This document shows positions 1-64,000 of a stretch of DNA of 64,000 nt, piece after piece. Where the stretch lies: positions 62,001-126,000 of the forward strand of contig CANLHK010000003.1 in the NCBI GenBank assembly GCA_947490615.1, in the 5' to 3' direction. The number at the start of each line of letters is the position of its first letter. Within the stretch, counting starts at the first letter, position 1. The translations under genes were made by a program, and so were the position numbers. A model generated the notes under the pieces. That model was not told the DNA's origin. It was given only the letters and a program-made list of their open reading frames with translations, and made no database searches. Origin of the DNA: Planctomycetaceae bacterium (GTDB lineage Bacteria; Planctomycetota; Phycisphaerae; Phycisphaerales; SM1A02).

Positions 1-585
1 TTCCGCGGCTTGATCTCGCAGGAACTCGATGTCGAGGATCTCCTGCGCACTTCGATGCAGTACATGCTGACTAAGACGGGCGCCACGAACGCGGCGGTCT
101 TCTTGCCAGGCTCGAAGCCGACGCAGTTTGGACTCGGCGCGTATGTGAACTACGACTGCCCGCGCACGACGGCGGAGCCTTTGCTCTCGCGTCTGGCCGA
201 AGAAATCTGCCCACGGCTTGCCGAGGATGAGGACATCGTGCGCTTCGCGGACACCGCGGAGTTTGTCGACTCGATCGGACTCGAGGCCTCAGTGCTCGAC
301 GACTGCGAGTTGGTCGCGTGGCCTGCGCATCACGGCGACGAGTGCATGGGCGTGTTCTTCCTCTTCCGCAATCGCTCTGAGCCGTTCAAGGATGAACTCG
401 CTGGCCTGATCGATGCACTGCGCCCTGTCTTTGCCGCGCAGATGGCCAAGCTTGTCCGTGTGCATCACCGTTCGAAGTTCTCCTGGCCCGACTCGCGCAG
501 CAGTGCGACCGAGGGCGATGAGAGCGGCGAAGATGATGAAGACAAGGGCTTCGGCGACGGCGAAAGCTGGCGTCGCGCTGCCTGA
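1..585 (+). CDS. GAF-domain protein, 5' end outside the window
   Basis: The reading frame is open from the first base, so the gene starts upstream; a TTG at position 10 is only an internal candidate. About 150 residues have a GAF-like alternation of helices and strands (LLRTSMQYMLTKTGATNAAV, then VAWPAHHGDECMGVFFLF), typical of a small-molecule or signalling sensor domain. The last 40 residues are an acidic, probably disordered tail (EGDESGEDDEDKG). No output domain is visible; it may lie in the missing N-terminal part. It faces psd tail to tail across the 599-672 repeat. The domain call is by pattern only and the ligand is unknown. Confidence 0.6.
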   Translation, partial: FRGLISQELDVEDLLRTSMQYMLTKTGATNAAVFLPGSKPTQFGLGAYVNYDCPRTTAEPLLSRLAEEICPRLAEDEDIVRFADTAEFVDSIGLEASVLDDCELVAWPAHHGDECMGVFFLFRNRSEPFKDELAGLIDALRPVFAAQMAKLVRVHHRSKFSWPDSRSSATEGDESGEDDEDKGFGDGESWRRAA

Positions 586-598
586 CCGTGCGAGCGCG

Positions 599-672
599 TT
601 GACTCAGACGCGCCGCAGGCGCGCGTGGACTTAGACGCGCCGAAGGCGCGCGTGGACTTAGACGCGCCGAAG
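599..672. repeat. 27-bp tandem repeat, about 2.7 copies
   Basis: Units begin at 599, 626 and 653. Copies one and two match except for a few bases; the third diverges after about 20 bases. Each unit carries GCGCC-GAA-GGCGC, a small hairpin with a UUC or GAA loop. The array fills the convergent gap between the GAF gene and psd and includes the psd stop codon (658-660). It may act as a terminator in both directions, but there is no T-run. Confidence 0.8.
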
Positions 673-1317
673 CCGAGCGAGCACGGTCACTCCGCCTGTC
701 ACGCGATCACCGCGCGAGACGCAGACTTTCTCGACTTCCGCCGTGGGCACGACGAGTTCCGTCGTCGATCCAAACTTGATCATCCCGTAGCGCTCGCCGC
801 GCGCAAACTTCTGACCCGTCACGATGGGACAGACAATGTGCCGCGCGATCTTGCCAGAGATCTGCTTCACGCCGAGAAGCACTCCGCCCACCGAGCGCAG
901 CCGCGTGACCATCGACTCGTTGACCTTCGCGCTCTCTTCGATGCGGACATCGAGGTACTTGCCGGGCGTGTGCACCGTCGCCAAGACTTCGGCGTCGCAG
1001 GGCATGCGGTTGATGTGCACATCAAACACCGAGAGGTAGATGCGCACGATCGTCGCGGGACCGTCGGTGGCGATGTGCTGCGAGACTTCGAGGACGGCGC
1101 TGACGAGTCCGTCGGCGGGACTCACGAGGTCACGCGGATCGCTGCTCGCAGGACGGCGGAACAAGGGGTCGCGGAAGAAGGACGCCAGCGCGAGCCAGAC
1201 GACGACCGCGATCGCTACCAACCACCAGAGGTCAAAGAACACACCCGCCGCTGCGGGAATCGCAGCGGCGAGCGTCAAGATCATCCATTCACGAAGGCCG
1301 TATCGGGTCAGGAGCAT
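658..1317 (-). CDS. psd: Phosphatidylserine decarboxylase, short (archaeal-type) form
   Basis: Converts phosphatidylserine to phosphatidylethanolamine with a self-generated pyruvoyl cofactor. The 219-residue protein has an N-terminal membrane hairpin (WMILTLAAAIPAA, then WWLVAIAVVVWLALAS). The family blocks follow: DLVSPADGLV, SVFDVHINRMP and KFGSTTEL. The Ser of FGST is the expected self-cleavage and pyruvoyl residue. The ATG at 1317 is chosen because it sits 7 nt after the upstream gene's stop and directly precedes the membrane segment; an in-frame start at 1386 would add 23 unconserved residues inside the neighbour. It probably shares a transcript with the HTH gene. Confidence 0.9.
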   Translation of the reverse strand: MLLTRYGLREWMILTLAAAIPAAAGVFFDLWWLVAIAVVVWLALASFFRDPLFRRPASSDPRDLVSPADGLVSAVLEVSQHIATDGPATIVRIYLSVFDVHINRMPCDAEVLATVHTPGKYLDVRIEESAKVNESMVTRLRSVGGVLLGVKQISGKIARHIVCPIVTGQKFARGERYGMIKFGSTTELVVPTAEVEKVCVSRGDRVTGGVTVLARLRRV

Positions 1318-1324
1318 CGGCCGA

Positions 1325-2152
1325 TTACTCGGTCGCGCGCCCGATGAAGAAGCCGAGGAGGCCGAACACCGCGACGATGCCCGCAAGGCTTCCAGCCCAC
1401 GCCATCAAGTTGCCCGTGAAGTTGCTGGCCACGATCGAGCCCGAGCCCATGCCCGCAGACACGATGATGAGGGCTGCCACGACGAGCGCCGCGACTGCAG
1501 CGACCATCATGCCAAGACCCGCACCTGACCACGCTCCGTCGTAGGCCTCAGCGACCATCATGCCCGTCGCGATTGGCGCGCGAGCTTCAGGAGTCTCCAT
1601 CGCTGCGGCGGCAAAGATGCCGCTCGAAGCCTGCGAGCCACCCGCGTCGTTGGAGTAGACCTGGTCCATGAGCTCCGCGCCGAGCGCGGTTTCGTCGCTG
1701 TCGCGGGTCAGGTCGAGAAGACCAGAGCCCGAGCCGACGGTCTCAAGACCGATTTCCACATTGTCGCCGCCCTTACCCTTGCCGCGACCACCGAGCGCGC
1801 TGATTCCAGTGCGCTCGCCCGAGTCGCCGCCACGGACGCCTGCTGCGCTGCCAGTTCCCGCAAGGCCCAAAGCCGAGTCGCCCAAGATGGGCGCGCTCTT
1901 CTTGGTGGGTGACGACTTGATCGGCGCAGCGGAACCGCTGTCAGCCAGACCAATCGGTCCCATTTCATCGTTCAGATCGACGGCATCGTCATCGCTGGCG
2001 AGCACCTCAACCTGCTCGACGCGGAACTTGACCTGGTCCTCATGGTGGACGCGCTGAAGCAGACCACGGTCGGCCATCGCGTTGATTTCAGAGGCGGACT
2101 TGCCGAGGCGCTTGGCGGCCTCATCGAGGGTGTAGAACGACTTGCTAGCCAT
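1325..2152 (-). CDS. Membrane-anchored MerR/excisionase-like HTH protein
   Basis: A 275-residue protein with three parts. Residues 1-45 are a helix-turn-helix of the MerR/excisionase type (YTLDEAAKRLGKSASEINAM, then DRGLLQRV). Next is a long Gly/Ser/Ala-rich low-complexity region of about 150 residues. The C-terminus has two hydrophobic segments (MMVAAVAALVVAALIIVSAG and LMAWAGSLAGIVAVFGLLGF). The ATG at 2152 is used because it precedes the HTH; the longer frame adds 90 residues that overlap mutY on the other strand. The fold suggests DNA or protein binding at the membrane. The target is unknown. It lies 7 nt upstream of psd. Confidence 0.7.
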   Translation of the reverse strand: MASKSFYTLDEAAKRLGKSASEINAMADRGLLQRVHHEDQVKFRVEQVEVLASDDDAVDLNDEMGPIGLADSGSAAPIKSSPTKKSAPILGDSALGLAGTGSAAGVRGGDSGERTGISALGGRGKGKGGDNVEIGLETVGSGSGLLDLTRDSDETALGAELMDQVYSNDAGGSQASSGIFAAAAMETPEARAPIATGMMVAEAYDGAWSGAGLGMMVAAVAALVVAALIIVSAGMGSGSIVASNFTGNLMAWAGSLAGIVAVFGLLGFFIGRATE

Positions 2153-2282
2153 GGGATCAGATGCTCCACTCGGCGGGAAAGAGTCCCGCGCGAAGTTCCG
2201 TACGCTACCCAACCAAGAGGGATGCCGCAAGGTTGATTGAGCGCGGGATGTTGGCCCTCCGTTTCTCGTTTGGAAGCGCCAA

Positions 2283-3410
2283 ATGGCGAAAAAGCACCGA
2301 CTCTCGCCCCAGAGACCCGCACCCGCGCGCACCAACGCAACGACCGCCGACCTCTTGGCGCGGTGGTTTGACGGCGCTGCCCGCCAGCTTCCGTGGCGAA
2401 CGCTCAAGCGCGGCTCCCGCAACGCCTACCACGCGCTCGTGAGCGAGTCGATGCTCCAACAGACGCAGGTCTCGCGGGTCTTGGAGCGGTTTCCGCCCTT
2501 CATCAAGCGGTTCCCGACTGCAGAGTCTTTGGCGGGTGCTACCGAGCATGAGGTGCTCGCGGCTTGGCAGGGGCTTGGGTATTACCGCCGCGCCCGCTTT
2601 CTTCACGCCGCGGCGAAAGTCGTCGTGCGCGATCACGAGGGGCGCGTGCCCGAAGTAGTGGCTGAACTGCGCGCGCTGCCGGGGGTCGGACGGTACACGG
2701 CGGGCGCGATCGCCTCGATTGTCTTTGGACAGCACGAGGCGATCGTCGATGGCAATGTCGCACGGGTCTTTCAACGACTTGCCGCGCGCAAGGGAAGCGC
2801 GAGTGACGCAGCGGTCATGCGTTTTGCGTGGCTCGAGGCCGCGAAGTTTGCGGCGAGTGCGCGTGACCCAGGAAAGTCCAACGAAGCACTGATGGAGTTT
2901 GGCGGGACGATCTGCACACCCGCCGCGCCGCGCTGTCACGCTTGTCCACTCAAGACGCGCTGCGCCGCGCACGCGCGCGGAGTCGTCGAAGAAATCCCCG
3001 CGCCACGCAAGCGCGCGCCACGGAAGGAACTCGTCTTCATTACCGCGCGCATCGTTCGCAGCGATGGCGCGCTCCTTCTCGAACAACGCGATGGCGCGAG
3101 TGGCGAGAGCTCGTCGAAACTCTGGGCGGGACTTTGGCAGTCACCAACCATGGAGTGTGCCGATGGCGAGACGCTCTCAGCCTCGGCAGCAGCGGCGCTT
3201 CTGCGGTTAGGACTTTCGATAAGGCGTGACGATGCAGTCATCCCGTTTCTGACGACGCATCGCGCGGTGCGCTTTGTCGTGTTTGACGCGACGGTGCGCG
3301 GCAAGGGAAGCGCGTTGGCGGTCCGTGGTCGGCGTTGGGTGACGAACGCAGAGCTGCCGCAGTACGCGCTCTCGAACGCTGCGAAGAAAGTCGTGGAGCG
3401 TCGTATCTAG
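2283..3410 (+). CDS. mutY: A/G-specific adenine DNA glycosylase
   Basis: Removes adenine mispaired with 8-oxoguanine. The 375 residues have the expected order: an HhH-GPD domain with SESMLQQTQV, which holds the catalytic Glu; the hairpin LPGVGRYTAGAI; the catalytic Asp in IVDGNVARV; and a [4Fe-4S] loop with spacing C-x6-C-x2-C-x5-C (CTPAAPRCHACPLKTRC). The C-terminal third is the Nudix-like 8-oxoG recognition domain. No Shine-Dalgarno or nearby -10 is evident. The stop codon interlocks with that of gatA (CTAG shared at 3407-3410), so the two genes converge without a spacer. Confidence 0.95.
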   Translation: MAKKHRLSPQRPAPARTNATTADLLARWFDGAARQLPWRTLKRGSRNAYHALVSESMLQQTQVSRVLERFPPFIKRFPTAESLAGATEHEVLAAWQGLGYYRRARFLHAAAKVVVRDHEGRVPEVVAELRALPGVGRYTAGAIASIVFGQHEAIVDGNVARVFQRLAARKGSASDAAVMRFAWLEAAKFAASARDPGKSNEALMEFGGTICTPAAPRCHACPLKTRCAAHARGVVEEIPAPRKRAPRKELVFITARIVRSDGALLLEQRDGASGESSSKLWAGLWQSPTMECADGETLSASAAAALLRLGLSIRRDDAVIPFLTTHRAVRFVVFDATVRGKGSALAVRGRRWVTNAELPQYALSNAAKKVVERRI

Positions 3411-4858
3411 GCGCAGGCCGCTTCGAACATCGTCGCGGCGCGCAGCAGCGTTTCTTCGGCGAACGCGGGCGCTTGCAGTTGCAGTCCGATGGGAAGACGC
3501 GCGGAGCCTTCCTGCGCGAAGCCGCCGTTGAAGGAGATGCCAGGGATGCCCGCGATGTTGGTGTTCACGGTGTAGACATCGCACATGTACATCGAGAGCG
3601 GGTCGGTCATCCCGCCGATGGGGAATGCTGGAATCGGGCTCGTCGGTCCAAGGATGACATCGCACTTCTCGAAGGCGCGGTCGAACTCTTCCTTGATGAG
3701 TCGGCGAATCTGCAGCGCGCGCTTGTAGTAGGCGTCGTAGTAGCCCGAGCTCAGCACATAGGTGCCGAGCATGATGCGGCGCTGGACTTCAGGACCAAAG
3801 CCTTCGGCGCGCGACTTTGAATAGAGCATTTCGAGGTCTTCGCCAGGCGCGAGCGTGGCGCGGTGTCCGTAGCGAATGCCGTCAAAGCGCGCGAGGTTGC
3901 TCGATGCTTCCGCGGGTGCGATCACGTAATAGGTCGAGATGCCAATGTCGGTAAGCGGCAACTCGATGTCGACGATCTCTGCGCCAAACGCCTTGGCAGC
4001 GGCGATTGCGCGCTCCAGCGCTTCGGCGACCGCGGGCGCGTTGCCCGCCGAGCGATACTCGCGCGGCACGCCGATGCGCGGCTTGGTCAGCGCGCGGCCA
4101 ACGCGCGACGCGAGTGGTTCGTGGGCGACATCGGCCGTCGTCGCGTCGTTCGCGTCGCGTCCAACGAGGTGATCGTAAAGAAGCGTCGCATCTTCAACGG
4201 TCCGCGCGAACGGCCCGATCTGATCGAGACTCGAACCAAACGCCACGAGTCCGTAGCGTGAGATGCGTCCGTAGGTCGGCTTGAATCCAACGCAGCCGCA
4301 GAGCGCCGCAGGTTGGCGAATCGAGCCACCCGTATCAGAGCCGAGTGCCGCGTCGCAGAACTCGGCTGCCACCGCAGCGGCGCTTCCACCCGAACTTCCG
4401 CCCGCGACGCGCGCAGGGTCGTGCGGATTGCGCGTGACGCCAAACGCACTGTTTTCGGTGGACGAGCCCATGGCGAACTCGTCGAGGTTCGTCTTGCCGA
4501 TCACGATCGCGCCCGCGGCGTTGAGTTTCTCGATGACCGTCGCATCAAAGGGCGAGCGGTAGTTGGCGAGCATCTTGGACGAGCAGGTCGTGCGACCTTC
4601 GCGCATGACGATGTTGTCTTTGATCGCAATGACCGCGCCAGCAAGGGCGCCGACCTCGCGGCCCGACTTCACCGTTGCGTCGATCGCATCGGCGCGCGCG
4701 CGGGCGGCGTCGATGTGCAATTCGTTGAAGGCGTGGAGTTCAGGCTCGCGCTTGGCGATGGCAGCGAGGTACGACTCCACGCGACTGCGGGCAGTGACGC
4801 TTCCGCTGCGGACCTTGCCGCAGACCTCAACAAGAGACGCGTGCTTGGCGTGTTTCAC
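3407..4858 (-). CDS. gatA: Glutamyl-tRNA(Gln)/aspartyl-tRNA(Asn) amidotransferase subunit A
   Basis: The glutaminase subunit of the GatCAB complex, which amidates misacylated Glu-tRNA(Gln) or Asp-tRNA(Asn). At 483 residues it has the normal length. The amidase-signature triad is present: Lys in AIKDN, the cis-Ser in GGSSGGS, and the nucleophile Ser in DTGGSIRQPA. Its ATG overlaps the gatC stop by 4 bp (ATGA at 4855-4858), so the two are translationally coupled. gatB is not in the window. Confidence 0.97.
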   Translation of the reverse strand: MKHAKHASLVEVCGKVRSGSVTARSRVESYLAAIAKREPELHAFNELHIDAARARADAIDATVKSGREVGALAGAVIAIKDNIVMREGRTTCSSKMLANYRSPFDATVIEKLNAAGAIVIGKTNLDEFAMGSSTENSAFGVTRNPHDPARVAGGSSGGSAAAVAAEFCDAALGSDTGGSIRQPAALCGCVGFKPTYGRISRYGLVAFGSSLDQIGPFARTVEDATLLYDHLVGRDANDATTADVAHEPLASRVGRALTKPRIGVPREYRSAGNAPAVAEALERAIAAAKAFGAEIVDIELPLTDIGISTYYVIAPAEASSNLARFDGIRYGHRATLAPGEDLEMLYSKSRAEGFGPEVQRRIMLGTYVLSSGYYDAYYKRALQIRRLIKEEFDRAFEKCDVILGPTSPIPAFPIGGMTDPLSMYMCDVYTVNTNIAGIPGISFNGGFAQEGSARLPIGLQLQAPAFAEETLLRAATMFEAACA

Positions 4859-5163
4859 GCGCCACCTCCGTCACCAAGCACCTTGGGTACGGCGAGAAAG
4901 CGACCTTCGACGGCGGGCGCGTTCCTGAGCAGATCCTCGACAGGCATCGGTGGCTTGGGCTCGTCGGCATCGAGTCGATTCACGATGCGCAGCGGATGCG
5001 CCAGCGGTTCGACGCCCTCGACGGGCACCGCCTGCAACTGCGCGATGTGCCCGAGAATCGAACTGAGTTGCGCTCGGACGCTGCTGACCTGCGCGTCTTG
5101 AAGACTGAGTCTCGAGAGCTTGGCAATCTTTCGGATATCCGCGTCGGTGAGCGCCTCGGCCAT
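4855..5163 (-). CDS. gatC: Glu-tRNA(Gln)/Asp-tRNA(Asn) amidotransferase subunit C
   Basis: The small scaffold subunit of GatCAB, 102 residues. It has the family N-terminus (DIRKIAKLSRLSL) and the C-terminal LRNAPAVEGRFLAVPKVL block. It comes first in the gatC-gatA operon. A TACCTT hexamer lies 6 nt upstream of the ATG and there is no Shine-Dalgarno, which suggests a leaderless message. Confidence 0.95.
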   Translation of the reverse strand: MAEALTDADIRKIAKLSRLSLQDAQVSSVRAQLSSILGHIAQLQAVPVEGVEPLAHPLRIVNRLDADEPKPPMPVEDLLRNAPAVEGRFLAVPKVLGDGGGA

Positions 5164-5169
5164 GGCTCA

Positions 5170-5175
5170 AAGGTA
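5170..5175 (-). promoter_or_regulatory. Predicted -10 of gatCA (leaderless)
   Basis: TACCTT ends 6 nt before the gatC ATG, so the predicted transcription start is at or within a base of the A of the start codon. Confidence 0.55.
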
Positions 5176-5206
5176 GCAGAAGGACACAGGCTCATCGACG
5201 GCGATC

Positions 5207-5212
5207 TATACT
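5207..5212 (+). promoter_or_regulatory. Predicted -10 of the RND efflux operon
   Basis: TATACT with 10 nt to the ATG at 5223; the predicted leader is only about 4 nt. No clear -35 is seen. Confidence 0.5.
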
Positions 5213-5222
5213 CGGCGTTTCC

Positions 5223-6596
5223 ATGTCTGAGACTTCGCAACGGCACCGCATCCTTCCCATTCTTGTGCGCGCTGTCGTGAGCTTGGCGTTCATCGCGTTG
5301 GGTATCGGGATCTACGCATGGCTCTATTGGACTCGTCCGCAACCGCCAGCGAGTGATCCCACAACGACAGGACGATTGCGCCTCTTAGTGACGGAGCCCT
5401 TTCAATTGGAAGTCGGCCGCCACTACCGCGCGTTTGGTCAAGCGCAAGCGCGCGATGCTGCCGATGTGCCCGCGCGCGTCACTGCGCCAGTCGTGACGGT
5501 GCACCCAAACTATCGGGAAGGCGCCGTGGTTGCTGCGGGTGAACCGCTCGTGACGCTCGACGCCAGCGATTTTGAGCGACAACTTGCCATCGCCGACGAG
5601 TCGCTCAAGACGATCGAGGCGCAAGTCAGCATGCTGAACCTTGATCGTGGCTCGCTGACGCGCGCGCTGCAACTCGCCGAAGAAGACGCCAAGATTGCCG
5701 CCGACGATCTCGAACGCGTGCGTCGCGCTGCTGCACAAGATGCCGCCGTGGCGCGCGAAGTCGATCGTGCCCGAGGCGCGGCGATCGCAGCCGAACGAGC
5801 CATCATCGCTGCGCGTGACGCGACGCTGAAACTGCCGCTGCGCGCTGCATCGTTAGAAGCCGAACGCGCGCGCCAACAAGCATCACGCGAACTCGCAAAG
5901 CTCTCCCTCGAGCGTTCGACGATTGTGAGTCCCATCGCAGGCATCGTGCAGTCGGCGGATCTTGAGATTGGCGAGGTCGCGGCGCCAGGCGTGCGCGTGG
6001 CGCGCGTGGTCGATCCGAGTGCGATTGAGATTCCCATTCTCTTGCCCGCGGGCGCGCGCCGCTTTGTGGCCGTGGGCGATCGCGTTGTCTTGCGCGCCGA
6101 TCGCGCCGACGCAGTTGAGGTCGTGGCGCGGATCACCCGCATCGCGCCTGAAGATGATGCGTCGACACGCACGATGACGGTCTACGCCGAGGCCGCGGGA
6201 TCCAACGAGCTTCCGCCTGGCGCGTTTGTCGAGGCCGAGGTCTCTGCGCGCGCGGATCACGCGCGCACCGTCGTTCCTCGTCGCGCCGTCAGCGGTGGCC
6301 GAATCAATGTGGTGCGCGACGGCGCGGTGCATGGGCTCGAAGTCATCGTGGAGTTTTCCTTCACAGGCTCGCCATCGCCGCGCCTCCCTGACACCGAGTG
6401 GTCGGTGCTCTCCGAGCCGCTGCCTGCGGACACCCTCATCGTCCTTGATGGCTCTCGACGATTGCGCGAGGGCGCCCCCGTGACCGCGGTCAAGCCTGGC
6501 GTCGAGGCCGACTCTGAACTCGTGGGCGATCGTCCCGCTGCTTCGACGCCGCCGAGTTCTCCCAGTTCAACGCCGCCTTCAACGCCATCTCCCTAA
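5223..6596 (+). CDS. RND efflux periplasmic adaptor (membrane fusion protein)
   Basis: Links an inner-membrane RND pump to an outer-membrane channel. The 457 residues show an N-terminal membrane anchor (about residues 12-33), a first half-lipoyl segment (PARVTAPVVTVHPNYREG), and a long coiled-coil hairpin of about residues 110-225. The second half-lipoyl follows (LSLERSTIVSPIAGIVQSAD), then beta-barrel and membrane-proximal domains. The last 35 residues are a Ser/Pro/Thr-rich tail. The pump gene follows after 12 bp. No outer-membrane factor is encoded nearby. Substrate unknown. Confidence 0.9.
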   Translation: MSETSQRHRILPILVRAVVSLAFIALGIGIYAWLYWTRPQPPASDPTTTGRLRLLVTEPFQLEVGRHYRAFGQAQARDAADVPARVTAPVVTVHPNYREGAVVAAGEPLVTLDASDFERQLAIADESLKTIEAQVSMLNLDRGSLTRALQLAEEDAKIAADDLERVRRAAAQDAAVAREVDRARGAAIAAERAIIAARDATLKLPLRAASLEAERARQQASRELAKLSLERSTIVSPIAGIVQSADLEIGEVAAPGVRVARVVDPSAIEIPILLPAGARRFVAVGDRVVLRADRADAVEVVARITRIAPEDDASTRTMTVYAEAAGSNELPPGAFVEAEVSARADHARTVVPRRAVSGGRINVVRDGAVHGLEVIVEFSFTGSPSPRLPDTEWSVLSEPLPADTLIVLDGSRRLREGAPVTAVKPGVEADSELVGDRPAASTPPSSPSSTPPSTPSP

Positions 6597-6608
6597 CCCA
6601 ACCGCCGC

Positions 6609-9600
6609 ATGGACTTCATTACTTTCGGTGTCAAGCGTCCCGTGTTCGGCAGTTTGCTGATGTGGTTCCTCGTCGTCGCGGGAGTCGCGGCCTTGCTCTT
6701 GATGCGTCGAGAGTTCTTTCCGTCGGTGGAGCCCGAAGCAGCGCGCATCGCGATCATCTATCCAGGCGCGAGTCCCACCGAAGTCGAAGAGTCGATGGCG
6801 CGCAAGATCGAGGACGCGGTCATCGACATCGATGGCGCGCGCAAGGTCACAGCCAATCTCGTCGAAGGTGGCGGCGGCATCGTCGTCGAGTTTGAAGATG
6901 GCGCCGACATCGAGCAGGGGCTCGACGACATTCGCGTGGCCATTGACTCACTGCAGGATCTTCCGCCTGAAGCCGAACGCATTCGCGTCACGGAGATGAA
7001 GCCCAACTTCCCCGTGGTGATCGTGACGCTCTTCGGCGAGACGGGCGAGGAAGCACTCAAGCGCGCGGCGCGACGCGTCGGCGATGACCTGCGCAGTCTT
7101 TCTGGGATGGGTGCTGTGGTGATGACGGGCGCGCGGCCCTACCAGATTCGTGTCGAAGTCGACCGCGCGTCACTCACGCGACTCGGACTTCGATTGCCAC
7201 AAGTAGCCGACGCTGTGCAGGCGTGGATGACTGAGCTTCCTTCAGGCACGATGCGCACAGGCGGCGTCAATGTGGGCGTGCGCATGCTTGGTGCAGCCGA
7301 GCGCGCTGAAACGATTCGCGCGATTCCGCTGAAGGCCACCACGCGCGGACACCTAGTTACAGTTGGCGATGTCGCCAAGGTTGGCGAGGACTTCGCCGAC
7401 GATCAAGTCTCGCGCCGTTACAACGGCAAGCCCGCGGTGAGCCTCGTCATCTTCAAGACACCTGATGAAGACGCGGTGCGCATCGCTGAAATGGTCCGCG
7501 GTTATGTCGCGGCGCGGCAAGGCAAGCCGCTCGAACCTGGGACAGCGTGGAATCGCCTCACGGGATTGGCACACGGCCTCGATCGCGGGCGCGGATACGA
7601 GCTCGGCGAGGCGGCCAATCGCACGGCTCCCTTGAGCTGCGACATCGCTGCTCACAACGATCTCGCGCGCATCATCGAGGGACGCCTCGATCTCCTGACC
7701 AACGACGCGCTGCAAGGCTCGGCCTTGGTGCTCATCATCATGGTGTTGTTCATGAATGTGCGCGCGGCGTGGTGGGTCATGTCGGGCATCTTTGTCTCGA
7801 TTGGTTGCACCGCGCTGAGCATGTGGTTGCTCGGCGTGACGCTCAACCTCGTGACCATGTTCGGCTTGCTCATTGTTGTGGGCATGCTGGCCGACGATGC
7901 GATCGTGGTCGCCGACATCATCTTGCAGCGCAGCGCCCATGGCGAAGATCCTGAGACCGCCGCCATCGAGGGAACCAAGAGCGTCTTCTGGCCCATTGTG
8001 GCCAACGCCACGACGATCATTCTGGCCTTCCTTCCACTGGCATACATCGCGGGGCGCATGGGCGATCTGCTTTCGGCGCTTCCGATTGTCGCCGCGGTCG
8101 CGCTTGCATCAAGCGTCGTCGAGACCATGGTGATTCTGCCATCGCACATGGGGCATGCGATTCACAAGATGCGCGCCAAGCGCTTGGGCTACCTCGCGCG
8201 CAAGTGGGGGAAGTTCGAGCGATGGCGCGACGATCACTTCGTGCCGATGGTGCAGGCGCGCTACAGCGACTTCGCGCACTACTGCGTCGACCATCGCTAC
8301 GCGGCGACCAGTCTCACTCTCGCGGTCCTGATCGCGAGCCTTGGCATGGTCGCGGGCGGCCGACTGCCGTTTGTCTTCTTGCCTACCGAAGACAGCGAGA
8401 CAGTCATCATCGACATCCGCCTGCCCATCGGTTCGACGCAACGCGCGACTTCCGCGGTGGTCGCGCGTGTCGAAGCAGCACTGCGTGAACCTAGGGAAAT
8501 CAGCGGATTCAGTTCGATCCTCGGGCAGAGCACGAATTTCGAGACGGGCCAACCCGACGCCGCCGCCGCGCACATCGCGCAACTCTTCGTCGAGCTCACG
8601 CCGGTTGAGACGCGCACGCGGGACTCAGGAACTGTCATGAATGAGGTGCGCACGGCGCTTGGCACCGTCGATGAAGCCGAAAGCGTGACCTACACCGAGA
8701 TTTCGGGCGGTCCCGCGGGCATGGACATCACCTACCAGATTCGTTGTGCGGATCATGAACTCGCGCTCGAAGCTGCGGCACGGCTCAAGACTGCCTTGGC
8801 TCGGTTTGAGGGAGTCTTCTCGATCAACGATGATGACTTCAGTACCCAGCGCGAACTGCGCGTTGCACTGCGTGACGGAGCGGCGGCGATGGGACTCAAC
8901 GCCGCGGATGTGGCGCGGCAGGTGCGCGGCATTCTCTTCGGACTCGACGCGCACACTTTCTCCGCCGACCGCGAAGACATCGATGTGCGCGTGCGGCTCG
9001 ATGAGGCGTCCCGCGGACGGATCGATTCGATCACGGATCTCTGGATCGCGACGCCCTCGGGTGGTCGTGTGCCGCTCTGCGAAGTGGCGGATGTCACTGA
9101 GGACAACGCCTACGCCGCGGTGAAGCGCGTCGATCGCGAGCGCGCGATCACCGTCACAGCCGACTGCGCCTCGGGCACGATTCCTGAAGAGATCACCCGC
9201 GCGCTCGAGCCTGAGCTTGCTGCGATTCGTCGTGACCTTGCGGGTGTCGATGTGCGCGAAGCGGGGCGGCAGAAGGATCTCGCTGACGCGTTCTCTTCTC
9301 TGCCGTACGCGTTTCTGGCGGCCATGGCGATGATCTATGTGGTCCTGGCCTGGCTCTTTGGAACCTACTCGCAGCCACTGGCGGTGATGATCGCGATTCC
9401 CTTTGGACTGATCGGTGTGGTGTGGGGCCACCTCTTGATGGGCTACCAACTCACCTTCCTCTCGCTCATCGGAACGGTGGCGCTCTCGGGCATCGTGGTG
9501 AACAACTCGCTGATCCTCGTCGAGTTCGCCAACGAGCGGATGCGTCGCGGTGAGCAACTGCGCGAAGCGCTCGTGAACTCAGGCGCGATGCGACTGCGTC

Positions 9601-9905
9601 CGATTCTGCTCACAACTGGCACGACGATCTTCGGGATTCTCCCGCTTCTCCTCGAGCGATCGTTTCAGGCGCGCTTTCTGATCCCCATGGGAATCTCGAT
9701 CGCGGCGGGATTGCTCTCGGCCACCATTCTCACGCTGGTGATCTTGCCCGCCAACCTCTTGATCATCGACGACGCGCGACGCGGATTGCGCGCGCTCTGG
9801 TCGGGCGGAGGGATGACGGGCCACGAGGCGAGCGACGAGGCGAGTGATGAGGCGAGCGAACAGCCGCGCGAACAGCCGCGCGAACAGCCGCGCGAACAGC
9901 ACTGA
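6609..9905 (+). CDS. RND-family efflux permease (AcrB/HAE type)
   Basis: A proton-driven inner-membrane efflux pump. The 1098 residues have the duplicated RND layout: TM1 near the start (FGSLLMWFLVVAGVAALLLM), two large periplasmic loops and about 12 TM segments. TM4 has the paired acidic residues of the proton relay (GMLADDAIVVAD). The TM10 motif is GIVVNNSLILVEF, so Asn replaces the relay Lys of AcrB, as in several other RND subfamilies. The adaptor gene lies 12 bp upstream. The C-terminus ends in a repetitive charged tail encoded by 12-bp repeats. Substrate cannot be inferred. Confidence 0.95.
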   Translation: MDFITFGVKRPVFGSLLMWFLVVAGVAALLLMRREFFPSVEPEAARIAIIYPGASPTEVEESMARKIEDAVIDIDGARKVTANLVEGGGGIVVEFEDGADIEQGLDDIRVAIDSLQDLPPEAERIRVTEMKPNFPVVIVTLFGETGEEALKRAARRVGDDLRSLSGMGAVVMTGARPYQIRVEVDRASLTRLGLRLPQVADAVQAWMTELPSGTMRTGGVNVGVRMLGAAERAETIRAIPLKATTRGHLVTVGDVAKVGEDFADDQVSRRYNGKPAVSLVIFKTPDEDAVRIAEMVRGYVAARQGKPLEPGTAWNRLTGLAHGLDRGRGYELGEAANRTAPLSCDIAAHNDLARIIEGRLDLLTNDALQGSALVLIIMVLFMNVRAAWWVMSGIFVSIGCTALSMWLLGVTLNLVTMFGLLIVVGMLADDAIVVADIILQRSAHGEDPETAAIEGTKSVFWPIVANATTIILAFLPLAYIAGRMGDLLSALPIVAAVALASSVVETMVILPSHMGHAIHKMRAKRLGYLARKWGKFERWRDDHFVPMVQARYSDFAHYCVDHRYAATSLTLAVLIASLGMVAGGRLPFVFLPTEDSETVIIDIRLPIGSTQRATSAVVARVEAALREPREISGFSSILGQSTNFETGQPDAAAAHIAQLFVELTPVETRTRDSGTVMNEVRTALGTVDEAESVTYTEISGGPAGMDITYQIRCADHELALEAAARLKTALARFEGVFSINDDDFSTQRELRVALRDGAAAMGLNAADVARQVRGILFGLDAHTFSADREDIDVRVRLDEASRGRIDSITDLWIATPSGGRVPLCEVADVTEDNAYAAVKRVDRERAITVTADCASGTIPEEITRALEPELAAIRRDLAGVDVREAGRQKDLADAFSSLPYAFLAAMAMIYVVLAWLFGTYSQPLAVMIAIPFGLIGVVWGHLLMGYQLTFLSLIGTVALSGIVVNNSLILVEFANERMRRGEQLREALVNSGAMRLRPILLTTGTTIFGILPLLLERSFQARFLIPMGISIAAGLLSATILTLVILPANLLIIDDARRGLRALWSGGGMTGHEASDEASDEASEQPREQPREQPREQH
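9825..9896 (+). repeat. 12-bp tandem repeats in the RND permease tail
   Basis: Six in-frame 12-bp units. Three encode EASD/EASD/EASE and three encode QPRE; the last three are identical at the DNA level. The array sits directly before the stop codon. Confidence 0.9.
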
Positions 9906-9938
9906 GTGGCGCGTCGCTCGCGCTTCATCGTCGTTCCT

Positions 9939-9944
9939 TACACT
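9939..9944 (+). promoter_or_regulatory. Predicted -10 of the NIF3 gene (leaderless)
   Basis: TACACT with 7 nt to the ATG at 9952. This favours that ATG over the in-frame 9844 start inside the pump gene. Confidence 0.55.
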
Positions 9945-9951
9945 GTCAGAC

Positions 9952-11082
9952 ATGCCGTCACTCGCCGAAGTCACGCGCGTTCTCGCAGAGATCGCACCGC
10001 TCCACCAGGCGGAGTCGTGGGACAAAGTTGGTCTTCTGATTGCTGGTGACGGCCGCGCCATCGCGCGCGTGCTGTGCACGATCGATCTCACGCCCGAGGT
10101 GCTTGCCGAGGCCATCGCAGCGCGTGCCCAACTCATCGTGGCGTACCACCCGCTCTTGTTCAAGCCACTCGATCGCCTTGATGGTGGCACTTGGCAGGGT
10201 CGCGTCGCTCTCGACGCGGTGCGCGCGGGCATTGCGGTTTACTCGCCACACACGGCGTTGGACGCGGTGGCTGGCGGAGTGAACGATTGGCTTGTCGAGT
10301 GTGTGGCTGGGTCACAGGCCGAGGTGTGCGATCAGCGTGCGCTTGCGCCTTCCGTCACGCGTGGCGGCAACACCCACAAGCTCGTGACCTTTGTCCCCGA
10401 GTCGGCGATCGAGCGGGTGCGCAGTTCACTCGCCGAAGCAGAGGCTGGCGTCATCGGCGCGTACTCCCACTGTTCGTTTTCGAGCCGCGGCGAAGGGACT
10501 TTCTTCGGTGACTCTTCGACGCATCCCGCGGTCGGAAAGGCTGGCGTGCTCGAGCGCGTGAGTGAGATGCGCCTTGAGATGTCCTTCCAAGCGCGTGATC
10601 TCACGGCAATCGTCGCGGCGCTGCGCGCGGCGCATCCGTACGAAGAACCCGCGTTTGACATCTTCCAACTCGCGGCGCCTCCAGGTGATGGGCGTGTCGG
10701 CGCGGGTCGCATCGCCACGCTGGCACGCGCAGCCGCGGCCTCCGAAATCGCTGCACGACTCGAGCGCGCTCTCGGGTGCGGGCGGATTCAACGCTCCAAC
10801 AGTGCGTCGCCATCGGCGCGTCTGCATCAGCGCGTTGCGGTCTGCGCAGGAAGCGGGGCGGGGCTGCTCGACGCCGCGCATGCGCAGGGCGCAACGCTCT
10901 TCGTCACGGGAGAGATGTCCCACCACGAGGTGCTTCGCGCGCACGCACTTGGGCTTGAACTCCTGCTCGCTGGTCACACCAACACCGAGCGCGGCTACTT
11001 GCCGCGGTTGGCCACGACGCTCGCGGGTCGCGCGGGAGTCGAATGCTTGGTGTCGAGCGCGGATCGCGATCCATTGGCCTGA
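9952..11082 (+). CDS. NIF3/DUF34 family dinuclear metal-binding protein
   Basis: A toroid-forming, metal-binding family formerly annotated as GTP cyclohydrolase type 1-2; its true role is unsettled. The 376 residues have the NIF3 start (APLHQAESWDKVGLLI), the metal block AYHPLLFK, SPHTALDA, and the C-terminal metal block GHTNTERGYLP. The middle 100 residues match the PII-like insert of longer homologues (THKLVTFVPESAIERVR). The family N-terminus fixes the ATG at 9952; the longer frame would run through the upstream repeats. Confidence 0.9.
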   Translation: MPSLAEVTRVLAEIAPLHQAESWDKVGLLIAGDGRAIARVLCTIDLTPEVLAEAIAARAQLIVAYHPLLFKPLDRLDGGTWQGRVALDAVRAGIAVYSPHTALDAVAGGVNDWLVECVAGSQAEVCDQRALAPSVTRGGNTHKLVTFVPESAIERVRSSLAEAEAGVIGAYSHCSFSSRGEGTFFGDSSTHPAVGKAGVLERVSEMRLEMSFQARDLTAIVAALRAAHPYEEPAFDIFQLAAPPGDGRVGAGRIATLARAAAASEIAARLERALGCGRIQRSNSASPSARLHQRVAVCAGSGAGLLDAAHAQGATLFVTGEMSHHEVLRAHALGLELLLAGHTNTERGYLPRLATTLAGRAGVECLVSSADRDPLA

Positions 11083-11356
11083 CTGAACGCCCTTGGAACT
11101 GTGCGGATTGTGCGGGTCGCGCGGTCTGCGTCGCAGATTGCGCCACCCGAAAGCAAGGCGCTCCCGAACCCCTGATCCAAACCAACCGAAGCCACTTGGA
11201 GAAGGCCCGTTGAATCGGCCCGTGCGAGGATTCTGTGAAAGTCGTCCGAACTTCACGCCGCACGGTTGAAAGCTCACGCGTTCTTGGCGACTATCTCAGT
11301 GTTCAGATTCGGGGCAACACTCGCCCCACAGCAGTTCCAGCCACAGGAGGGCTTGC
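11083..11356 (+). other. Intergenic region with phoH leader hairpins
   Basis: A 274-bp spacer without a credible gene. It holds a GGGGC/GCCCC hairpin at 11311-11327 just upstream of the phoH Shine-Dalgarno (AGGAGG) and a weaker inverted repeat around 11130. This leader contrasts with the many genes here that seem to have none. No clear promoter was found. Confidence 0.4.
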
Positions 11357-12811
11357 ATGCTGAACGACACCGGCACGGACGCCGCGTTCGGGGTTTCCCC
11401 CGACGCCCGCACTTCCTCGACCCGCGACAGCGCGACGGGACGCAAACACTTCGTCCTTGACACCAATGTGCTGTTGCACAACGCGCAGTCGATCTTCAAA
11501 TTTGCCGAGCACGAAGTGGTGATCCCACTCGCGGTGATCGAAGAGCTCGACACCTTCAAGAAGAACAACGACGAAACGGGGCGCAACGCTCGTACCGTCA
11601 CCCGCGCGCTCGATCGGCTGCGCTCGCAAGGCGCGCTGTTTGAAGGCGTGGTGTGGAACGAGCAAGGCGGCTCGATTCGGGTGGCGCGCACCCAACCACG
11701 CGCCGATTTCGCGCTTGATCTCGACAAGGCCGACAATCGGATCCTTGCCGTGGCAGCCGAGCTTCATCGCGTTGGTTCTCGCACGGTGTTCATCTCGAAG
11801 GACATCAACGCCCGCGTCAAGAGTGACGCGCTCGGCATCCCTGCCGAAGACTTCGAGCACGATCACATCTCGACCGACTTCCTTCACGCGGGTTACATCG
11901 TGGCGAAGGTTCCTGGAGAGATCATCGACGAGCTCTACGACGAGCGGCAACTTCGCATGGAGCGGCTCGCGGAGTTCAAGGCGCACACGCCCGATGGAGT
12001 CCACGAAGTCGCGATCGAGTCGATCGCCAACCAGTTCATTCTGCTCGTGGATGAGTTCGACGATCACCACACCGGTCTCGCGCGGATCCTCGCCGATACA
12101 GGTGCGGCGATTCCTGTCACTGGTCCGCGCAAGCCCGTCTACGGGATCATGGGTCGCAATGTGCAGCAGACGATGGCGCTGGAGTTGCTGCTCGACGACG
12201 ATGTCAAGATCGTCACGCTCACGGGTCCTGCGGGAACTGGCAAGACGCTCCTCGCGCTTGCCTCGGGTCTGCACAAGACGCTCAAGGAAGAGCGCTTCGA
12301 CAAGCTGCTCACGGCGCGACCGATCATGCCGCTTGGACGCGACATCGGCTATCTCCCTGGCGACAAGGACGAGAAGCTCTCGATGTGGATGCAGCCGATC
12401 TTCGACAACATCTCGTACCTCCTCTCGACGCGGGGAAGCCATGTCGACGAGCGTCCCGAGAGCCGCACTGCGGAACAGCGTCTCGACCAGCTCATGGCGA
12501 CGGGCCGCGTGGTCATGGAGCCGCTGACCTACATCCGCGGCCGCTCGATCCCGCACCAGTTCATGATCGTGGATGAAGCGCAGAATCTCTCACCGCACGA
12601 GATCAAGACGATTGTGTCGCGTGTCGGTGACGGCACCAAGATCGTGCTCTGTGGCGACATCTTCCAGATCGACAACCCGTATCTCGACGCTCAGTCCAAC
12701 GGTCTCGCCCATTGCATCGAACGCATGAAGGGCCAGCGCATCGCGGGACATGTCTCGCTTTCCAAGACCGAGCGCTCCAACCTCGCGAGCCTTGCCGCAG
12801 AGATCTTGTAG
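11357..12811 (+). CDS. PhoH-family ATPase with N-terminal PIN domain (PhoH2-like)
   Basis: A predicted RNA-processing ATPase of 484 residues. Residues 27-160 form a PIN nuclease domain with the acidic cluster (FVLDTNVLLH, VIEELDTFKK, then LDKADNRIL). Residues 255-470 form the PhoH P-loop domain with Walker A GPAGTGKTLL and Walker B MIVDEAQNLSPHE. PIN-PhoH fusions in other bacteria unwind and cut RNA, often as part of toxin-antitoxin modules; no antitoxin gene is visible upstream. AGGAGG 10 nt before the ATG makes this one of the few genes here with a classical ribosome-binding site. Confidence 0.93.
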   Translation: MLNDTGTDAAFGVSPDARTSSTRDSATGRKHFVLDTNVLLHNAQSIFKFAEHEVVIPLAVIEELDTFKKNNDETGRNARTVTRALDRLRSQGALFEGVVWNEQGGSIRVARTQPRADFALDLDKADNRILAVAAELHRVGSRTVFISKDINARVKSDALGIPAEDFEHDHISTDFLHAGYIVAKVPGEIIDELYDERQLRMERLAEFKAHTPDGVHEVAIESIANQFILLVDEFDDHHTGLARILADTGAAIPVTGPRKPVYGIMGRNVQQTMALELLLDDDVKIVTLTGPAGTGKTLLALASGLHKTLKEERFDKLLTARPIMPLGRDIGYLPGDKDEKLSMWMQPIFDNISYLLSTRGSHVDERPESRTAEQRLDQLMATGRVVMEPLTYIRGRSIPHQFMIVDEAQNLSPHEIKTIVSRVGDGTKIVLCGDIFQIDNPYLDAQSNGLAHCIERMKGQRIAGHVSLSKTERSNLASLAAEIL

Positions 12812-12817
12812 GGTCGA

Positions 12818-13257
12818 GCACACGGGAATCGCGCGACGCGTGTGCAATCCTCGTCTGGCCTTCGTGGCTGGCGGGTTGTGGGTGTTCGGTACCGACGGAG
12901 GTGCCCAGTCCTCAAAGGAGACGAGGCCTGGCGCCGCACCTGCCTCGCACAGGTGCACGGCGGGTGACGCCTCGCCGCGCGGGTTTTCACCAGTGCGCTG
13001 GGGAGCTCGATGGCGAGTGTGGCCGACTCGTAGCCACTGAGCTGCTCACCCTCATCGGCCACTGCTCGCTTCTGTGGGACTGACTGATCCTGCCTGAGGT
13101 GCAACGCCTCATCACACGCGCGATAAGGATCGGTGGCGGAAAGAGAAGCGGCGGCGCGACAGTCATCTTCTCGTGCTCCCTCGACCAACTCAACAACTCG
13201 ATTCTCGTCGCGGACCGAGCGGTCTCGTCGCTTGCCATGCTCGCGTGAACGGGCATG
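12818..13257. other. Protein-free region rich in inverted repeats (possible structured RNA)
   Basis: No open frame here looks like a protein. Six stems can be drawn: 12818-12824/12839-12845 (7 bp); 12849-12856/12919-12926 (8 bp); 12936-12942/12950-12956 (7 bp). Then 13013-13026/13055-13069 (13 pairs, one bulge); 13086-13091/13136-13141 with an inner hairpin 13095-13111; and 13236-13243/13250-13257. It lacks the RNase P, tmRNA and SRP core sequences I know. It could be a phoH 3' UTR, a non-coding RNA, or chance pairing in GC-rich DNA. Strand unknown. Confidence 0.35.
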
Positions 13258-13348
13258 AGATCGCGGACCATCGATTGATCTCTAGACCCGAGCAAACCAA
13301 TCTTGTCAGCCGTGCAGCGGAAAGAGGGTGGATTCACCCATCTTGAGT

Positions 13349-13354
13349 TATAGT
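13349..13354 (+). promoter_or_regulatory. Predicted -10 of the small RNA unit
   Basis: TATAGT, the same hexamer as at the kinase gene. The predicted start is near 13361, directly before the first helix. No convincing -35; a GGGTG/CACCC palindrome (13326-13339) occupies part of that region. Confidence 0.45.
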
Positions 13355-13360
13355 GATCGC

Positions 13361-13512
13361 ACGCTTCCTGCTGTGGAGGGGCGGACAGTCACCATTCAAC
13401 GGCGACCACGCGCCGTACAGCACACGTGGAAACCGCCAGGCAGCGACGCAAGTTGTTGTCGGCGGAAAGGAAGCGCCAGCGCTCTCGGTTTCGAGAGCGC
13501 TGGCGTCTTTTT
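13361..13512 (+). ncRNA. Candidate small structured RNA (about 150 nt)
   Basis: No protein frame. A consistent fold can be drawn by hand. P1 is CGCTTCC (13362-13368) with GGAAGCG (13469-13475). Next to it P2 is TGCTGT (13369-13374) with ACAGCA (13417-13422), enclosing CGGCG/CGCCG (13400-13404/13411-13415). P3 is CCGCC (13433-13437) with GGCGG (13461-13465), enclosing CGAC/GTCG. P1 thus closes a three-way junction, and a perfect intrinsic terminator follows at once. Its size and closed form recall 6S RNA, but I see no decisive 6S feature. Confidence 0.55.
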
Positions 13513-13514
13513 CC
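13474..13514 (+). terminator. Strong Rho-independent terminator
   Basis: A perfect 14-bp stem (13474-13487 with 13492-13505), loop GTTT, then TCTTTTTCC. Only the plus strand has the T-run. It ends the small RNA unit and could also stop read-through from phoH. Confidence 0.9.
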
Positions 13515-13539
13515 ACACTCAGGAAGTGGTCTGAGTGTG
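13514..13539. other. Perfect 9-bp inverted repeat after the terminator
   Basis: CACACTCAG (13514-13522) and CTGAGTGTG (13531-13539) with an 8-nt loop, directly after the terminator's T-run. There is no T-run on either side, so it is not a classical terminator; a protein-binding site or a minus-strand 3' hairpin is possible. Confidence 0.6.
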
Positions 13540-13630
13540 TTGCTTCGAGATTTCCCATGGGGCGAGATCCTTTCCCCACGCACTCGAAGCAAGGTCTGGA
13601 GTGTCGCTGCGTCAGCGTTGGCGACGCGCG

Positions 13631-14389
13631 CTAGTGACAGTTGGGGCAGAGGTCTCCAACTTGTCGCGGTGCCTGCGGATTGCGGCACTCGACGGCGAGT
13701 GTTTGGCAGGAGAACTCAAGCTCGGGAAAGCACTCGCACTTCAAGACATCGGAACAAGGTCCCCAAGTCGGACTCGGCGAGACTGGATACATCCACACGC
13801 AGTTCACGCTGGCGGGCAACTTGGCGCAGGTCGGCATCACGGGCGTGTCCCACATGGGTACCTGCGGTGAGGGGCAGGCCGGAAGTGGACAGGGAGCTGG
13901 CGGCGCCCAACCAGGTGGGCAGGTGAGTGGCACGCAACCTGAGGCTTCCGCAATGTTGTCAATGCAAGTGGAATCGATGCGCTTGTAGGCGCGGCGAATC
14001 GAGCCGCCTTCGCACCAGACCACGACGAAGGTGTACGCGAGACACTCGGTTTCCCCCTCGGCGACCAATTCAGTGCGCGCCTGTTCCTCCGCGACTGCGC
14101 GCGGTGTGCCGTCCGCGACCAGCTCCTCGACGCGCAGTGCAAAGAGATCCGAGTGCTGCCGCGCAAGGGTTGGCGGCACTTGGCCAGGGAGATCTTCCGC
14201 GGCCAAAGTCAGCTTTGCGTTTGGGTTGACAAAGACGGTCACGCACACTACGACTCGTGCAAGGCAGCGGAGCAATGGGCATGCGATTCCCTTCGGACCA
14301 GTCGAGGTCCGAATCGAAAGGTCAAACACTGCGACGGAGGGCCGATCTGAACCTCCGCGCAGGAGCCGCGAGAAACTCGCAGCCACCAC
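13631..14389 (-). CDS. Hypothetical Cys-rich secreted protein
   Basis: No family recognised. The C-terminal half has well over ten cysteines among many prolines (SGCVPLTCPPGWAPPAPCPL, PTCAKLPASVNCVW, KCECFPELEFSCQ, DLCPNCH), as expected for a disulfide-bonded extracytoplasmic domain. A hydrophobic run (LLRCLARVVVCVTVFV) could be a signal-peptide core. The start is uncertain: the open frame begins at a GTG (14389), but a TTG at 14275 would put the hydrophobic run at the N-terminus and give about 214 residues. It converges on the small RNA unit. Confidence 0.45.
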   Translation of the reverse strand: MVAASFSRLLRGGSDRPSVAVFDLSIRTSTGPKGIACPLLRCLARVVVCVTVFVNPNAKLTLAAEDLPGQVPPTLARQHSDLFALRVEELVADGTPRAVAEEQARTELVAEGETECLAYTFVVVWCEGGSIRRAYKRIDSTCIDNIAEASGCVPLTCPPGWAPPAPCPLPACPSPQVPMWDTPVMPTCAKLPASVNCVWMYPVSPSPTWGPCSDVLKCECFPELEFSCQTLAVECRNPQAPRQVGDLCPNCH

Positions 14390-14478
14390 TCTGGTGTCGC
14401 TTCGATGAAAAGTGTGACAGCCCTTCCTCGATATTTGTTTCAGATTGCAAAATCGCTGGTCGGGCGCGGCGCTGAAGG

Positions 14479-14507
14479 GCGCCTACTCGCCGAAAGCGCC
14501 TACTCGC
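14479..14507. repeat. 12-bp direct repeat at the sigma-factor stop
   Basis: GCGCCTACTCGC occurs at 14479-14490 and again at 14496-14507; the second copy contains the TAG stop of the sigma gene. It looks like a small local duplication. Confidence 0.7.
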
Positions 14508-15048
14508 TGAGGGACTGGCCGATGGACTTCGTGATTCGATGCCAGTGCTGACGGCAGGTTCCCGCCTTCGTGCCCAAGTGTGCGGCGATCTCCGACCACG
14601 AGGCTCCGTTGAGTCGAAGCTGGAGCAGATCTCGATCGGCGTCATCGAGTGCGTCGACAACGGCCACGAGCCGCCTGCGCAACTCCTCGTCTTCGATGCG
14701 AACAGCGGGCTGATCGGCGACGGGCGCACGCTCCACCTGACCATCACGAACGACGCGCTCGCGATCCTCCTGGCGTTGCATGCGCCAGAGCGCGCGGTCG
14801 ATGAGCGTGTGCAAGATTGCCCACAATCGCGGGGTTTCACGCACTGCGGCGCCGTCGGGCGGCTGCACGGCTTCGTGATCTTTGAGTGTCAGGGTGCGTC
14901 GCACGACGGTCGCGTAGATGTCGCTTGTCGAGAAGGCCCCGCGCGACGGGGACTTCCGCGATTGGATCCGCGCGCGAAGCGTGGGGGCGATCGCCGCGAG
15001 CAGCGCAGCGAGTTCGTGGGTTTGGTTGGTGCGAGGTTCGTCGGTCAT
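14500..15048 (-). CDS. ECF-like RNA polymerase sigma factor
   Basis: A 182-residue protein of the planctomycete ECF type. The N-terminal part aligns loosely with region 2 (AFSTSDIYATVVRRTLTL, PRLWAILHTLIDRALWRM). The C-terminal region 4 helix-turn-helix is clear (LDDADRDLLQLRLNGASWSE, then IAAHLGTKAGTCRQHWHRI). The ATG at 15048 precedes the conserved part. It is divergent from a Ser/Thr kinase gene with 104 bp between the starts, an arrangement common in Planctomycetota, where kinases are thought to act with ECF sigmas. No anti-sigma factor is evident. Confidence 0.85.
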   Translation of the reverse strand: MTDEPRTNQTHELAALLAAIAPTLRARIQSRKSPSRGAFSTSDIYATVVRRTLTLKDHEAVQPPDGAAVRETPRLWAILHTLIDRALWRMQRQEDRERVVRDGQVERAPVADQPAVRIEDEELRRRLVAVVDALDDADRDLLQLRLNGASWSEIAAHLGTKAGTCRQHWHRITKSIGQSLSE

Positions 15049-15139
15049 CGCGGACAGAAACGGCGAGTAAGGTCGTTGGCGGACTCGTGGCAACGCTCGA
15101 CTGTGCCCGAAACTTGTCGAGCGCGGACGAGAACGGCTT

Positions 15140-15145
15140 TATAGT
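15140..15145 (+). promoter_or_regulatory. Predicted -10 of the kinase gene (leaderless)
   Basis: TATAGT with 7 nt to the ATG at 15153. TTGTCG at 15114-15119 resembles a -35 but the 20-bp spacing is long. Confidence 0.55.
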
Positions 15146-15152
15146 CTCATGG

Positions 15153-16826
15153 ATGTCGGGTTCGAGTCAATCAACTTCCGCGGCTCGATGGACCGAGTCG
15201 ACGCTGCCGCGCTTTGTCAGGCTCGAACACGAGTCGGTGCTCGAGGCCGTCGAGCGCGATCTTCGTGCGTGCATCGAGCGCTCTGGAGAGTTCCCCTCGA
15301 TTGCGCGGTACGACGCGCGGGTCGATCCGTCGCGCGACGCGGACGCGGCGGAGTCGATCGTCTTGGCGGCGTTGGACGCGGCGCCACGATTCAAGTCCGC
15401 AATCGCTCGTGGGTGGAGCGACGCGTTTCCAGCGTGGAAGCCCGCCATCGAGCGGGCGCTCGCGGTGGCGATGCTCAGTGAGGATGAACTCGACGAAACG
15501 ATCGGCGCTGATGAAGTGATCCGCGTGGGTGCGCCGCTTGAAGATGGCTTCGGGCGCTACGAGCTCATCGAAACGCTCGGGACAGGCGCGTCGGGCCGCG
15601 TCTATCGCGCCGTCGATCGCGTGCTTTCTCAGTGCGGCGCGCGCGTGGAGGTTGCGGTCAAGATCGTCCCATGCACGCGTGGCGAAGTCGAGCAGCGCAT
15701 CCGTGAGGCTGGCGCGGCGCGCGCGATTTCGGACTCAGGCGTCGCGCGCGTCCTTGACGCAGGCACGATCGTCGGTGGATCTTCGGGCAGCGCCGTGGCG
15801 CGCGCGCTTGGGATCCGCGAGTCAGGCATTCTGATCGCCACCGAGCTCATTGATGGCGTTCCGCTCTATGTCTGGAAAGCGCTGCATCCCGCGCGCACTG
15901 GTGCACAGTGCGCACTCGTGGCGTCGCGCATCGAGTCTGCGTTGGCGAGCTGTCACGCAGCGGGAGTCGCGCATGGCGACTTGTCGCCCGCGAACATCAT
16001 GGTCGACCGCGAAGGCGCGCCGCGCATCGTCGACTTCGGCCACGCGTCATGGAGCCGTGAAGCGGGTGTGGCGGAGGAGTTCTCCACGCAGACCGCGCGC
16101 GATCGGCGGCGACTTGAACATCTCAGGGTGTGGCTCGTGCGCGATCTCTCCGACGCTGCCGTGCGTGCGGAAACACAAGCGGAATCGGGCAGCGCGCGCG
16201 TCCTTCGTCGCCGCAACGCCGCTGTCGCCGTGTTGCTTCTTCTGACAGCAGGAGGCTCGTACGCGTGGTGGTCCTTCGTGCGCGAGCGCAACGACCCGAA
16301 GGCCGCGGTGGCGACGCTTGATCCCACCCAACTCATCTTCGGCAGCGAACTGAGCGCCGACGAAGAACTCGAAGGTGCCGTGCGTGGTTTGCTCGAGCAC
16401 GGCGGCGTGGAATCGATGACCGAGCAGGACTTGGCGCGACTTCGATCGCGGCTGCGCATCGAGGCCGCGGACCTCGCGCAGGCGAACAACCTCAGTTCAG
16501 AGCAACAGGCGCGCCTGCTCGGTTCCGCGCTCGTGGCGCTCTCGACAGGTGACGCTGTGTGGGCTGCGCCGCAGGCTGTGCTTGCTGCCTCGTGCGCGGC
16601 CGAGCATCCGCATCGAATGCTGCTCGCGCAGGTCATCGCGGATCTCGCGCGCCGCGCCTCGGGTGATGCGGGGAGCGAGGCAATCGTCCGCGCGTCGCTC
16701 ACGCGGCTGATCGAAACCACGGGAGCCTCGGGTCTCGAGTTCGTACTCTCATCCATCGAGCGTCAGGGCGCGGCGGCGGCGGGCAATGGAGCTGCGCCGC
16801 GCGTGGGTGCCGACAACTCGAGGTGA
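15153..16826 (+). CDS. Membrane-anchored, compact Ser/Thr protein kinase
   Basis: 557 residues. After an N-terminal helical region typical of planctomycete kinases, the kinase core starts near residue 130. The Gly loop is LGTGASGRVYRA, the ATP-binding Lys is in VAVKIV, the catalytic loop is HGDLSPANIMV (HGD for HRD), and the metal site is DFGHASW. Only about 50 residues separate DFG from the membrane segment (AAVAVLLLLTAGGSYAWWSF). There is no APE motif and no room for the usual C-lobe helices. The last 230 residues are extracytoplasmic and unknown. A leaderless -10 supports the ATG at 15153. The 3' end overlaps the convergent gene by 64 bp. Confidence 0.85.
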   Translation: MSGSSQSTSAARWTESTLPRFVRLEHESVLEAVERDLRACIERSGEFPSIARYDARVDPSRDADAAESIVLAALDAAPRFKSAIARGWSDAFPAWKPAIERALAVAMLSEDELDETIGADEVIRVGAPLEDGFGRYELIETLGTGASGRVYRAVDRVLSQCGARVEVAVKIVPCTRGEVEQRIREAGAARAISDSGVARVLDAGTIVGGSSGSAVARALGIRESGILIATELIDGVPLYVWKALHPARTGAQCALVASRIESALASCHAAGVAHGDLSPANIMVDREGAPRIVDFGHASWSREAGVAEEFSTQTARDRRRLEHLRVWLVRDLSDAAVRAETQAESGSARVLRRRNAAVAVLLLLTAGGSYAWWSFVRERNDPKAAVATLDPTQLIFGSELSADEELEGAVRGLLEHGGVESMTEQDLARLRSRLRIEAADLAQANNLSSEQQARLLGSALVALSTGDAVWAAPQAVLAASCAAEHPHRMLLAQVIADLARRASGDAGSEAIVRASLTRLIETTGASGLEFVLSSIERQGAAAAGNGAAPRVGADNSR

Positions 16827-17527
16827 GCAAAGAGCCATCGGTAAAGATCGGACTGCGCGTCCGCTGGGGGCGCGAGCTCTTTCTGTCCGTAACGAAGCGC
16901 CGCGCGCGCCGATTCGACATTGGAGCGTTTGACATCACTTCCGCACGGGAAGGACTGTGCAGCGAGTCGTTGACCTGCCCCAACGCGAAAGCGCGGATCG
17001 ATCGAACTAAGGATCGCAGATCGGATCGAAGTTGGTCCGGGTTCGCCGAGCTTCCAACGAAAGCACTGGAGAGCGATCGGTTGCGGTGGCGCAACCGACA
17101 CCGAGTCACGCAGCGCGAAGAAGAATCCATCCGCGAGGTACGCGTGCACCACGCGGCCTTCCTCGAGGATGCAGATCGCAGCGTCGCCTTCATGAAGAGG
17201 GATCACGATCGCTGCATCGCCGCTGACCTTGGCAATGCCGACGGCAAGCGGTTCGAGTGCGGAGGCCTCGGCGGTTGCAAACAGCAGCGGTGGTTGCGGC
17301 GCTGTGGGTTCCACGAATGCCTCGAGCCGCCAACCGTGGCTTGCATCCTCACGGACGAATCGCACCCGCTCAAAAACAACCGCGCCGCCCACTGGGGACG
17401 GCGCGGTCTGAAGTTCAAGCTCAAGCGCAGTGTCGCTCGCCATCACGATCCGCACCGGATTGGTCGCGGCAGGCGCGACCAACAGGGTGCTCGAGGTGAA
17501 GCACGCGGCGATCCACGCAGCGATCAT
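16763..17527 (-). CDS. Hypothetical secreted protein
   Basis: 254 residues with a signal peptide (MIAAWIAACFTSSTLLVAPA) and no family I recognise. The C-terminus is an Ala/Pro-rich tail (RGAAPLPAAAAP). The ATG at 17527 overlaps the stop of the upstream BI-1 gene by 4 bp (ATGA), which fixes the start and implies co-transcription. Its 3' end overlaps the convergent kinase gene by 64 bp. Confidence 0.65.
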   Translation of the reverse strand: MIAAWIAACFTSSTLLVAPAATNPVRIVMASDTALELELQTAPSPVGGAVVFERVRFVREDASHGWRLEAFVEPTAPQPPLLFATAEASALEPLAVGIAKVSGDAAIVIPLHEGDAAICILEEGRVVHAYLADGFFFALRDSVSVAPPQPIALQCFRWKLGEPGPTSIRSAILSSIDPRFRVGAGQRLAAQSFPCGSDVKRSNVESARAALRYGQKELAPPADAQSDLYRWLFAHLELSAPTRGAAPLPAAAAP

Positions 17528-18345
17528 TTGCGATCGCCAAACATCGCGGCCAATCGGAACGCGAGTTTGAGTGCTTCGAGGTAGACCCACGCCAGCGTCA
17601 CGATGAGGCCAAACGCGAGCATCCACTCCATGGCTTTGGGTGCACCCGCAGCGACGGCTTCATCGATCTGCGCGAGATCGACGAGCAGCCAGAGCGACGC
17701 GAGAATCAGAATGCCAGCGTTGATCGCCAGTCCAATCCATGCGGCGCTACCGCCACCAAACGCACCCGAGAGACTCAGCCACGGCAGCGACACGCCAAAC
17801 ATGCTGACGATGAACGCGGCAAACATCGCGATGCCAAGTCCAACCGTCATCACCATGAGGACCGACTGGAAGCGCGGTCCCGCGCGGATGATGTTGAAGC
17901 TGTGCAGCGCAAGCATCGCCGTCATCAAGCTTCCCGTGATGATGAACGCCTGCAACGCGAGTCCGCCAGGAACGGCGACGCCACGCGCAGCAAGGATGTT
18001 CTCAAGCATCAGGCTGAGGCAGCCAAGAAAGAGGCCTTGCGAGATGGAGTAGACGGGCGCGCAGATGATCGCAGCGCTGGGCTTTGCCATCATCACGAAG
18101 AACAGAATCAGCGAGACCACCAAGGAGGCGATCATGCTGATCATGAACATCGGCGGATAGGTCGTCGCGATCGCGTAGCCCGCTGCGCCTGCGGCAACCG
18201 CAAGAATCGTGCAGAAGCCAGTCTTGGCAAGCACGCCTTGCACGGTGGCGGTGGCGGAGCCGCTGCGCACGGCATCGGGCGCGTTGAGGACGCGGCCCAG
18301 CGATTGGTCAGAGAGAACAGGATTCGAAGAGGTGAGGATCGACAT
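17524..18345 (-). CDS. Bax inhibitor-1 (BI-1/YccA) family membrane protein
   Basis: 273 residues with about seven hydrophobic segments and the family C-terminal block with acidic residues in membrane context (LILASLWLLVDLAQIDEAV, then WMLAFGLIVTLAWVYLEALK). Bacterial BI-1 proteins are proposed calcium-leak or stress channels, and some bind FtsH. The leaderless -10 TACACT lies 6 nt before the ATG. It is followed by the overlapping secreted protein gene. Confidence 0.88.
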   Translation of the reverse strand: MSILTSSNPVLSDQSLGRVLNAPDAVRSGSATATVQGVLAKTGFCTILAVAAGAAGYAIATTYPPMFMISMIASLVVSLILFFVMMAKPSAAIICAPVYSISQGLFLGCLSLMLENILAARGVAVPGGLALQAFIITGSLMTAMLALHSFNIIRAGPRFQSVLMVMTVGLGIAMFAAFIVSMFGVSLPWLSLSGAFGGGSAAWIGLAINAGILILASLWLLVDLAQIDEAVAAGAPKAMEWMLAFGLIVTLAWVYLEALKLAFRLAAMFGDRK

Positions 18346-18351
18346 GGTGAG

Positions 18352-18357
18352 AGTGTA
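18352..18357 (-). promoter_or_regulatory. Predicted -10 of the BI-1 gene (leaderless)
   Basis: TACACT with 6 nt to the ATG at 18345. Confidence 0.55.
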
Positions 18358-18417
18358 TCTCGGCAGAAGCCGTGGGAAGGGATGAGTGCGGCGGGAGCGG
18401 AGGACACTGCGTCCTTG

Positions 18418-19194
18418 TTACGGGGCGATCCCAAGCGTGCTCATGCATCCGCGCATCGCGCGCGAGCGGCGGACCACGGCTTCGACGAGTGCCGAGAGAT
18501 CGCGCCGTCGAATCGTCTCGATGAGCGTCCCCGCAGTCGCAAGGCTTGCGGCCAAACTGTCGGCGGCGGTGCGAAGGCGTTGCTCGTGATCGGCGCCTGC
18601 CGAGAGATCATCCCAGCCTTGCAAGACGGCCATCGAGTCTTCCGCAAGCGCGAGCGATTTGGCAAGTTTCTCGTCGGTGGGTTTGCCTGCGTAGCCGAGC
18701 CGACCGAGTGCGAGTTTCACGCCCGCTTCTTCGAGGCGCAGCTCGTTGATCGCCGCCATCTTGCGTCGCGAGTGTTCGGCGCCAGGAGGCAATTCGCAGT
18801 TCTTGTCGGACAACCGCGAAGCCCACTCGGGTGGCTCAGGAGCCGCCGCGTCGATCCCAAACTCGCGCAGCGTTGATTCGGTGCGGGTCTTGGTTCGCTC
18901 GAGCACAGCGGCCACACCCGCAAGCCGACCGCAACGCGCAAGCTGCTCATCAAGTCGCGCACGCAACTTCGAGCCATTGGTGGTGGCGACGGCGAGACAG
19001 TGCGCGCAGAGCTCGCCCTCAATCGACTTCACGCACCGCGTGCAATAGTTCCGCCACGACGGCGCGGCGCACCTGCAAAAAGCCCCCGAACCGCGCGGTC
19101 GCTCAGCACCGCAACCCTCGCAACGCTCAGAGACTCGCGCAGCAAGGATGGCGCGGCCGGAGGTGGGGGAGGGGGGTGCGGGCGTGGGCTGCAT
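18418..19194 (-). CDS. Hypothetical protein with N-terminal zinc-ribbon cysteines
   Basis: 258 residues. Residues 25-66 carry four Cys pairs (CEGCG, CRC, CTRC and CAHC), a likely double zinc ribbon. The rest is helical and rich in Leu, Ala, Arg and Glu (ELRLEEAGVKLALGRLGY, LAEDSMAVLQGWDDLSAG), suggesting coiled coil. There is no signal peptide, so it is probably cytoplasmic. A TACGAT at 19220-19225 could serve as a -10 with a leader of about 19 nt. Function unknown. Confidence 0.65.
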   Translation of the reverse strand: MQPTPAPPSPTSGRAILAARVSERCEGCGAERPRGSGAFCRCAAPSWRNYCTRCVKSIEGELCAHCLAVATTNGSKLRARLDEQLARCGRLAGVAAVLERTKTRTESTLREFGIDAAAPEPPEWASRLSDKNCELPPGAEHSRRKMAAINELRLEEAGVKLALGRLGYAGKPTDEKLAKSLALAEDSMAVLQGWDDLSAGADHEQRLRTAADSLAASLATAGTLIETIRRRDLSALVEAVVRRSRAMRGCMSTLGIAP

Positions 19195-19338
19195 GGTTCG
19201 TGACGCAACGGTGAAGGCGATCGTATCGGGATTCGCGGCGACTCCTGCGATTGCATCACTCTCCCCGCGATGGCGAATGACGGTTCTTCATCGTGCGCGA
19301 CATGTCACGCACGCACCCATCCTTCCCACCCCATCCCC

Positions 19339-21351
19339 TCACCTCGGTTTCCCAAACGCGCGCTCGGCCAAGCTTCCTGAGGGCTTGCCTGTGAGTTGCG
19401 CGTGCTTCAGGAGGTACTTCATCGAGGCGATCATCACGGTCGCGTGCGACCAGGTCAGTGGGCTCACCGAGATGGGCGCGCCGGTGTAGGGATCGAATTG
19501 TTCCGCGAGCACGCCCGAGGGAAAGGCGCGGTCGGTGGTCCAGTGCAGATACGGAAGCGCGAGCTCGAGTTCTTCGATGGTCTCGGCGCGCTCGATGAGC
19601 CACTGGCCAACCCAGAGCGTGCAGATCACCCAGGGATTTCCTGGGACATCCGCGAGGTTCGAGTGCTCAATGCGGTGGTAGTAGTCGTTCTCGTAACGGG
19701 CGATGCCGCCGATGTGCGTCTTGACCCAGAGTCGGTCGCGCACTTGTTCCATCATGGAGACGACCTTCGGATCGCTCGCGCTCATCGCGCCGAACGCGAA
19801 GAGACTGAACGCGCTCGAATCGATGGTCATGTCAAGGCGATAGGTTCCGTCGGGCAGCGGCGTGGCCATGCGCGCGAAGCGATTGCGATCAGGCTCCCAC
19901 ATGTGTCGCAGCATCGCGCCGCGCATGCGTTCGGCGCCTTCGTTGTATTCCGCAGCGCGATCAAACGCACCCATGTCCTGGGCAAAACTCGCGGCGGCCT
20001 TCAATGCGCCGATCGTCGAGGCGACGGTGAAGAGATGCACACCGCGACGCTCTTCCCAGAGATCCCACGATGGTTGCGGCAGTCCGTTGTGATCGCGGTA
20101 ACGCAAGAGCCAGTTGGCTGGCTCGACGACCAAAGTGTTGTAAGTCGTCTTGATGAACTCGACATCGCGGAAGACTTGGAAGTGCCTTCGCAGTGCCCAA
20201 ATCACCAGCGCGGTTTCGTCTTGCTGGATCGGAAGAACGCGTTGACCATCGAGCACTGAGGGATGCCAACTGGAGGCCAGCGTGCCTGAGGGGTTGTACT
20301 TGTGCAGGAAATAGCCATCTTTGGTGATGACCTTCTCGCAGAAGCGGAAGAAGTTTCGCGAGAGTTCGCCGTGGCCCGCGAGGACCAACGCGTGCGAAAC
20401 CAGCGCGCCATCGCGCGGCCACATGTAGGAGTAGGTGTCTCCGGCAAAGTGGGTGATGTCGTAATCGTTGGCGGCGATGATCGCGCCGTTGTTGTCGATC
20501 TGCGTGCGCGTGATGAGCTGGCTGCGCACGAACATGTCGCGCAGTCGCTCGGGCAGCGGCGAGAGATCGAGCGGCTCCTTGAGCGCCCACAGTCGCCAGT
20601 AGGCTTCGGTGCGATCCATCATGCGCTGCGGAGTCTTGACGCGAACTTTCTCGTTGAGCGCGAGCACGGCATCGTGGGTGCGCGCTGCCGCAAGCCAGCA
20701 ATGAATCGAGCCTGATCCCCACGCCGAGAGCGCGACCGCGAAGCCCACGGTCGAGTCCACTGATCCTTGCGCAATGGCGTGGCGAGAAAGCAATCCATCT
20801 TCTGCGTCGCGCCAAGTTCCTTCGGCGTCACCGATGCGCTTGGCGCCCGTGGCCCAGTAGTCCACGCCGAAGCGGCCCGACGAGCAGCCGTTGATCAGGA
20901 AGTAGACATTGTCCTTGTAGTGCACGAGCCCGTTGGACTGCGGGTCGAACATCACGGTGTCACCGACGGGCGACTCGTTCACGCTGATGTCGTGATGGAA
21001 GAAGATCCGCACATCGCGCGGCTTGCCGATGATGTCGGTGACGGCCACGCGGCGGAAGTAGACGGGGCTCCAATAGTCGACGGCGTCGTTACAGACGAGC
21101 TCGATGCCGAGGCGTTCATGACGCAACCGCACTTCGGTCACCAGTGTGTCGGGCTTGTAGCGCAGGTCGCGCGTCCAACCAGGCGAGTCGATCCACGCAA
21201 AGTGCCCATCGGCCCAGACGCCGAAGCGCTGCATGTGTCCGCCCGTGTGGTTGGGCTGACCGACATGAGGCCAGTAGATGTCGCGCAGTCGGTACTGGTC
21301 GTCAAACGCGACGAGCATCTCGCCATTGCCGACGGGGATATTGCGGGGCAT
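19339..21351 (-). CDS. Glycoside hydrolase family 15 protein (glucoamylase/trehalase-like)
   Basis: Predicted cytoplasmic enzyme of 670 residues acting on alpha-glucosidic bonds. The N-terminal beta domain has the usual start (NIPVGNGEMLVAFDDQYRLR, IYWPHVGQPNH). The alpha/alpha barrel has the GH15 hallmarks: THFAGDTYSYMWPRDGALV; the general-acid Glu in PSWDLWEERRGVH; and the general-base Glu in SGVLAEQFDPYTGAPISVSP, followed by LTWSHA. There is no signal peptide, so an intracellular glycogen, maltooligosaccharide or trehalose substrate is likely. Specificity cannot be told from sequence alone. Confidence 0.92.
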   Translation of the reverse strand: MPRNIPVGNGEMLVAFDDQYRLRDIYWPHVGQPNHTGGHMQRFGVWADGHFAWIDSPGWTRDLRYKPDTLVTEVRLRHERLGIELVCNDAVDYWSPVYFRRVAVTDIIGKPRDVRIFFHHDISVNESPVGDTVMFDPQSNGLVHYKDNVYFLINGCSSGRFGVDYWATGAKRIGDAEGTWRDAEDGLLSRHAIAQGSVDSTVGFAVALSAWGSGSIHCWLAAARTHDAVLALNEKVRVKTPQRMMDRTEAYWRLWALKEPLDLSPLPERLRDMFVRSQLITRTQIDNNGAIIAANDYDITHFAGDTYSYMWPRDGALVSHALVLAGHGELSRNFFRFCEKVITKDGYFLHKYNPSGTLASSWHPSVLDGQRVLPIQQDETALVIWALRRHFQVFRDVEFIKTTYNTLVVEPANWLLRYRDHNGLPQPSWDLWEERRGVHLFTVASTIGALKAAASFAQDMGAFDRAAEYNEGAERMRGAMLRHMWEPDRNRFARMATPLPDGTYRLDMTIDSSAFSLFAFGAMSASDPKVVSMMEQVRDRLWVKTHIGGIARYENDYYHRIEHSNLADVPGNPWVICTLWVGQWLIERAETIEELELALPYLHWTTDRAFPSGVLAEQFDPYTGAPISVSPLTWSHATVMIASMKYLLKHAQLTGKPSGSLAERAFGKPR

Positions 21352-21542
21352 GCGCGGGGCTCGTCTCTCGGGGCTTGATGGGAACGGGGGGCGAAGCGAA
21401 GGGAACGGCAGACTGGCAGGGAACGCAGGGACTTCTCACATCGGCGGATCGTGCACGATTGCTCGACCATATCCCACCATGCTGTCGTTGAGTTCAAGGG
21501 AGATTGCGCTTCGCAGAGCCGAGCAGCGGTGGGCCGTCGCGC

Positions 21543-21821
21543 TCAGGCCGAGGGCGACTCGCCCATCGCCACGACGCGATCCTTGAGGGCGCCAACCTGG
21601 GTCAGGCGAACGCCGAAGTTCTCGCCAACCTTGACGGCGCGTCCTGCGCCGATTCGGGTGTTGTTCACCAGCACATCGAGGTCTTCCGAAATCTGCTTGG
21701 GGAGCTCGATGATCGACCCGTGAGTCAGCGCGGTGACCTCGGCCAAAGGCATCCTGCGTTCCGCGATCTGCACGATCAGCGGAACCTCCAACCGAAGGAT
21801 GCGCGAGAGGTCATTGGCCAT
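21543..21821 (-). CDS. FliN/SpoA-domain protein
   Basis: 92 residues, almost entirely one SpoA (FliM/FliN C-terminal) domain: ILRLEVPLIVQIAERRMPLA, THGSIIELPK and LVNNTRIGAGRAVKVGENFG, then VRLTQV. FliN forms the C-ring of the flagellar switch; YscQ and SpaO parts of type III systems share the fold. No other flagellar gene is in the window, so its partner complex is not shown by context. Confidence 0.85.
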   Translation of the reverse strand: MANDLSRILRLEVPLIVQIAERRMPLAEVTALTHGSIIELPKQISEDLDVLVNNTRIGAGRAVKVGENFGVRLTQVGALKDRVVAMGESPSA

Positions 21822-22009
21822 GTTGGTCTATCGGCGTTGTGCGGCGCGCTGCTTTGGCATCCCTGGAAAACCCCGCGATTCGCAGCGAATCTCTCGGGAG
21901 TGCTTGGCCAAGGTCGGCGGGATTCGAAGGAGAACCCGCAGGCAGCGCGCAGTTCTCTCGCAGCGTGGCGAATTCGGCCGTGAATCCACATCCCGTGCGG
22001 CGCAGCTCG

Positions 22010-23266
22010 TCAGCTGTAGCGACGGAAGACCAGGCTCACATTGTGTCCGCCGAACCCGAAGGTGTTATTCAGCGCGACATCGACCTTGGCCTCTTGCGGC
22101 ACATTGGGCACGAAATTCAGGTCGAACCCCTCGTCGGGGCAGTCGAGGTTGATGGTTGGGGCGAGGACGCCCTCATAGAGCGCCATGAGGGTGGGGATCG
22201 TCTCAATCCCTCCCGCGGCGCCGAGCGCATGGCCCGTCATCGACTTCGTGGAACTCATGGCCAGCTTGTGGGCGTGTGCGCCAAAGAGGCGCTTCACGGC
22301 CGCGATCTCGGCCTTGTCGCCAAGAGGCGTCGAAGTGCCATGGGCATTGATGTAGCCGACATCGGTGGCGTTGACCTCGGCGTCCTTGAGCGCAACTTCC
22401 ATCGCCTTGAACGCGCCGGAACCTTGTTCATCGGGCGCAGCGATGTGGTAGGCGTCACCTGTGGCGCCGTAGCCGATGAGCTCTCCGTAGATGCGGGCGC
22501 CGCGCTTGCGGGCGTGTTCGAGTTCTTCAAGCACGACGACGGCAGAGCCTTCCGCGAGGACGAAGCCGTCGCGGTCCTTGTCGAATGGCCGCGAGGCTTT
22601 GGTTGGATCGTTGTTGCGCGTCGAGAGTGCTTTCATCGAGGCAAAGGCGGAAAGCGTGAGCGGCGTGATCGCAGCTTCAGCACCGCCAGCGACCATCACA
22701 TCGCACTCGCCGCGCTGGATGATCTGCATCGCGATACCCATGGCGTGTCCACTTGAGGCGCACGCAGAGGCAACGGCCGTGCTCGGTCCGCGCAAGTTGA
22801 ACTGGATCGAGACATTGCCTGCGCCCGCGTTGACCATGAGTCGTGGCACGACAAAGGGGCTGACGCGGCGCGGTCCAGTTTGGAGGAGCTTGGTGTGGCC
22901 ATCCTCCATGGTGAGAACGCCGCCGATCCCCGACCCGATGATGGTGCCGTGTCGGTAGGGGTCGCCTGCAGTCTTGAGGTCGTAACCACAATCGGCGACC
23001 GCTTCATGCGCGGCGACCATGGCAAAGAGCGCGACGCGATCGATGCGCTTCTGCTCGCGGCCATCGACGACATGCGATGGATCGAAGTCGTGGATCTCTC
23101 CTGCAAAGCGCACAGTCCAGTCTTCGTTCTGCGGAAAACTCGTCAGCGGCGAGACGCCCGACTTTCCCGCCTTCATCGCAGCCCAAGTCGCGGCGGCGGA
23201 GTTTCCGAGATTGGACACGCAGCCGATCCCCGTGACGACGACTCGGCGGAAGGTGACGGTCTTCAT
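22010..23266 (-). CDS. fabF: Beta-ketoacyl-ACP synthase II
   Basis: Elongating condensing enzyme of type II fatty-acid synthesis, 418 residues. The KAS motifs are in order: start VVVTGIGCVSNLG; the nucleophilic Cys in ASACASSGHAMG; the first His in NAHGTSTPLGDKAE; the catalytic Lys in STKSMTGHALGAAGG, which also carries the second His; and the GFGGHN loop at the C-terminus. It is the last gene of the fab cluster and lies 70 bp after the second ACP gene. Confidence 0.97.
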   Translation of the reverse strand: MKTVTFRRVVVTGIGCVSNLGNSAAATWAAMKAGKSGVSPLTSFPQNEDWTVRFAGEIHDFDPSHVVDGREQKRIDRVALFAMVAAHEAVADCGYDLKTAGDPYRHGTIIGSGIGGVLTMEDGHTKLLQTGPRRVSPFVVPRLMVNAGAGNVSIQFNLRGPSTAVASACASSGHAMGIAMQIIQRGECDVMVAGGAEAAITPLTLSAFASMKALSTRNNDPTKASRPFDKDRDGFVLAEGSAVVVLEELEHARKRGARIYGELIGYGATGDAYHIAAPDEQGSGAFKAMEVALKDAEVNATDVGYINAHGTSTPLGDKAEIAAVKRLFGAHAHKLAMSSTKSMTGHALGAAGGIETIPTLMALYEGVLAPTINLDCPDEGFDLNFVPNVPQEAKVDVALNNTFGFGGHNVSLVFRRYS

Positions 23267-23336
23267 GGTCGAATCCTGAACGCCTCGGTACCCCTCGAGG
23301 CGCCCGATGCTGACGGCGCCTGGTGAGAGCGGGGTC

Positions 23337-23591
23337 TCATGAGTTCTTGAGTGTGCGCTGGACGAAATCGATCGCGTCCGCGACCGTCTTCAATTTGGTC
23401 GCGGCTTCGTCGGTGATGGAGATCTCGAAGAGGTCTTCGAACTCCATCATGAGCTCGGCCTTGTCGAGGCTGTCGCAGATCGAATCAAAATCGCTGGCGC
23501 GCGTGATCTCCGTCTTGGCAACGCCAAGTTGGTCGGCGATGGCCTCTAGGACCTTCGCTTCGATCTCGGATTCAGGCAGCGGTTCGGACAT
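23337..23591 (-). CDS. Second acyl carrier protein
   Basis: 84 residues. It has the phosphopantetheine site CDSLDKAELMMEFEDLF, where Ser is the attachment residue, and the ACP helix pattern. Compared with its neighbour ACP it has a Cys before DSLD, Lys-Ala in place of Ile-Val after it, and a C-terminus FVQRTLKNS. It is a paralogue rather than a copy. It may serve a separate acyl chain or share the FabF step. The ATG at 23591 gives normal ACP length; ATGs at 23618 and 23684 would add unconserved residues. Confidence 0.85.
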   Translation of the reverse strand: MSEPLPESEIEAKVLEAIADQLGVAKTEITRASDFDSICDSLDKAELMMEFEDLFEISITDEAATKLKTVADAIDFVQRTLKNS

Positions 23592-23797
23592 TGGTTCGGT
23601 GTGCCTCGCGACGGTCATTGGATCACCCAACACGGCTTTGCGATTGCGCTGGACCGATGCTTCGGTTTCGCGCGAGAGACCCACGAATCAAGCTGGGAAC
23701 TGCCCCAGACTCGACGCGCCGCGGAACCAAAGAAAGCCAGTTCGGGGGGCGGCAGCGCGTCTTCCAACGCGATCCGAGCCCGAGCAGTGGCCGGGGT

Positions 23798-24052
23798 TCA
23801 GCCTTGCGCGCGGTTGGCCTTGATGAAGTCGATCGCCTGTCCGACCGTGTGGATCTTCTCCGCCTGGTCGTCAGGAATCTTGGTGCCGAACTGCGCCTCG
23901 AACTCCATGAGCAGCTCGACGATGTCGAGGCTGTCCGCGTTGAGGTCGTTGGTGAAGCTCGTCTCCCTGGTGATCGACTCGGGCTCGTTGTCCGTGTGCT
24001 GCGCGACAATCTCAATAACCTTCTTTTCGATCTCGGTGTCGGTCACGGGCAT
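23798..24052 (-). CDS. acpP: Acyl carrier protein
   Basis: 84 residues carrying the growing acyl chain of fatty-acid synthesis. The canonical site LNADSLDIVELLMEFEAQF is present. AAGGAG 4 nt before the ATG is a good Shine-Dalgarno, which fixes the start and rejects the long upstream extension. The gene seems to have its own promoter and a structured leader (see 24146 and 24119), fitting the high level of ACP that cells need. Confidence 0.97.
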   Translation of the reverse strand: MPVTDTEIEKKVIEIVAQHTDNEPESITRETSFTNDLNADSLDIVELLMEFEAQFGTKIPDDQAEKIHTVGQAIDFIKANRAQG

Positions 24053-24118
24053 GGCTCCTTCAATTCTCTCTGGGCTGCTCGGGCCTCCGAGGGGAGGCGC
24101 CGATAGGGTCGGTCGGTC

Positions 24119-24140
24119 GCCCGACAGGTTTGTGTCGGGC
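24119..24140 (-). promoter_or_regulatory. Hairpin at the predicted 5' end of the acpP mRNA
   Basis: An 8-bp perfect stem (GCCCGACA with TGTCGGGC) and 6-nt loop. Its first base is at the transcription start predicted from the -10 at 24146-24151. A terminal hairpin of this kind can protect mRNA from 5'-dependent decay. A second GC-rich hairpin follows at about 24090-24102. Confidence 0.6.
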
Positions 24141-24145
24141 GCGGG

Positions 24146-24151
24146 AATATA
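24146..24151 (-). promoter_or_regulatory. Predicted -10 of acpP
   Basis: TATATT on the minus strand, in the fabG-acpP gap and about 94 nt before the acpP ATG. It is the most AT-rich -10 candidate in the cluster. Confidence 0.5.
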
Positions 24152-24287
24152 GCGAAAACCACTTGGCCTTGGGCAGCACTGACGCAGGTCAGCGGTCGAG
24201 GCGGGGCGCGCGCGGAACTCTCGCGTCGTTGAAGCCGAGAATCGAACCACGCCTGCAGGAACTGCCGAGCCGCCGCGTCGTGCAGGC

Positions 24288-25022
24288 TTAGCCCGTCATG
24301 CCGCCGTCGACCACGATGGTCTGAGCGGTCAGGAAGCCCGCTTCGTCGCTTGAGAGGTAGGCGACAGCGGCCGCGATCTCCTCAGGCTTTCCGAAGCGTC
24401 GCACGGGGATGTTTGGAAGCACCGCGCTCTTGACGGTTTCTCCAAGGGCCTCGGTCATGTCAGTTTCGATGAAGCCAGGCGCCACCACATTGGCGGTGAT
24501 GCCTTTGGCTCCCATTTCCTTGGCGACGGTCTTGGTGAAGCCGACGAGCGCGGCCTTCGCGGCGGCGTAGTTGGCTTGCCCAGGATTTCCTGAGAGCCCC
24601 GAGACGCTGCCGAGGTTGATGATGCGCCCAAACTTGCCGCGCATCATCGGACGGATCGCTGCACGGCAGGCCACGAACACCGAGCGGAGGTTCACATTGA
24701 GCACCTCGTCCCACTGTTCATCGGTCATGCGCAGTAAGAGGGTGTCGCGGGTGATGCCTGCGTTGTTGACGAGGATGTCGAGCCGGCCGTGGGCTTCGGC
24801 AACAGCCTCGACGAGCGCTTGCACGGCAGCGCCATTGGCGATGTCACAAGGCTTGATCTCGCAAGACCCGCCCGAACTCTTGATCGCAGCGTCGACGGCC
24901 GCGAGGCCCTCGGCTGTGCGTGCGACAAGGACGACATGGCGTCCGTCTTTGGCAAGGCGTTCTGCGATGGCGCGGCCGATGCCGCGGCTGGCTCCAGTGA
25001 CGATGGCGACGCGCTTGACGAT
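24288..25022 (-). CDS. fabG: 3-oxoacyl-ACP reductase, apparent AUC start codon
   Basis: NADPH-dependent ketoreductase of fatty-acid synthesis. Residues 4-16 carry the Rossmann motif (KRVAIVTGASRGIG). The NNAG block follows, then the catalytic Ser in LGSVSGLSG and the Tyr and Lys in ANYAAAKAALVGF. The first in-frame ATG (24824) would remove the whole cofactor site. Upstream there is no ATG, GTG, TTG or CTG before an in-frame TAG. An ATC at 25022 gives 244 residues, the normal FabG length, and has GGGAGGA 6 nt upstream. I therefore take AUC as the initiator, unless the sequence has an error. Confidence 0.88.
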   Translation of the reverse strand: MVKRVAIVTGASRGIGRAIAERLAKDGRHVVLVARTAEGLAAVDAAIKSSGGSCEIKPCDIANGAAVQALVEAVAEAHGRLDILVNNAGITRDTLLLRMTDEQWDEVLNVNLRSVFVACRAAIRPMMRGKFGRIINLGSVSGLSGNPGQANYAAAKAALVGFTKTVAKEMGAKGITANVVAPGFIETDMTEALGETVKSAVLPNIPVRRFGKPEEIAAAVAYLSSDEAGFLTAQTIVVDGGMTG

Positions 25023-25159
25023 GACGGATCCTCCCTCGCCACGAGTGGGCGTAGGGCGGGGATCCTACTGCAAACGTGAGTCGAAGTACGACACGAGTGA
25101 AGAGCCGAGCAACGCGAAGTTCGCGCTCTTCACGCCGTCATGGCGTAGAGCCAACGAGC

Positions 25160-25954
25160 TTACTTCGTGCCGAATCCTGGTGGCTTCGGTGCCTTGATCG
25201 GTGCGCCTGGCATGCGCTTGCCTGGTGCGCCTGAGGGAGCAGAGCTCGGAGCAGAGCCATCGTCGCTGGTCGCTTGGCTCTCCTCTTCTTCCTTGGTGAA
25301 GTCTTCCTTGGGCATCTCGGGAACCTCGTCGGGCTCATCAGCCTTGGCGAGTTCGAGCTTGAGGACTTCAAACCACGAGGCGATCCAGTTGTCGCCGCTG
25401 AGCTTGTCCATGATGCTCGGCGGAGTCGCGATCGAATCGAACTCTGGGGTAGACCCCGTGGTCGTGTAGGACCAGAGTTGCGGCTCGAAACCCTCGCCAA
25501 CATGGAAGACTGCCAAGGTGCAACTGTTGCCAGCTTCGCGAGCGCAGCGGACATCGATGCGCGCAATCGAGGCGCCCGTCGACTTGGCGAATCCGCCTGA
25601 AGTCACGATGCCGTCGAGGAGGAACTGGTCAGGCGCGGAAAGCATCGGCTTGATGGCGTCGGCGTTGCCGCGTGCAAAAGCATCGAAGAACTTCAGCACG
25701 GCAACGCGCTCGGCCTCGGTTTCGGGCGCGCGCTCTTCGGGGAGATTCACGCGCTGGTCGATGTCATATTGCGCCATGAGCTCCTTGATCGATGCGACCT
25801 TGGGTGCCTCAACGACCTCAACGCGTGGCGGAGGCGGTGGCGGCGGGGCGACGGCCACGGGGGCATCGTCCTGACAGGCGACGAGGAGGGCGCTCGCGCA
25901 GGTTGCTGCGCAGATCGCCAGAGCGGTGGAGCGTGCGGAGTTAGCGAACTGCAT
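25160..25954 (-). CDS. Lipoprotein of unknown function inside the fab cluster
   Basis: 264 residues. A lipoprotein signal peptide ends in SALLVAC, then a Pro-rich spacer, a globular part of about 150 residues (VAVLKFFDAFARGNADAIKP resembles an NTF2/SnoaL-like helix), and an acidic then Pro/Gly-rich tail (APGKRMPGAPIKAPKPPGFG). The ATG at 25954 lies inside the last 14 bp of fabD, so the gene is probably co-transcribed with it. It is out of place among cytoplasmic enzymes. No family assigned. Confidence 0.7.
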   Translation of the reverse strand: MQFANSARSTALAICAATCASALLVACQDDAPVAVAPPPPPPPRVEVVEAPKVASIKELMAQYDIDQRVNLPEERAPETEAERVAVLKFFDAFARGNADAIKPMLSAPDQFLLDGIVTSGGFAKSTGASIARIDVRCAREAGNSCTLAVFHVGEGFEPQLWSYTTTGSTPEFDSIATPPSIMDKLSGDNWIASWFEVLKLELAKADEPDEVPEMPKEDFTKEEEESQATSDDGSAPSSAPSGAPGKRMPGAPIKAPKPPGFGTK

Positions 25955-26948
25955 CAGTGACCTCGTGTCGTACTTCAGGAGGCGCATCATGGGTGATGAC
26001 CTCGCAAGTCTTGTCGATTCGTCGCATGAGACCCTTCAGCACCGTGCCGGGGGCGAGTTCATGGAACGCGATCGTGGGTCGCGCTCCTTGGCTGGTGAGA
26101 GCCGTCAGGAGGTTGGCACACGATTGCGCCCATCGTACAGGCGATACGAGTTGCTCCACCAGCAGGCTGCGGAGAAGTTGAGGATTCGCCGCGTCGTGCG
26201 GTTGGGCCGTGACATTCGACCAGACCTCGGTCTTGAGCGGCGCGATGGTGACTTTCGCGAGCGCTTCCCCGAGCATGGTTGCTGCAGGAGCCATGAGCGG
26301 GCTGTGAAATGCCCCAGCAACTTGCAGCTTGGTGGCGCGCACGCCGACATCTCCAGCGACAGTCAGGGCGCGATCGCAGGCGTCGAGCGAGCCCGAGAGC
26401 ACGATCTGACCGGGCGCATTGAAGTTCGCAGGAACCAGGCAGCCGCCCGCAGTCTCCGTGGCGAGAACTCGGGTGCAGACCTCAATTGCCTGCGCTTCGT
26501 CGGCGCCGATGAGTGCAACCATGCCGCCCTTGGAACTCTCGGCGGCCTGCTGCATGAGCGCGCCGCGCCGCATGACGAGTCGCAGACCGTCCTCAAAACT
26601 GAAGGCGCCCGCGAGATGCAGTGCGGTGTACTCGCCGAGAGAAAGTCCCGCGACGGCGCGCAACTTCAGGGCGCGGATCTCAGGTGGAAGCGCGTGGAAA
26701 CACGCGACGCCCGCCGCGTACAGCGCGGGCTGCGAGAGATCGGTGCGATTGAGCGTCTCTTGCGGGCCGTTGAAGGCGATGTCAAAGAGCGTGCGCCCGC
26801 CCGCGTCGGTGGTCCCTCTGGCAAAGATCCGATTGGCCTCGTCGAGGATCGCTTTGGCCTTCGGGCTTGCTTCACACCAGGCTTTCGCCATGCCGACTGA
26901 CTGTGCGCCCTGACCAGGACAGAGAAGTACGAGGTGTGTTGCGCTCAT
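25941..26948 (-). CDS. fabD: Malonyl-CoA:ACP transacylase
   Basis: Loads malonate onto ACP. The 335 residues have the start LVLLCPGQGAQSVGM, the nucleophile Ser in GLSLGEYTAL, the substrate Arg in LRLVMRRGALMQ, and the catalytic His in GAFHSPLM. The family N-terminus fixes the ATG at 26948; the frame also runs back through the 12-bp repeats to an ATG at 27035 inside fabH, but those residues are low complexity. Confidence 0.96.
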   Translation of the reverse strand: MSATHLVLLCPGQGAQSVGMAKAWCEASPKAKAILDEANRIFARGTTDAGGRTLFDIAFNGPQETLNRTDLSQPALYAAGVACFHALPPEIRALKLRAVAGLSLGEYTALHLAGAFSFEDGLRLVMRRGALMQQAAESSKGGMVALIGADEAQAIEVCTRVLATETAGGCLVPANFNAPGQIVLSGSLDACDRALTVAGDVGVRATKLQVAGAFHSPLMAPAATMLGEALAKVTIAPLKTEVWSNVTAQPHDAANPQLLRSLLVEQLVSPVRWAQSCANLLTALTSQGARPTIAFHELAPGTVLKGLMRRIDKTCEVITHDAPPEVRHEVTDAVR

Positions 26949-26955
26949 GATTTCT

Positions 26956-27000
26956 CTCGTGCTGCTGCTCGTGCTGTTGCTCGTGGTCTTGCTCGTGATC
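26956..27000. repeat. 12-bp tandem repeats between fabH and fabD
   Basis: On the plus strand CTCGTG followed by a variable hexamer, repeated 3.75 times with a period of exactly 12. It lies in the 75-bp spacer between the fabH stop and the fabD start, and keeps the fabD frame open. Confidence 0.85.
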
Positions 27001-27022
27001 GCTGAGGAGGGACGCGCCGAGT

Positions 27023-28033
27023 TCAGGTGTTCCACACGCTGCTGGCCCAGGTGAGTCCGCCACCGAAGGCGACGAGCATGAAGGGCTTGCCTGGCGTGAT
27101 CTTGCCGTCGCGCCAGAGTTCATCGAGGCAGAGCGGAACACTTCCTGCACTGGAATTGCCGTAGCGATCGATGTTCACATAGATCTTCGACGGGTCGATG
27201 TTGAGCTTCTCGCGCGCCGAATCGATGATGCGAATGTTCGACTGGTGGCAGATGACCTGCGAGACATCCGCGGGAGTCAAGCCCGTCTTCAAGAAGGCAT
27301 CCTCGATGACCTCTTTGAACTTCGTCACGGCGAAGCGGAAGACTTCCTTGCCGTTCATGCGCAGCGAGCCGAGGCGAATGGGATTGTCGGCGTCTTCCGC
27401 AGGAACATCGGCTTCGCGCCGTGGAATGTAGAGCGCGTGCCAACCCGAACCATCGGCGCCCATGTGCTGGTAGATGCAGCCCTTGGTCGGATCGGCATCG
27501 GCGCGGAGAATCGCGCAGCCCGCGGCATCGCCAAAGAGAATCGAAACCGAGCGATCGGTGTAGTCGATGATGGAACTCATCGCCTCCGCACCAAGCACAG
27601 CAATCGTGCGAGCGCGACCAGCGCGGATCATCGCTTCCGCCGTGTTCAGCGCGTAGACAAAGCCACTGCAGGCGGCGCCGAGATCAAACGCCGCTGCATT
27701 CGTCGCGCCAACCGCACCAGCGATGCGACAGGCGACCGATGGGCAAGTCATCTCCATCGTGACGGTGGCGACGATCACGAAATCGAGTTCCGTCGCTTTG
27801 ACGCCGCTGGATTCGAGCGCTCGCTCGAGGGCGCGTTGCGCGAGGGTCGAGCAGCCTTCGGTGCGCAGATCGAGCACGCGGCGCTCACTGATGCCTGTGC
27901 GCTGCTTGATCCACTCATCGCTCGTGTCCATCATCCGCGCGAAGTCGGCGTTGGTGAGCCGTCGCTCTGGCACGGCAGAACCCGTGCCGAGAATGCGCAC
28001 GCCGCAGGCGCCGCTGGGAAGCGTGCCCATCAT
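27023..28033 (-). CDS. fabH: Beta-ketoacyl-ACP synthase III
   Basis: Starts fatty-acid synthesis by condensing acyl-CoA with malonyl-ACP. The 336 residues contain the Cys-His-Asn triad: Cys in DLGAACSGFVYAL, His in VICHQSNIRI and Asn in RYGNSSAGSVPL. TSDEWIKQRTGISERR is also typical. The ATG overlaps the plsX stop by 4 bp (ATGATG; the second ATG at 28030 is also possible), so translation is coupled to plsX. Confidence 0.97.
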   Translation of the reverse strand: MMGTLPSGACGVRILGTGSAVPERRLTNADFARMMDTSDEWIKQRTGISERRVLDLRTEGCSTLAQRALERALESSGVKATELDFVIVATVTMEMTCPSVACRIAGAVGATNAAAFDLGAACSGFVYALNTAEAMIRAGRARTIAVLGAEAMSSIIDYTDRSVSILFGDAAGCAILRADADPTKGCIYQHMGADGSGWHALYIPRREADVPAEDADNPIRLGSLRMNGKEVFRFAVTKFKEVIEDAFLKTGLTPADVSQVICHQSNIRIIDSAREKLNIDPSKIYVNIDRYGNSSAGSVPLCLDELWRDGKITPGKPFMLVAFGGGLTWASSVWNT

Positions 28034-29058
28034 GCGGAGGGCTCTTGGATCGACTCAAGGCGCGTGTTGATGATGTCGTTGATGCCGCAGAGAACGAACT
28101 GCCGCGATCGCAGAATGGCGTTCATCATGGTGCGCGCAACGCTCGAGCCGTGCGAGATGAGGCAGATCCCATTGACACCCAAGAGTGGCGCGCCGCCATA
28201 CTCGTGGTAATCATGCTTCGCCCAGATCGCTTTGACGACGGGCTCGAGACGCACGGCCAACTCAGGATCGGTTTCGAGGACTTGATGCGCGATCGCCTGG
28301 AAGAGTCCCTTCGAGAGACCCTCCGCAAGTTTGATCATCACATTGCCCACGACGCCATCGGTGATGACGACATCGGCATCGCCGTCGAACACGCCGCGGC
28401 CTTCGACATAGCCGATGAAGTTCAGGTTCTCCGCATTGCGAAGGAGATCGCGTGCGACCTTCATCTCGGCGGTTCCCTTTTGTTCTTCACCGCCGACATT
28501 CATCATGGCAACACGCGGGTTCTTGATGCCAAGGATCGCGCGCGCGTAGGCGTCGCCCATGATGCCGTACTGCGCGAGATGCACAGGCTTGGGCTGAATG
28601 TTCGCACCCACATCGATGAGGACGATGGGACCTGCGAAGGTGGGGATGGTCACGGCAATGCCTGGCCGAATCACATTCGGGAGGCGACGCATGTACATCT
28701 GGCTCGCGGTGACGCACGCACCGGTGTTTCCCGCAGAAATCCAGGCATCCACGCGGTTGGCGTGTTTGGGACCCGCGTACTCCGCGGCGCGGGAAATCGA
28801 ACTGTCGCGCTTGGATCGCACCGCCTCGACGGGCGAGTCATCCATCTCGATCACTTCGCTGCAATGCACGACTTCGATCTTCGCGCCGGGACCATTCCTG
28901 CTGAGGCCGCGATCCTGGATCGCCTCGTCGATGATCTCGCCCTTACCGAAGAGCACCAAGGTGTCTTCGGGTGGCAACTTCGGGAGTGCCGCGAAAGCGC
29001 CCTTGAGAATCTCGTCGGGCGCGTTGTCGCCACCCATGATGTCGACACCGATGCGCAT
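28030..29058 (-). CDS. plsX: Phosphate acyltransferase
   Basis: Makes acyl-phosphate from acyl-ACP for phospholipid synthesis. The 342 residues begin with the family signature RIGVDIMGGDNAPDEILKG and include DSPVEAVRSKRDSSI and the long C-terminal block VGNVMIKLAEGLSKGLF. The start at 29058 is set by the signature; AGAGGA lies about 11 nt upstream. It comes after rpmF, as in many bacteria, but with a terminator-like hairpin in between. Confidence 0.96.
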   Translation of the reverse strand: MRIGVDIMGGDNAPDEILKGAFAALPKLPPEDTLVLFGKGEIIDEAIQDRGLSRNGPGAKIEVVHCSEVIEMDDSPVEAVRSKRDSSISRAAEYAGPKHANRVDAWISAGNTGACVTASQMYMRRLPNVIRPGIAVTIPTFAGPIVLIDVGANIQPKPVHLAQYGIMGDAYARAILGIKNPRVAMMNVGGEEQKGTAEMKVARDLLRNAENLNFIGYVEGRGVFDGDADVVITDGVVGNVMIKLAEGLSKGLFQAIAHQVLETDPELAVRLEPVVKAIWAKHDYHEYGGAPLLGVNGICLISHGSSVARTMMNAILRSRQFVLCGINDIINTRLESIQEPSA

Positions 29059-29120
29059 TGCGTGCGGTCCTCTGGGTTGAGTGCGAATGGCTCGGAAGCG
29101 AACGGTCAGAGACGAAGCCG

Positions 29121-29126
29121 AGTATC
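29121..29126 (-). promoter_or_regulatory. Possible -10 of plsX
   Basis: GATACT on the minus strand just downstream of the rpmF terminator; it would give the plsX-fabHD transcript a leader of roughly 55 nt. Confidence 0.35.
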
Positions 29127-29130
29127 CCGC

Positions 29131-29159
29131 GAAAAAACGCGCCCGCACATTGCGGGCGC
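29131..29159 (-). terminator. Rho-independent terminator after rpmF
   Basis: On the minus strand, a 9-bp perfect stem GCGCCCGCA/TGCGGGCGC with a 3-nt loop, followed by GTTTTTTC. It begins 11 bp after the rpmF stop and would separate rpmF from plsX at least in part. Confidence 0.85.
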
Positions 29160-29169
29160 TGGGACGCTC

Positions 29170-29358
29170 TTAGGCTGACGGGCCCTTGCCGGTCTTGATC
29201 TGGAGTCCTGGGCGGACATAGCCGCATGACGAGCAAGCCGTGTGCGAACGCTTGGCAGCGCCGCAGTTCGGGCAGAGGGTCGTGTGCTCAGCCTTGATCG
29301 CCTGGTGGGCGCGACGGCGACGGGTACGACCAGGGGAGCAGCGAAACGGAGGAACCAT
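29170..29358 (-). CDS. rpmF: Ribosomal protein bL32
   Basis: A 62-residue large-subunit protein. It has the basic N-terminus (GRTRRRRAHQAIK) and a four-Cys zinc site (CPNCGAAKRSHTACSSCG). It is the first gene of the rpmF-plsX-fab cluster. Confidence 0.95.
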   Translation of the reverse strand: MVPPFRCSPGRTRRRRAHQAIKAEHTTLCPNCGAAKRSHTACSSCGYVRPGLQIKTGKGPSA

Positions 29359-29556
29359 GTGCGAAGTCTTTCGATGAGGCCAACGCGCTCGAAGTGAGCG
29401 GTCAGCAAATGTCCGAGCTCAAGTCGAGCTCAATGGCGAGAACGGGAAGTCTAGAAAAACCGCGCGAACTGTCAAGGCAGCATGAATCGGCGCGCGGGGT
29501 GATAACAGGAATCAAGGGAACTCGTGCCCGTCGCGTTCCATCACGAGCGTCGACGG

Positions 29557-29562
29557 TACTCT
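29557..29562 (+). promoter_or_regulatory. Predicted -10 of rnhA (leaderless)
   Basis: TACTCT with 7 nt to the ATG at 29570. Confidence 0.55.
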
Positions 29563-29569
29563 CCGCGCA

Positions 29570-30010
29570 ATGGACTCGTATCCGCTGGTCGAACTCTTCA
29601 CTGATGGTGCGTGTTCAGGAAACCCTGGACCTGGCGGTTGGGGCTACATCCTGCGAAATGCAGGAGTTGAGCGCGAGGGTTCGGGTGGCGAAGCGCGCAC
29701 GACCAACAATCGCATGGAGCTTCTCGGCGCGATCGAGGGACTCAAATCGCTCAGCCAACCCTCGCGGGTGCGGCTCGTGAGTGACTCGCAATACCTCGTC
29801 AAGGGGCTCAACGAGTGGATCGACGGGTGGAAGGCGCGCGGTTGGCGACGCAAGGGTGGCGAGGTCATGAACACAGAGCTCTGGCAAGAGCTCGATCGAT
29901 TGCGCGGCATTCATCTCATCAAGGCAGTCTGGGTGCGCGGCCATGTCGGTCACGCTGAAAACGAGCGCTGCGATCAACTCGCTGTGGCGGTTATTGACCG
30001 ATTTCGTTAG
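29570..30010 (+). CDS. rnhA: Ribonuclease HI
   Basis: Degrades the RNA strand of RNA-DNA hybrids. The 146 residues have the four acidic catalytic residues in context: FTDGACSGNPGPGGWG (Asp), NNRMELLGAI (Glu), VSDSQYLVKG (Asp) and NERCDQLA (Asp), plus the His of RGHVGHAENE. The leaderless -10 supports the ATG at 29570. Apparently monocistronic. Confidence 0.97.
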   Translation: MDSYPLVELFTDGACSGNPGPGGWGYILRNAGVEREGSGGEARTTNNRMELLGAIEGLKSLSQPSRVRLVSDSQYLVKGLNEWIDGWKARGWRRKGGEVMNTELWQELDRLRGIHLIKAVWVRGHVGHAENERCDQLAVAVIDRFR

Positions 30011-30165
30011 ACGACGCGCGCAGCCGCGTCTCGCGATGCATGCTGACGCGATGAGTTCCGATGCGCGGGCAACCGCGCCGTGACGAGCGTCGCGTCTACA
30101 CGAAACTTGTCCCGCGTCAACGCATCACGCGCGTCGCAGCGCTTGCGTCGATCCTCCTCGCTCGT

Positions 30166-30171
30166 TACGCT
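30166..30171 (+). promoter_or_regulatory. Predicted -10 of rpsL
   Basis: TACGCT, the same hexamer as at the leaderless genes, but 26 nt before the ATG. The predicted leader of about 20 nt carries an AAGAG weak Shine-Dalgarno. Confidence 0.5.
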
Positions 30172-30197
30172 CTTCGATCCTTCTCCAAGAGTAACCG

Positions 30198-30590
30198 ATG
30201 CCAACGATCAATCAGCTCGTCCGTAAGCCCCGCGTTGTCCAGGCCGCCAAGTCCAAGGTCAAGGACCTGCTTGCATGCCCGCAAAAGCGCGGAGTCTGCC
30301 TGCAGGTTCGCACCGTCACCCCGAAGAAGCCGAATTCCGCGCTTCGCAAGGTGTGCCGCGTTCGCTTGACCAACGGCAAGGAAGTCACCGCGTACATCGG
30401 CGGCGAAGGACACAATCTGCAGGAGCACTCGATCGTGCTCGTGCGCGGCGGCCGTGTGCGCGACCTTCCTGGTGTGCGATACCACGTGGTCCGCGGCGCG
30501 CTCGATTGCCTCGGCGTCGACGGCCGCAAGAAGGGCCGCTCGCAGTACGGCGTGAAGAAGAAGGCCGCGACTGCCGCCAAGAAGAAGTAA
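30198..30590 (+). CDS. rpsL: Ribosomal protein uS12
   Basis: A 130-residue decoding-centre protein. It has the invariant blocks [17 protein letters not shown] and [17 protein letters not shown], including the Lys and Pro positions where streptomycin-resistance changes occur; these are wild type. It is followed by rpsG, the start of a str-type operon; no fusA or tuf follows. Confidence 0.98.
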
Positions 30591-30771
30591 TCGCACGAAC
30601 TCACCGCTGCGTTGCGCAGTCGGCGTTGATGAAAGTCAGTACATCGTTTCGGATGTGGTTCCGAAACACTGAGTAATCGCGGATACGAATCCTCGGGAAT
30701 GCCCATCTCCCATCCGCGGTGAAGAGCGGTCGATGCATTCCGCATCGTCCAACAGCCACTGGAGTATTCAT
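30591..30771 (+). promoter_or_regulatory. Structured rpsL-rpsG intercistronic region
   Basis: 181 bp without a gene. It holds a 7-bp hairpin GTTTCGG/CCGAAAC with an 8-nt loop (about 30648-30669) and a longer GAATGC/GCATTC pairing nearer rpsG (about 30696-30745). In E. coli the S12-S7 spacer binds S7 and couples translation. The position matches but the sequence cannot be aligned by eye, so the role is inferred. Confidence 0.4.
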
Positions 30772-31275
30772 ATGGCCCGTCATTTCAAGCGTCCCGAAGA
30801 CATGTGGCTGAAGCCCGATCCCCGTTTCCAGGATCGCGTGCTCTCCAAGTTCATCAATTGCGTCATGCAGGGCGGCGAGAAGTCGACCGCGCAGCGCTGC
30901 GTCTACGGCGCGCTCGACGCGATCCAGGCACGCATCGAGAAGGAGAAGACCGAGGGCGACAACATGCCGCGCTCGTCGATCGAACTCTTCCACCTCGCGC
31001 TTGAGAATGTGCGTCCAGCCGTCGAAGTGCGCTCCAAGCGCGTCGGTGGCGCGAACTACCAAGTGCCGATGCAGTTGAACAAGCGTCGTCAGCAGTCGCT
31101 CTCCTTCCGCTGGCTCATCGGCGCCGCGCGCGACGAGAAGGGCCGCCCGATGCACATTCGGTTGGCCAAGGAACTTTGGGACGCAGCCAAGAACGAAGGC
31201 AAGGCCGTCACCACCAAGGAAAACACCCACCGCATGGCCGACGCCAACAAGGCGTTCGCGCACTTCGCGTGGTGA
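30772..31275 (+). CDS. rpsG: Ribosomal protein uS7
   Basis: A 167-residue 30S assembly protein. The family blocks KFINCVMQGGEKSTAQRCVY, NVRPAVEVRSKRVGGANYQV and RWLIGAARDEKGRPM are present. The ATG at 30772 follows a GGAG; an earlier ATG at 30733 would add 13 unconserved residues. The stop codon lies inside a 12-bp tandem repeat. Confidence 0.97.
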   Translation: MARHFKRPEDMWLKPDPRFQDRVLSKFINCVMQGGEKSTAQRCVYGALDAIQARIEKEKTEGDNMPRSSIELFHLALENVRPAVEVRSKRVGGANYQVPMQLNKRRQQSLSFRWLIGAARDEKGRPMHIRLAKELWDAAKNEGKAVTTKENTHRMADANKAFAHFAW

Positions 31276-31307
31276 GTGTGCGGGTGCGTGTGCGGGTGAG
31301 TGTGATC
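31272..31307 (+). repeat. 12-bp tandem repeats over the rpsG stop
   Basis: Three 12-bp units (GTGAGTGTGCGG, GTGCGTGTGCGG, GTGAGTGTGATC). The TGA stop of rpsG is in the first one. Confidence 0.85.
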
Positions 31308-31411
31308 GGTCGATGGTGGTCGCGAGTCTGGTGACTCAGATTCTGCGATGCCAAGAAGCACAACTCGACCCCCGCCGCGGCGGGTGGATGGCACTTGAAA
31401 TCAAGTGAACG

Positions 31412-31447
31412 CAAGGGCGCCTGCCAAAGGCGCCCTTGTCTTTTTTT
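31412..31447 (+). terminator. Rho-independent terminator after rpsG
   Basis: A 10-bp perfect stem CAAGGGCGCC/GGCGCCCTTG, 7-nt loop, then a run of seven T after TC. It ends the rpsL-rpsG transcript. A CACTTGA/TCAAGTG hairpin lies just before it. Confidence 0.92.
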
Positions 31448-31477
31448 GGCTGTATTGAGCCGTGGGACTGCGATTCG

Positions 31478-31909
31478 TCAGGGCGCAGACGCGACCGCGC
31501 CGATCGTGGCAGTCGTGGTGCGTCGGCCATCGGTGAACTCGCTCATCGTCGCGTCGACGAGCACTTCGTTTCCTTGGCGATGCGCAAGGACCTCGACCTT
31601 CAACCCACTGAAGCTGCCCTCGCGCTCCTCGCCGATCGAAATCGAAGCGCTCTGCCCGATCCGCGTGCAGATCCGTGGTGCAGCGAGAACGGAGCCATCG
31701 CCGGCCGTGATGGTGAGTTCCACCATCACCGAAGTTGCGTCGCCCACCCACGCGGTTGTGACTGGAGCAGTGGTCGGGGACTCGGCGTCTGCCACCAAGT
31801 GCGCCCGCATTGCGACGGATCGCTGCGGGGCTGGGTGGGACGCGCAGCGCACGGTCGCGCCGCCAAGGAGGAGCATCACGGCACAGAGGGTACGAGTCGA
31901 GCGGGTCAT
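31478..31909 (-). CDS. Hypothetical secreted protein
   Basis: 143 residues with a signal peptide (MTRSTRTLCAVMLLLGGATV). The mature part looks all-beta (VMVELTITAGDGSVLAAPRI, SGLKVEVLAHRQGNEVLVDA), resembling repeats seen in some exported chaperone-like or secretin-associated domains. I cannot name a family. The open frame runs on upstream to 32329, but that part is antisense to the H-NOX gene. It is divergent from the H-NOX operon. Confidence 0.6.
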   Translation of the reverse strand: MTRSTRTLCAVMLLLGGATVRCASHPAPQRSVAMRAHLVADAESPTTAPVTTAWVGDATSVMVELTITAGDGSVLAAPRICTRIGQSASISIGEEREGSFSGLKVEVLAHRQGNEVLVDATMSEFTDGRRTTTATIGAVASAP

Positions 31910-31978
31910 GTCAGCGTTGTACCAACGGCGTCGTGAGCTTGGCGGCGCGCAGCCCTTCGCCACGACCTCGCGAGCCGT

Positions 31979-31984
31979 TACGCT
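31979..31984 (+). promoter_or_regulatory. Predicted -10 of the H-NOX operon (leaderless)
   Basis: TACGCT with 6 nt to the ATG at 31991. Confidence 0.55.
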
Positions 31985-31990
31985 AGCGGC

Positions 31991-32554
31991 ATGTACGGCC
32001 TCATCAACAAGGCGGTCGAAGGGCTGGTTCGCAGCAAGTTCGGCGACGCCGCATGGGACAAGATCCGCACGCGCGCGGGTCTGCCCGACGAGCCGTTCAT
32101 CTCGATGGAGATGTACACCGACAAGTCGACCTACGACCTCGTCGGCGCGGCGAGCGCGGAGCTTGGCGCTCCCGCCGAAGCGATCCTCGAGGAGTTCGGG
32201 ATGTACTGGGTCAAGTACACGGGTGAGGCTGGCTACAGCGAGCTCATGAAGGCCGCGGGCAAGACTTTGCCTGAGTTCCTGCGCAATCTCGATCAGATGC
32301 ACACGCGCGTCAAGCTGAGTTTTCCGCAACTCAATCCGCCGAGCTTCTCAGTCAGTGATGAGACTCCCTCGAGTCTCGTGCTGCACTACTACTCCGCGCG
32401 GCCAGGACTCGCGCCGCTCGTCGTCGGACTTCTCCGTGGGCTTGGGGATCGATTCAGTGTGGATGTCACGACGAAGACTGAGCGCGTGGAAGGCGCGCGT
32501 CCGCATGATCGATTCCATGTCGGATGGAAGACGCGCGTTGGGGTTCCCGCGTGA
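31991..32554 (+). CDS. H-NOX (heme-nitric oxide/oxygen binding) sensor
   Basis: A stand-alone 187-residue heme sensor. The family start [18 protein letters not shown] is clear. His104 in LDQMHTRV is the expected proximal heme ligand, followed by FPQLNPPSF. The heme-propionate motif Y-x-S-x-R is YYSAR (Tyr133, Ser135, Arg137). Residue 140 is Leu where oxygen-binding H-NOX proteins carry Tyr, which fits an NO-selective sensor (inference). The stop overlaps the histidine-kinase start (GTGA). Confidence 0.95.
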
Positions 32555-34254
32555 GTGATGTTGCTGATCGCATTCCCAAATCGGATCTGGGGCTCGTCCG
32601 TGAGCTCTTCCCGTTTTGCCTTGCGATTGATGCAGACTCGATCCTGACCATGACAGGACAGCGATGGGATTCGTTTGCCCCAGTGGTACAGGCGGGGAAA
32701 TCGTTTGGTGAGCTCTTCGAGATCGAACGGCCGACGGCCGTCGAGGGGACCGACGCGATTGTCGCCCATGTCGGCGACCTGTTCATTCTCGTCCTGCGAT
32801 CGATGCCTGCCTTCAAGTTGCGCGGCCAATTCGTGCTGCGCGATGTGCCAGAGAGCGAAGGGAGACTGCTGTTTGTCGGTGGTCCTTGGATTACCCGCAT
32901 CGCTGACCTTGAGCCACTCGATCTCAACCTCGCCGACTTTCCACCACACGATCCGCGCGGAGATTTCCTCGTCCTTCTGCAGACGCAGGAGTCGACGCTC
33001 GCGGATCTCCGTCTTCTGACTGCGCGATTGCGTGCCACAGGAGCCGCACTCGAAGCGCGCACCAAGGAAATCGAGCGCGAAATGCAGTTGCGCACCGAAC
33101 TCGAAGCGCAGCTGCGCCAGAGCCAGAAGATGGAGGCGATCGGCCGACTCGCCGGTGGCATCGCCCACGACTTCAACAACATTCTGATGGCCGTGCAAGG
33201 CTATGTCGCGCTCTCCTTGTCGCGCGTCATGCCGACGGATCCTGTGCGGGCGTGGATTGAAGAGATCCGCAAGGCCAGCGATCGCGCGGCCAACCTCACG
33301 CGCCAGTTGCTGGCCTTCAGTCGCCAACAAGTGCTGCGTCCACAAGCGCTCGATCTTGCGCACGAGATGCGGGAGTTCGAACGCTTGCTTTCGCCGATGT
33401 TGGGTGAGCGCATCCGCCTTGTGGTGCACTCCGACGAAGGACTCGGCTTTGCGTGGGCCGATGCTTCGGCGATCAACCAGATCGTCATGAACCTGGCGCT
33501 CAACGCGCGCGACGCGATGCCCAATGGCGGCGAGCTCGAGGTGCGTTTGCGGCTGCGCCATGATGTCGGCCACGAGACCTTGCAGAGCGGCGGATTCATC
33601 GAACTCTCCGTGCGCGACACAGGCATCGGTATGGACGATGCCACGAAAGTCCGCGCGTTTGAGCCGTTTTTCACCACCAAGGGTCCAGGCAAAGGCAGCG
33701 GGCTCGGGCTCGCGCAGGTCTACGGGTTGGTGGAACAGTGTGGCGGCAGCATCGAGATCGACTCAGCGCCTGGCAAGGGATCGACCTTCCGCGTCCTTCT
33801 TCCGCGCATCGAGGCCAAGGAGGTGCTGCCCGCGCCTGCGGCGGCGCCACCACAAGGCGGACGAGGCGAGCGATTACTCCTGATCGAAGACGAACCGTTG
33901 GTGCGCAAACTTCTTGAGCAGCTGCTCTCGCGTGCGGGCTATCAGGTGACGAGTTCGAGTGATCCCGTGGAGGCACTCGCGATCGCCGTGCGCGAGCGGG
34001 GCTTCGAAATCATTGTGACCGACATCGTGATGGGAACCATGACAGGTTCCGAACTCGTCTCGCGCATTGAGGCGATCTGTGGCGAAGTGCCAACGGTCTT
34101 CATGTCGGGCCACACCGAAGACGAGTTCATTCGATCGAGCGCGTTGCGTCCTCACCAACGCTTCATGCCCAAGCCGTTTTCACCATCCGACCTGCTTGCG
34201 AAAGTGCGCGAACTGATCGACGCACGCGCCCACGCGGGCCGCCCCGCGGTGTAA
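32551..34254 (+). CDS. H-NOX-associated hybrid histidine kinase
   Basis: 567 residues with a GTG start overlapping the H-NOX stop by 4 bp. Residues 15-145 match the H-NOX-associated domain ([35 protein letters not shown]). Then come a coiled coil (150-195) and the dimerisation/phosphotransfer helix with His206 ([11 protein letters not shown]). The ATPase domain has [20 protein letters not shown] and [11 protein letters not shown]. The C-terminal receiver domain has acidic residues Glu446-Asp447, phosphoacceptor Asp491 and Lys541. It is a cytoplasmic hybrid kinase without TM segments, probably regulated by NO-bound H-NOX. No downstream response regulator is adjacent. Confidence 0.93.
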
Positions 34255-34373
34255 AAATCTCGCCGCGGTGACGACCGCAGAAAATGTCGGGGAAATGGGG
34301 AGACGCTCGGAGCAGCGGTGTTCTCGCGGTACTTTTGCGCCTCGGTCCAGATTTAGGGCACGGGGAAACGAAC

Positions 34374-35589
34374 ATGATCGGTGTACATCAACTGTGGTTG
34401 ATCGCGCGATGGTGCGCGCTCACGGCATCCTTGTGGGGCGGCGCACTCGCACGCGGTCAAGTGAGCGGTCAACTCGGCGACGAGTCGTCGCGCACGAATG
34501 TTGCCGCGACGATGGAGCTGCTCGCAAGCGAGGCCGTCGGCGCGCTGCGTCTTGCGGCGTGGCACGAGGGCGCGCTCTTGAGTCCGACGCTCACGCTGCC
34601 GAGCGCGATGGGTGATCGCGCGCTCATCGCGTTGCTTGCTGCGCCTGTTCCGCCTCGGCCCAACGCCGTGTGGGAATCACTGCGGCTCGGCTCTCGCACC
34701 CGCGACGGACCGCGCATCGCGGCGTCCATCGATGCGACGAACGAGGAACTTGATCGAGCGTGCGCGCTCCTCGTGCGTGAAGCGCTCGTCGGAGGACTCC
34801 GCGACCAACATCGCTTGCCGCCAATGGTTCTCGCGACGATCGGCCGCGCGCTTGCGCCGCCGCCAAGTAATCCAGCGGCCGACCCGACGATGGTGCGCCT
34901 CGTGGCGCGACTTGAACAGCGCACGCGCCTGACCGGCCGCGCCGCCGCGGAGGCCGTCGAACTGAGCGAAGCCCTCGAGCGACTCAGCGCGCGTGCCGAA
35001 GAGTGGCGGGATCGATTTGAGTCGCTGACCCATCGCCTGGCCGACCTCTCCGATGGCGCCGAGGGGCGCGCGATCATGACGGTCCTCTGCGCAGAACGGT
35101 TGGCGCGCGCGGGATGGCCGTCGCGCGCGACTCACACTTCCGCGACAGCTTCACGAAGCAGTAGCGCGACAGGCGCGACATCCACCGCTCGACGAAGTGC
35201 CACAACCGAACGGACCATCGTCCGTCGTCCGCCTGATCCCGTCAGTGTGGCCGTGCAATTGGCGATGCTTGAGCACGCCCCATGTATTGCGCTGGCGGAG
35301 TTGCTGCTCGAGCTGCGGCCCTGTCGCGCAGAGATCATTGCATCGCTCTTCGTCTTGCCCGAAGGCGGCTTGTCGGTTGGCCGCGCACGGGCGGAGCTCA
35401 CGCAGAGTTCGATTGATACTTGGCGCGCCGCCTGCGGACTTCGCAAGTCGAGCCGAGGCTGGGAAGGCCTTCCTGCTCGACCGCACGCCCGACCTCCGCG
35501 ACTTCGAAACGCGCCGTTTGGGATCAGTCCGCCCGAGCGCTCGCACGCCCGCGTTGCGCCAACGCCGTCTCACTTGGGCTACGCTCTGA
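34374..35589 (+). CDS. Secreted protein of unknown function with an apparent frameshift near 35,440
   Basis: The frame starting at the ATG at 34374 gives a signal peptide (LWLIARWCALTASLWGGALA) and about 350 plausible residues with helices and an Arg-rich linker. After about 35,430 this frame becomes unlike protein and would run 280 bp into moeB, to 35873. The +1 frame has GC-rich third positions from there on (ADFASRAEAGKAFLLDRTPD) and stops at 35589, 3 bp before moeB. A 1-nt shift, natural or from sequencing, is the simplest reading. No family recognised. Confidence 0.5.
35580..35585 (+). promoter_or_regulatory. Predicted -10 of the MoeB/ThiF gene (leaderless)
   Basis: TACGCT with 7 nt to the ATG at 35593; it overlaps the last codons of the upstream gene. 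Confidence 0.55.
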
Positions 35590-35592
35590 TCT

Positions 35593-36744
35593 ATGAGTCT
35601 TCCCGAGGCGCGATACCAGCGACAGATGCAACTTCCGCGCTTCGGCGCCGAGGGGCAGGCGCGGATCGGCGCAGCGCGCGTGTTGGTTGTCGGCTGCGGC
35701 GCCCTTGGAACGGTGGTCTGCGAGCAACTCGTTCGTGCAGGCGTTGGTTCCCGTGGTGGCTCTGGCAGTGGCTCACTCACGATCGTCGATCGCGACACCG
35801 TGGAGCTCTCGAACCTCCAGCGCCAGACGCTCTTCACCGAGCAGGATGCCCGCCGCGGCGTACCCAAAGCTGAGGCTGCGAAGGCGCGTTTGGCTCAGGT
35901 CCACTCCACGGCGGTGGTGCGAGCATTCGTCGACGATCTCCACGCCGCGAACGCCTTGGACTACGCCAAGCGCTGCGACCTCATCGTCGACTGCCTCGAC
36001 AACTTCGAAACGCGCGCGCTGCTCAACGACTGCGCCGTGGCCTTGCGACTCCCGTTGATGTACGGCGGTGCGGTGGGGCTGACGGGGATGTCGGCGGCGC
36101 TCTTACCTCACGGCGAGGGCGTACATGCGGCCTTTGGCGGTTCGGTCGGTTGGTCCGATGCTCGGACGACGCCGTGCCTGCGCTGTCTCATGCCAGACCT
36201 ACCCGCGCCAGGCGAAGTCGCGAGTTGTGAGAGCGCGGGAATCCTCGGCGCGACGGCGGGAATCGTCGCGTCCCTCCAAGCGGGTACGGCGCTGCGCCTT
36301 CTCGCCGAGGGCGCGGAGCATGTCCCCGCGCAGCTTGTGCGCTTCGACCTGTCGAGCCTGCGTTTTGAGAGTGTGTCGTTGGCGGGTGCGCGCGACGCGT
36401 CGTGCTCCTGTTGCATGGCGCGTCGGTTTGCCGCGTTGGAGTCGCCTCACGCCACGGCGGGTTGTCGGGTGGTGTGTGGACGAAACGCCGTCGAAGTGCA
36501 TCTCGGAGGCGCGCTTGGCGAGGAGGAGTTCGCGCGGCTGGAGTCGCGGTTGCGCGGCGCGGGGGTTGTCGCCTCAAGCCTGCACGGCGGGACGCGGCTC
36601 GTCAAAGTTGACCTGTCCGCGCAGGGTGAAGGGCCAACAGGAATCAGCGTGCTCGCTGGCGATGCGGCGACCTTGGCGATCGTCGATGGCACGCGCGATC
36701 TTGAGCAGGCGCGCGCGACGATCGCTCGGTGGATCGGCGTCTGA
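35593..36744 (+). CDS. MoeB/ThiF/HesA-family E1-like adenylyltransferase
   Basis: Adenylates the C-terminus of a ubiquitin-like sulfur carrier (MoaD or ThiS type). The 383 residues have the nucleotide site VVGCGALGTVVCEQLVRAGV, the SNLQRQTLF loop, the catalytic Asp in DCLDNFETR, and two zinc Cys pairs (CLRC and CSCC). About 100 C-terminal residues lack the rhodanese Cys of long MoeB proteins. No moaD, thiS or thiG is nearby, so molybdopterin and thiamine roles cannot be separated. Confidence 0.9.
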   Translation: MSLPEARYQRQMQLPRFGAEGQARIGAARVLVVGCGALGTVVCEQLVRAGVGSRGGSGSGSLTIVDRDTVELSNLQRQTLFTEQDARRGVPKAEAAKARLAQVHSTAVVRAFVDDLHAANALDYAKRCDLIVDCLDNFETRALLNDCAVALRLPLMYGGAVGLTGMSAALLPHGEGVHAAFGGSVGWSDARTTPCLRCLMPDLPAPGEVASCESAGILGATAGIVASLQAGTALRLLAEGAEHVPAQLVRFDLSSLRFESVSLAGARDASCSCCMARRFAALESPHATAGCRVVCGRNAVEVHLGGALGEEEFARLESRLRGAGVVASSLHGGTRLVKVDLSAQGEGPTGISVLAGDAATLAIVDGTRDLEQARATIARWIGV

Positions 36745-37113
36745 GAAGCACGACGCAGCGCCACGCGCGAAGTCCGAAGAAGTGCTGCAGAGGATTCATG
36801 CCGCGCGATGCCGATGATTCGCAGCAGAGTTGGCCAGCGTTTCTTGGCTCACTCGCGACAAACTGCAGAGTAGAGTTGGCCCTTCTGAGCGCCGATCCGT
36901 CTCTCCCGTGCCTGTTCATCCCGTTGACCGCCGAGCTGGTTTTTCGTCGTCCCGTCATCGACGGCGCGTCGAGTCGCCCGCGCCTCTTGAAGCATCGGGT
37001 TGGTGTGAACCGACATTCAGTCGATCAGTCGGCGCTGCGTTTCGCCGTACCGTGCTCCAATCTTCCCGCTCGACGCCGTTGGTCCCCGCACGCCCCGCAG
37101 GAGTCTCCATCGC
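36745..37113. other. 369-bp intergenic region, no gene seen
   Basis: Frames here are short and unlike protein. A TACCGT at about 37048 could serve the next gene with a leader of about 60 nt, and AGGAG lies about 11 nt before the ATG at 37114. Nothing else was recognised. Confidence 0.4.
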
Positions 37114-37719
37114 ATGCCGCTGACTTTCGCAGACCTCGTTGGACGGATCGCCGAGATCGGCTGTGACTTCCGCGCCTCGCGCGAGCACAGTGAGGTCGTC
37201 GTCGCGGTGCCGACGCAGAATTACCTCGATCCAAGTGATGGCGAGCGGAGTCTTCTCCTGCATGTGATGTTGCAGGAAGAGGGGCGCATGCTGCGCATGT
37301 GCGTGCCCGAGGTCTACTCCATCAGCGAGTTCCCGCACCGCGGCGCGTTCTGCGAAGCGATGCTCGCCGCCAATTGGCGTGTCCGCGTGGCGAGCTATGT
37401 GCTCGATGAATCCGACGGTGAGGTTCGCGTCGTGTGCGATCTGCCGCTCGAGGATGGCGCCGTCACGGGCGCGCAACTCTCACGGATGCTCACGCTTGTC
37501 GCCTGGACCGTGGACCAGTTCGATCCGCTCATTCGTATCGCGGGCACGACAGGGGCCATCGATTTCAGTTCGCTCGACGCCAGTGTGCTCAAGCAAGCGC
37601 CCGATCCTCGACGACGCAAAGCGCGCTCCAAACGGGAGCGGCGTGAGTTGGCGGATCTTGTCAAAGCTGCAGGCGGTGTCGAGGGCTTGCGAAAACTTCT
37701 CGAAGACAGCGGCCTCTAG
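37114..37719 (+). CDS. YbjN-like (type III chaperone fold) hypothetical protein
   Basis: A 201-residue cytoplasmic protein. Residues 1-150 have the alpha-beta pattern of the YbjN/type III secretion chaperone-like fold (HVMLQEEGRMLRMCVPEVYS, AMLAANWRVRVASYVLDESD, VRVVCDLPLEDGAVTGAQL). The C-terminus is basic (RRRKARSKRERREL). These proteins are poorly understood; the call rests on pattern only. It converges with the next gene with 17 bp between the stops. Confidence 0.6.
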   Translation: MPLTFADLVGRIAEIGCDFRASREHSEVVVAVPTQNYLDPSDGERSLLLHVMLQEEGRMLRMCVPEVYSISEFPHRGAFCEAMLAANWRVRVASYVLDESDGEVRVVCDLPLEDGAVTGAQLSRMLTLVAWTVDQFDPLIRIAGTTGAIDFSSLDASVLKQAPDPRRRKARSKRERRELADLVKAAGGVEGLRKLLEDSGL

Positions 37720-37736
37720 CACCGCCGCCGATCCGT

Positions 37737-38915
37737 CTACGGTTGGCCGCTGAGAAGCTCAAGCTTGGCGCGAATCTCATCGTGAAGCCGCGAGCGTTCT
37801 TCCTTGAAGGACTTCGCGAGGAGTTTGCGGCCGTCGTAGGCCTGTCGATCCCAGAGCGGCTTGGCGGCGAGTGTCTTGAGTGCGAGGTCTTCGTAGCGCA
37901 GGACGATCTCGGCATCGGAGATCGCGAGCTTCGCTCTCTCGGCAAACCACGCGTCTCGAAGCGCTTCGTCGGCGGGAAAACTTTCCGCGGTCACCGCGCG
38001 CTCGGGTCGTGGCGTGTCGAAGTAGAGATCTTCCACGCGTGCGATCTGGATGCGCGCGACATCGTCGGCTTGCACCGGGCCGAGTAACGCCGCGACTGCC
38101 GCGCGGCTGGCCAGCGCAGCATCGCGCGACGCAACGACCAACGGCTTACCCTTCTCAGGAAGCGCTTTGCTAAACGCTGACTGCGTGCGCGCTGCGCCGA
38201 CCATCTCAAACTCGAAGCGCCGTCGCGCAGGGGCGAGGTCCTTCGACAGACGCGTGACTTCGAGGTCGTAGGCGATGATCGTCGCCATTGGGATGCGCGA
38301 CTCCGTGACCTCGAGCCACGCCATCGGCTCCACCCAGCGCATCGGCACCGACAGCGAGAGATGTCCCGCCAGTCCGATCGCCGACACCGCGCGCAAACGC
38401 GAACGCTCGAGGGCTGCAAGCGCCTCGGCCGAATCCGCCGAGACCAGAGTCTTGAGGTCGGCGAGAAACATCGCGTCGAGCCGATCCACGGCCGCAAGAG
38501 CCGTGGCGTAGCTGCCGCGCAGCGCATCGGGCGTCGGTGGGCGATCGCCCGACACCGCCGTGAGCTTCGCACGCGCTTCGACGAACTCTTCCAATTGCAC
38601 GACTTCGAACCGCGCGAGATAGCCCTCCCACAAGGCGCGGATGCGGCGCTCGAGCTCGAGCCGCGTTGCCTCATCGGCGATCGGCGTGGTCACAAAGTCG
38701 TACACGCGCGCGAGTGGCAGCGGCCGCGGCAGGATCTGAAGTTGCGCTTGCGTGTTCGCTGCCGCGGGAGGCGCGGCGGGTGCTCCCTCGGCGGGCGCGC
38801 TTGGCGGCGTGGCAGGCGGCGTCGCAGGTGTGGTGGACTGCGCCGACGCAGGATCGAGCGCGGCGAGAAGAGCAACAACAACAAGCCGAGAGAGTGGCAT
38901 CGTGGGCAGAAGCAT
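37737..38915 (-). CDS. Hypothetical secreted protein
   Basis: 392 residues with a signal peptide (PLSRLVVVALLAALDPASA), a Pro/Ala-rich spacer of about 35 residues, then a mostly helical body rich in Ala, Leu, Arg and Glu (LERRIRALWEGYLARFEVV, EALAALERSRLRAVSAIGL). No family recognised. Start choices are GTG 38936, ATG 38915 and ATG 38900; all leave the signal peptide intact. A DinB-like gene lies 34 bp upstream on the same strand. Confidence 0.65.
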   Translation of the reverse strand: MLLPTMPLSRLVVVALLAALDPASAQSTTPATPPATPPSAPAEGAPAAPPAAANTQAQLQILPRPLPLARVYDFVTTPIADEATRLELERRIRALWEGYLARFEVVQLEEFVEARAKLTAVSGDRPPTPDALRGSYATALAAVDRLDAMFLADLKTLVSADSAEALAALERSRLRAVSAIGLAGHLSLSVPMRWVEPMAWLEVTESRIPMATIIAYDLEVTRLSKDLAPARRRFEFEMVGAARTQSAFSKALPEKGKPLVVASRDAALASRAAVAALLGPVQADDVARIQIARVEDLYFDTPRPERAVTAESFPADEALRDAWFAERAKLAISDAEIVLRYEDLALKTLAAKPLWDRQAYDGRKLLAKSFKEERSRLHDEIRAKLELLSGQP

Positions 38916-38949
38916 CGTGGCGGTCTCACTTCTCACGGCGCATCATCGA

Positions 38950-39507
38950 TCAGGAGGCCGAGCCAAGTCCCATGGCTCGTCGCCACGCTGAGATCTGCCC
39001 GAGGTGCATCATGGGATGGGCGAGGAGCATGAAACAGACGGCGCTTCCGATGGTCGGGAAGAGCTCCCTGAAGCGTCCCTCTGCGGGATTCTCTGCAGCG
39101 AGCGTCTTGCTGTCCGCCGTCGTAAATGCCTCGATGGCGCGGCGCTGTCGCTCGAAGAAGGTCGACACCAGCGTCTCCTTCGACGGGTAGAGCCCAGGCT
39201 GATCAAGACAGACCGCGCCCGCCTTGAAGAGGTCGACTGAGTAGGGCATCGGGGTCACGAGATCGTTGCGTCCGAGCATGGTGCAGACGCGATCGCCGTA
39301 GGTCGAGAGATGCCCGATGTAGAAGGCGGGGCTGTTGAGGTCGGGCATCGGCATCTTGGCAAAGATGTCAGCGGGAATCGTGTTCACGAGTTGCTCGGTA
39401 TAGCGCAGCGTGAGCGCGGTGCCCGGAAGAATCATGTCCGTCGTGAGTGCTCCACAGGAAGCCGTGGCGGAGTTCGAATTGGCGGTGCTGCAAGTGGTGG
39501 TCGACAT
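38950..39507 (-). CDS. DinB/YfiT-like metalloprotein
   Basis: 185 residues with the four-helix DinB pattern and three His at the expected metal positions (HLSTYGDR, then HPMMHLGQISAWRR). Relatives are thiol-dependent S-transferases or unknown. The ATG at 39507 begins a short Ser/Thr-rich leader. TACACT at 39554-39559 on the minus strand is a possible -10 with a leader of about 40 nt. Specific function not assignable. Confidence 0.75.
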   Translation of the reverse strand: MSTTTCSTANSNSATASCGALTTDMILPGTALTLRYTEQLVNTIPADIFAKMPMPDLNSPAFYIGHLSTYGDRVCTMLGRNDLVTPMPYSVDLFKAGAVCLDQPGLYPSKETLVSTFFERQRRAIEAFTTADSKTLAAENPAEGRFRELFPTIGSAVCFMLLAHPMMHLGQISAWRRAMGLGSAS

Positions 39508-39747
39508 GGGTTTGCTCGTGCTGGACTCGTGCGGAGAGTTGGAGAGGGCGGCGAGTGTAGAGGCTCGCGTCAAGGAGGTTTCGCACCGTCGCACGAATGC
39601 GGCCGATTCCCGCGCGGATTCACGCATCGCCGCACCGTTGGCTTGGCGTTCCGCCTGATAGCCTGACCGCCCTCAGGACCCAACCAATGAGCTTGGCGGC
39701 ACGCGCGAGAGGTTGGCCGCAGCGCCCGCGTGCTGGTGAGGCAGTGC

Positions 39748-41271
39748 ATGAAGAGCGCCGATCGTCCGATCTTGACCTTCGACTGTGGCACCACGAGCGT
39801 GCGTGCGATCATCTTTGATGTTGAAGGACGCTCGCTCGGAGTCGCGCAACAGGAGTTCGCGCAGCATTTCCCGCAGCCTGGTTGGGTCGAACATGATGCC
39901 GCAGAGATCTGGACCGCGGCCCTTGCGTGCGGTCGCGGCGCCTTGCGTGCGGCCAACTTGGCCGCGCGTGACATCGCGGGAATCGCGATCACCAACCAGC
40001 GCGAGACTGCCGTGATTTGGGATCGCGCTTCTGGCCAACCCATCGCCCCCGCGATCGTCTGGCAGGATCGAAGGACTGCATCGCGCTTGGCCGCATTGCG
40101 CGAGGCGGGGCATGCTGACGAGGTGCTCGCGCAGACAGGATTGCGATTGGATCCTTACTTCAGCGCCTCGAAGTTCGAGTGGATGCTCGATCATGTTCCT
40201 GGTGCTCGCGCCCGCGCCGAGCGTGGCGAACTTGCTGCGGGCACGATCGATTCGTGGATCTTGTGGAACCTCACCGCTGGTCGCGTGCACGCGACCGATG
40301 CTTCGAACGCCTCTCGCACGATGCTGGCGCAGATCACCAACGGCGCGTGCGTGTGGAGCGACGCTCTTTGCGCGCTCTTTCGCGTACCGCGCGCGATGCT
40401 CGGTTCCATTGTGGACACCGCAGGATTCGTGGGCGACTCTCACCCAGACCATATTGGCGCAGCCATTCCGATTACAGGAATCGTGGGAGACCAGCAGGCT
40501 GCGCTCTATGGGCAACAGTGTCTGCAAGTCGGCGCAGCCAAGTGCACCTTTGGAACGGGATGCTTTCTTCTCGCCAACGCGGGCAGCCGCTCGGCAACTC
40601 CTCCGAGCGGACTCCTCGCGACAGTCGCATGGCAGATCGATGGCAGTGTGACCTATGCGATGGAAGGCTCCGTCTTCATCGGCGGCAGCGCGGTGCAGTG
40701 GTTGCGCGATGGCCTTGGGTTCATCGCGCGCGCGAGTGAGGTCGATGCGTTGGCAGCGGGGGTTCCCGATAGTGGTGGCGTCGTCGTGGTTCCAGCGTTG
40801 ACTGGTCTTGGCGCACCGTGGTGGGATGCAGAGGCGCGCGGTGCTGTGTTTGGACTCACGCGCGGATCGACGAAGGCGCATCTCGCCCGTGCCACGCTTG
40901 AGGGTGTCGCGCACCAAGTCGCGGATCTCGTCGAAGCGATCGAGGCGGGAGGCGTACCGATCGCCGCGTTGCGCGTCGATGGCGGTGCGGCGGCGAGTGA
41001 TGTGCTCTTGCAGGCACAGGCGGATCTCACGGGAATCCCTGTCGAGCGGCCGCGTGTTCTCGAAAGCACCGCTCTCGGCGCAGCGTTCCTCGCGCGACGC
41101 GGATTGGTCGGCGCCGCTGCGGCAATCGGCGTTGCGCCAGTTCTTGAACGCCGCTTCGATCCAGCGCTCTCCGCGAGCCGCAGAGAGGCGCTTCGCGACG
41201 GCTGGCGGCGCGCCGTCCTCGCCGTGCGTCAGTTTGGATCTTCACTCAGCCACGGAGAGCACGCGTCATGA
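39748..41271 (+). CDS. glpK: Glycerol kinase
   Basis: Phosphorylates glycerol to glycerol 3-phosphate. The 507 residues have the FGGY layout: ILTFDCGTTSVRAIIFD at the start, ITNQRETAVIWDR, the catalytic Asp in GIVGDQQAALYGQ, and the ATP-site block RVDGGAAASDVLLQ. GTGAGG lies 6 nt before the ATG at 39748. glpD follows with a 4-bp overlap. No glycerol facilitator gene is present. Confidence 0.96.
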   Translation: MKSADRPILTFDCGTTSVRAIIFDVEGRSLGVAQQEFAQHFPQPGWVEHDAAEIWTAALACGRGALRAANLAARDIAGIAITNQRETAVIWDRASGQPIAPAIVWQDRRTASRLAALREAGHADEVLAQTGLRLDPYFSASKFEWMLDHVPGARARAERGELAAGTIDSWILWNLTAGRVHATDASNASRTMLAQITNGACVWSDALCALFRVPRAMLGSIVDTAGFVGDSHPDHIGAAIPITGIVGDQQAALYGQQCLQVGAAKCTFGTGCFLLANAGSRSATPPSGLLATVAWQIDGSVTYAMEGSVFIGGSAVQWLRDGLGFIARASEVDALAAGVPDSGGVVVVPALTGLGAPWWDAEARGAVFGLTRGSTKAHLARATLEGVAHQVADLVEAIEAGGVPIAALRVDGGAAASDVLLQAQADLTGIPVERPRVLESTALGAAFLARRGLVGAAAAIGVAPVLERRFDPALSASRREALRDGWRRAVLAVRQFGSSLSHGEHAS

Positions 41272-42869
41272 AGCGTCCCTTTCAACGCTCGATCCAGCGC
41301 GCCTCCTTGGCGGCTCTCGAGTTTGACTTCCTCGTCGTGGGTGGTGGAGCGACAGGACTCGGTGTCGCCGTCGACGCTGCTAGCCGCGGTTACCGCACGG
41401 CGCTGGTCGAGGCCGCCGACTTTGCGAACGCCACGAGTTCGCGCAGCACCAAACTCGTTCATGGTGGAGTGCGCTACCTCGCCGAGATGCAGTTTGGTCT
41501 CGTGAGTGAAGCGCTTGAGGAGCGCGCGATCTTGTGCGCCAACGCGCCGCATTTGGCCCACGACCTCGCGTTTGTCGTTCCGCGCTACCACTGGTGGGAG
41601 GGCCCGTTCTATGGCGCGGGGCTCAAGCTCTACGACGCCTTGGCCGGGCGGCGCAATCTCGGCGCGAGTCGTTTGCTCTCGCGCGAGGAGACGATTCGCG
41701 CCATTCCAGGAGTGCGCGAAGAAGGTCTCCTCGGCGGCGTTGAGTACCACGATGCGCAGTTCGATGATGCGCGCATGGCGCTGGCACTCGCGCGCACCGC
41801 GGCTGAGCGCGGCGCGAGCATCGTGAATCGGATGCGCTGCGTCGGACTCGTGAAGGACGAAGGCCAGGTCGTTGGCGCGCTGTTGCGCGACGAGGAGACG
41901 CAGGAAGATCTGCGCGTCCATGCTTCGGTCGTCATCAACGCCACGGGTGTGTTCGCGGATGAGATCCGAAGGCTGGAAGATCCCACCGTCAAGAAATCAC
42001 TGGTGCCCTCGCGCGGAACCCATCTGGTCTTGCCGCGCGACTTTCTTCCGTCGGACCGCGCGATCATGGTTCCGCACACCGACGATGGCCGCGTGCTCTT
42101 CGTCATTCCTTGGCATGGGCGCACGCTGGTCGGAACCACCGACACGCAAGTCGAGTGCGCGGAGCTTGAGCCACGATCGACCGGTGAAGAGATCGACTTC
42201 ATTCTTCGCAACGCTGGCCGCTACTTGGCCCGCGAGCCGCAACGAAGCGACATCCTCAGCGTGTTTGCGGGACTTCGCCCGCTCGCAAAGCCCGCGGGAG
42301 CCGACGCCGCAGAGGGCGAGGGGCACGGCAGCTCCAAGCGGCTTTCGCGCGAGCACGCCATCGAGACTTCGCGTGGCGGGCTCATCACCGTGACGGGCGG
42401 GAAGTGGACGACCTATCGACGCATGGCGGAAGAGGTCGTCGACGCAGCGATCGAAGTTGCGGGACTCGAGGAGCAGGTGTGCCGAACCAGCACGCTGCGC
42501 CTGCATGGATTTGACCGCGACTCGGGTATTCAGGCGGGGCTGCCCGATGCGCGGCGGTTGTATGGCAGCGATCGCGCTGCACTGGAAGAACTCGAACGCG
42601 TCGACCCTGCGATGGCGCCGCCGCTCTGCGCGACGCTCAGCATTACGGCGAGCGAAGTGCACTTTGCAGTGCAGAGTGAGATGGCGCGCACGGTCGACGA
42701 TGTCCTGGCGCGTCGGACCCGCTCGCTCCTCCTCGATGCGCGCGCCGCCGCAGCGATTGCCGACATCGTGGCCGACATCATGGCACCGCTTCTTGGTTGG
42801 ACTCCTGCGCAGGCGCGCGAAAGCGCTGCCGCGTTTCGTGCCATCGCGAGCGGCTATCTGCCTGCGTGA
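41268..42869 (+). CDS. glpD: Aerobic glycerol-3-phosphate dehydrogenase
   Basis: An FAD enzyme of 533 residues oxidising glycerol 3-phosphate to dihydroxyacetone phosphate and feeding electrons to the quinone pool. The FAD motif VVGGGATGLGVAVDAASRGY, the STKLVHGGVRYL block, GTTDTQVE and the TGGKWTTYRRMAEEVVD motif are present. ATGA overlap with glpK shows coupling. The next gene's predicted -10 begins directly after this stop codon. Confidence 0.96.
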   Translation: MKRPFQRSIQRASLAALEFDFLVVGGGATGLGVAVDAASRGYRTALVEAADFANATSSRSTKLVHGGVRYLAEMQFGLVSEALEERAILCANAPHLAHDLAFVVPRYHWWEGPFYGAGLKLYDALAGRRNLGASRLLSREETIRAIPGVREEGLLGGVEYHDAQFDDARMALALARTAAERGASIVNRMRCVGLVKDEGQVVGALLRDEETQEDLRVHASVVINATGVFADEIRRLEDPTVKKSLVPSRGTHLVLPRDFLPSDRAIMVPHTDDGRVLFVIPWHGRTLVGTTDTQVECAELEPRSTGEEIDFILRNAGRYLAREPQRSDILSVFAGLRPLAKPAGADAAEGEGHGSSKRLSREHAIETSRGGLITVTGGKWTTYRRMAEEVVDAAIEVAGLEEQVCRTSTLRLHGFDRDSGIQAGLPDARRLYGSDRAALEELERVDPAMAPPLCATLSITASEVHFAVQSEMARTVDDVLARRTRSLLLDARAAAAIADIVADIMAPLLGWTPAQARESAAAFRAIASGYLPA

Positions 42870-42875
42870 TACGCT
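42870..42875 (+). promoter_or_regulatory. Predicted -10 at the glpD stop (leaderless)
   Basis: TACGCT starts at the base after the glpD TGA and ends 6 nt before the ATG at 42882, so this gene likely has its own message despite the 12-bp gap. Confidence 0.55.
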
Positions 42876-42881
42876 TCCCCG

Positions 42882-44864
42882 ATGCCGACTTGTCTGTCGA
42901 AGATCTTGGTCACTGCCGCCTGGAGCTGCGTGTCGCTGGCCTTCGGTCCCGAGGCCTTCGCTCAACAGGACCCGCCGCCCGCGCAACAGCAACAGCAGGT
43001 GCCATGGCCGATCCAACTCGGCTTTCGAACGGCTGCGCTCGAGCGCAGTTGGACGATTGTCGACCAGGTCGTCCTCGTTCCCGACGCGCGCACCTACCTC
43101 GATGAGCTCTCGCGTTGGAGCGAGCACACGCGCTGGCCAATTCTGATCGAGGATGATTTCTACGCGCCGCTGTTCGTGCGCGGCTTCGCGCCTAAGCGCG
43201 TGATTCGCCGTGCGTCTATCGGCGCGATGCCGACGGAGCTCGCGGAGCGTGAACGACTCATCACGACGAGCGCAGCGGAAGCGATCTTTGACGGCTCGGT
43301 CGACATCATCGGTGCCTGTCTGAAACGCGCCGTACCGCCATCGATGGTCGTGCTGACCGATGCGATGGATCCCGCGTGGACCGCCGCAGCAGCGCTCGCC
43401 GCCGGGAGATGTGCGCCGATTTCCTTCTCAAGCGCCAAGTATGGAATCCCCCAGGAAACCCTCGATGACGAGGCCTTTCGACGCCTCGCCACCGAGCTTG
43501 AAGTGGCTGCGGACCGCACCAGTCTTCCGTGGAAGGGTCTTGGCGATGCGATCGACGCGTTCGTGATCTGCCGCGATTTTGCGTGGAAAGCCACGCCGAA
43601 TCTGCCCGATGGAAGTCGCATCGAGATCGGTTCGGGTCCCTTTCCTACGAAGCCAGGCCAACCGATCTCAACGCTTGATGCGCTTGGCCGTCACGCGGAC
43701 GGCGCGTGGTGGGCGATGGGCGCCGGGATCTTCGGGTCCGAAGCTCGCTGCGCCTATGTGGCCATGTCCTCCCTCTTTGCTCCGCGCACGACGGCGTGGT
43801 TGGTGCACACCTACGACGGCGGTGAGCCGTGGGTGAAGTACGACATGGCGCCTGCGGCGGCGGAATTGGAGAAGCAGGGATTCATCACCCAGTCGTGGTT
43901 GCGGGAGCGCGCGACGCTTGACGCGTGGCGGCTACTTCTCATGGGTGGCTTCGGGTGCGATGTGCTCTTGGTGAACTCGCACGGCATGCACACGCAGTTT
44001 GGATTGAACGGTGGCGGCACGGCCAACGCGGGCGATGTCCCGTTGTTCGATCGCCCCGCGATGGTGCACTTCCTCCACTCGTTCTCACTCGAGGTGCCGA
44101 ATGTCATCGACTCCGTCGGTGGACGCTTCCTTGCCAACGGCGCCTACGCCTACTTCGGCTCGGTCTACGAGCCGCTGCTGCCCGCGTTTATTCCGCCTGG
44201 AATGATCGCTGCGCGCAGCGGCGCGTTGGTGCCGTTTCTGGTGTCGGCGCGGTCTTTAGAGGGAGCATTCGCGCGTCCGTGGCGCACCGCGGGGTACGGT
44301 GATCCGTTGGCGCTGTTGGCGACGACGGCAAAGATCGGGACTCGTCGAATCGATGCGAGCGGTGACGGCGCGGTGCCGCTGCGCGTCGCGGCTGCTGCAA
44401 ATCTCGCCAAGTACCGAGACAGCAAAGACGCCTCGGCGCTGGTCGACGCCATGCGAGACCTCGAACTCTGCGGCGACGATGTGTCGGTTCTCTCCGCATG
44501 GGAGATTGCCGTGACGACCGACCGCGCAGCGGACGCAGCGCCGTTTGCGTTGTCGGCCCTCTTTCGCGCGCGCGACATCGCGGGCTATCCGATCGCGTTT
44601 GCCAAGAGTCGCCGCAAGGATCGCGTTGCGCGCGAGATGCTCTGGCAGTTGTTCTTGCCACGACTCGGCACGCTTGACGACAAGCGCGTCTGCGCGCTCC
44701 TTGGAAAGTATCCGCGTGGCTACGACGCGATCATCGATCTCGGCGTGTTGAAGCCGACACTCCTGCGTGTGCTCGGCCAATCAGGTTGGAACGCGATCTG
44801 CGACGCGGCCGTCGCCAACGCGCCCGATCAAGGCGCGAAGGATCGCATCGAACTCTTGCGCTAG
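42882..44864 (+). CDS. Secreted protein with a C25-peptidase-like (caspase-fold) domain, probably inactive
   Basis: 660 residues with a signal peptide (ILVTAAWSCVSLAFGPEAFA). The middle part has the order seen in gingipain-like and TIGR03790-type proteins: a strand then LLVNSHG, which holds the expected catalytic His; later AYAYFGSVYEPLLPAF; and finally GYGDPLALL. At the nucleophile position the usual Cys appears to be replaced (LHSFSLEV), so it may be inactive or use Ser. The last 200 residues are helical and unknown. The fold call is from pattern memory and needs a structure check. Confidence 0.6.
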   Translation: MPTCLSKILVTAAWSCVSLAFGPEAFAQQDPPPAQQQQQVPWPIQLGFRTAALERSWTIVDQVVLVPDARTYLDELSRWSEHTRWPILIEDDFYAPLFVRGFAPKRVIRRASIGAMPTELAERERLITTSAAEAIFDGSVDIIGACLKRAVPPSMVVLTDAMDPAWTAAAALAAGRCAPISFSSAKYGIPQETLDDEAFRRLATELEVAADRTSLPWKGLGDAIDAFVICRDFAWKATPNLPDGSRIEIGSGPFPTKPGQPISTLDALGRHADGAWWAMGAGIFGSEARCAYVAMSSLFAPRTTAWLVHTYDGGEPWVKYDMAPAAAELEKQGFITQSWLRERATLDAWRLLLMGGFGCDVLLVNSHGMHTQFGLNGGGTANAGDVPLFDRPAMVHFLHSFSLEVPNVIDSVGGRFLANGAYAYFGSVYEPLLPAFIPPGMIAARSGALVPFLVSARSLEGAFARPWRTAGYGDPLALLATTAKIGTRRIDASGDGAVPLRVAAAANLAKYRDSKDASALVDAMRDLELCGDDVSVLSAWEIAVTTDRAADAAPFALSALFRARDIAGYPIAFAKSRRKDRVAREMLWQLFLPRLGTLDDKRVCALLGKYPRGYDAIIDLGVLKPTLLRVLGQSGWNAICDAAVANAPDQGAKDRIELLR

Positions 44865-45841
44865 CGGCCCACGGGTGCACTCGGTGGTGCAGGCACGGGA
44901 GGAGTCGGCGCGCTTGTGGGCGGAGCAGGAGGTGCTTCAGAAGGCCTCGGCTGGGCCGAGCGCTTCATTCCAGCGCAGGCGCGACTCATGGTGGCGTCGG
45001 GTTCGGGAGTGCAGCCGTCGCTCTCGCGCTTGACCGCGACTTTGAGAGCGTCCGTCACCACGCAGGCGAGTCCCGCGAGACCAAGCGCAGTCGGGTGCAG
45101 CGCATCGCGTTGAAGGAGCGGGTTCTCCTTGGTTCCCACCAGCCGCGTGTCGCGGACATGCAGCGCGTTTTCTTCCATGAGCTCTCGTTGCATGCGTGAG
45201 AGCGAGAGCACGGTGACGCGTGGGTGAGTCTTCGCCCACTCGTTGAGGCGCGCGTTGACGCTCTTGAGCGTTGCAGCCGCGGGGACTTGGTTGGCGTTCA
45301 GCATCTTGCCGATCGCGGCGGACATGTCGGGGAGATCGCCAACGATGATCGCTCCCGAGAATCCGTCGAGCTCCTTCAGCCCGAGTTCGAATTTGGCGAG
45401 CCGCTGGTCTTCCGCCGTGATCGCGCCGCCACCAGGTGCGTCCGAGCCGTAGGCGTACCAGAAGAGGAAGTCGAGGGCGATCACGCAGTCGGGCTTGAAG
45501 GCCTGCGCTCGTGTCGCGGCGGCGGTGCCGTTCTCGATCGGCGAGAGGAAGAAGAAGCCCGACGAGAGATCGGAGACGACGAGCTTCATCTCGGGACAGG
45601 CGCACTTGACCATGTCGATGAGGCGGAAACTCCCGGCGTATTCGCCGTCCTCCCGTTTCTCATGGTGCACGCAGCCGAAGCCTGCGGAAGCACTCGCGCC
45701 GATGACGGCGACGCGGAGCGGCTCCTCAGTCGGTCGAGCGTCCGCACGCCGCGTCACCAAGAGCGGCGCGACCACCATCGTGGCCAGAACAACAATGCTT
45801 GCGAAGAAGGTCCGAAGTGTGGTGGGGCGGTGGTTCTTCAT
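44861..45841 (-). CDS. SGNH/GDSL-like hydrolase, exported
   Basis: 326 residues with an N-terminal signal (FFASIVVLATMVVAPLLV). The SGNH blocks are a nucleophile Ser in VAVIGASASAG, an Asn in MLNANQVP (weak), and the Asp-His pair in LQRDALHPTALG. It is likely an esterase or lipase acting outside the cytoplasm. The C-terminus is a Pro/Ala-rich tail. The predicted -10 (45848-45853) supports the ATG at 45841 over the ATG at 45859. Its stop overlaps that of the convergent gene by 4 bp (CTAG). Confidence 0.75.
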   Translation of the reverse strand: MKNHRPTTLRTFFASIVVLATMVVAPLLVTRRADARPTEEPLRVAVIGASASAGFGCVHHEKREDGEYAGSFRLIDMVKCACPEMKLVVSDLSSGFFFLSPIENGTAAATRAQAFKPDCVIALDFLFWYAYGSDAPGGGAITAEDQRLAKFELGLKELDGFSGAIIVGDLPDMSAAIGKMLNANQVPAAATLKSVNARLNEWAKTHPRVTVLSLSRMQRELMEENALHVRDTRLVGTKENPLLQRDALHPTALGLAGLACVVTDALKVAVKRESDGCTPEPDATMSRACAGMKRSAQPRPSEAPPAPPTSAPTPPVPAPPSAPVGR

Positions 45842-45847
45842 GCGGGC

Positions 45848-45853
45848 ACCGTA
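45848..45853 (-). promoter_or_regulatory. Predicted -10 of the SGNH gene (leaderless)
   Basis: TACGGT with 6 nt to the ATG at 45841; the alternative start at 45859 lies upstream of this hexamer. Confidence 0.55.
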
Positions 45854-45906
45854 AAGCACAATCGCCTCACGGCCGCAGACCGCTCACTTTTCCCGCGACG
45901 AATTTC

Positions 45907-46848
45907 TCAGAGCCCGAGTGCGCGCGCCATCGTCGAGCCGAGGTCGGCTGGACTCTCGGCGACGGCGATGCCGCAGGCCTTGAGCGCAGCGATCTTGGCC
46001 TGCGCGGTGTCGTCGGCGCCACCGATGATGGCCCCCGCGTGGCCCATCCGCTTGCCCTTTGGCGCGGTGGCGCCCGCGATGAATCCAGCGACGGGTTTTT
46101 TCAGATTCGCCTTGATCCACTTGGCGGCGTCCACTTCGTCGGTGCCGCCGATCTCGCCGATCATCACGATGCCGTCGGTGTGTGGATCAGCGTGGAAGAG
46201 TTCGAGCGCCTCGATGAACCCCAGTCCGCGCACGGGATCGCCGCCGATTCCCACGCAGGTCGACTGACCGATCCCGCGCTGCGAGGTCTGCCAGACTGCT
46301 TCATAGGTGAGCGTTCCCGAACGGCTGATGATGCCGACGGCCTTCCCTGAAGCAGCGTCTTTTCGATGCGTATGGATGTAGCCCGGCATGATGCCGATCT
46401 TGCAGCCGCCATCAAAGCGCGCCGAGGGTCCCTCACCTGAGATGCGCCAGCCTGGCGTGATCACACCTGGGCAGTTGGGTCCGATGAGTGTCGACTTGGG
46501 ATAGGCCTTCAAGGCTTCACGCACCCGCACCATGTCGAGCACGGGAACGCCTTCAGTGATCGCGCAGATCACGCGGATGCCCGCATCGGCGGCTTCGAGA
46601 ATCGCGTCGGCCGCGCCCGCGGGTGGCACGAAAATCATCGTCGCGTCCGCGCCCGTTGCCTTCACCGCGCGCAGCACAGTGTCAAAGATCGGCAAGCCAT
46701 TGGCGTCCTTGGTTCCGCCTTTTCCTGGCGTGACGCCGCCCACCATCTTGGTGCCGTACTCAAGGCAACCCTTGGTGTGGATCGCTCCCGCGCTTCCAGT
46801 GATGCCTTGGCAGAGGACCTTCGTGCTTCCGTCGATGAGAATAGACAT
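45907..46848 (-). CDS. sucD: Succinate-CoA ligase (ADP/GDP-forming) alpha subunit
   Basis: The TCA-cycle subunit that binds CoA and carries the phospho-His. The 313 residues have the CoA-binding start ([20 protein letters not shown]), [21 protein letters not shown] and the His in GHAGAIIGG. Length and motifs are normal. sucC, usually adjacent, is not in the window. A TATTCT 11 nt upstream gives a very short leader. Divergent from purM. Confidence 0.95.
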
Positions 46849-46859
46849 AGAGGTGAAAG

Positions 46860-46865
46860 AGAATA
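46860..46865 (-). promoter_or_regulatory. Predicted -10 of sucD
   Basis: TATTCT with 11 nt to the ATG at 46848; predicted leader about 5 nt. Confidence 0.45.
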
Positions 46866-46922
46866 CCCGAGGTGCGACTAACGCGCCGAGCGCACGAACG
46901 CAGGCACTCGGGAGCGGCGCGT

Positions 46923-46928
46923 TACACT
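46923..46928 (+). promoter_or_regulatory. Predicted -10 of purM
   Basis: TACACT with 9 nt to the ATG at 46938; predicted leader of about 3 nt. It also rejects the in-frame start at 46872. Confidence 0.5.
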
Positions 46929-46937
46929 TCCGCGCCT

Positions 46938-48056
46938 ATGCCACGCCACGCTGCTCGAAAGTCTCCTGCAAAAACGGCCGCGAAGAACGCGGTTCGCAAG
47001 CCACTGACCTACGCGCAGGCGGGTGTCGACATCGACGCGGGCGATGAGGTGGTCGATCGCATCAAGCCGATCGTTCGCGCGACCTATTCGCCGCGGGTGA
47101 TGGGATTGCACGGCGCCTTCGCGGGCATGTTCCGCTTGAATGGCGCAGGGAAGAAGTACAAGGATCCCGTCTTGGTGAGTTGCACCGATGGTGTTGGCAC
47201 CAAGGTGAAGCTCGCTGCCGAGTTCAAGATCTACGACTCGGTGGGCATCGACTGTGTAGCGATGAATGTGAACGACCTCATCGTGCAGGGTGCGGAGCCG
47301 CTGTTCTTCCTTGACTACCTCGGTCTCTCGAAGCTCGATCCTGTGGACACCACCGCGATGATCTCGGGTGTGGCGAAGGGTTGCACCATTGCGGGATGCG
47401 CGCTCATCGGTGGCGAGTGCGCGGAAATGCCCGACATCTATGCGCCAGGCGATTTCGATGTCGCGGGCTTCTGCGTCGGCGTTGTTGAGCGCGCGCGCCT
47501 CGCGAGGCAAGCGAAGGTTCGCAAGGGCGATCTCATCATTGGACTTCCTTCGAGTGGCGTGCACAGCAATGGCTACACGCTGGTGCGTCGCATCGTCAAG
47601 GACGCCAAACTCGGCTATACGAAGAGCTACGCACAACTCGGCGGACAACGACTCATCGATGTCCTGCTCGAGCCGACGCGGATTTACGCCAAGGAAATCC
47701 TGGGCATGCTTGCGGTGGTCGAGAAGAAACTCGGCAGCAAGCCTGCGATCACGGGCATGGCGCACATCACCGGCGGCGGACTTCCTGGCAATGTCTGCCG
47801 CGCGCTGGGCAGTGATGTTGATGCGCTCATCAGCGCGAAAGCCTGGGAACCGCCGGCAATCTTCTCGTTCTTGCAGGAGCATGGCGGCGTTGAAACGGCG
47901 GAGATGTTCCGCGTCTTCAACATGGGAATCGGCTACACGATCCTTGTGCGTCCCGAAGCTGCGGCGGTGGTGCTCGCGGCGTTGCGCAAGTTTGGTGAGA
48001 AGCCCATGCTCATCGGTGTCGTGGGTAAGGGCACGGGCGAGTGCCGCGTGGTCTGA
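46938..48056 (+). CDS. purM: Phosphoribosylformylglycinamidine cyclo-ligase (AIR synthase)
   Basis: Closes the imidazole ring in purine synthesis. 372 residues: an N-terminal basic extension of about 22 residues, then the conserved start YAQAGVDIDAGDEVVDRIKP, the ATP/FGAM site VSCTDGVGTKVKLA, DCVAMNVNDLIVQGAEPLFF and the C-terminal HITGGGLPGNVCR. Other pur genes are absent from the window. It converges with arfB. Confidence 0.96.
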   Translation: MPRHAARKSPAKTAAKNAVRKPLTYAQAGVDIDAGDEVVDRIKPIVRATYSPRVMGLHGAFAGMFRLNGAGKKYKDPVLVSCTDGVGTKVKLAAEFKIYDSVGIDCVAMNVNDLIVQGAEPLFFLDYLGLSKLDPVDTTAMISGVAKGCTIAGCALIGGECAEMPDIYAPGDFDVAGFCVGVVERARLARQAKVRKGDLIIGLPSSGVHSNGYTLVRRIVKDAKLGYTKSYAQLGGQRLIDVLLEPTRIYAKEILGMLAVVEKKLGSKPAITGMAHITGGGLPGNVCRALGSDVDALISAKAWEPPAIFSFLQEHGGVETAEMFRVFNMGIGYTILVRPEAAAVVLAALRKFGEKPMLIGVVGKGTGECRVV

Positions 48057-48074
48057 GTGCGGCCGCGTCGTTGC

Positions 48075-48587
48075 TTATTGCGTCCCGCCACGGCGCTCGC
48101 GTTTCTTCTCACTTTCACGCTTCTTGGACTCGAGTCGGCGCTCAATGCTGCCGCGGGTTGGTTTCGTCTTGCGACGGACCTTCGGGCGTTTCGCGGCCAT
48201 CGCGACGAGCGTGGTGAAACGCTCCACGCAGGCATCGCGGTTGTCCGCCTGCGAGCGCGAAGTCTGATCACTGAGGAGGAGCGCTTCGTCGGCGCCTTCA
48301 CCCACCACATGCGAACCGCCGATGGCGCGCAGTCGCGCCAAGGCCGCATCATCGAGCCCGTCGATGTCACGAAGCAACACGCGAAGCTGCGCCTTGGTGC
48401 TGGTCTTGTTCACATGCTGGCCACCAGGCCCACTTCCGCGCACGAAGGTGAAGTCGAGCGCCTCGCGCGCGACGGACGCGCCGCTCCCGAGGCGCAGTCG
48501 TCCATTGGACGCGGGCGCATCGCTCTTGTGACGCGATGGCGCTGCGCTTGCGGGCTTCGTGGTGGAGTGTTTCGGTCGTGGCGTCAT
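48075..48587 (-). CDS. arfB: Alternative ribosome-rescue factor (peptidyl-tRNA hydrolase, ArfB/YaeJ type)
   Basis: Releases peptides from ribosomes stalled without a stop codon. 170 residues: a variable basic N-terminus of about 35, the RF-1 domain with the GGQ catalytic motif (VRGSGPGGQHVNKTSTKAQL), and a very basic C-terminal tail (RRLESKKRESEKKRERR) that enters the mRNA channel. The ATG at 48587 lies 17 bp after the stop of the barrel-protein gene, so the two are likely co-transcribed. Confidence 0.92.
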   Translation of the reverse strand: MTPRPKHSTTKPASAAPSRHKSDAPASNGRLRLGSGASVAREALDFTFVRGSGPGGQHVNKTSTKAQLRVLLRDIDGLDDAALARLRAIGGSHVVGEGADEALLLSDQTSRSQADNRDACVERFTTLVAMAAKRPKVRRKTKPTRGSIERRLESKKRESEKKRERRGGTQ

Positions 48588-48604
48588 CGGGAGCTCGCGC
48601 GGAC

Positions 48605-49423
48605 TTAGAACTCGTATCGGAAACCTGCGCGCAGACCTTGCAAACTTGCGGTGAGTGAGAGCTCTTCGCCGTCGAACGACACGCCCACGCGACGGTAGCC
48701 AAAGTAGATCGCAGCGGTGTTGCTGAGCCAACCCGTGCACTGCGCCTCGACATCAGTCGACACTCCGATCTCGCCATCGCCTGCAGGCACGGCCGCGCCG
48801 ACCGCGGCTTCGCCCGAGATTTCGATGCGTCGCAGCAGCGGGAAGGTGGACTTGGTGTCGAAGCCGAGTCGGAAGCCGCCACCAACATTCAGCGTGAAAA
48901 ACGGTTCGTGCGCGCTGGTGGACTGCCCCGTCGTGCTGTCGCCAAGGTCGCGCGAGATCGAATGGACATCGAGCGAGGTCAGCACGAACAGCGAGAGGTC
49001 GGTGTCGTTCGTGGCGTTCCAATACGGGCGATCAATCTCGTAGGAAACTTCCGCGCCCGCGCTCCACCACGAGAAGCCTGAGACGAAGTGATCTCCCGCA
49101 GCCACAGTGACGCCGCCGAGTGTGAAGGCTTCGTCGGCGGTCGTGGCGCCTTCCGTGGCAAAGCTGAAACCGCGAAGTCCGACGCGCAGGTGATCGTGCA
49201 CCAAGGTCAGAGCTCCCGCAAAGACCGCTTCGCTCTCGTGCAGATCGACTTCGCTCACATCGACGAGTACGCCTTCGTCGGTGAAGTCGCCCGTGAGGCG
49301 CGGCATCCACAACTCCATCGTGAGTTCGAGATGAAATGCGTCTGCCTGTACAGCGGGCGGCGCGTCCGTCGGAGCTTGATCCAACAAGAGAGCGGTCGAG
49401 AGCGCGAGCGAACCCAAGTCCAT
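48605..49423 (-). CDS. Putative outer-membrane beta-barrel protein
   Basis: 272 residues with an N-terminal hydrophobic segment (LGSLALSTALLL) and many alternating amphipathic strands (FFTLNVGGGFRLGFDTKS, AAIYFGYRRVGVSFDGEELS). It ends in Phe (GLRAGFRYEF), the usual barrel-insertion signal. No family assigned. A predicted leaderless -10 directly follows the stop of the phosphoesterase gene and favours the ATG at 49423 over the TTG at 49429. Confidence 0.7.
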   Translation of the reverse strand: MDLGSLALSTALLLDQAPTDAPPAVQADAFHLELTMELWMPRLTGDFTDEGVLVDVSEVDLHESEAVFAGALTLVHDHLRVGLRGFSFATEGATTADEAFTLGGVTVAAGDHFVSGFSWWSAGAEVSYEIDRPYWNATNDTDLSLFVLTSLDVHSISRDLGDSTTGQSTSAHEPFFTLNVGGGFRLGFDTKSTFPLLRRIEISGEAAVGAAVPAGDGEIGVSTDVEAQCTGWLSNTAAIYFGYRRVGVSFDGEELSLTASLQGLRAGFRYEF

Positions 49424-49429
49424 CCGCAA

Positions 49430-49435
49430 AGGGTA
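49430..49435 (-). promoter_or_regulatory. Predicted -10 of the barrel-protein gene (leaderless)
   Basis: TACCCT lies directly after the phosphoesterase stop codon, with 6 nt to the ATG at 49423. Confidence 0.55.
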
Positions 49436-50281
49436 TCAGCGCGTGCGCATCTCGATGACGACGATCTCAGGCGGGCAGTTCACGCGAAGCGGGAACCACG
49501 CGCCGACACCGTTGGTCACATAGAGGTGCGACTCTTCGCGTTGATAGTGGCCTGCCGAAAGTCGCTGGGTGAAGACGAGATTGTGCCGACGATTCGCGGC
49601 GCGCGCGACTTGTCCGCCGTGGGTGTGACCCGAGAGCGTGAGCGGAATGCCGCGCTCGGCTGCAGCTGGAAATGCCTTGGGGTTGTGCGCGAGCAAAAGG
49701 TCCGCACGACCAGCGCCGCACCGTCGAAGCCGCGCCGTGCACGCGGGAATCGACTTCGCCCAGTCAATACCTGCCACGAGCAAACCGTCGCGGCCTCCAG
49801 CGCGGACCGACTCGTCGTTGAGCACGATGAGCCCCGCATCGCGCGCGCCTTTGACAACGGCGCGGGGATGGTCAAGGTGGTCGTGGTTGCCCAGGACGAC
49901 GAAGACTCCTAACCGCGCCCGCAGCAGCGAGAGTTGCTCGAACAGAAGTGGCGCCTCGGCTGCCGAGAGATCGACCAGGTCACCTGTGATGGCGATGAGA
50001 TCGGCGTTGACGGCGCGCACGGCGTCGACCGCCTGCAACAATCGCTCGGCACCAAGCAGGTGACCGAAGTGAATGTCCGACAGGTGCGCGATGCGCAGTC
50101 CGTCGAAGTCGCGCGGCCAGACAGCACTCGCGTAACAGCGTTCCGCGATCTCGATGCGCTGCGCGACATGGCGAGCCTTCAGCGCACCACCCATGAGGGC
50201 ATCGGGCAAGCGCGTGAGGATCGCGTTACGCACCGTGGCGGTGTGGTAGGCGAGTTTGCGCTTCGGCCGTGTCGTGGTCAT
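49436..50281 (-). CDS. Calcineurin-like metallophosphoesterase
   Basis: 281 residues with all five metal-site blocks of the family: LSDIHFGH, GDLVD, GNHDH, LLAHNPK and SGHTHGGQ. It resembles the YaeI/YkuE group, which acts on phospholipid headgroups or related substrates. No TM segment is obvious, though the N-terminus has a weak amphipathic helix. The ATG overlaps the decarboxylase stop by 4 bp (ATGA), so they are coupled. Substrate unknown. Confidence 0.9.
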   Translation of the reverse strand: MTTTRPKRKLAYHTATVRNAILTRLPDALMGGALKARHVAQRIEIAERCYASAVWPRDFDGLRIAHLSDIHFGHLLGAERLLQAVDAVRAVNADLIAITGDLVDLSAAEAPLLFEQLSLLRARLGVFVVLGNHDHLDHPRAVVKGARDAGLIVLNDESVRAGGRDGLLVAGIDWAKSIPACTARLRRCGAGRADLLLAHNPKAFPAAAERGIPLTLSGHTHGGQVARAANRRHNLVFTQRLSAGHYQREESHLYVTNGVGAWFPLRVNCPPEIVVIEMRTR

Positions 50282-51759
50282 ACCCGTTGTGCCTCGGTCA
50301 ACAGGAGCGTTGCGAGTGCCGCGACATGCGCGCGTGTGGTTGCCAGTGCGCCGATGGACACGCGCAACACGAGTTTGCCGTGGAAACGGCAGTGCGAAAC
50401 GAAGAAGCGCCCGTCGGCATTCACGCGATCGATGAGGCATTGCGTGGCCTCATCACCCGCACGATGGGCAAGGCACACCAGGTTGAGCGGCGGTTCCACG
50501 ACGAGTTCCAGTTGCGGCTGCGCTCGCACTTTCGCGGCGAAGTCCTGCGCCATCTCGACATGTTCGCGCACCATGGCGCGGAGTCCACCAAGACCAAACG
50601 AGCGCAAGACGAACCAGAGTTTCAACGCGCGGAAGCGGCGCCCCAGCGGGATCTGCCAGTCGCGGTAATCGACCACGCACCCCGAATCGGTCGCGTTGTT
50701 GCGGAGGTACTCGGGCAACACGCTGAGTGCCTTGACCAGTTCAGCGCGACTGGCGATCCACAGCACATCGCAATCGAAGTTCACAGGCATCCACTTGTGC
50801 GGATTGAAGCACCAGCTGTCGGCGAACTCCGCGCCTTCCTGCAGCGGCCTGAATTCCTCGCACAAGAGCGCCGTTCCACTCATCGCGGCGTCGACATGGA
50901 GCCAGAGTCCATGGGTCTTGCACAGCGCCGCGATGTCGACCACGGGATCGATCGCATTCACGCCCGTCGTGCCAACCGTGGCGCAGACAAACGCAGGAAG
51001 ATGCCCAAGCGCGCGATCGCGGAGGATTTCCTGTTCAAGGAGATCGACGCGCATCGCGCCCTTGCTGTCGGCGGGGATCAGGCGAAGAAACTCCCGTCCG
51101 ATGCCAGCGATGCGCACGGCTTTCTCAATCGAAGAGTGCGCCTGATCGCTGGTGTAACAGGTGATCGCGCGGCCTTGTGCAGAGAGTCCGTGCGCGTCGC
51201 TGTGAAAGTTGGTGGCTCGCTCGCGCGCGGCCACGAGTGCCACGAGCGCCGCAGAACTCGCGGTGTCCTGCAACACGCCGCCGCCAGAACCCGAGGACAA
51301 GAATCGCCGCGGAAGCCCCATGGCTGCAACGAGCCAGTCGAGCACATGGATTTCAAGTTCGGTGCAGGCGGGGCTCGTCGACCAGAGCATGCCTTGCACG
51401 CCGAGTCCTGCGCTGGCGAGCTCACCGAGAATCGACTCGTAGCTCGAGTTGGCTGGGAAGTACGCGAACCAACCAGGGTGTTGCCAATGCACGATGCCAG
51501 GCATCACCACGCGATCAAGATCGGCCAAGATCTCCGCCATCGGTTCGCCGCGCTCGGGCGCGTGTTCAGGAAGCATCGCGCGAATCGAGCCTGGCTCGGG
51601 CAACGCTGCGACATGCCGTGACGCGATCTCGGTTCGATACTCGGCGATCCAATCGACAAGCGCATGACCAGCGCGTCGAAAGCCCTCGGCATCAAGCGGG
51701 CCGTGCTTCCCAAGCGGCGCAGACGAAGACGACTGGGGTGCATGGGGAGCGGCGGTCAT
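50278..51759 (-). CDS. PLP-dependent aromatic L-amino-acid decarboxylase family protein
   Basis: A group II decarboxylase of 493 residues. It has WQHPGWFAYFPANSSYESIL near the N-terminus, the PLP His region TSDQAHSSIEKAVRIAG, the Asp of WLHVDAAMSGTA, and the Schiff-base Lys in FNPHKWMPVNFDC. This is closest to tryptophan/tyrosine/DOPA decarboxylases; the exact amino acid cannot be told. The phosphoesterase gene follows with an overlap. Leaderless -10 upstream, divergent from the GNAT gene. Confidence 0.9.
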   Translation of the reverse strand: MTAAPHAPQSSSSAPLGKHGPLDAEGFRRAGHALVDWIAEYRTEIASRHVAALPEPGSIRAMLPEHAPERGEPMAEILADLDRVVMPGIVHWQHPGWFAYFPANSSYESILGELASAGLGVQGMLWSTSPACTELEIHVLDWLVAAMGLPRRFLSSGSGGGVLQDTASSAALVALVAARERATNFHSDAHGLSAQGRAITCYTSDQAHSSIEKAVRIAGIGREFLRLIPADSKGAMRVDLLEQEILRDRALGHLPAFVCATVGTTGVNAIDPVVDIAALCKTHGLWLHVDAAMSGTALLCEEFRPLQEGAEFADSWCFNPHKWMPVNFDCDVLWIASRAELVKALSVLPEYLRNNATDSGCVVDYRDWQIPLGRRFRALKLWFVLRSFGLGGLRAMVREHVEMAQDFAAKVRAQPQLELVVEPPLNLVCLAHRAGDEATQCLIDRVNADGRFFVSHCRFHGKLVLRVSIGALATTRAHVAALATLLLTEAQRV

Positions 51760-51765
51760 AGGGAG

Positions 51766-51771
51766 AGCGTA
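51766..51771 (-). promoter_or_regulatory. Predicted -10 of the decarboxylase operon (leaderless)
   Basis: TACGCT with 6 nt to the ATG at 51759. Divergent from the GNAT promoter 12 bp away. Confidence 0.55.
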
Positions 51772-51782
51772 GCCCCATCGGC

Positions 51783-51788
51783 TATCCT
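51783..51788 (+). promoter_or_regulatory. Predicted -10 of the GNAT gene (leaderless)
   Basis: TATCCT with 6 nt to the ATG at 51795. Confidence 0.55.
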
Positions 51789-51794
51789 CGGCGC

Positions 51795-52340
51795 ATGCGC
51801 GATGCGCCAGTTTCCCTGCAGAGTGAGCGACTTCTGTTGCGCCCGCACCAAGAGCGCGATCTTCCAGCCATGATTGCTGGACTTGGAGATCGAGAGGTTG
51901 CGCGGCGATTGCGGAGTGTTCCGCATCCCTACGCCGAGTCCGATGCGCGATGGTGGATCGAGCACGCGCGGGACCAATGCGCTGCAGGATTGATGCACGA
52001 TCTTCTGCTCGAGCGCCTCAGTGATGGCCGCGTGATCGGTGGGATTGGCCTCGTGGTCGCCGAGAATCCTGTTCTGGCAACCTGCGGATATTGGATTGCC
52101 CGCGACCAGTGGGGAAACGGCTACGCCCGTGAAGCGCTGGCGCGGCTGGTGCGCTTCGCGTTCTTTGAGATCTCGCCGCCGTTTGCGCGGCTCGAGGCGT
52201 GCGTGCATGTCGGCAACGAGGCCTCGCGCCGCGTGCTGGAGTCCTGTGGATTCCTCGACATCGGCATGGAGGAGTGTCCGTGCGCTGCGACGGGCGGTGT
52301 CGAAGCCGCGCACCTCTACGCGCTTCGCGTCGAGGGCTGA
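51795..52340 (+). CDS. GNAT N-acetyltransferase (RimJ/RimL-like)
   Basis: 181 residues with the RimJ/RimL start (LQSERLLLRPHQERDLPAMI), the acetyl-CoA loop region GYWIARDQWGNGYAREALAR and the conserved C-terminal block ACVHVGNEASRRVLESCGF. It probably acetylates a protein N-terminus or a small amine. It converges with pepF, 21 bp between the stops. Confidence 0.88.
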   Translation: MRDAPVSLQSERLLLRPHQERDLPAMIAGLGDREVARRLRSVPHPYAESDARWWIEHARDQCAAGLMHDLLLERLSDGRVIGGIGLVVAENPVLATCGYWIARDQWGNGYAREALARLVRFAFFEISPPFARLEACVHVGNEASRRVLESCGFLDIGMEECPCAATGGVEAAHLYALRVEG

Positions 52341-52361
52341 GCAACATCGTCTGAGTTCGCG

Positions 52362-54059
52362 TCAGCAGCCCACGAGTTCGCGGTCGACTTCGCGTGCGAG
52401 TTCGCTCATCAAGTCGTGCGTGAGTTCGAGACGGAGTCCCGCACTGGCGAACAACTCTGGAAGCGGACGCGAGCCGCCGAGGGTGAGACCCTTGCGGTAA
52501 TTCTCCAACGCGCGCGGGCGATCGCGGCGTGACTGCATCCACATCTGAATCGCGCCTGTCTCAGCGATGCCGTACTCGATGTAGTAGAACGGCATGCCAA
52601 AGAGGTGCAGCTGCCGTTGCCACGCGGTATCCCGCGCGTCCTCGCAACCCGCCCAGGAGATGTCGTTGCCGAATCGGCTGCAGATATCGCGCCAGGCGTT
52701 GGTGCGCGCCGCGCGAGTGTGCCCTGGATTGGTGTAGACCCAGTGCTGGAACGCGTCAATCGTCGCGATCCAAGTCATGATCGTGGGAAAGCGCTCGAGT
52801 CGCTCGCGCAAGGCGCGCTTGCAGTCGTCGGCCGAGTAGAACTCGTGGTGGTAGGGGAGCGTCAAGAGCTCCATCGACATCGACGCGACTTCCGCGAATT
52901 CGGTGGGAGCGTTGCGGTAGTCGACGAGTGGATCGTCCTTGGAAAGGATCGAGTGGAAGGCGTGTCCCGCCTCGTGCACCATGGTCACGAGGTCGCGGTG
53001 CATGCCTGCGGCGTTCATGAAGATGAATGGCGTGCGCGTGTATTGCCGCTGGTATTGGTAGCCGCCGGGCGCCTTGCCTGGTCGCGATTCAAGGTCGAGG
53101 CAGTCACCGTGGCGCAGGGTGTCGAACATCTCGCCGAGGCCGCCGCCCATCTCGTGGAACATGCGGGAGCAACCGTTGACGAGTTGTTCCGCGGTGTCAA
53201 AGGGGCGCAGCGGCTGTCGGCCGAAGACATCGACGGCCAGATCCCACGGACGCAGCGGCGACGCGCCAAGTTGCTTTCCGCGTTCGCTGTCGAGGCGACG
53301 CTGGATCGGAACGAGATGCTCCTCGATCGCCGCGTGCATGGTCATGCAATCTTGTGGTGTGTAATCGAATCGCTTGAACCGCCGATGCTGGAAATCGCGG
53401 AAGTTCGGGAAGCCCGCGTTGATCGCCATCTGGTGACGCAGGGCGATCATCCGATCGTAGATCTCATCGATGGTGTCGCGATCCTGCAGGCGACGGGTGC
53501 TGGTGGCAGTCCAGGCGCGCTCGCGGACGCCGCGGTCTCCTTCTTCGAGAAATCGAGCCATCTGCGGCATCGTGCGGGTGGCTCCGTCGAAGTCGACGGA
53601 CATGCGGCCGATGGTCTGGTTGTACTTCTGATCGAGCTCGGCAAGCTCGGTTTCGAGCGGGATGTTTGCCTCACGGAACAGCTCGATGTCGACACGCAGC
53701 GCGCGCAGGAGCACTTCATAGCGCGCCTTGGGAAGCGCGTTGGCGAAGGGGCTCGAAGTGATCTTGCGATCAAGCGCGCTGGCGATGGGCTTGAGATGCG
53801 GATCGACCTCGCGCACGAATCCGAGGTAGGCGGCTTCAGCAACCTTGTCTTCGGTGTTGCGCGTCGTGGCGATGTAGAGGTTTGCAGTGCACTCGCTCAC
53901 CACCGAGTCGAGGTCGCTGCGGTCGAGGATCAATTGCTCGAGCGCGTTCGCGTCGGCGATCGGTCGATCGAGGAGCTCCTTGAAATGCGGCTCGAGCGCG
54001 GCAAAGTTCGTGGCATCGAGACCAGACGGGGCGTAGTTTCGTGGTGCAGCCATAGCCAT
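52362..54059 (-). CDS. M3-family oligoendopeptidase (PepF-like)
   Basis: Zinc metallopeptidase of 565 residues cleaving short peptides in the cytoplasm. The HExxH motif is in VTMVHEAGHAFHSIL, with the third ligand Glu in TEFAEVASMSMELL. The C-terminus has FYYIEYGIAETGAIQMWMQS, matching the M3 family. The open frame runs 280 codons further upstream, but only as antisense to ispE. Two ATGs (54059 and 54053) follow a TATGCT -10-like hexamer, so either may be used. Confidence 0.92.
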   Translation of the reverse strand: MAMAAPRNYAPSGLDATNFAALEPHFKELLDRPIADANALEQLILDRSDLDSVVSECTANLYIATTRNTEDKVAEAAYLGFVREVDPHLKPIASALDRKITSSPFANALPKARYEVLLRALRVDIELFREANIPLETELAELDQKYNQTIGRMSVDFDGATRTMPQMARFLEEGDRGVRERAWTATSTRRLQDRDTIDEIYDRMIALRHQMAINAGFPNFRDFQHRRFKRFDYTPQDCMTMHAAIEEHLVPIQRRLDSERGKQLGASPLRPWDLAVDVFGRQPLRPFDTAEQLVNGCSRMFHEMGGGLGEMFDTLRHGDCLDLESRPGKAPGGYQYQRQYTRTPFIFMNAAGMHRDLVTMVHEAGHAFHSILSKDDPLVDYRNAPTEFAEVASMSMELLTLPYHHEFYSADDCKRALRERLERFPTIMTWIATIDAFQHWVYTNPGHTRAARTNAWRDICSRFGNDISWAGCEDARDTAWQRQLHLFGMPFYYIEYGIAETGAIQMWMQSRRDRPRALENYRKGLTLGGSRPLPELFASAGLRLELTHDLMSELAREVDRELVGC

Positions 54060-54112
54060 TGGAGCATACCGAAAGTCGCTCTCAAGGCGGCCAGCGTGCA
54101 ACTCGTTGGCGA

Positions 54113-54118
54113 TACGCT
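54113..54118 (+). promoter_or_regulatory. Predicted -10 of ispE (leaderless)
   Basis: TACGCT with 7 nt to the ATG at 54126. Confidence 0.55.
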
Positions 54119-54125
54119 GCGCGTC

Positions 54126-55127
54126 ATGTCCTCCGTGGTCCGTGCCTTTGCGCCTTCGAAAGTGAATCTTGCGCTCTCGGTCGGTGCTCCCGACGCTGCG
54201 GGGATGCACCCCATCGCCTCGTGGATGGTTACCACGCGCTTTGGCGACGACCTCACCGTCAAACGCCTCGTCGCGAGTACGCCCTCGCGCTACGCCATCG
54301 AATGGCATCCTGACGCGCTGCAGCGGTCGGACATCAACTGGCGCGTGCCTGATGACCTCGCGGTCCGTGCGCATCGGGCACTCGAAGCGCGGTTGCAACG
54401 AGAGCTTCCGGTGCAGGTGCGGTTGCAGAAACGCACGCCCGTCGGTGGTGGACTCGGCGGCGGATCGTCCGATGCGGCAGCGATGTTGCGCGCGCTCAAT
54501 GCCCTGTTTGATTTGCGGTTGCGCCTCGGGTTTCTCGAGCATCTCGCGCAAGACCTTGGCAGTGATGTGCCGTATCTCGTGCAGGGCGGAAGCGCGCTCG
54601 TCGAAGGCCTTGGCGAACAACTCGAACGGTTGCACGACCAACGCGTGCACCTCGTCTTGGTCTTTCCGCATTTTGCGTGTGCGACGGGCGCTGTCTATCG
54701 GGCGCTCGATGCGTTGCGCGGATCGTCGGGGCATGGCACGCGCGTCGAATCGGCGCGCGTGCGTGAGCTCGCGGTAGGCGAACACCGTCTGCACGCCGAC
54801 GCACCGTTCAACGATCTCGCCGATGCGGCGTGCGTGGTCGCGCCGCAACTCGCGGTGTTGCGTGGGCAACTCGCGGAACTTGCGGGTCAAACCGTGCATG
54901 TCAGCGGATCAGGCTCGACGCTCTTCTGCGTCTGCGACAGCGCGATTCACGCCGACACGCTCGCAGAGACGATCACGCGCCGACTTGGAATTCCCGCGCA
55001 GTCGACCGTGACTGCGCCGCCTCCACTTGAGGAAATCGACGGAGAACCGTGGACGCCGCCCGTGATGGCGAGCCTCGAAGATGATGAGGAAGACGGCGAC
55101 GAAGACGGCGACGAAGACGAGTTGTAG
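54126..55127 (+). CDS. ispE: 4-diphosphocytidyl-2-C-methyl-D-erythritol kinase
   Basis: A GHMP kinase of the MEP isoprenoid pathway. 333 residues with the start AFAPSKVNLALSVG, the ATP loop PVGGGLGGGSSDAAAMLRAL, the Asp of LGSDVPYLVQGGSALVEG, and the C-terminal VHVSGSGSTLF. The last 15 residues are acidic (EDDE-EDGD-EDGD-EDEL), encoded by 12-bp repeats and absent from typical IspE. The start is fixed by the family N-terminus and the leaderless -10. Confidence 0.93.
   Translation: MSSVVRAFAPSKVNLALSVGAPDAAGMHPIASWMVTTRFGDDLTVKRLVASTPSRYAIEWHPDALQRSDINWRVPDDLAVRAHRALEARLQRELPVQVRLQKRTPVGGGLGGGSSDAAAMLRALNALFDLRLRLGFLEHLAQDLGSDVPYLVQGGSALVEGLGEQLERLHDQRVHLVLVFPHFACATGAVYRALDALRGSSGHGTRVESARVRELAVGEHRLHADAPFNDLADAACVVAPQLAVLRGQLAELAGQTVHVSGSGSTLFCVCDSAIHADTLAETITRRLGIPAQSTVTAPPPLEEIDGEPWTPPVMASLEDDEEDGDEDGDEDEL
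55077..55121 (+). repeat. 12-bp tandem repeats in the ispE tail
   Basis: GAAGAY-led 12-bp units repeated 3.75 times, units two and three identical (GAAGACGGCGAC). In frame, directly before the stop. Confidence 0.88.
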
Positions 55128-55160
55128 ACTTCGCGGCGTGACTCCCGCACCGTGGCGTCG

Positions 55161-55166
55161 TAGACT
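55161..55166 (+). promoter_or_regulatory. Predicted -10 of nadA (leaderless)
   Basis: TAGACT with 6 nt to the ATG at 55173. Confidence 0.5.
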
Positions 55167-55172
55167 GCGCGA

Positions 55173-56375
55173 ATGCTCTGGCAGCCCTCACTTCCCGAAC
55201 GCTATCTGAGAATGTCCGAGCAAGAGCTCGGGACAGTCATCTCAGAGCGCAGACAGGAACTTGGTTCGAAGCTGCTGATCCTTGGACATCACTACCAGAG
55301 CGACGAGGTCATTCGCCACGCCGATCTCATCGGTGACAGTCTGAAGCTCTCGCAGATGGCCGCCGTCGAAGCCGCGCAACGCGGAGCGAAGTACATCGTC
55401 TTTTGCGGTGTGCATTTCATGGCCGAGACCGCCGACATCGTCACCGCCGACGAGGTTGAGGTCATCCTTCCCGATCTTTCTGCGGGTTGCTCCATGGCGG
55501 ACATGGCGACCTACGACGACACCGTCGATGCGTGGGAGGCGATCCACACCGCGATCGCGGGCACGAAAGAACGCGTGGTGCCGATCACCTATGTGAACTC
55601 GAGCGCGGCCGTGAAGGCCTTCGTGGGTTCGCATGGCGGCGCGTGTTGCACGAGTTCCAACGCGTCGCGCGTTTTCGAGTGGGCGATGCGCGGAGGCGAT
55701 CAACCGCTTGCGCGCGGCGAGACGGTCAAGATCCTCTTCCTTCCGGACCAGCATCTAGGCCGCAACACCGCCAAGTTGCATGGACTCGTGACCGAAGTCG
55801 ATGCCACGGCAAAAGATTCTGCGGTTGCCGAAACCGCGCTGTGGAATCCGAGGCTCGCCAACGGCGGCCTCACGCGCGCCGCGATCCGGCAAGCGCGGGT
55901 GCTTCTCTGGGCGGGACATTGCAGCGTGCACAAGCTGTTTCGCCCTGAGCATGTCGCCGAGGCGCGTCGGGAACGACGCACGGTGATCGTTCATCCCGAG
56001 TGCGCACAGGAAGTCGTGGACCTCGCGGACCTCGTGGGCTCCACCGAGTTCATCATCGACACGCTGACTTCTTCCGCGCCAGGCTCTGACTGGGCGATCG
56101 GGACCGAAGTCCATCTGGTCAATCGCATCGCCACGAAGGCGGCGGACCGCGGCGTCAACGCGCGCATTCTCAGCGAGTGCCAGTGTCTTTGCACCACGAT
56201 GCTCCGCATCGATCAGGCACACCTCGCCTGGTGCCTCGACCAACTCGCTGCGGGAAAAGTCGTCAATCGCATCGCCGTGCACCCTGAGGCCAAGCGCCAC
56301 GCGCGACTCGCCATTGAGCGAATGCTGCGGTTGGTGCCGAGCCGTGTCGGCGCCGTGGCGCTCGCGCTCGATTGA
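55173..56375 (+). CDS. nadA: Quinolinate synthase
   Basis: A [4Fe-4S] enzyme making quinolinate from iminoaspartate and DHAP for NAD. At 400 residues it is a long-form NadA. The cluster Cys are in DLSAGCSMADM, HPECAQEVVD and the SECQCLCTTM region, where one of the three Cys binds the cluster. LILGHHYQSDEVI and FLPDQHLGRNTA are also typical. nadB and nadC are not in the window. Confidence 0.96.
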   Translation: MLWQPSLPERYLRMSEQELGTVISERRQELGSKLLILGHHYQSDEVIRHADLIGDSLKLSQMAAVEAAQRGAKYIVFCGVHFMAETADIVTADEVEVILPDLSAGCSMADMATYDDTVDAWEAIHTAIAGTKERVVPITYVNSSAAVKAFVGSHGGACCTSSNASRVFEWAMRGGDQPLARGETVKILFLPDQHLGRNTAKLHGLVTEVDATAKDSAVAETALWNPRLANGGLTRAAIRQARVLLWAGHCSVHKLFRPEHVAEARRERRTVIVHPECAQEVVDLADLVGSTEFIIDTLTSSAPGSDWAIGTEVHLVNRIATKAADRGVNARILSECQCLCTTMLRIDQAHLAWCLDQLAAGKVVNRIAVHPEAKRHARLAIERMLRLVPSRVGAVALALD

Positions 56376-56482
56376 GGTTTGAGCACGCCGCCGCCGCAAC
56401 CTGATTCCGTGTGAGTGCTACCGTCTCGCCCGCACGCGTTTGCTGCGAGGTGCCTCATCGGCACGAAGGTTGAGTTCGTTCC

Positions 56483-59400
56483 ATGCGCCGTAAGAAACTC
56501 CTTGTCACACTCGCGTCGGCTCTCGCGGCCATCGTGCTTCTTGTCTGCCTCTTGCCCACACTGCTCTCGGGCTACGCGCGTGGCGTGGTGGTGCGCGAGA
56601 TGGAGGCGCGCGTCGATGGCACCGTCGCACTTGAGAGCCTCACCTTGGGTTGGTTGTCGTCGCAGCGGCTTGAAGGACTCGTGATTGATGGCGGCGCCGA
56701 GCGCGGAAGCGTGGCGGTCAGCGCGGAAGTTTCCGAGGGTCTCTTCGCGTTGCTGCGCGGTGAAGGCGTCACGGTGTCCTTGACGGGCTCGGCGACCACG
56801 GCGTTCGATGCGGAAGGTCGCCTTGGTTTGGCGCGACTCCTGAAGCCCGTGCCCGTCTCTGACGCGCCCGCGGTTGATGAAGCGTCGTCGATCACGAGCG
56901 CAGGGCAAGGTCCGCTCGGCGCACGCACCGTGACTGTGGTGTTGCATGAAGTCGGCATCACCGCGACGGGCCCGAACGGCGCGGCCTATGCGCTGAGCAA
57001 TCTCGAAGGTCAGATCGCGCTCGGTGGCAACACGCTGCGGGTGGCGCTTGATGCCGCGACGAGCGCAGTGGGGCGCGAGGGCGCGCTCTCGATTGATGCC
57101 GATCTTGCTCTCGCCTTCACGCCGACCAACGCTCTCGATCTTGCGCGCAGTGCGGGCACCGTGCTCATCGATGCAAGCAGGATTTCCTGGCCGAGCGCTG
57201 CGGGCGAGATCGCCTGCAGCGCGCTGCGCATCGACGCAGCGAAGGCTGCGGAAGGACCGACGCAAGGCGACCTCGCGGTCAAAGCCGACATCGTTGCGCG
57301 GGTTGCGGGGAGTTCCGAAGCGACCATCAAGGCGGACTTCACGGTGGGCGCGCCCTTTGACGCGGCAGGTCAATTCATTCTCGAGCCCGCGGACATCTCC
57401 GCGTCCATCGAAGCGCGCGGCGTTCCGATGGGCGCGTTGCAGCCGTTGGTCCCTGCGTCGTTGCTCGGCGCAGAAGGTGCGGCGCAGATCGATCTGGTCA
57501 AGGACATCGGTGAAACCGCGGATCTCACCGTGGTCAAGCAGAAGGGCGACCGCGCGCGGATCGCGCTGAACTCTCGTCAAATCCAGTTCACCTTCGATGG
57601 CGCTGTGGCGTCGGATGGTTCGAGCGTCGTTGGCGGAAGCATCACGGCGCGCGCGACGGTTCGCCCCGAGCTTCTCGCAGCGTTGGGTGGTTTGCAGGAA
57701 GCGACGGCGCTCGAAGTCGCAGTGCGCGGCGAGAAGATCGCCTGGCAACGCGCGGGCGACGACGCGGTCCGCTCGTTCAGCGGGGCGTATGAACTCGAGT
57801 TGGTCAAGCCGATCGAGTTTCGCACGGCGTTCGACGAGGTTCGCATTCGCGCGCAGACTTTGAAAGCCTCGCTCTCGAAGGAACTCGGTGAGAAGACGGC
57901 ACACGCCTCGCTTTCGACGACCGCGCACTACGGTGTGGCCGGTGATGCATCTCTCTCGGCTGCAGGCGAGGTGGAGCTCGCGTCCTTCGCGCTCACGAAA
58001 GCCGCGATCGATGCAACGGCGACGCTCGACTCGGGCTTTCTCGAGCGAGTGAGCCACGGCGCCGTGGCGGCGCGCGGAGCAGGCGCGAGTGTGAAACTCA
58101 GCGTGCCCGAATTCGCGTACCTGCCCAGCGACGAGTACCAAGGCCTCCGCGCCGTGCTTGGTCGCGCGCAACTCGAACTCTCAGGCGCGTTGGCCGTCGA
58201 AGGCGCGGGCACGACGGCGGCGGTGAACGATCTGCGCGTCGACCTCGCCATGCCGCGCAACGGTAAGCCAGGATCGCTCGCACTCGGCGCCAAGGTCGAT
58301 GGCGCCGCGCTGCAGGTCACCCAACAGTTTGGGCCGATTCCTGCGGGAGAACTCACACTTCCTGCGTTGGCTCTGGCGGGAACCGTGGCCATCGATGAAC
58401 TCGATCCTTCGTTTCTGGGTCGCCTGATTCCTGCGGCGCAACCGAGCATCGGACTCCTCGGGCATGGCGCCATGTCGCTCTCGCTGCGCAATCGCAGCGA
58501 GCGTTCCACGGTACTGGCAGACTTCGCGCTTGATGCGGTTGCCATCGATGCGTCGGGTTCGCTCTCCTATAAGACGGATGCCCTCGCAGCGTCGAATCTC
58601 GTCATCGACGCGACGCTCACTGCCGAGGCGCTCGCGTCGCTTGACTTTGGACCCGACACTGAGCTCGAGCCTGGAACGAAGATCTCTCTGCGCGCGCCGA
58701 TGTTCGCACTCGCGCTTCAGGGTGAGACAGTCGGAAGCGACGGGCAGCGCGTCGCTGGAGTTTGGCGGCCCTCGGGTGATCTGGCGATGCGTGCTGTGGT
58801 CGAAGGGCTGCGCGTGCGACGCGCTCCTGGAATCGTGGCGCCGCTTGGTCTGGCGAAACTCGATGCCTCGATCGGCTACGCCTTCAGCGAAGAGCGTGCG
58901 ACGATGAACGGCAACGCCACACTCGGTGGTGGCGGAAGCGCAGGAGATCTCGCGTTTGGTCTGGCCTGGAAGAAGCCCACTGCGGCATCGCTCTTCAGCG
59001 GTGTCGAAGGAACGCTCGCGCTGACGAACTTCGATCTTGCGCGGTTTGAACCGAGTTTTGGACTCACCGTCGGGACCTACTCGGGCATCCTCGGCGGACT
59101 TGGTGCGCTGCGCCTTGAATTCAACGAGCGCGAAGTTCCCAACGGCACCGTCACCTTGGAGTTCCCCAAGACGCGCGGCTCGCTGGCTTTGCGCGCGCCG
59201 CAACTTGAGGCAACCCGCGTGGCGCAACTCAAGGGCGCGCTGCGTTGCGAGATCGCTCCTGCGGTGCTTGCCAAACTCGCGGGTCTTGCCGACGACCCGA
59301 GCCGTCGGGTGCTCGAGGCCGCGAGCGTACAACTCGACATTGCCAACGCGTCGGTTCCGCTGAACGCCGAGATGAAGCCGCAACTGGCCGATGGCATGAT

Positions 59401-60550
59401 CGACGCCACGGGCACGCTGACACCCATTTCCATCGAGATCGTCGGTGCTGCTGGCGCGCGCACCGTACTCTCGACGGGCGCACTGGCGCTCACGCTGCGC
59501 ACCGCGAAGTTGTCCGACGATCTCGCGCTGCGCGTCACGGGCTCCGAGGCAACGGGCGCCAATGCGGCGCTTGAGGTCGACCTCCATGTGAAGGGCGCCG
59601 TGGCCGCCAAGCCCACGGTCGATGCGACGATCCGCGCGACGCGCTTTCCCGCGGCAACGCTGGATGCGCTGTTGAGCAGCAACGGCGCGGTCGGTCGCTC
59701 TCTCGGTGACGCGCTCGATGCGCAGATCACGGCGCGCGGACTCTCTTCCGATGGCGGCACACTCGCGATCAAGCTCAGCAGTGCGTTTGCGTCGCTTGAT
59801 GCGCCCGCGCTGACGGTGATCGATGGCGCCATCGTCGTCACCACGGAGGCGCCCGCCACCGCGACCTTCCTGATGTCGCCGTCGGTGCGCGAACAACTGC
59901 TGGCGTCGATCAATCCAGTCTTCAGCGATGTCTCGACGGGCGCGCCCGCGAAGTTTGCGCTCGCATCGCTCTCGTGGCCACTCGATGGTGATCGCCGCAA
60001 GTTCAACGCTTCGTTCACGCTCGAGACTGGTGAGGTCAAGCTCGTGAACTCGGGTGTGCTGACGGGACTCCTCACACTCGTCAACGCGGGCCGCTCGGAC
60101 GGCTTCGAGGCCTACCTCGATCCGTTGCGAGGCACGGTGAAGGCGGGGCGCCTCACCTACAGCGACTTCTTGCTGCGCGCGGGAAAGACTGCGCAGGGCT
60201 CTTGGCGCAACTCGCTGGTCTTCGCGGGTGATATCGATCTTGCCTCGACCCCGATGCGCGCCATCGCGATCACGACTTCGCTGCCGCTCTCGGATGCTGC
60301 AAACTGGTCGAAGGACGCGCGCGGAGTCGTTGACGCGCTCAACGCGGCGAGTCCAGAACTCGTCAAGAGTCTCACCGTCGGCGTCGAACTCAGTGGTCCG
60401 CTGTTTGATCGCGCGGGAAAGCCCGTGAAGCTCGCGAGCAAGCTCAAATTGCCCGACCTCGGCGAGGTGCTGCGTGAGAATCCTGGTTCGATCCTTGACG
60501 CTGCGGGTGGGATCTTCGACGCGATTCGCAATCGGAAGAAGACGCCGTGA
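56483..60550 (+). CDS. Giant AsmA/TamB-like envelope protein
   Basis: 1355 residues with one N-terminal TM segment (LASALAAIVLLVCLLPTLLS) and then a long all-beta body of repeating strands rich in Ala, Gly, Leu and Asp. The C-terminus (AGKTAQGSWRNSLVFAGDID, then a low-affinity AsmA-like end GVELSGPLFDRAGKPVKL) matches AsmA-like proteins that bridge inner and outer membranes and move lipids. The domain call is by architecture. The leader of about 65 nt has a GTGCC/GGCAC hairpin. It converges on nuoI with 11 bp between the stops. Confidence 0.65.
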   Translation: MRRKKLLVTLASALAAIVLLVCLLPTLLSGYARGVVVREMEARVDGTVALESLTLGWLSSQRLEGLVIDGGAERGSVAVSAEVSEGLFALLRGEGVTVSLTGSATTAFDAEGRLGLARLLKPVPVSDAPAVDEASSITSAGQGPLGARTVTVVLHEVGITATGPNGAAYALSNLEGQIALGGNTLRVALDAATSAVGREGALSIDADLALAFTPTNALDLARSAGTVLIDASRISWPSAAGEIACSALRIDAAKAAEGPTQGDLAVKADIVARVAGSSEATIKADFTVGAPFDAAGQFILEPADISASIEARGVPMGALQPLVPASLLGAEGAAQIDLVKDIGETADLTVVKQKGDRARIALNSRQIQFTFDGAVASDGSSVVGGSITARATVRPELLAALGGLQEATALEVAVRGEKIAWQRAGDDAVRSFSGAYELELVKPIEFRTAFDEVRIRAQTLKASLSKELGEKTAHASLSTTAHYGVAGDASLSAAGEVELASFALTKAAIDATATLDSGFLERVSHGAVAARGAGASVKLSVPEFAYLPSDEYQGLRAVLGRAQLELSGALAVEGAGTTAAVNDLRVDLAMPRNGKPGSLALGAKVDGAALQVTQQFGPIPAGELTLPALALAGTVAIDELDPSFLGRLIPAAQPSIGLLGHGAMSLSLRNRSERSTVLADFALDAVAIDASGSLSYKTDALAASNLVIDATLTAEALASLDFGPDTELEPGTKISLRAPMFALALQGETVGSDGQRVAGVWRPSGDLAMRAVVEGLRVRRAPGIVAPLGLAKLDASIGYAFSEERATMNGNATLGGGGSAGDLAFGLAWKKPTAASLFSGVEGTLALTNFDLARFEPSFGLTVGTYSGILGGLGALRLEFNEREVPNGTVTLEFPKTRGSLALRAPQLEATRVAQLKGALRCEIAPAVLAKLAGLADDPSRRVLEAASVQLDIANASVPLNAEMKPQLADGMIDATGTLTPISIEIVGAAGARTVLSTGALALTLRTAKLSDDLALRVTGSEATGANAALEVDLHVKGAVAAKPTVDATIRATRFPAATLDALLSSNGAVGRSLGDALDAQITARGLSSDGGTLAIKLSSAFASLDAPALTVIDGAIVVTTEAPATATFLMSPSVREQLLASINPVFSDVSTGAPAKFALASLSWPLDGDRRKFNASFTLETGEVKLVNSGVLTGLLTLVNAGRSDGFEAYLDPLRGTVKAGRLTYSDFLLRAGKTAQGSWRNSLVFAGDIDLASTPMRAIAITTSLPLSDAANWSKDARGVVDALNAASPELVKSLTVGVELSGPLFDRAGKPVKLASKLKLPDLGEVLRENPGSILDAAGGIFDAIRNRKKTP

Positions 60551-60561
60551 GGAGTCCCTGA

Positions 60562-61119
60562 TTACATGGGCTTTTCGGCCACAGTCTCATCAAACACCTG
60601 AAGCAGCTTGGTCTTGTCGAAGATCAGCTCCTGGCGTGAGAGGCCAGTGACCTCGTAGTGCGGCGTCAGTTCGATCGCGTCGCAGGGGCAGGCTTCTTCG
60701 CACATCCCGCAGTAGATGCAGCGCAACTCATCGATGTCGAATTGCTTGGGGTACTTCTCGCGATCCGACCACGGCGACTCGTCGGCGACAATGTGGATGC
60801 AGTTGGCGGGGCAGGCGGTCGCGCACATGAAGCAGGCCACGCACTTGACGCGGCCCTCTTCGTCCTTATTGAGTCGGTGAACACCACGGAAGTACTCGCG
60901 GAATTGGCCGCCTTCTTCCACGGGGCGGTCGTCGCGCTTCTGCTCGGGGTACTGCAGCACCCAGATGTTCTTCTTGTTGGTTCCGCCGCGGCCGATGTTC
61001 TCGAAGCAGTGGCGCAGCGTGGTTCCGAGACCCTTGAAGATCGTCGGCAGCAGCAGGCTCTCGCCTCGCGTGAGGCGGGTGGGGGTCACATCGATGACTT
61101 CTTCGTCGCGGATCGCCAT
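60562..61119 (-). CDS. nuoI: NADH-quinone oxidoreductase subunit I
   Basis: The Complex I subunit holding two [4Fe-4S] clusters (N6a and N6b). 185 residues with CVACFMCATACPANCI and CIYCGMCEEACPCDAI, eight cluster Cys in all, and the preceding YPEQKRDDRPVEEGGQFREY region. It stands alone here, away from the other nuo genes. The ATG at 61119 is set by the family start and by a TACCAT -10 9 nt upstream; the open frame to 61227 overlaps the divergent atpI. Confidence 0.95.
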   Translation of the reverse strand: MAIRDEEVIDVTPTRLTRGESLLLPTIFKGLGTTLRHCFENIGRGGTNKKNIWVLQYPEQKRDDRPVEEGGQFREYFRGVHRLNKDEEGRVKCVACFMCATACPANCIHIVADESPWSDREKYPKQFDIDELRCIYCGMCEEACPCDAIELTPHYEVTGLSRQELIFDKTKLLQVFDETVAEKPM

Positions 61120-61128
61120 GGGTGCGAG

Positions 61129-61134
61129 ATGGTA
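61129..61134 (-). promoter_or_regulatory. Predicted -10 of nuoI
   Basis: TACCAT on the minus strand, 9 nt before the nuoI ATG. It overlaps the atpI -10 by two bases. Confidence 0.5.
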
Positions 61135-61138
61135 CGGT
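61133..61138 (+). promoter_or_regulatory. Predicted -10 of the atp operon (leaderless)
   Basis: TACGGT with 6 nt to a GTG at 61145. The GTAC core is shared with the divergent nuoI -10. Confidence 0.5.
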
Positions 61139-61144
61139 GTGCGC

Positions 61145-61444
61145 GTGGAGCCTGAAAGCCGACCTCCTTCGAAGGAAACTCCCGCGCGCGGCATGCGCAC
61201 CTTGCGGGCATCCGACGCCTCGCTCATGGGGCTCGGGATGCAGATGATGAGTGAGGTTGCAGCAGGCGTGCTCCTCGGCGTCGGCGCGGACTACCTGCTC
61301 GACACCAAGGGACGCTGGGTTGTCGTGGGTTCGATCCTCGGGATCCTCGTGGCGATGTGGACGGTCATTCGCGTGGGGATGCGCATGCAGGGCGCGCCAC
61401 GAAAGCCTGGAACCAAGGGAGCAGACGAAGAGGTGAAGCGTTGA
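61145..61444 (+). CDS. atpI: AtpI-family ATP synthase assembly protein
   Basis: 99 residues with two TM segments (about 40-58 and 65-85) and the Glu-rich helix SLMGLGMQMMSEVAAGVLLG typical of the AtpI/gene 1 family, which aids c-ring assembly and may carry magnesium. The GTG at 61145 is chosen because TACGGT lies 6 nt upstream. The next gene starts in the stop codon (TTGA). Confidence 0.8.
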   Translation: MEPESRPPSKETPARGMRTLRASDASLMGLGMQMMSEVAAGVLLGVGADYLLDTKGRWVVVGSILGILVAMWTVIRVGMRMQGAPRKPGTKGADEEVKR

Positions 61445-61941
61445 CGGGGTCGGTTCCTCAACGAACCAGCGGCGAGAACGACGCTGGAGTTGGCTTCCCA
61501 ACGATCGCGTTGCTCCTCACAACCGTGGTCACCTCGGCTGTGCTCTTCGGAGCTTGGAGCCTGGTGAACATCGGTGCTGATCTGCCTCCAGAGCGCTACA
61601 AGAGCGTAGTTCTCGGACTCCTAGTCTCGGCGGTGGGACACATCGTCGGCACGCTGGTCGGTGCGCTTCTCGCGGCGCTGCGGGTTGATGGAGCAGCCAA
61701 GATTGGCAACACGAACAGCACCATGACGGCGTACCTCGCGACCATGGTGGTGCGCTTCCTTTGCACACCAGTTCTTGCAGTCTCGTTATACTTTGCCCTC
61801 CCCGCGGAGCCCAAAGCACTCCTGATTGGAGTCGCAGCGAGCTACCTGGTGATCTTGGTCGCGGACAGCGCGATCCTGTTCACGGCGATGCGTGCATCGA
61901 CGCGAGGGAGTGCGGGATCCCGAAGCACGCCGTTGGCGTGA
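61441..61941 (+). CDS. Four-TM ATP synthase subunit I-like protein
   Basis: 166 residues with about four TM segments (IALLLTTVVTSAVLFGAWSL, VVLGLLVSAVGHIVGTLVGA, VVRFLCTPVLAVSLYFAL, LLIGVAASYLVILVADSAI). It lies between atpI and atpB, where many Planctomycetota carry an ATP-synthase-I-like gene. The TTG start overlaps the atpI stop by 4 bp and has GAGGTG upstream. Likely an assembly factor; inferred from position. Confidence 0.7.
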   Translation: MTGSVPQRTSGENDAGVGFPTIALLLTTVVTSAVLFGAWSLVNIGADLPPERYKSVVLGLLVSAVGHIVGTLVGALLAALRVDGAAKIGNTNSTMTAYLATMVVRFLCTPVLAVSLYFALPAEPKALLIGVAASYLVILVADSAILFTAMRASTRGSAGSRSTPLA

Positions 61942-62085
61942 TTCAATCAAGCACCTGTGTCTGAGAGAGTTTCGAGGCGTCGCGCCTCGAGCGTTCGAGC
62001 GCCGCTTGCTCGGACTTTGTGCCAGATTTCACAAGTGAGTTCGCGCCCTCGCCCCACGGCGGCGCTCTGAAACCAGACCCGAAAC

Positions 62086-63132
62086 ATGAGCATCTCCCTT
62101 CAACTTGCTCCGCTGGTCGACGCGATTCCCTCGATGCTGAGCGTCGACTTGGCGCGCGTGCTCGCCGAAGGAACGCCGCTGGACCATGTCCTCGACAAGC
62201 CCTCCGCGCTGCACGGCGTGTTTGGAATCTCGGGACTGAAGCTCAGCGCCGTCTCGGTCGTGACCGCGGGCATTCTTGCCTTTGTCGCGCTCTACCTCGC
62301 GGCTCGTCGCATTGAGACTGGGCCTGCCTCACAGGGCACCGACCGCTATGTGACCAAGGGTCGCCTCGCGCAGATCATCGAGACGATCGTGCAAGGGCTT
62401 CGCGACGGCATGCTGGTTCCCTTGCTCGGCAAGGCCACGGCGAACTACTACCTGCCGTTCCTGCTCTCGCTCTTCTTCTTTGTGCTCACGCTGAACCTCC
62501 TCGGGTTCATTCCCTTTGCGGACTTCCAAGAGCTCTTCCACAAGCTCAGCAGTGGCGGAGACGCGCACGCGGCGCCCTCGGCGCACGGCGAACACGCGGA
62601 TGTCATCTACTTCGGCGGCACTGCAACGGCATCGATCTCGGTGACCGCAGGGCTCGCCGTGGTGTCGTTCTTTGCCATCATGTTCCAGTCGATGCGCGAC
62701 CTCGGCATCAAGGGACTCCTCGAGCACATGTGTGGTGGCAAGGAACTCCTGAACGGACCCAAGGGTCTGCTTCTCGTGGTCCCCATCATCTTCGTCGTCG
62801 AGATCCTCGGGCTCTTCATCAAGCCCAGCGCGCTGGCCATTCGTCTCTTTGCCAACATGCTCGCGGGTCACACGCTCTTGGCCACGATCTTCATGTTCAC
62901 AGGCATGGCGCTCAAGTCGGGCGGTTGGGGTCTCGCGGCTCCGATCGGCATCGTCTCGGCGCTGTTTGCGCTGGCCATTTCCTTCCTTGAACTCTTCGTC
63001 GCGTTCCTTCAGGCGTTTGTCTTCATGTTCCTCACTGCGGTGTTCATCGGCATGATGAGCCACCACGGGGATCACGATGAGGAGCACGCACACGACGAGC
63101 ACGCCGCGCATGGGCACGCCCACGCGCACTGA
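62086..63132 (+). CDS. atpB: F0F1 ATP synthase subunit a
   Basis: The stator half-channel subunit. 348 residues, longer than usual. The essential Arg is in ALAIRLFANMLAGHTLLATI, and the C-terminal helices ALFALAISFLELFVAFLQAF are typical. Two His-rich stretches are unusual: GGDAHAAPSAHGEHAD in a loop, and a His/Asp/Glu-rich C-terminal tail of about 24 residues (HHGDHDEEHAHDEH). It follows a 144-bp gap that may hold an internal leader. Confidence 0.94.
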   Translation: MSISLQLAPLVDAIPSMLSVDLARVLAEGTPLDHVLDKPSALHGVFGISGLKLSAVSVVTAGILAFVALYLAARRIETGPASQGTDRYVTKGRLAQIIETIVQGLRDGMLVPLLGKATANYYLPFLLSLFFFVLTLNLLGFIPFADFQELFHKLSSGGDAHAAPSAHGEHADVIYFGGTATASISVTAGLAVVSFFAIMFQSMRDLGIKGLLEHMCGGKELLNGPKGLLLVVPIIFVVEILGLFIKPSALAIRLFANMLAGHTLLATIFMFTGMALKSGGWGLAAPIGIVSALFALAISFLELFVAFLQAFVFMFLTAVFIGMMSHHGDHDEEHAHDEHAAHGHAHAH

Positions 63133-63248
63133 CAGAAAACCTCCGAGCCCGTGGGTGGCCCGGCTGCATGTTCAGACCAAACCAGCGGCGCGTCCCACGG
63201 CGTCCGACACTCAAGAATCACCTTTCTTCTCCAGGAGCACAGTTCGAA

Positions 63249-63566
63249 ATGCGCAAGATCAGCAAGCTCGTCCCCTTCCTCGCCCTCGCCGCTCTCATCG
63301 CCGCCCCAGCATTCGGCGCCGATGGTGAAGCCGCCGCTGCCGCAGGCAAGCCGCTCAGCGCGGGCATCGCAGCGATCGGTGCCGGCCTCGCCGTCATCGG
63401 CGCTGGCGTTGGCATCGGCCGCATCGGTGGAGGCGCCGTTGAGGCGACCGCCCGCCAGCCCGAGATGGCCAGCACCATCCAGAACCAGATGATCTTGACT
63501 GCAGCACTCATCGAAGGCGTCGCGCTCTTCGCCGTCGTCTGCGGCCTGCTCGTCATCCTCGGCTAA
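63249..63566 (+). CDS. atpE: F0F1 ATP synthase subunit c, with signal peptide
   Basis: 105 residues. Residues 1-24 look like a cleavable signal (LVPFLALAALIAAPAFGA), followed by an Ala-rich link and the usual two-helix hairpin. Helix 1 carries GAGVGIGRIGGG, the polar loop is ARQP, and helix 2 has the ion-binding Glu89 in TAALIEGVALF. The Gln and Ser/Thr ligands of sodium c-subunits are missing, so it is probably proton-driven. AGGAG lies upstream of the ATG. Confidence 0.95.
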   Translation: MRKISKLVPFLALAALIAAPAFGADGEAAAAAGKPLSAGIAAIGAGLAVIGAGVGIGRIGGGAVEATARQPEMASTIQNQMILTAALIEGVALFAVVCGLLVILG

Positions 63567-63586
63567 TCCGAGGCGTTTCCGACTTC

Positions 63587-63620
63587 GGTCGTCGCTCGGG
63601 AAACTGAGCGACGACCTTTT
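63587..63620 (+). terminator. Hairpin with T-run between atpE and atpF
   Basis: An 11-bp perfect stem GGTCGTCGCTC/GAGCGACGACC with an 8-nt loop, then TTTT. It is 20 bp after atpE, inside the operon. The short T-run suggests partial termination or mRNA end protection, which would raise the level of atpE over atpF. Confidence 0.75.
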
Positions 63621-63674
63621 GAACAGGGCGCACCTGCGCCACTTTGCACTTTATCCGCCTTCACTGGAAGAACC

Positions 63675-64000
63675 ATGACTGCCTTCCTCGCCAACAGCCC
63701 GCTCGATCCTGACATCGTCGGCTTTACCGTCACGATCGTCGTCTTCCTTGCCTTCTTCGCCCTCGCCAGTCTGATGATTTGGCCGAAGGTCGTGCGCGGA
63801 CTCGATGAGCGCGTCGCCAAGATCAAGCACGAAATCGACGCCGCTGAGAAGTCGCGTCGTGAGGCCGAGGGCGCGCAACGCAAGTTTGAAGAGAAGCTTC
63901 GTCAGGCTCAGGAAGAGGCGACTCGCACGATCGCCGAAGCCCAAGCCACCGCACGCAAGGCGGGCGATGAGCTGCGCGCGCGCAACGACGCAGAGCTCAC
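63675..64000 (+). CDS. atpF: F0F1 ATP synthase subunit b, 3' end outside the window
   Basis: The first 108 residues are visible. There is one N-terminal TM segment (VGFTVTIVVFLAFFALASLM) and the start of the long stalk coiled coil (AAEKSRREAEGAQRKFEEKL). This matches subunit b, the peripheral stalk that binds subunit delta. The frame is open to the window edge. A GGAAG lies just upstream of the ATG. Confidence 0.93.
   Translation, partial: MTAFLANSPLDPDIVGFTVTIVVFLAFFALASLMIWPKVVRGLDERVAKIKHEIDAAEKSRREAEGAQRKFEEKLRQAQEEATRTIAEAQATARKAGDELRARNDAEL

Follow-up and report, generated by a model that had tools for sequence, protein, structure and literature searches.

A probable small RNA gene downstream of the PIN-PhoH gene in one genus of freshwater Planctomycetota

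In a 64,000-nucleotide stretch of the genome of a Planctomycetaceae bacterium (contig CANLHK010000003.1, positions 62,001 to 126,000; hereafter the window), a short segment between a PIN-PhoH gene and a convergent gene ends in a strong hairpin. Does this segment encode a small RNA (sRNA), and if so, of which kind, or does it only contain the 3' end of its neighbor? The initial annotation had proposed a new stable small RNA with a promoter and a terminator, folded into a three-way junction and possibly derived from 6S RNA. Homologues and covariation support the first part of this proposal: the unit of about 150 nt at 13361 to 13512 is very probably a genuine, conserved sRNA gene (Table 1). The proposed -10 hexamer is present, and a terminator scan confirmed a strong intrinsic terminator, i.e., a 14-bp stem followed by a T-run. 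The lack of coding character likewise holds, as the homologues share no consistent reading frame and contain no open reading frame with a shared frame or shared ends. The predicted fold of the unit is unusually stable: its energy of -86.2 kcal/mol compares with a mean of -60.2 among shuffled sequences (z -5.8), and 0 of 200 shuffles reached it. This stability is partly due to the terminator itself.

Table 1. Features of the sRNA locus and of the adjacent phoH region (window coordinates).
Feature	Position	Strand	Remarks
PIN-PhoH (PhoH2-type) gene	11357..12811	+	Pfam PIN_4 1.1e-31, PhoH 3.6e-47; upstream of the sRNA
Tandem copy of the phoH 3' end, decayed	13004..13321	+	separates the sRNA, whose promoter it directly precedes, from intact phoH
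-10-like box TATAGT	13349..13354	+	from sequence; predicted transcription start near 13361
5' domain (P2), irregular hairpin	13369..13422	+	closed by TGCTGT 13369-13374 / ACAGCA 13417-13422
Conserved linker ACACGTGGAA	13422..13431	+	candidate functional element (seed or protein-binding)
Hairpin P3	13433..13465	+	CCGCC 13433-13437 / GGCGG 13461-13465
P3 inner helix	13439-13447 / 13452-13460	+	covarying; GCAA loop
Conserved linker AAAGGAA	13466..13472	+	same in 8/8 full-length homologues
Intrinsic terminator	13473..13512	+	stem CGCCAGCGCTCTCG 13474-13487 / 13492-13505, T-run 13508-13512

A DNA search identified seven further genomes of the genus with a clear match (G001, G002, G006, G008, G011, G012, and G013) and one, G003, with a truncated match. 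The sRNA is kept in about half of the sampled species of this single freshwater genus of Planctomycetota, and its length ranges from about 150 nt in the window to about 210 nt in relatives. It is dispensable, because the loci of G003 and G004 are truncated or decayed versions, and G005 and G015, in which phoH is intact, carry only a plain terminator at its position. The G003 homologue (L013, about 1480-1530) is without P3 and the 5' arm of the terminator, and what remains of it could fold into a short new terminator that uses the T-run. A covariance model built from six homologues, from which the window and G001 were left out, recovered both of these sequences (each with about 90 bits, E about 3e-20) and gave no convincing match beyond the genus among 151 genomes of the family. 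Weak model matches outside the genus (e.g., in G146 and G136) turned out, where read, to be plain terminators or unrelated sequence in which the core is missing. When one genome of each species in GTDB 220 was scanned for the core pattern, seven records were retrieved. Where their titles are informative, they mostly denote metagenome bins of Planctomycetota; two titles, naming Limnohabitans and Kuenenia, look like those of mislabelled bins. The phoH tree, whose support is mostly weak, fits the presence of the sRNA at the base of the genus and later losses.

The alignment of relatives also provided the check on stem conservation that had been proposed for the three helices: compensatory changes occur in P3 and in the terminator, with 99.5% of cells paired over both elements, and 0 of 500 shuffles reached the score for covariation over the whole structure, with slid controls far lower. 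In P3, where 98.7% of cells are paired, four pairs have changed at both positions. The terminator is paired in 100% of cells and nearly invariant in sequence, one pair being changed from G-C to A-U in G001. The linkers ACACGUGGAA and AAAGGAA are nearly invariant as well, whereas the P3 loop and the 5' domain drift; the ACACGTGGA part of the first linker was found in all eight full-length homologues. The 5' domain occurs in different forms in two groups of species. Judged by eye rather than by a formal count, most homologues have, immediately 5' of the ACACGUGGAA linker, a predicted helix whose sequence has changed (GCTGT/ACAGC, GCGCTCG/CGAGCGC, CCGGCGA/TCGCACGG), and G001, G002, G003, G006, and G012 have, by the same kind of inspection, an additional 5' hairpin that is altered in both arms (CTCCGG/CCGGAG, GTCCCGA/TCGGGAC).

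The closing helix P1, which the initial annotation had drawn between CGCTTCC (13362-13368) and GGAAGCG (13469-13475), fared differently in the window and in its relatives. In the window, the two segments can form 8 bp, a result reached in 1 of 300 shuffles. In the relatives, the longest pairing spans 4-6 bp and is usually at chance level, and the 6-bp pairing of G002 and G012 falls inside the 5' hairpin, so that it is no counterpart of P1. P1 is thus confined to the window sequence, and the same therefore applies to the three-way junction. What the homologues conserve is a series of hairpins with linkers between them and not a closed junction.

Every homologue lies downstream of a PIN-PhoH gene and, where read, opposite a convergent gene. 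In most relatives the sRNA terminator is shared with phoH, and the phoH stop codon is followed by the -10 box at a distance of about 8-20 nt. The window differs in that the intact gene and the sRNA are separated by a degenerate copy of the phoH 3' end, which keeps the old adjacency visible. A blastn comparison gave no match for this duplicate; a local alignment with phoH bases 12489-12801 did detect it (score 117, best of 200 shuffles 59). The downstream convergent gene differs by species and encodes a YccA-like or a Cys-rich protein. At 13631-14389 and 14500-15093 of the window (both minus strand), the gene for a Cys-rich protein that has no Pfam match adjoins an ECF-type sigma factor gene; the Cys-rich gene stands where most relatives have the YccA-like one.

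As to the promoter, -10-like boxes occur at the same place in all nine homologous loci (TATAGT, TATGGT, TATGTT, TATATT, TACAGT, and TACATT) and jointly beat 2000 of 2000 shuffles, a significance that is overstated because the loci are related. A promoter scan of the window unit yielded no consensus -35/-10 pair and no recognisable -35 element, and only the -10 box is therefore credible. While position, helices and terminator are conserved features of the locus, its transcription is what we infer from the sequence: the sRNA gene would be transcribed from its own promoter, with a start near 13361.

In a rival reading, no separate regulatory RNA exists, and the segment is only the 3' UTR of phoH together with a terminator that serves phoH and the convergent gene in both directions. 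The unit always lies between these two genes, could be merely the phoH 3' UTR in most relatives, and has nothing but a terminator in its position in G005 and G015. On the minus strand, moreover, AAAGGAA reads as a T-rich tail (CTTCCTTTCC), which would act in terminating the convergent gene. However, termination has no need of an invariant ACACGUGGAA, of P3 or of conserved stem sequence, -10-like boxes accompany every locus, and in the window the unit has been kept although it is now about 540 nt away from the intact gene, with a decayed phoH copy in between. We therefore regard the UTR reading as rather unlikely. That the segment is a cis-acting leader or riboswitch, whose terminator would regulate a downstream gene, is suggested by the position of the terminator directly after the conserved core, but is most improbable given that the next gene is convergent, both in the window and in those relatives that were inspected, and varies by species.

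Among known RNA families, covariance-model searches against Rfam, including the 6S and SRP models, gave no match at gathering or permissive thresholds. The unit shares with 6S RNA (RF00013) an intergenic location, a comparable length and a stable fold, but no 6S match was obtained in 13250-13600 up to E 10, and its row of hairpins has neither the closing stem nor the central bubble of 6S RNA. A separate 6S-like match is located elsewhere in the genome (G000:C1:431338-431526, minus strand; L034 1501-1689) and carries a 6S-like ACCCACCU segment, as do L033 and L031. The suggestion of a diverged 6S RNA at the phoH locus hence retains next to no probability. The 6S-like matches recur in several members of the genus with 29-31 bits, i.e., below the gathering threshold of 46.4, and this recurrent ACCCACCU-bearing RNA is probably the diverged 6S RNA of the genus. 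Bacterial SRP RNA (RF00169) did not match the unit either; the SRP RNA of the genome lies at C1:163797-163893. A CsrA-sequestering RNA of the CsrB/RsmY/RsmZ type would likewise combine consecutive hairpins, a terminator and GGA motifs in or close to the linkers, and three conserved GGA motifs (GUGGA, GCGGA, and AAGGA) are found at or near linkers here, in a genus in which nearly all members, including the window genome, encode two CsrA paralogues. Yet GGA motifs are too few for such a sponge: their excess is marginal and limited to one homologue (G011: 7, p 0.026; window: 5, p 0.18), ANGGA occurs just once or twice without enrichment, and the GGA sites are predicted to be largely paired in several homologues, which leaves a CsrA sponge distinctly unlikely. 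The CsrA paralogues of the window genome are encoded at G000:C1:78028-78183 and G000:C1:304154-304318; most genomes of the order have two, one near 85 bits and a divergent one near 52 bits.

The best overall explanation is an independently transcribed sRNA proximal to the 3' end of phoH, which we consider likely. The RNA represents a small-RNA family that is absent from Rfam and otherwise ordinary in kind. It resembles 3'-UTR-proximal sRNAs with their own promoter, which likewise begin where a coding gene ends and are made up of hairpins and an intrinsic terminator; in most relatives the terminator is shared with the neighbor gene, as in these sRNAs. It differs from them in that no Hfq was found here, in being unrelated in sequence to any known family, and in that its start site is a predicted one. 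Hfq was not detected in 13 genomes of the genus, including the window genome, whereas control genomes gave matches. Together with the lack of a clear excess of CsrA-type motifs, this favors a trans-acting, Hfq-independent sRNA. In the proposed mechanism, a promoter at or just past the end of the PIN-PhoH gene would drive synthesis of an RNA of about 150 nt, which would end at the strong terminator. The ACACGUGGAA linker could then be exposed, with no involvement of Hfq, to a partner that is either an mRNA or a protein, while P3 and the terminator might serve as stabilising modules. That the linker mediates regulation in trans is a tentative proposal, and its accessibility in predicted folds differs among homologues.

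The linker complement, GTTCCACGTG, occurs 0 to 21 times per genome; there are zero copies in the window genome, and the one copy in G008 is the sRNA itself, so that this search pointed to no target. The GTTCCACGTG double palindromes that were examined read TGTTCCACGTGGAACA and were rejected as targets, and the ACACGUGGAA linker itself fits only one half of this palindrome. We take the TGTTCCACGTGGAACA palindromes to be parS-like (ParB) sites, which probably mark the origin region. Such sites were seen in L134 and L144 (G002:C10:5288-5301 and 5366-5379; G001:C12:68237-68250), with similar overlaps in G006 and G012. The conserved neighborhood also raises the idea that the RNA partners or regulates the PIN-PhoH ribonuclease/helicase gene, e.g., by binding the enzyme or by tuning its mRNA, forming a PhoH protein-RNA regulatory pair; this we consider very unlikely. 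No planctomycete sRNA at phoH was found in the literature.

Few small RNAs of Planctomycetota are known; for the PVC group as a whole, a review arrived at just 8 distinct sRNAs (PMC9029176). An sRNA that shows covariation and is specific to its lineage, in a genus without detected Hfq, provides a concrete object for studying how such bacteria use sRNAs, and its constant PIN-PhoH neighbor makes a functional link testable.
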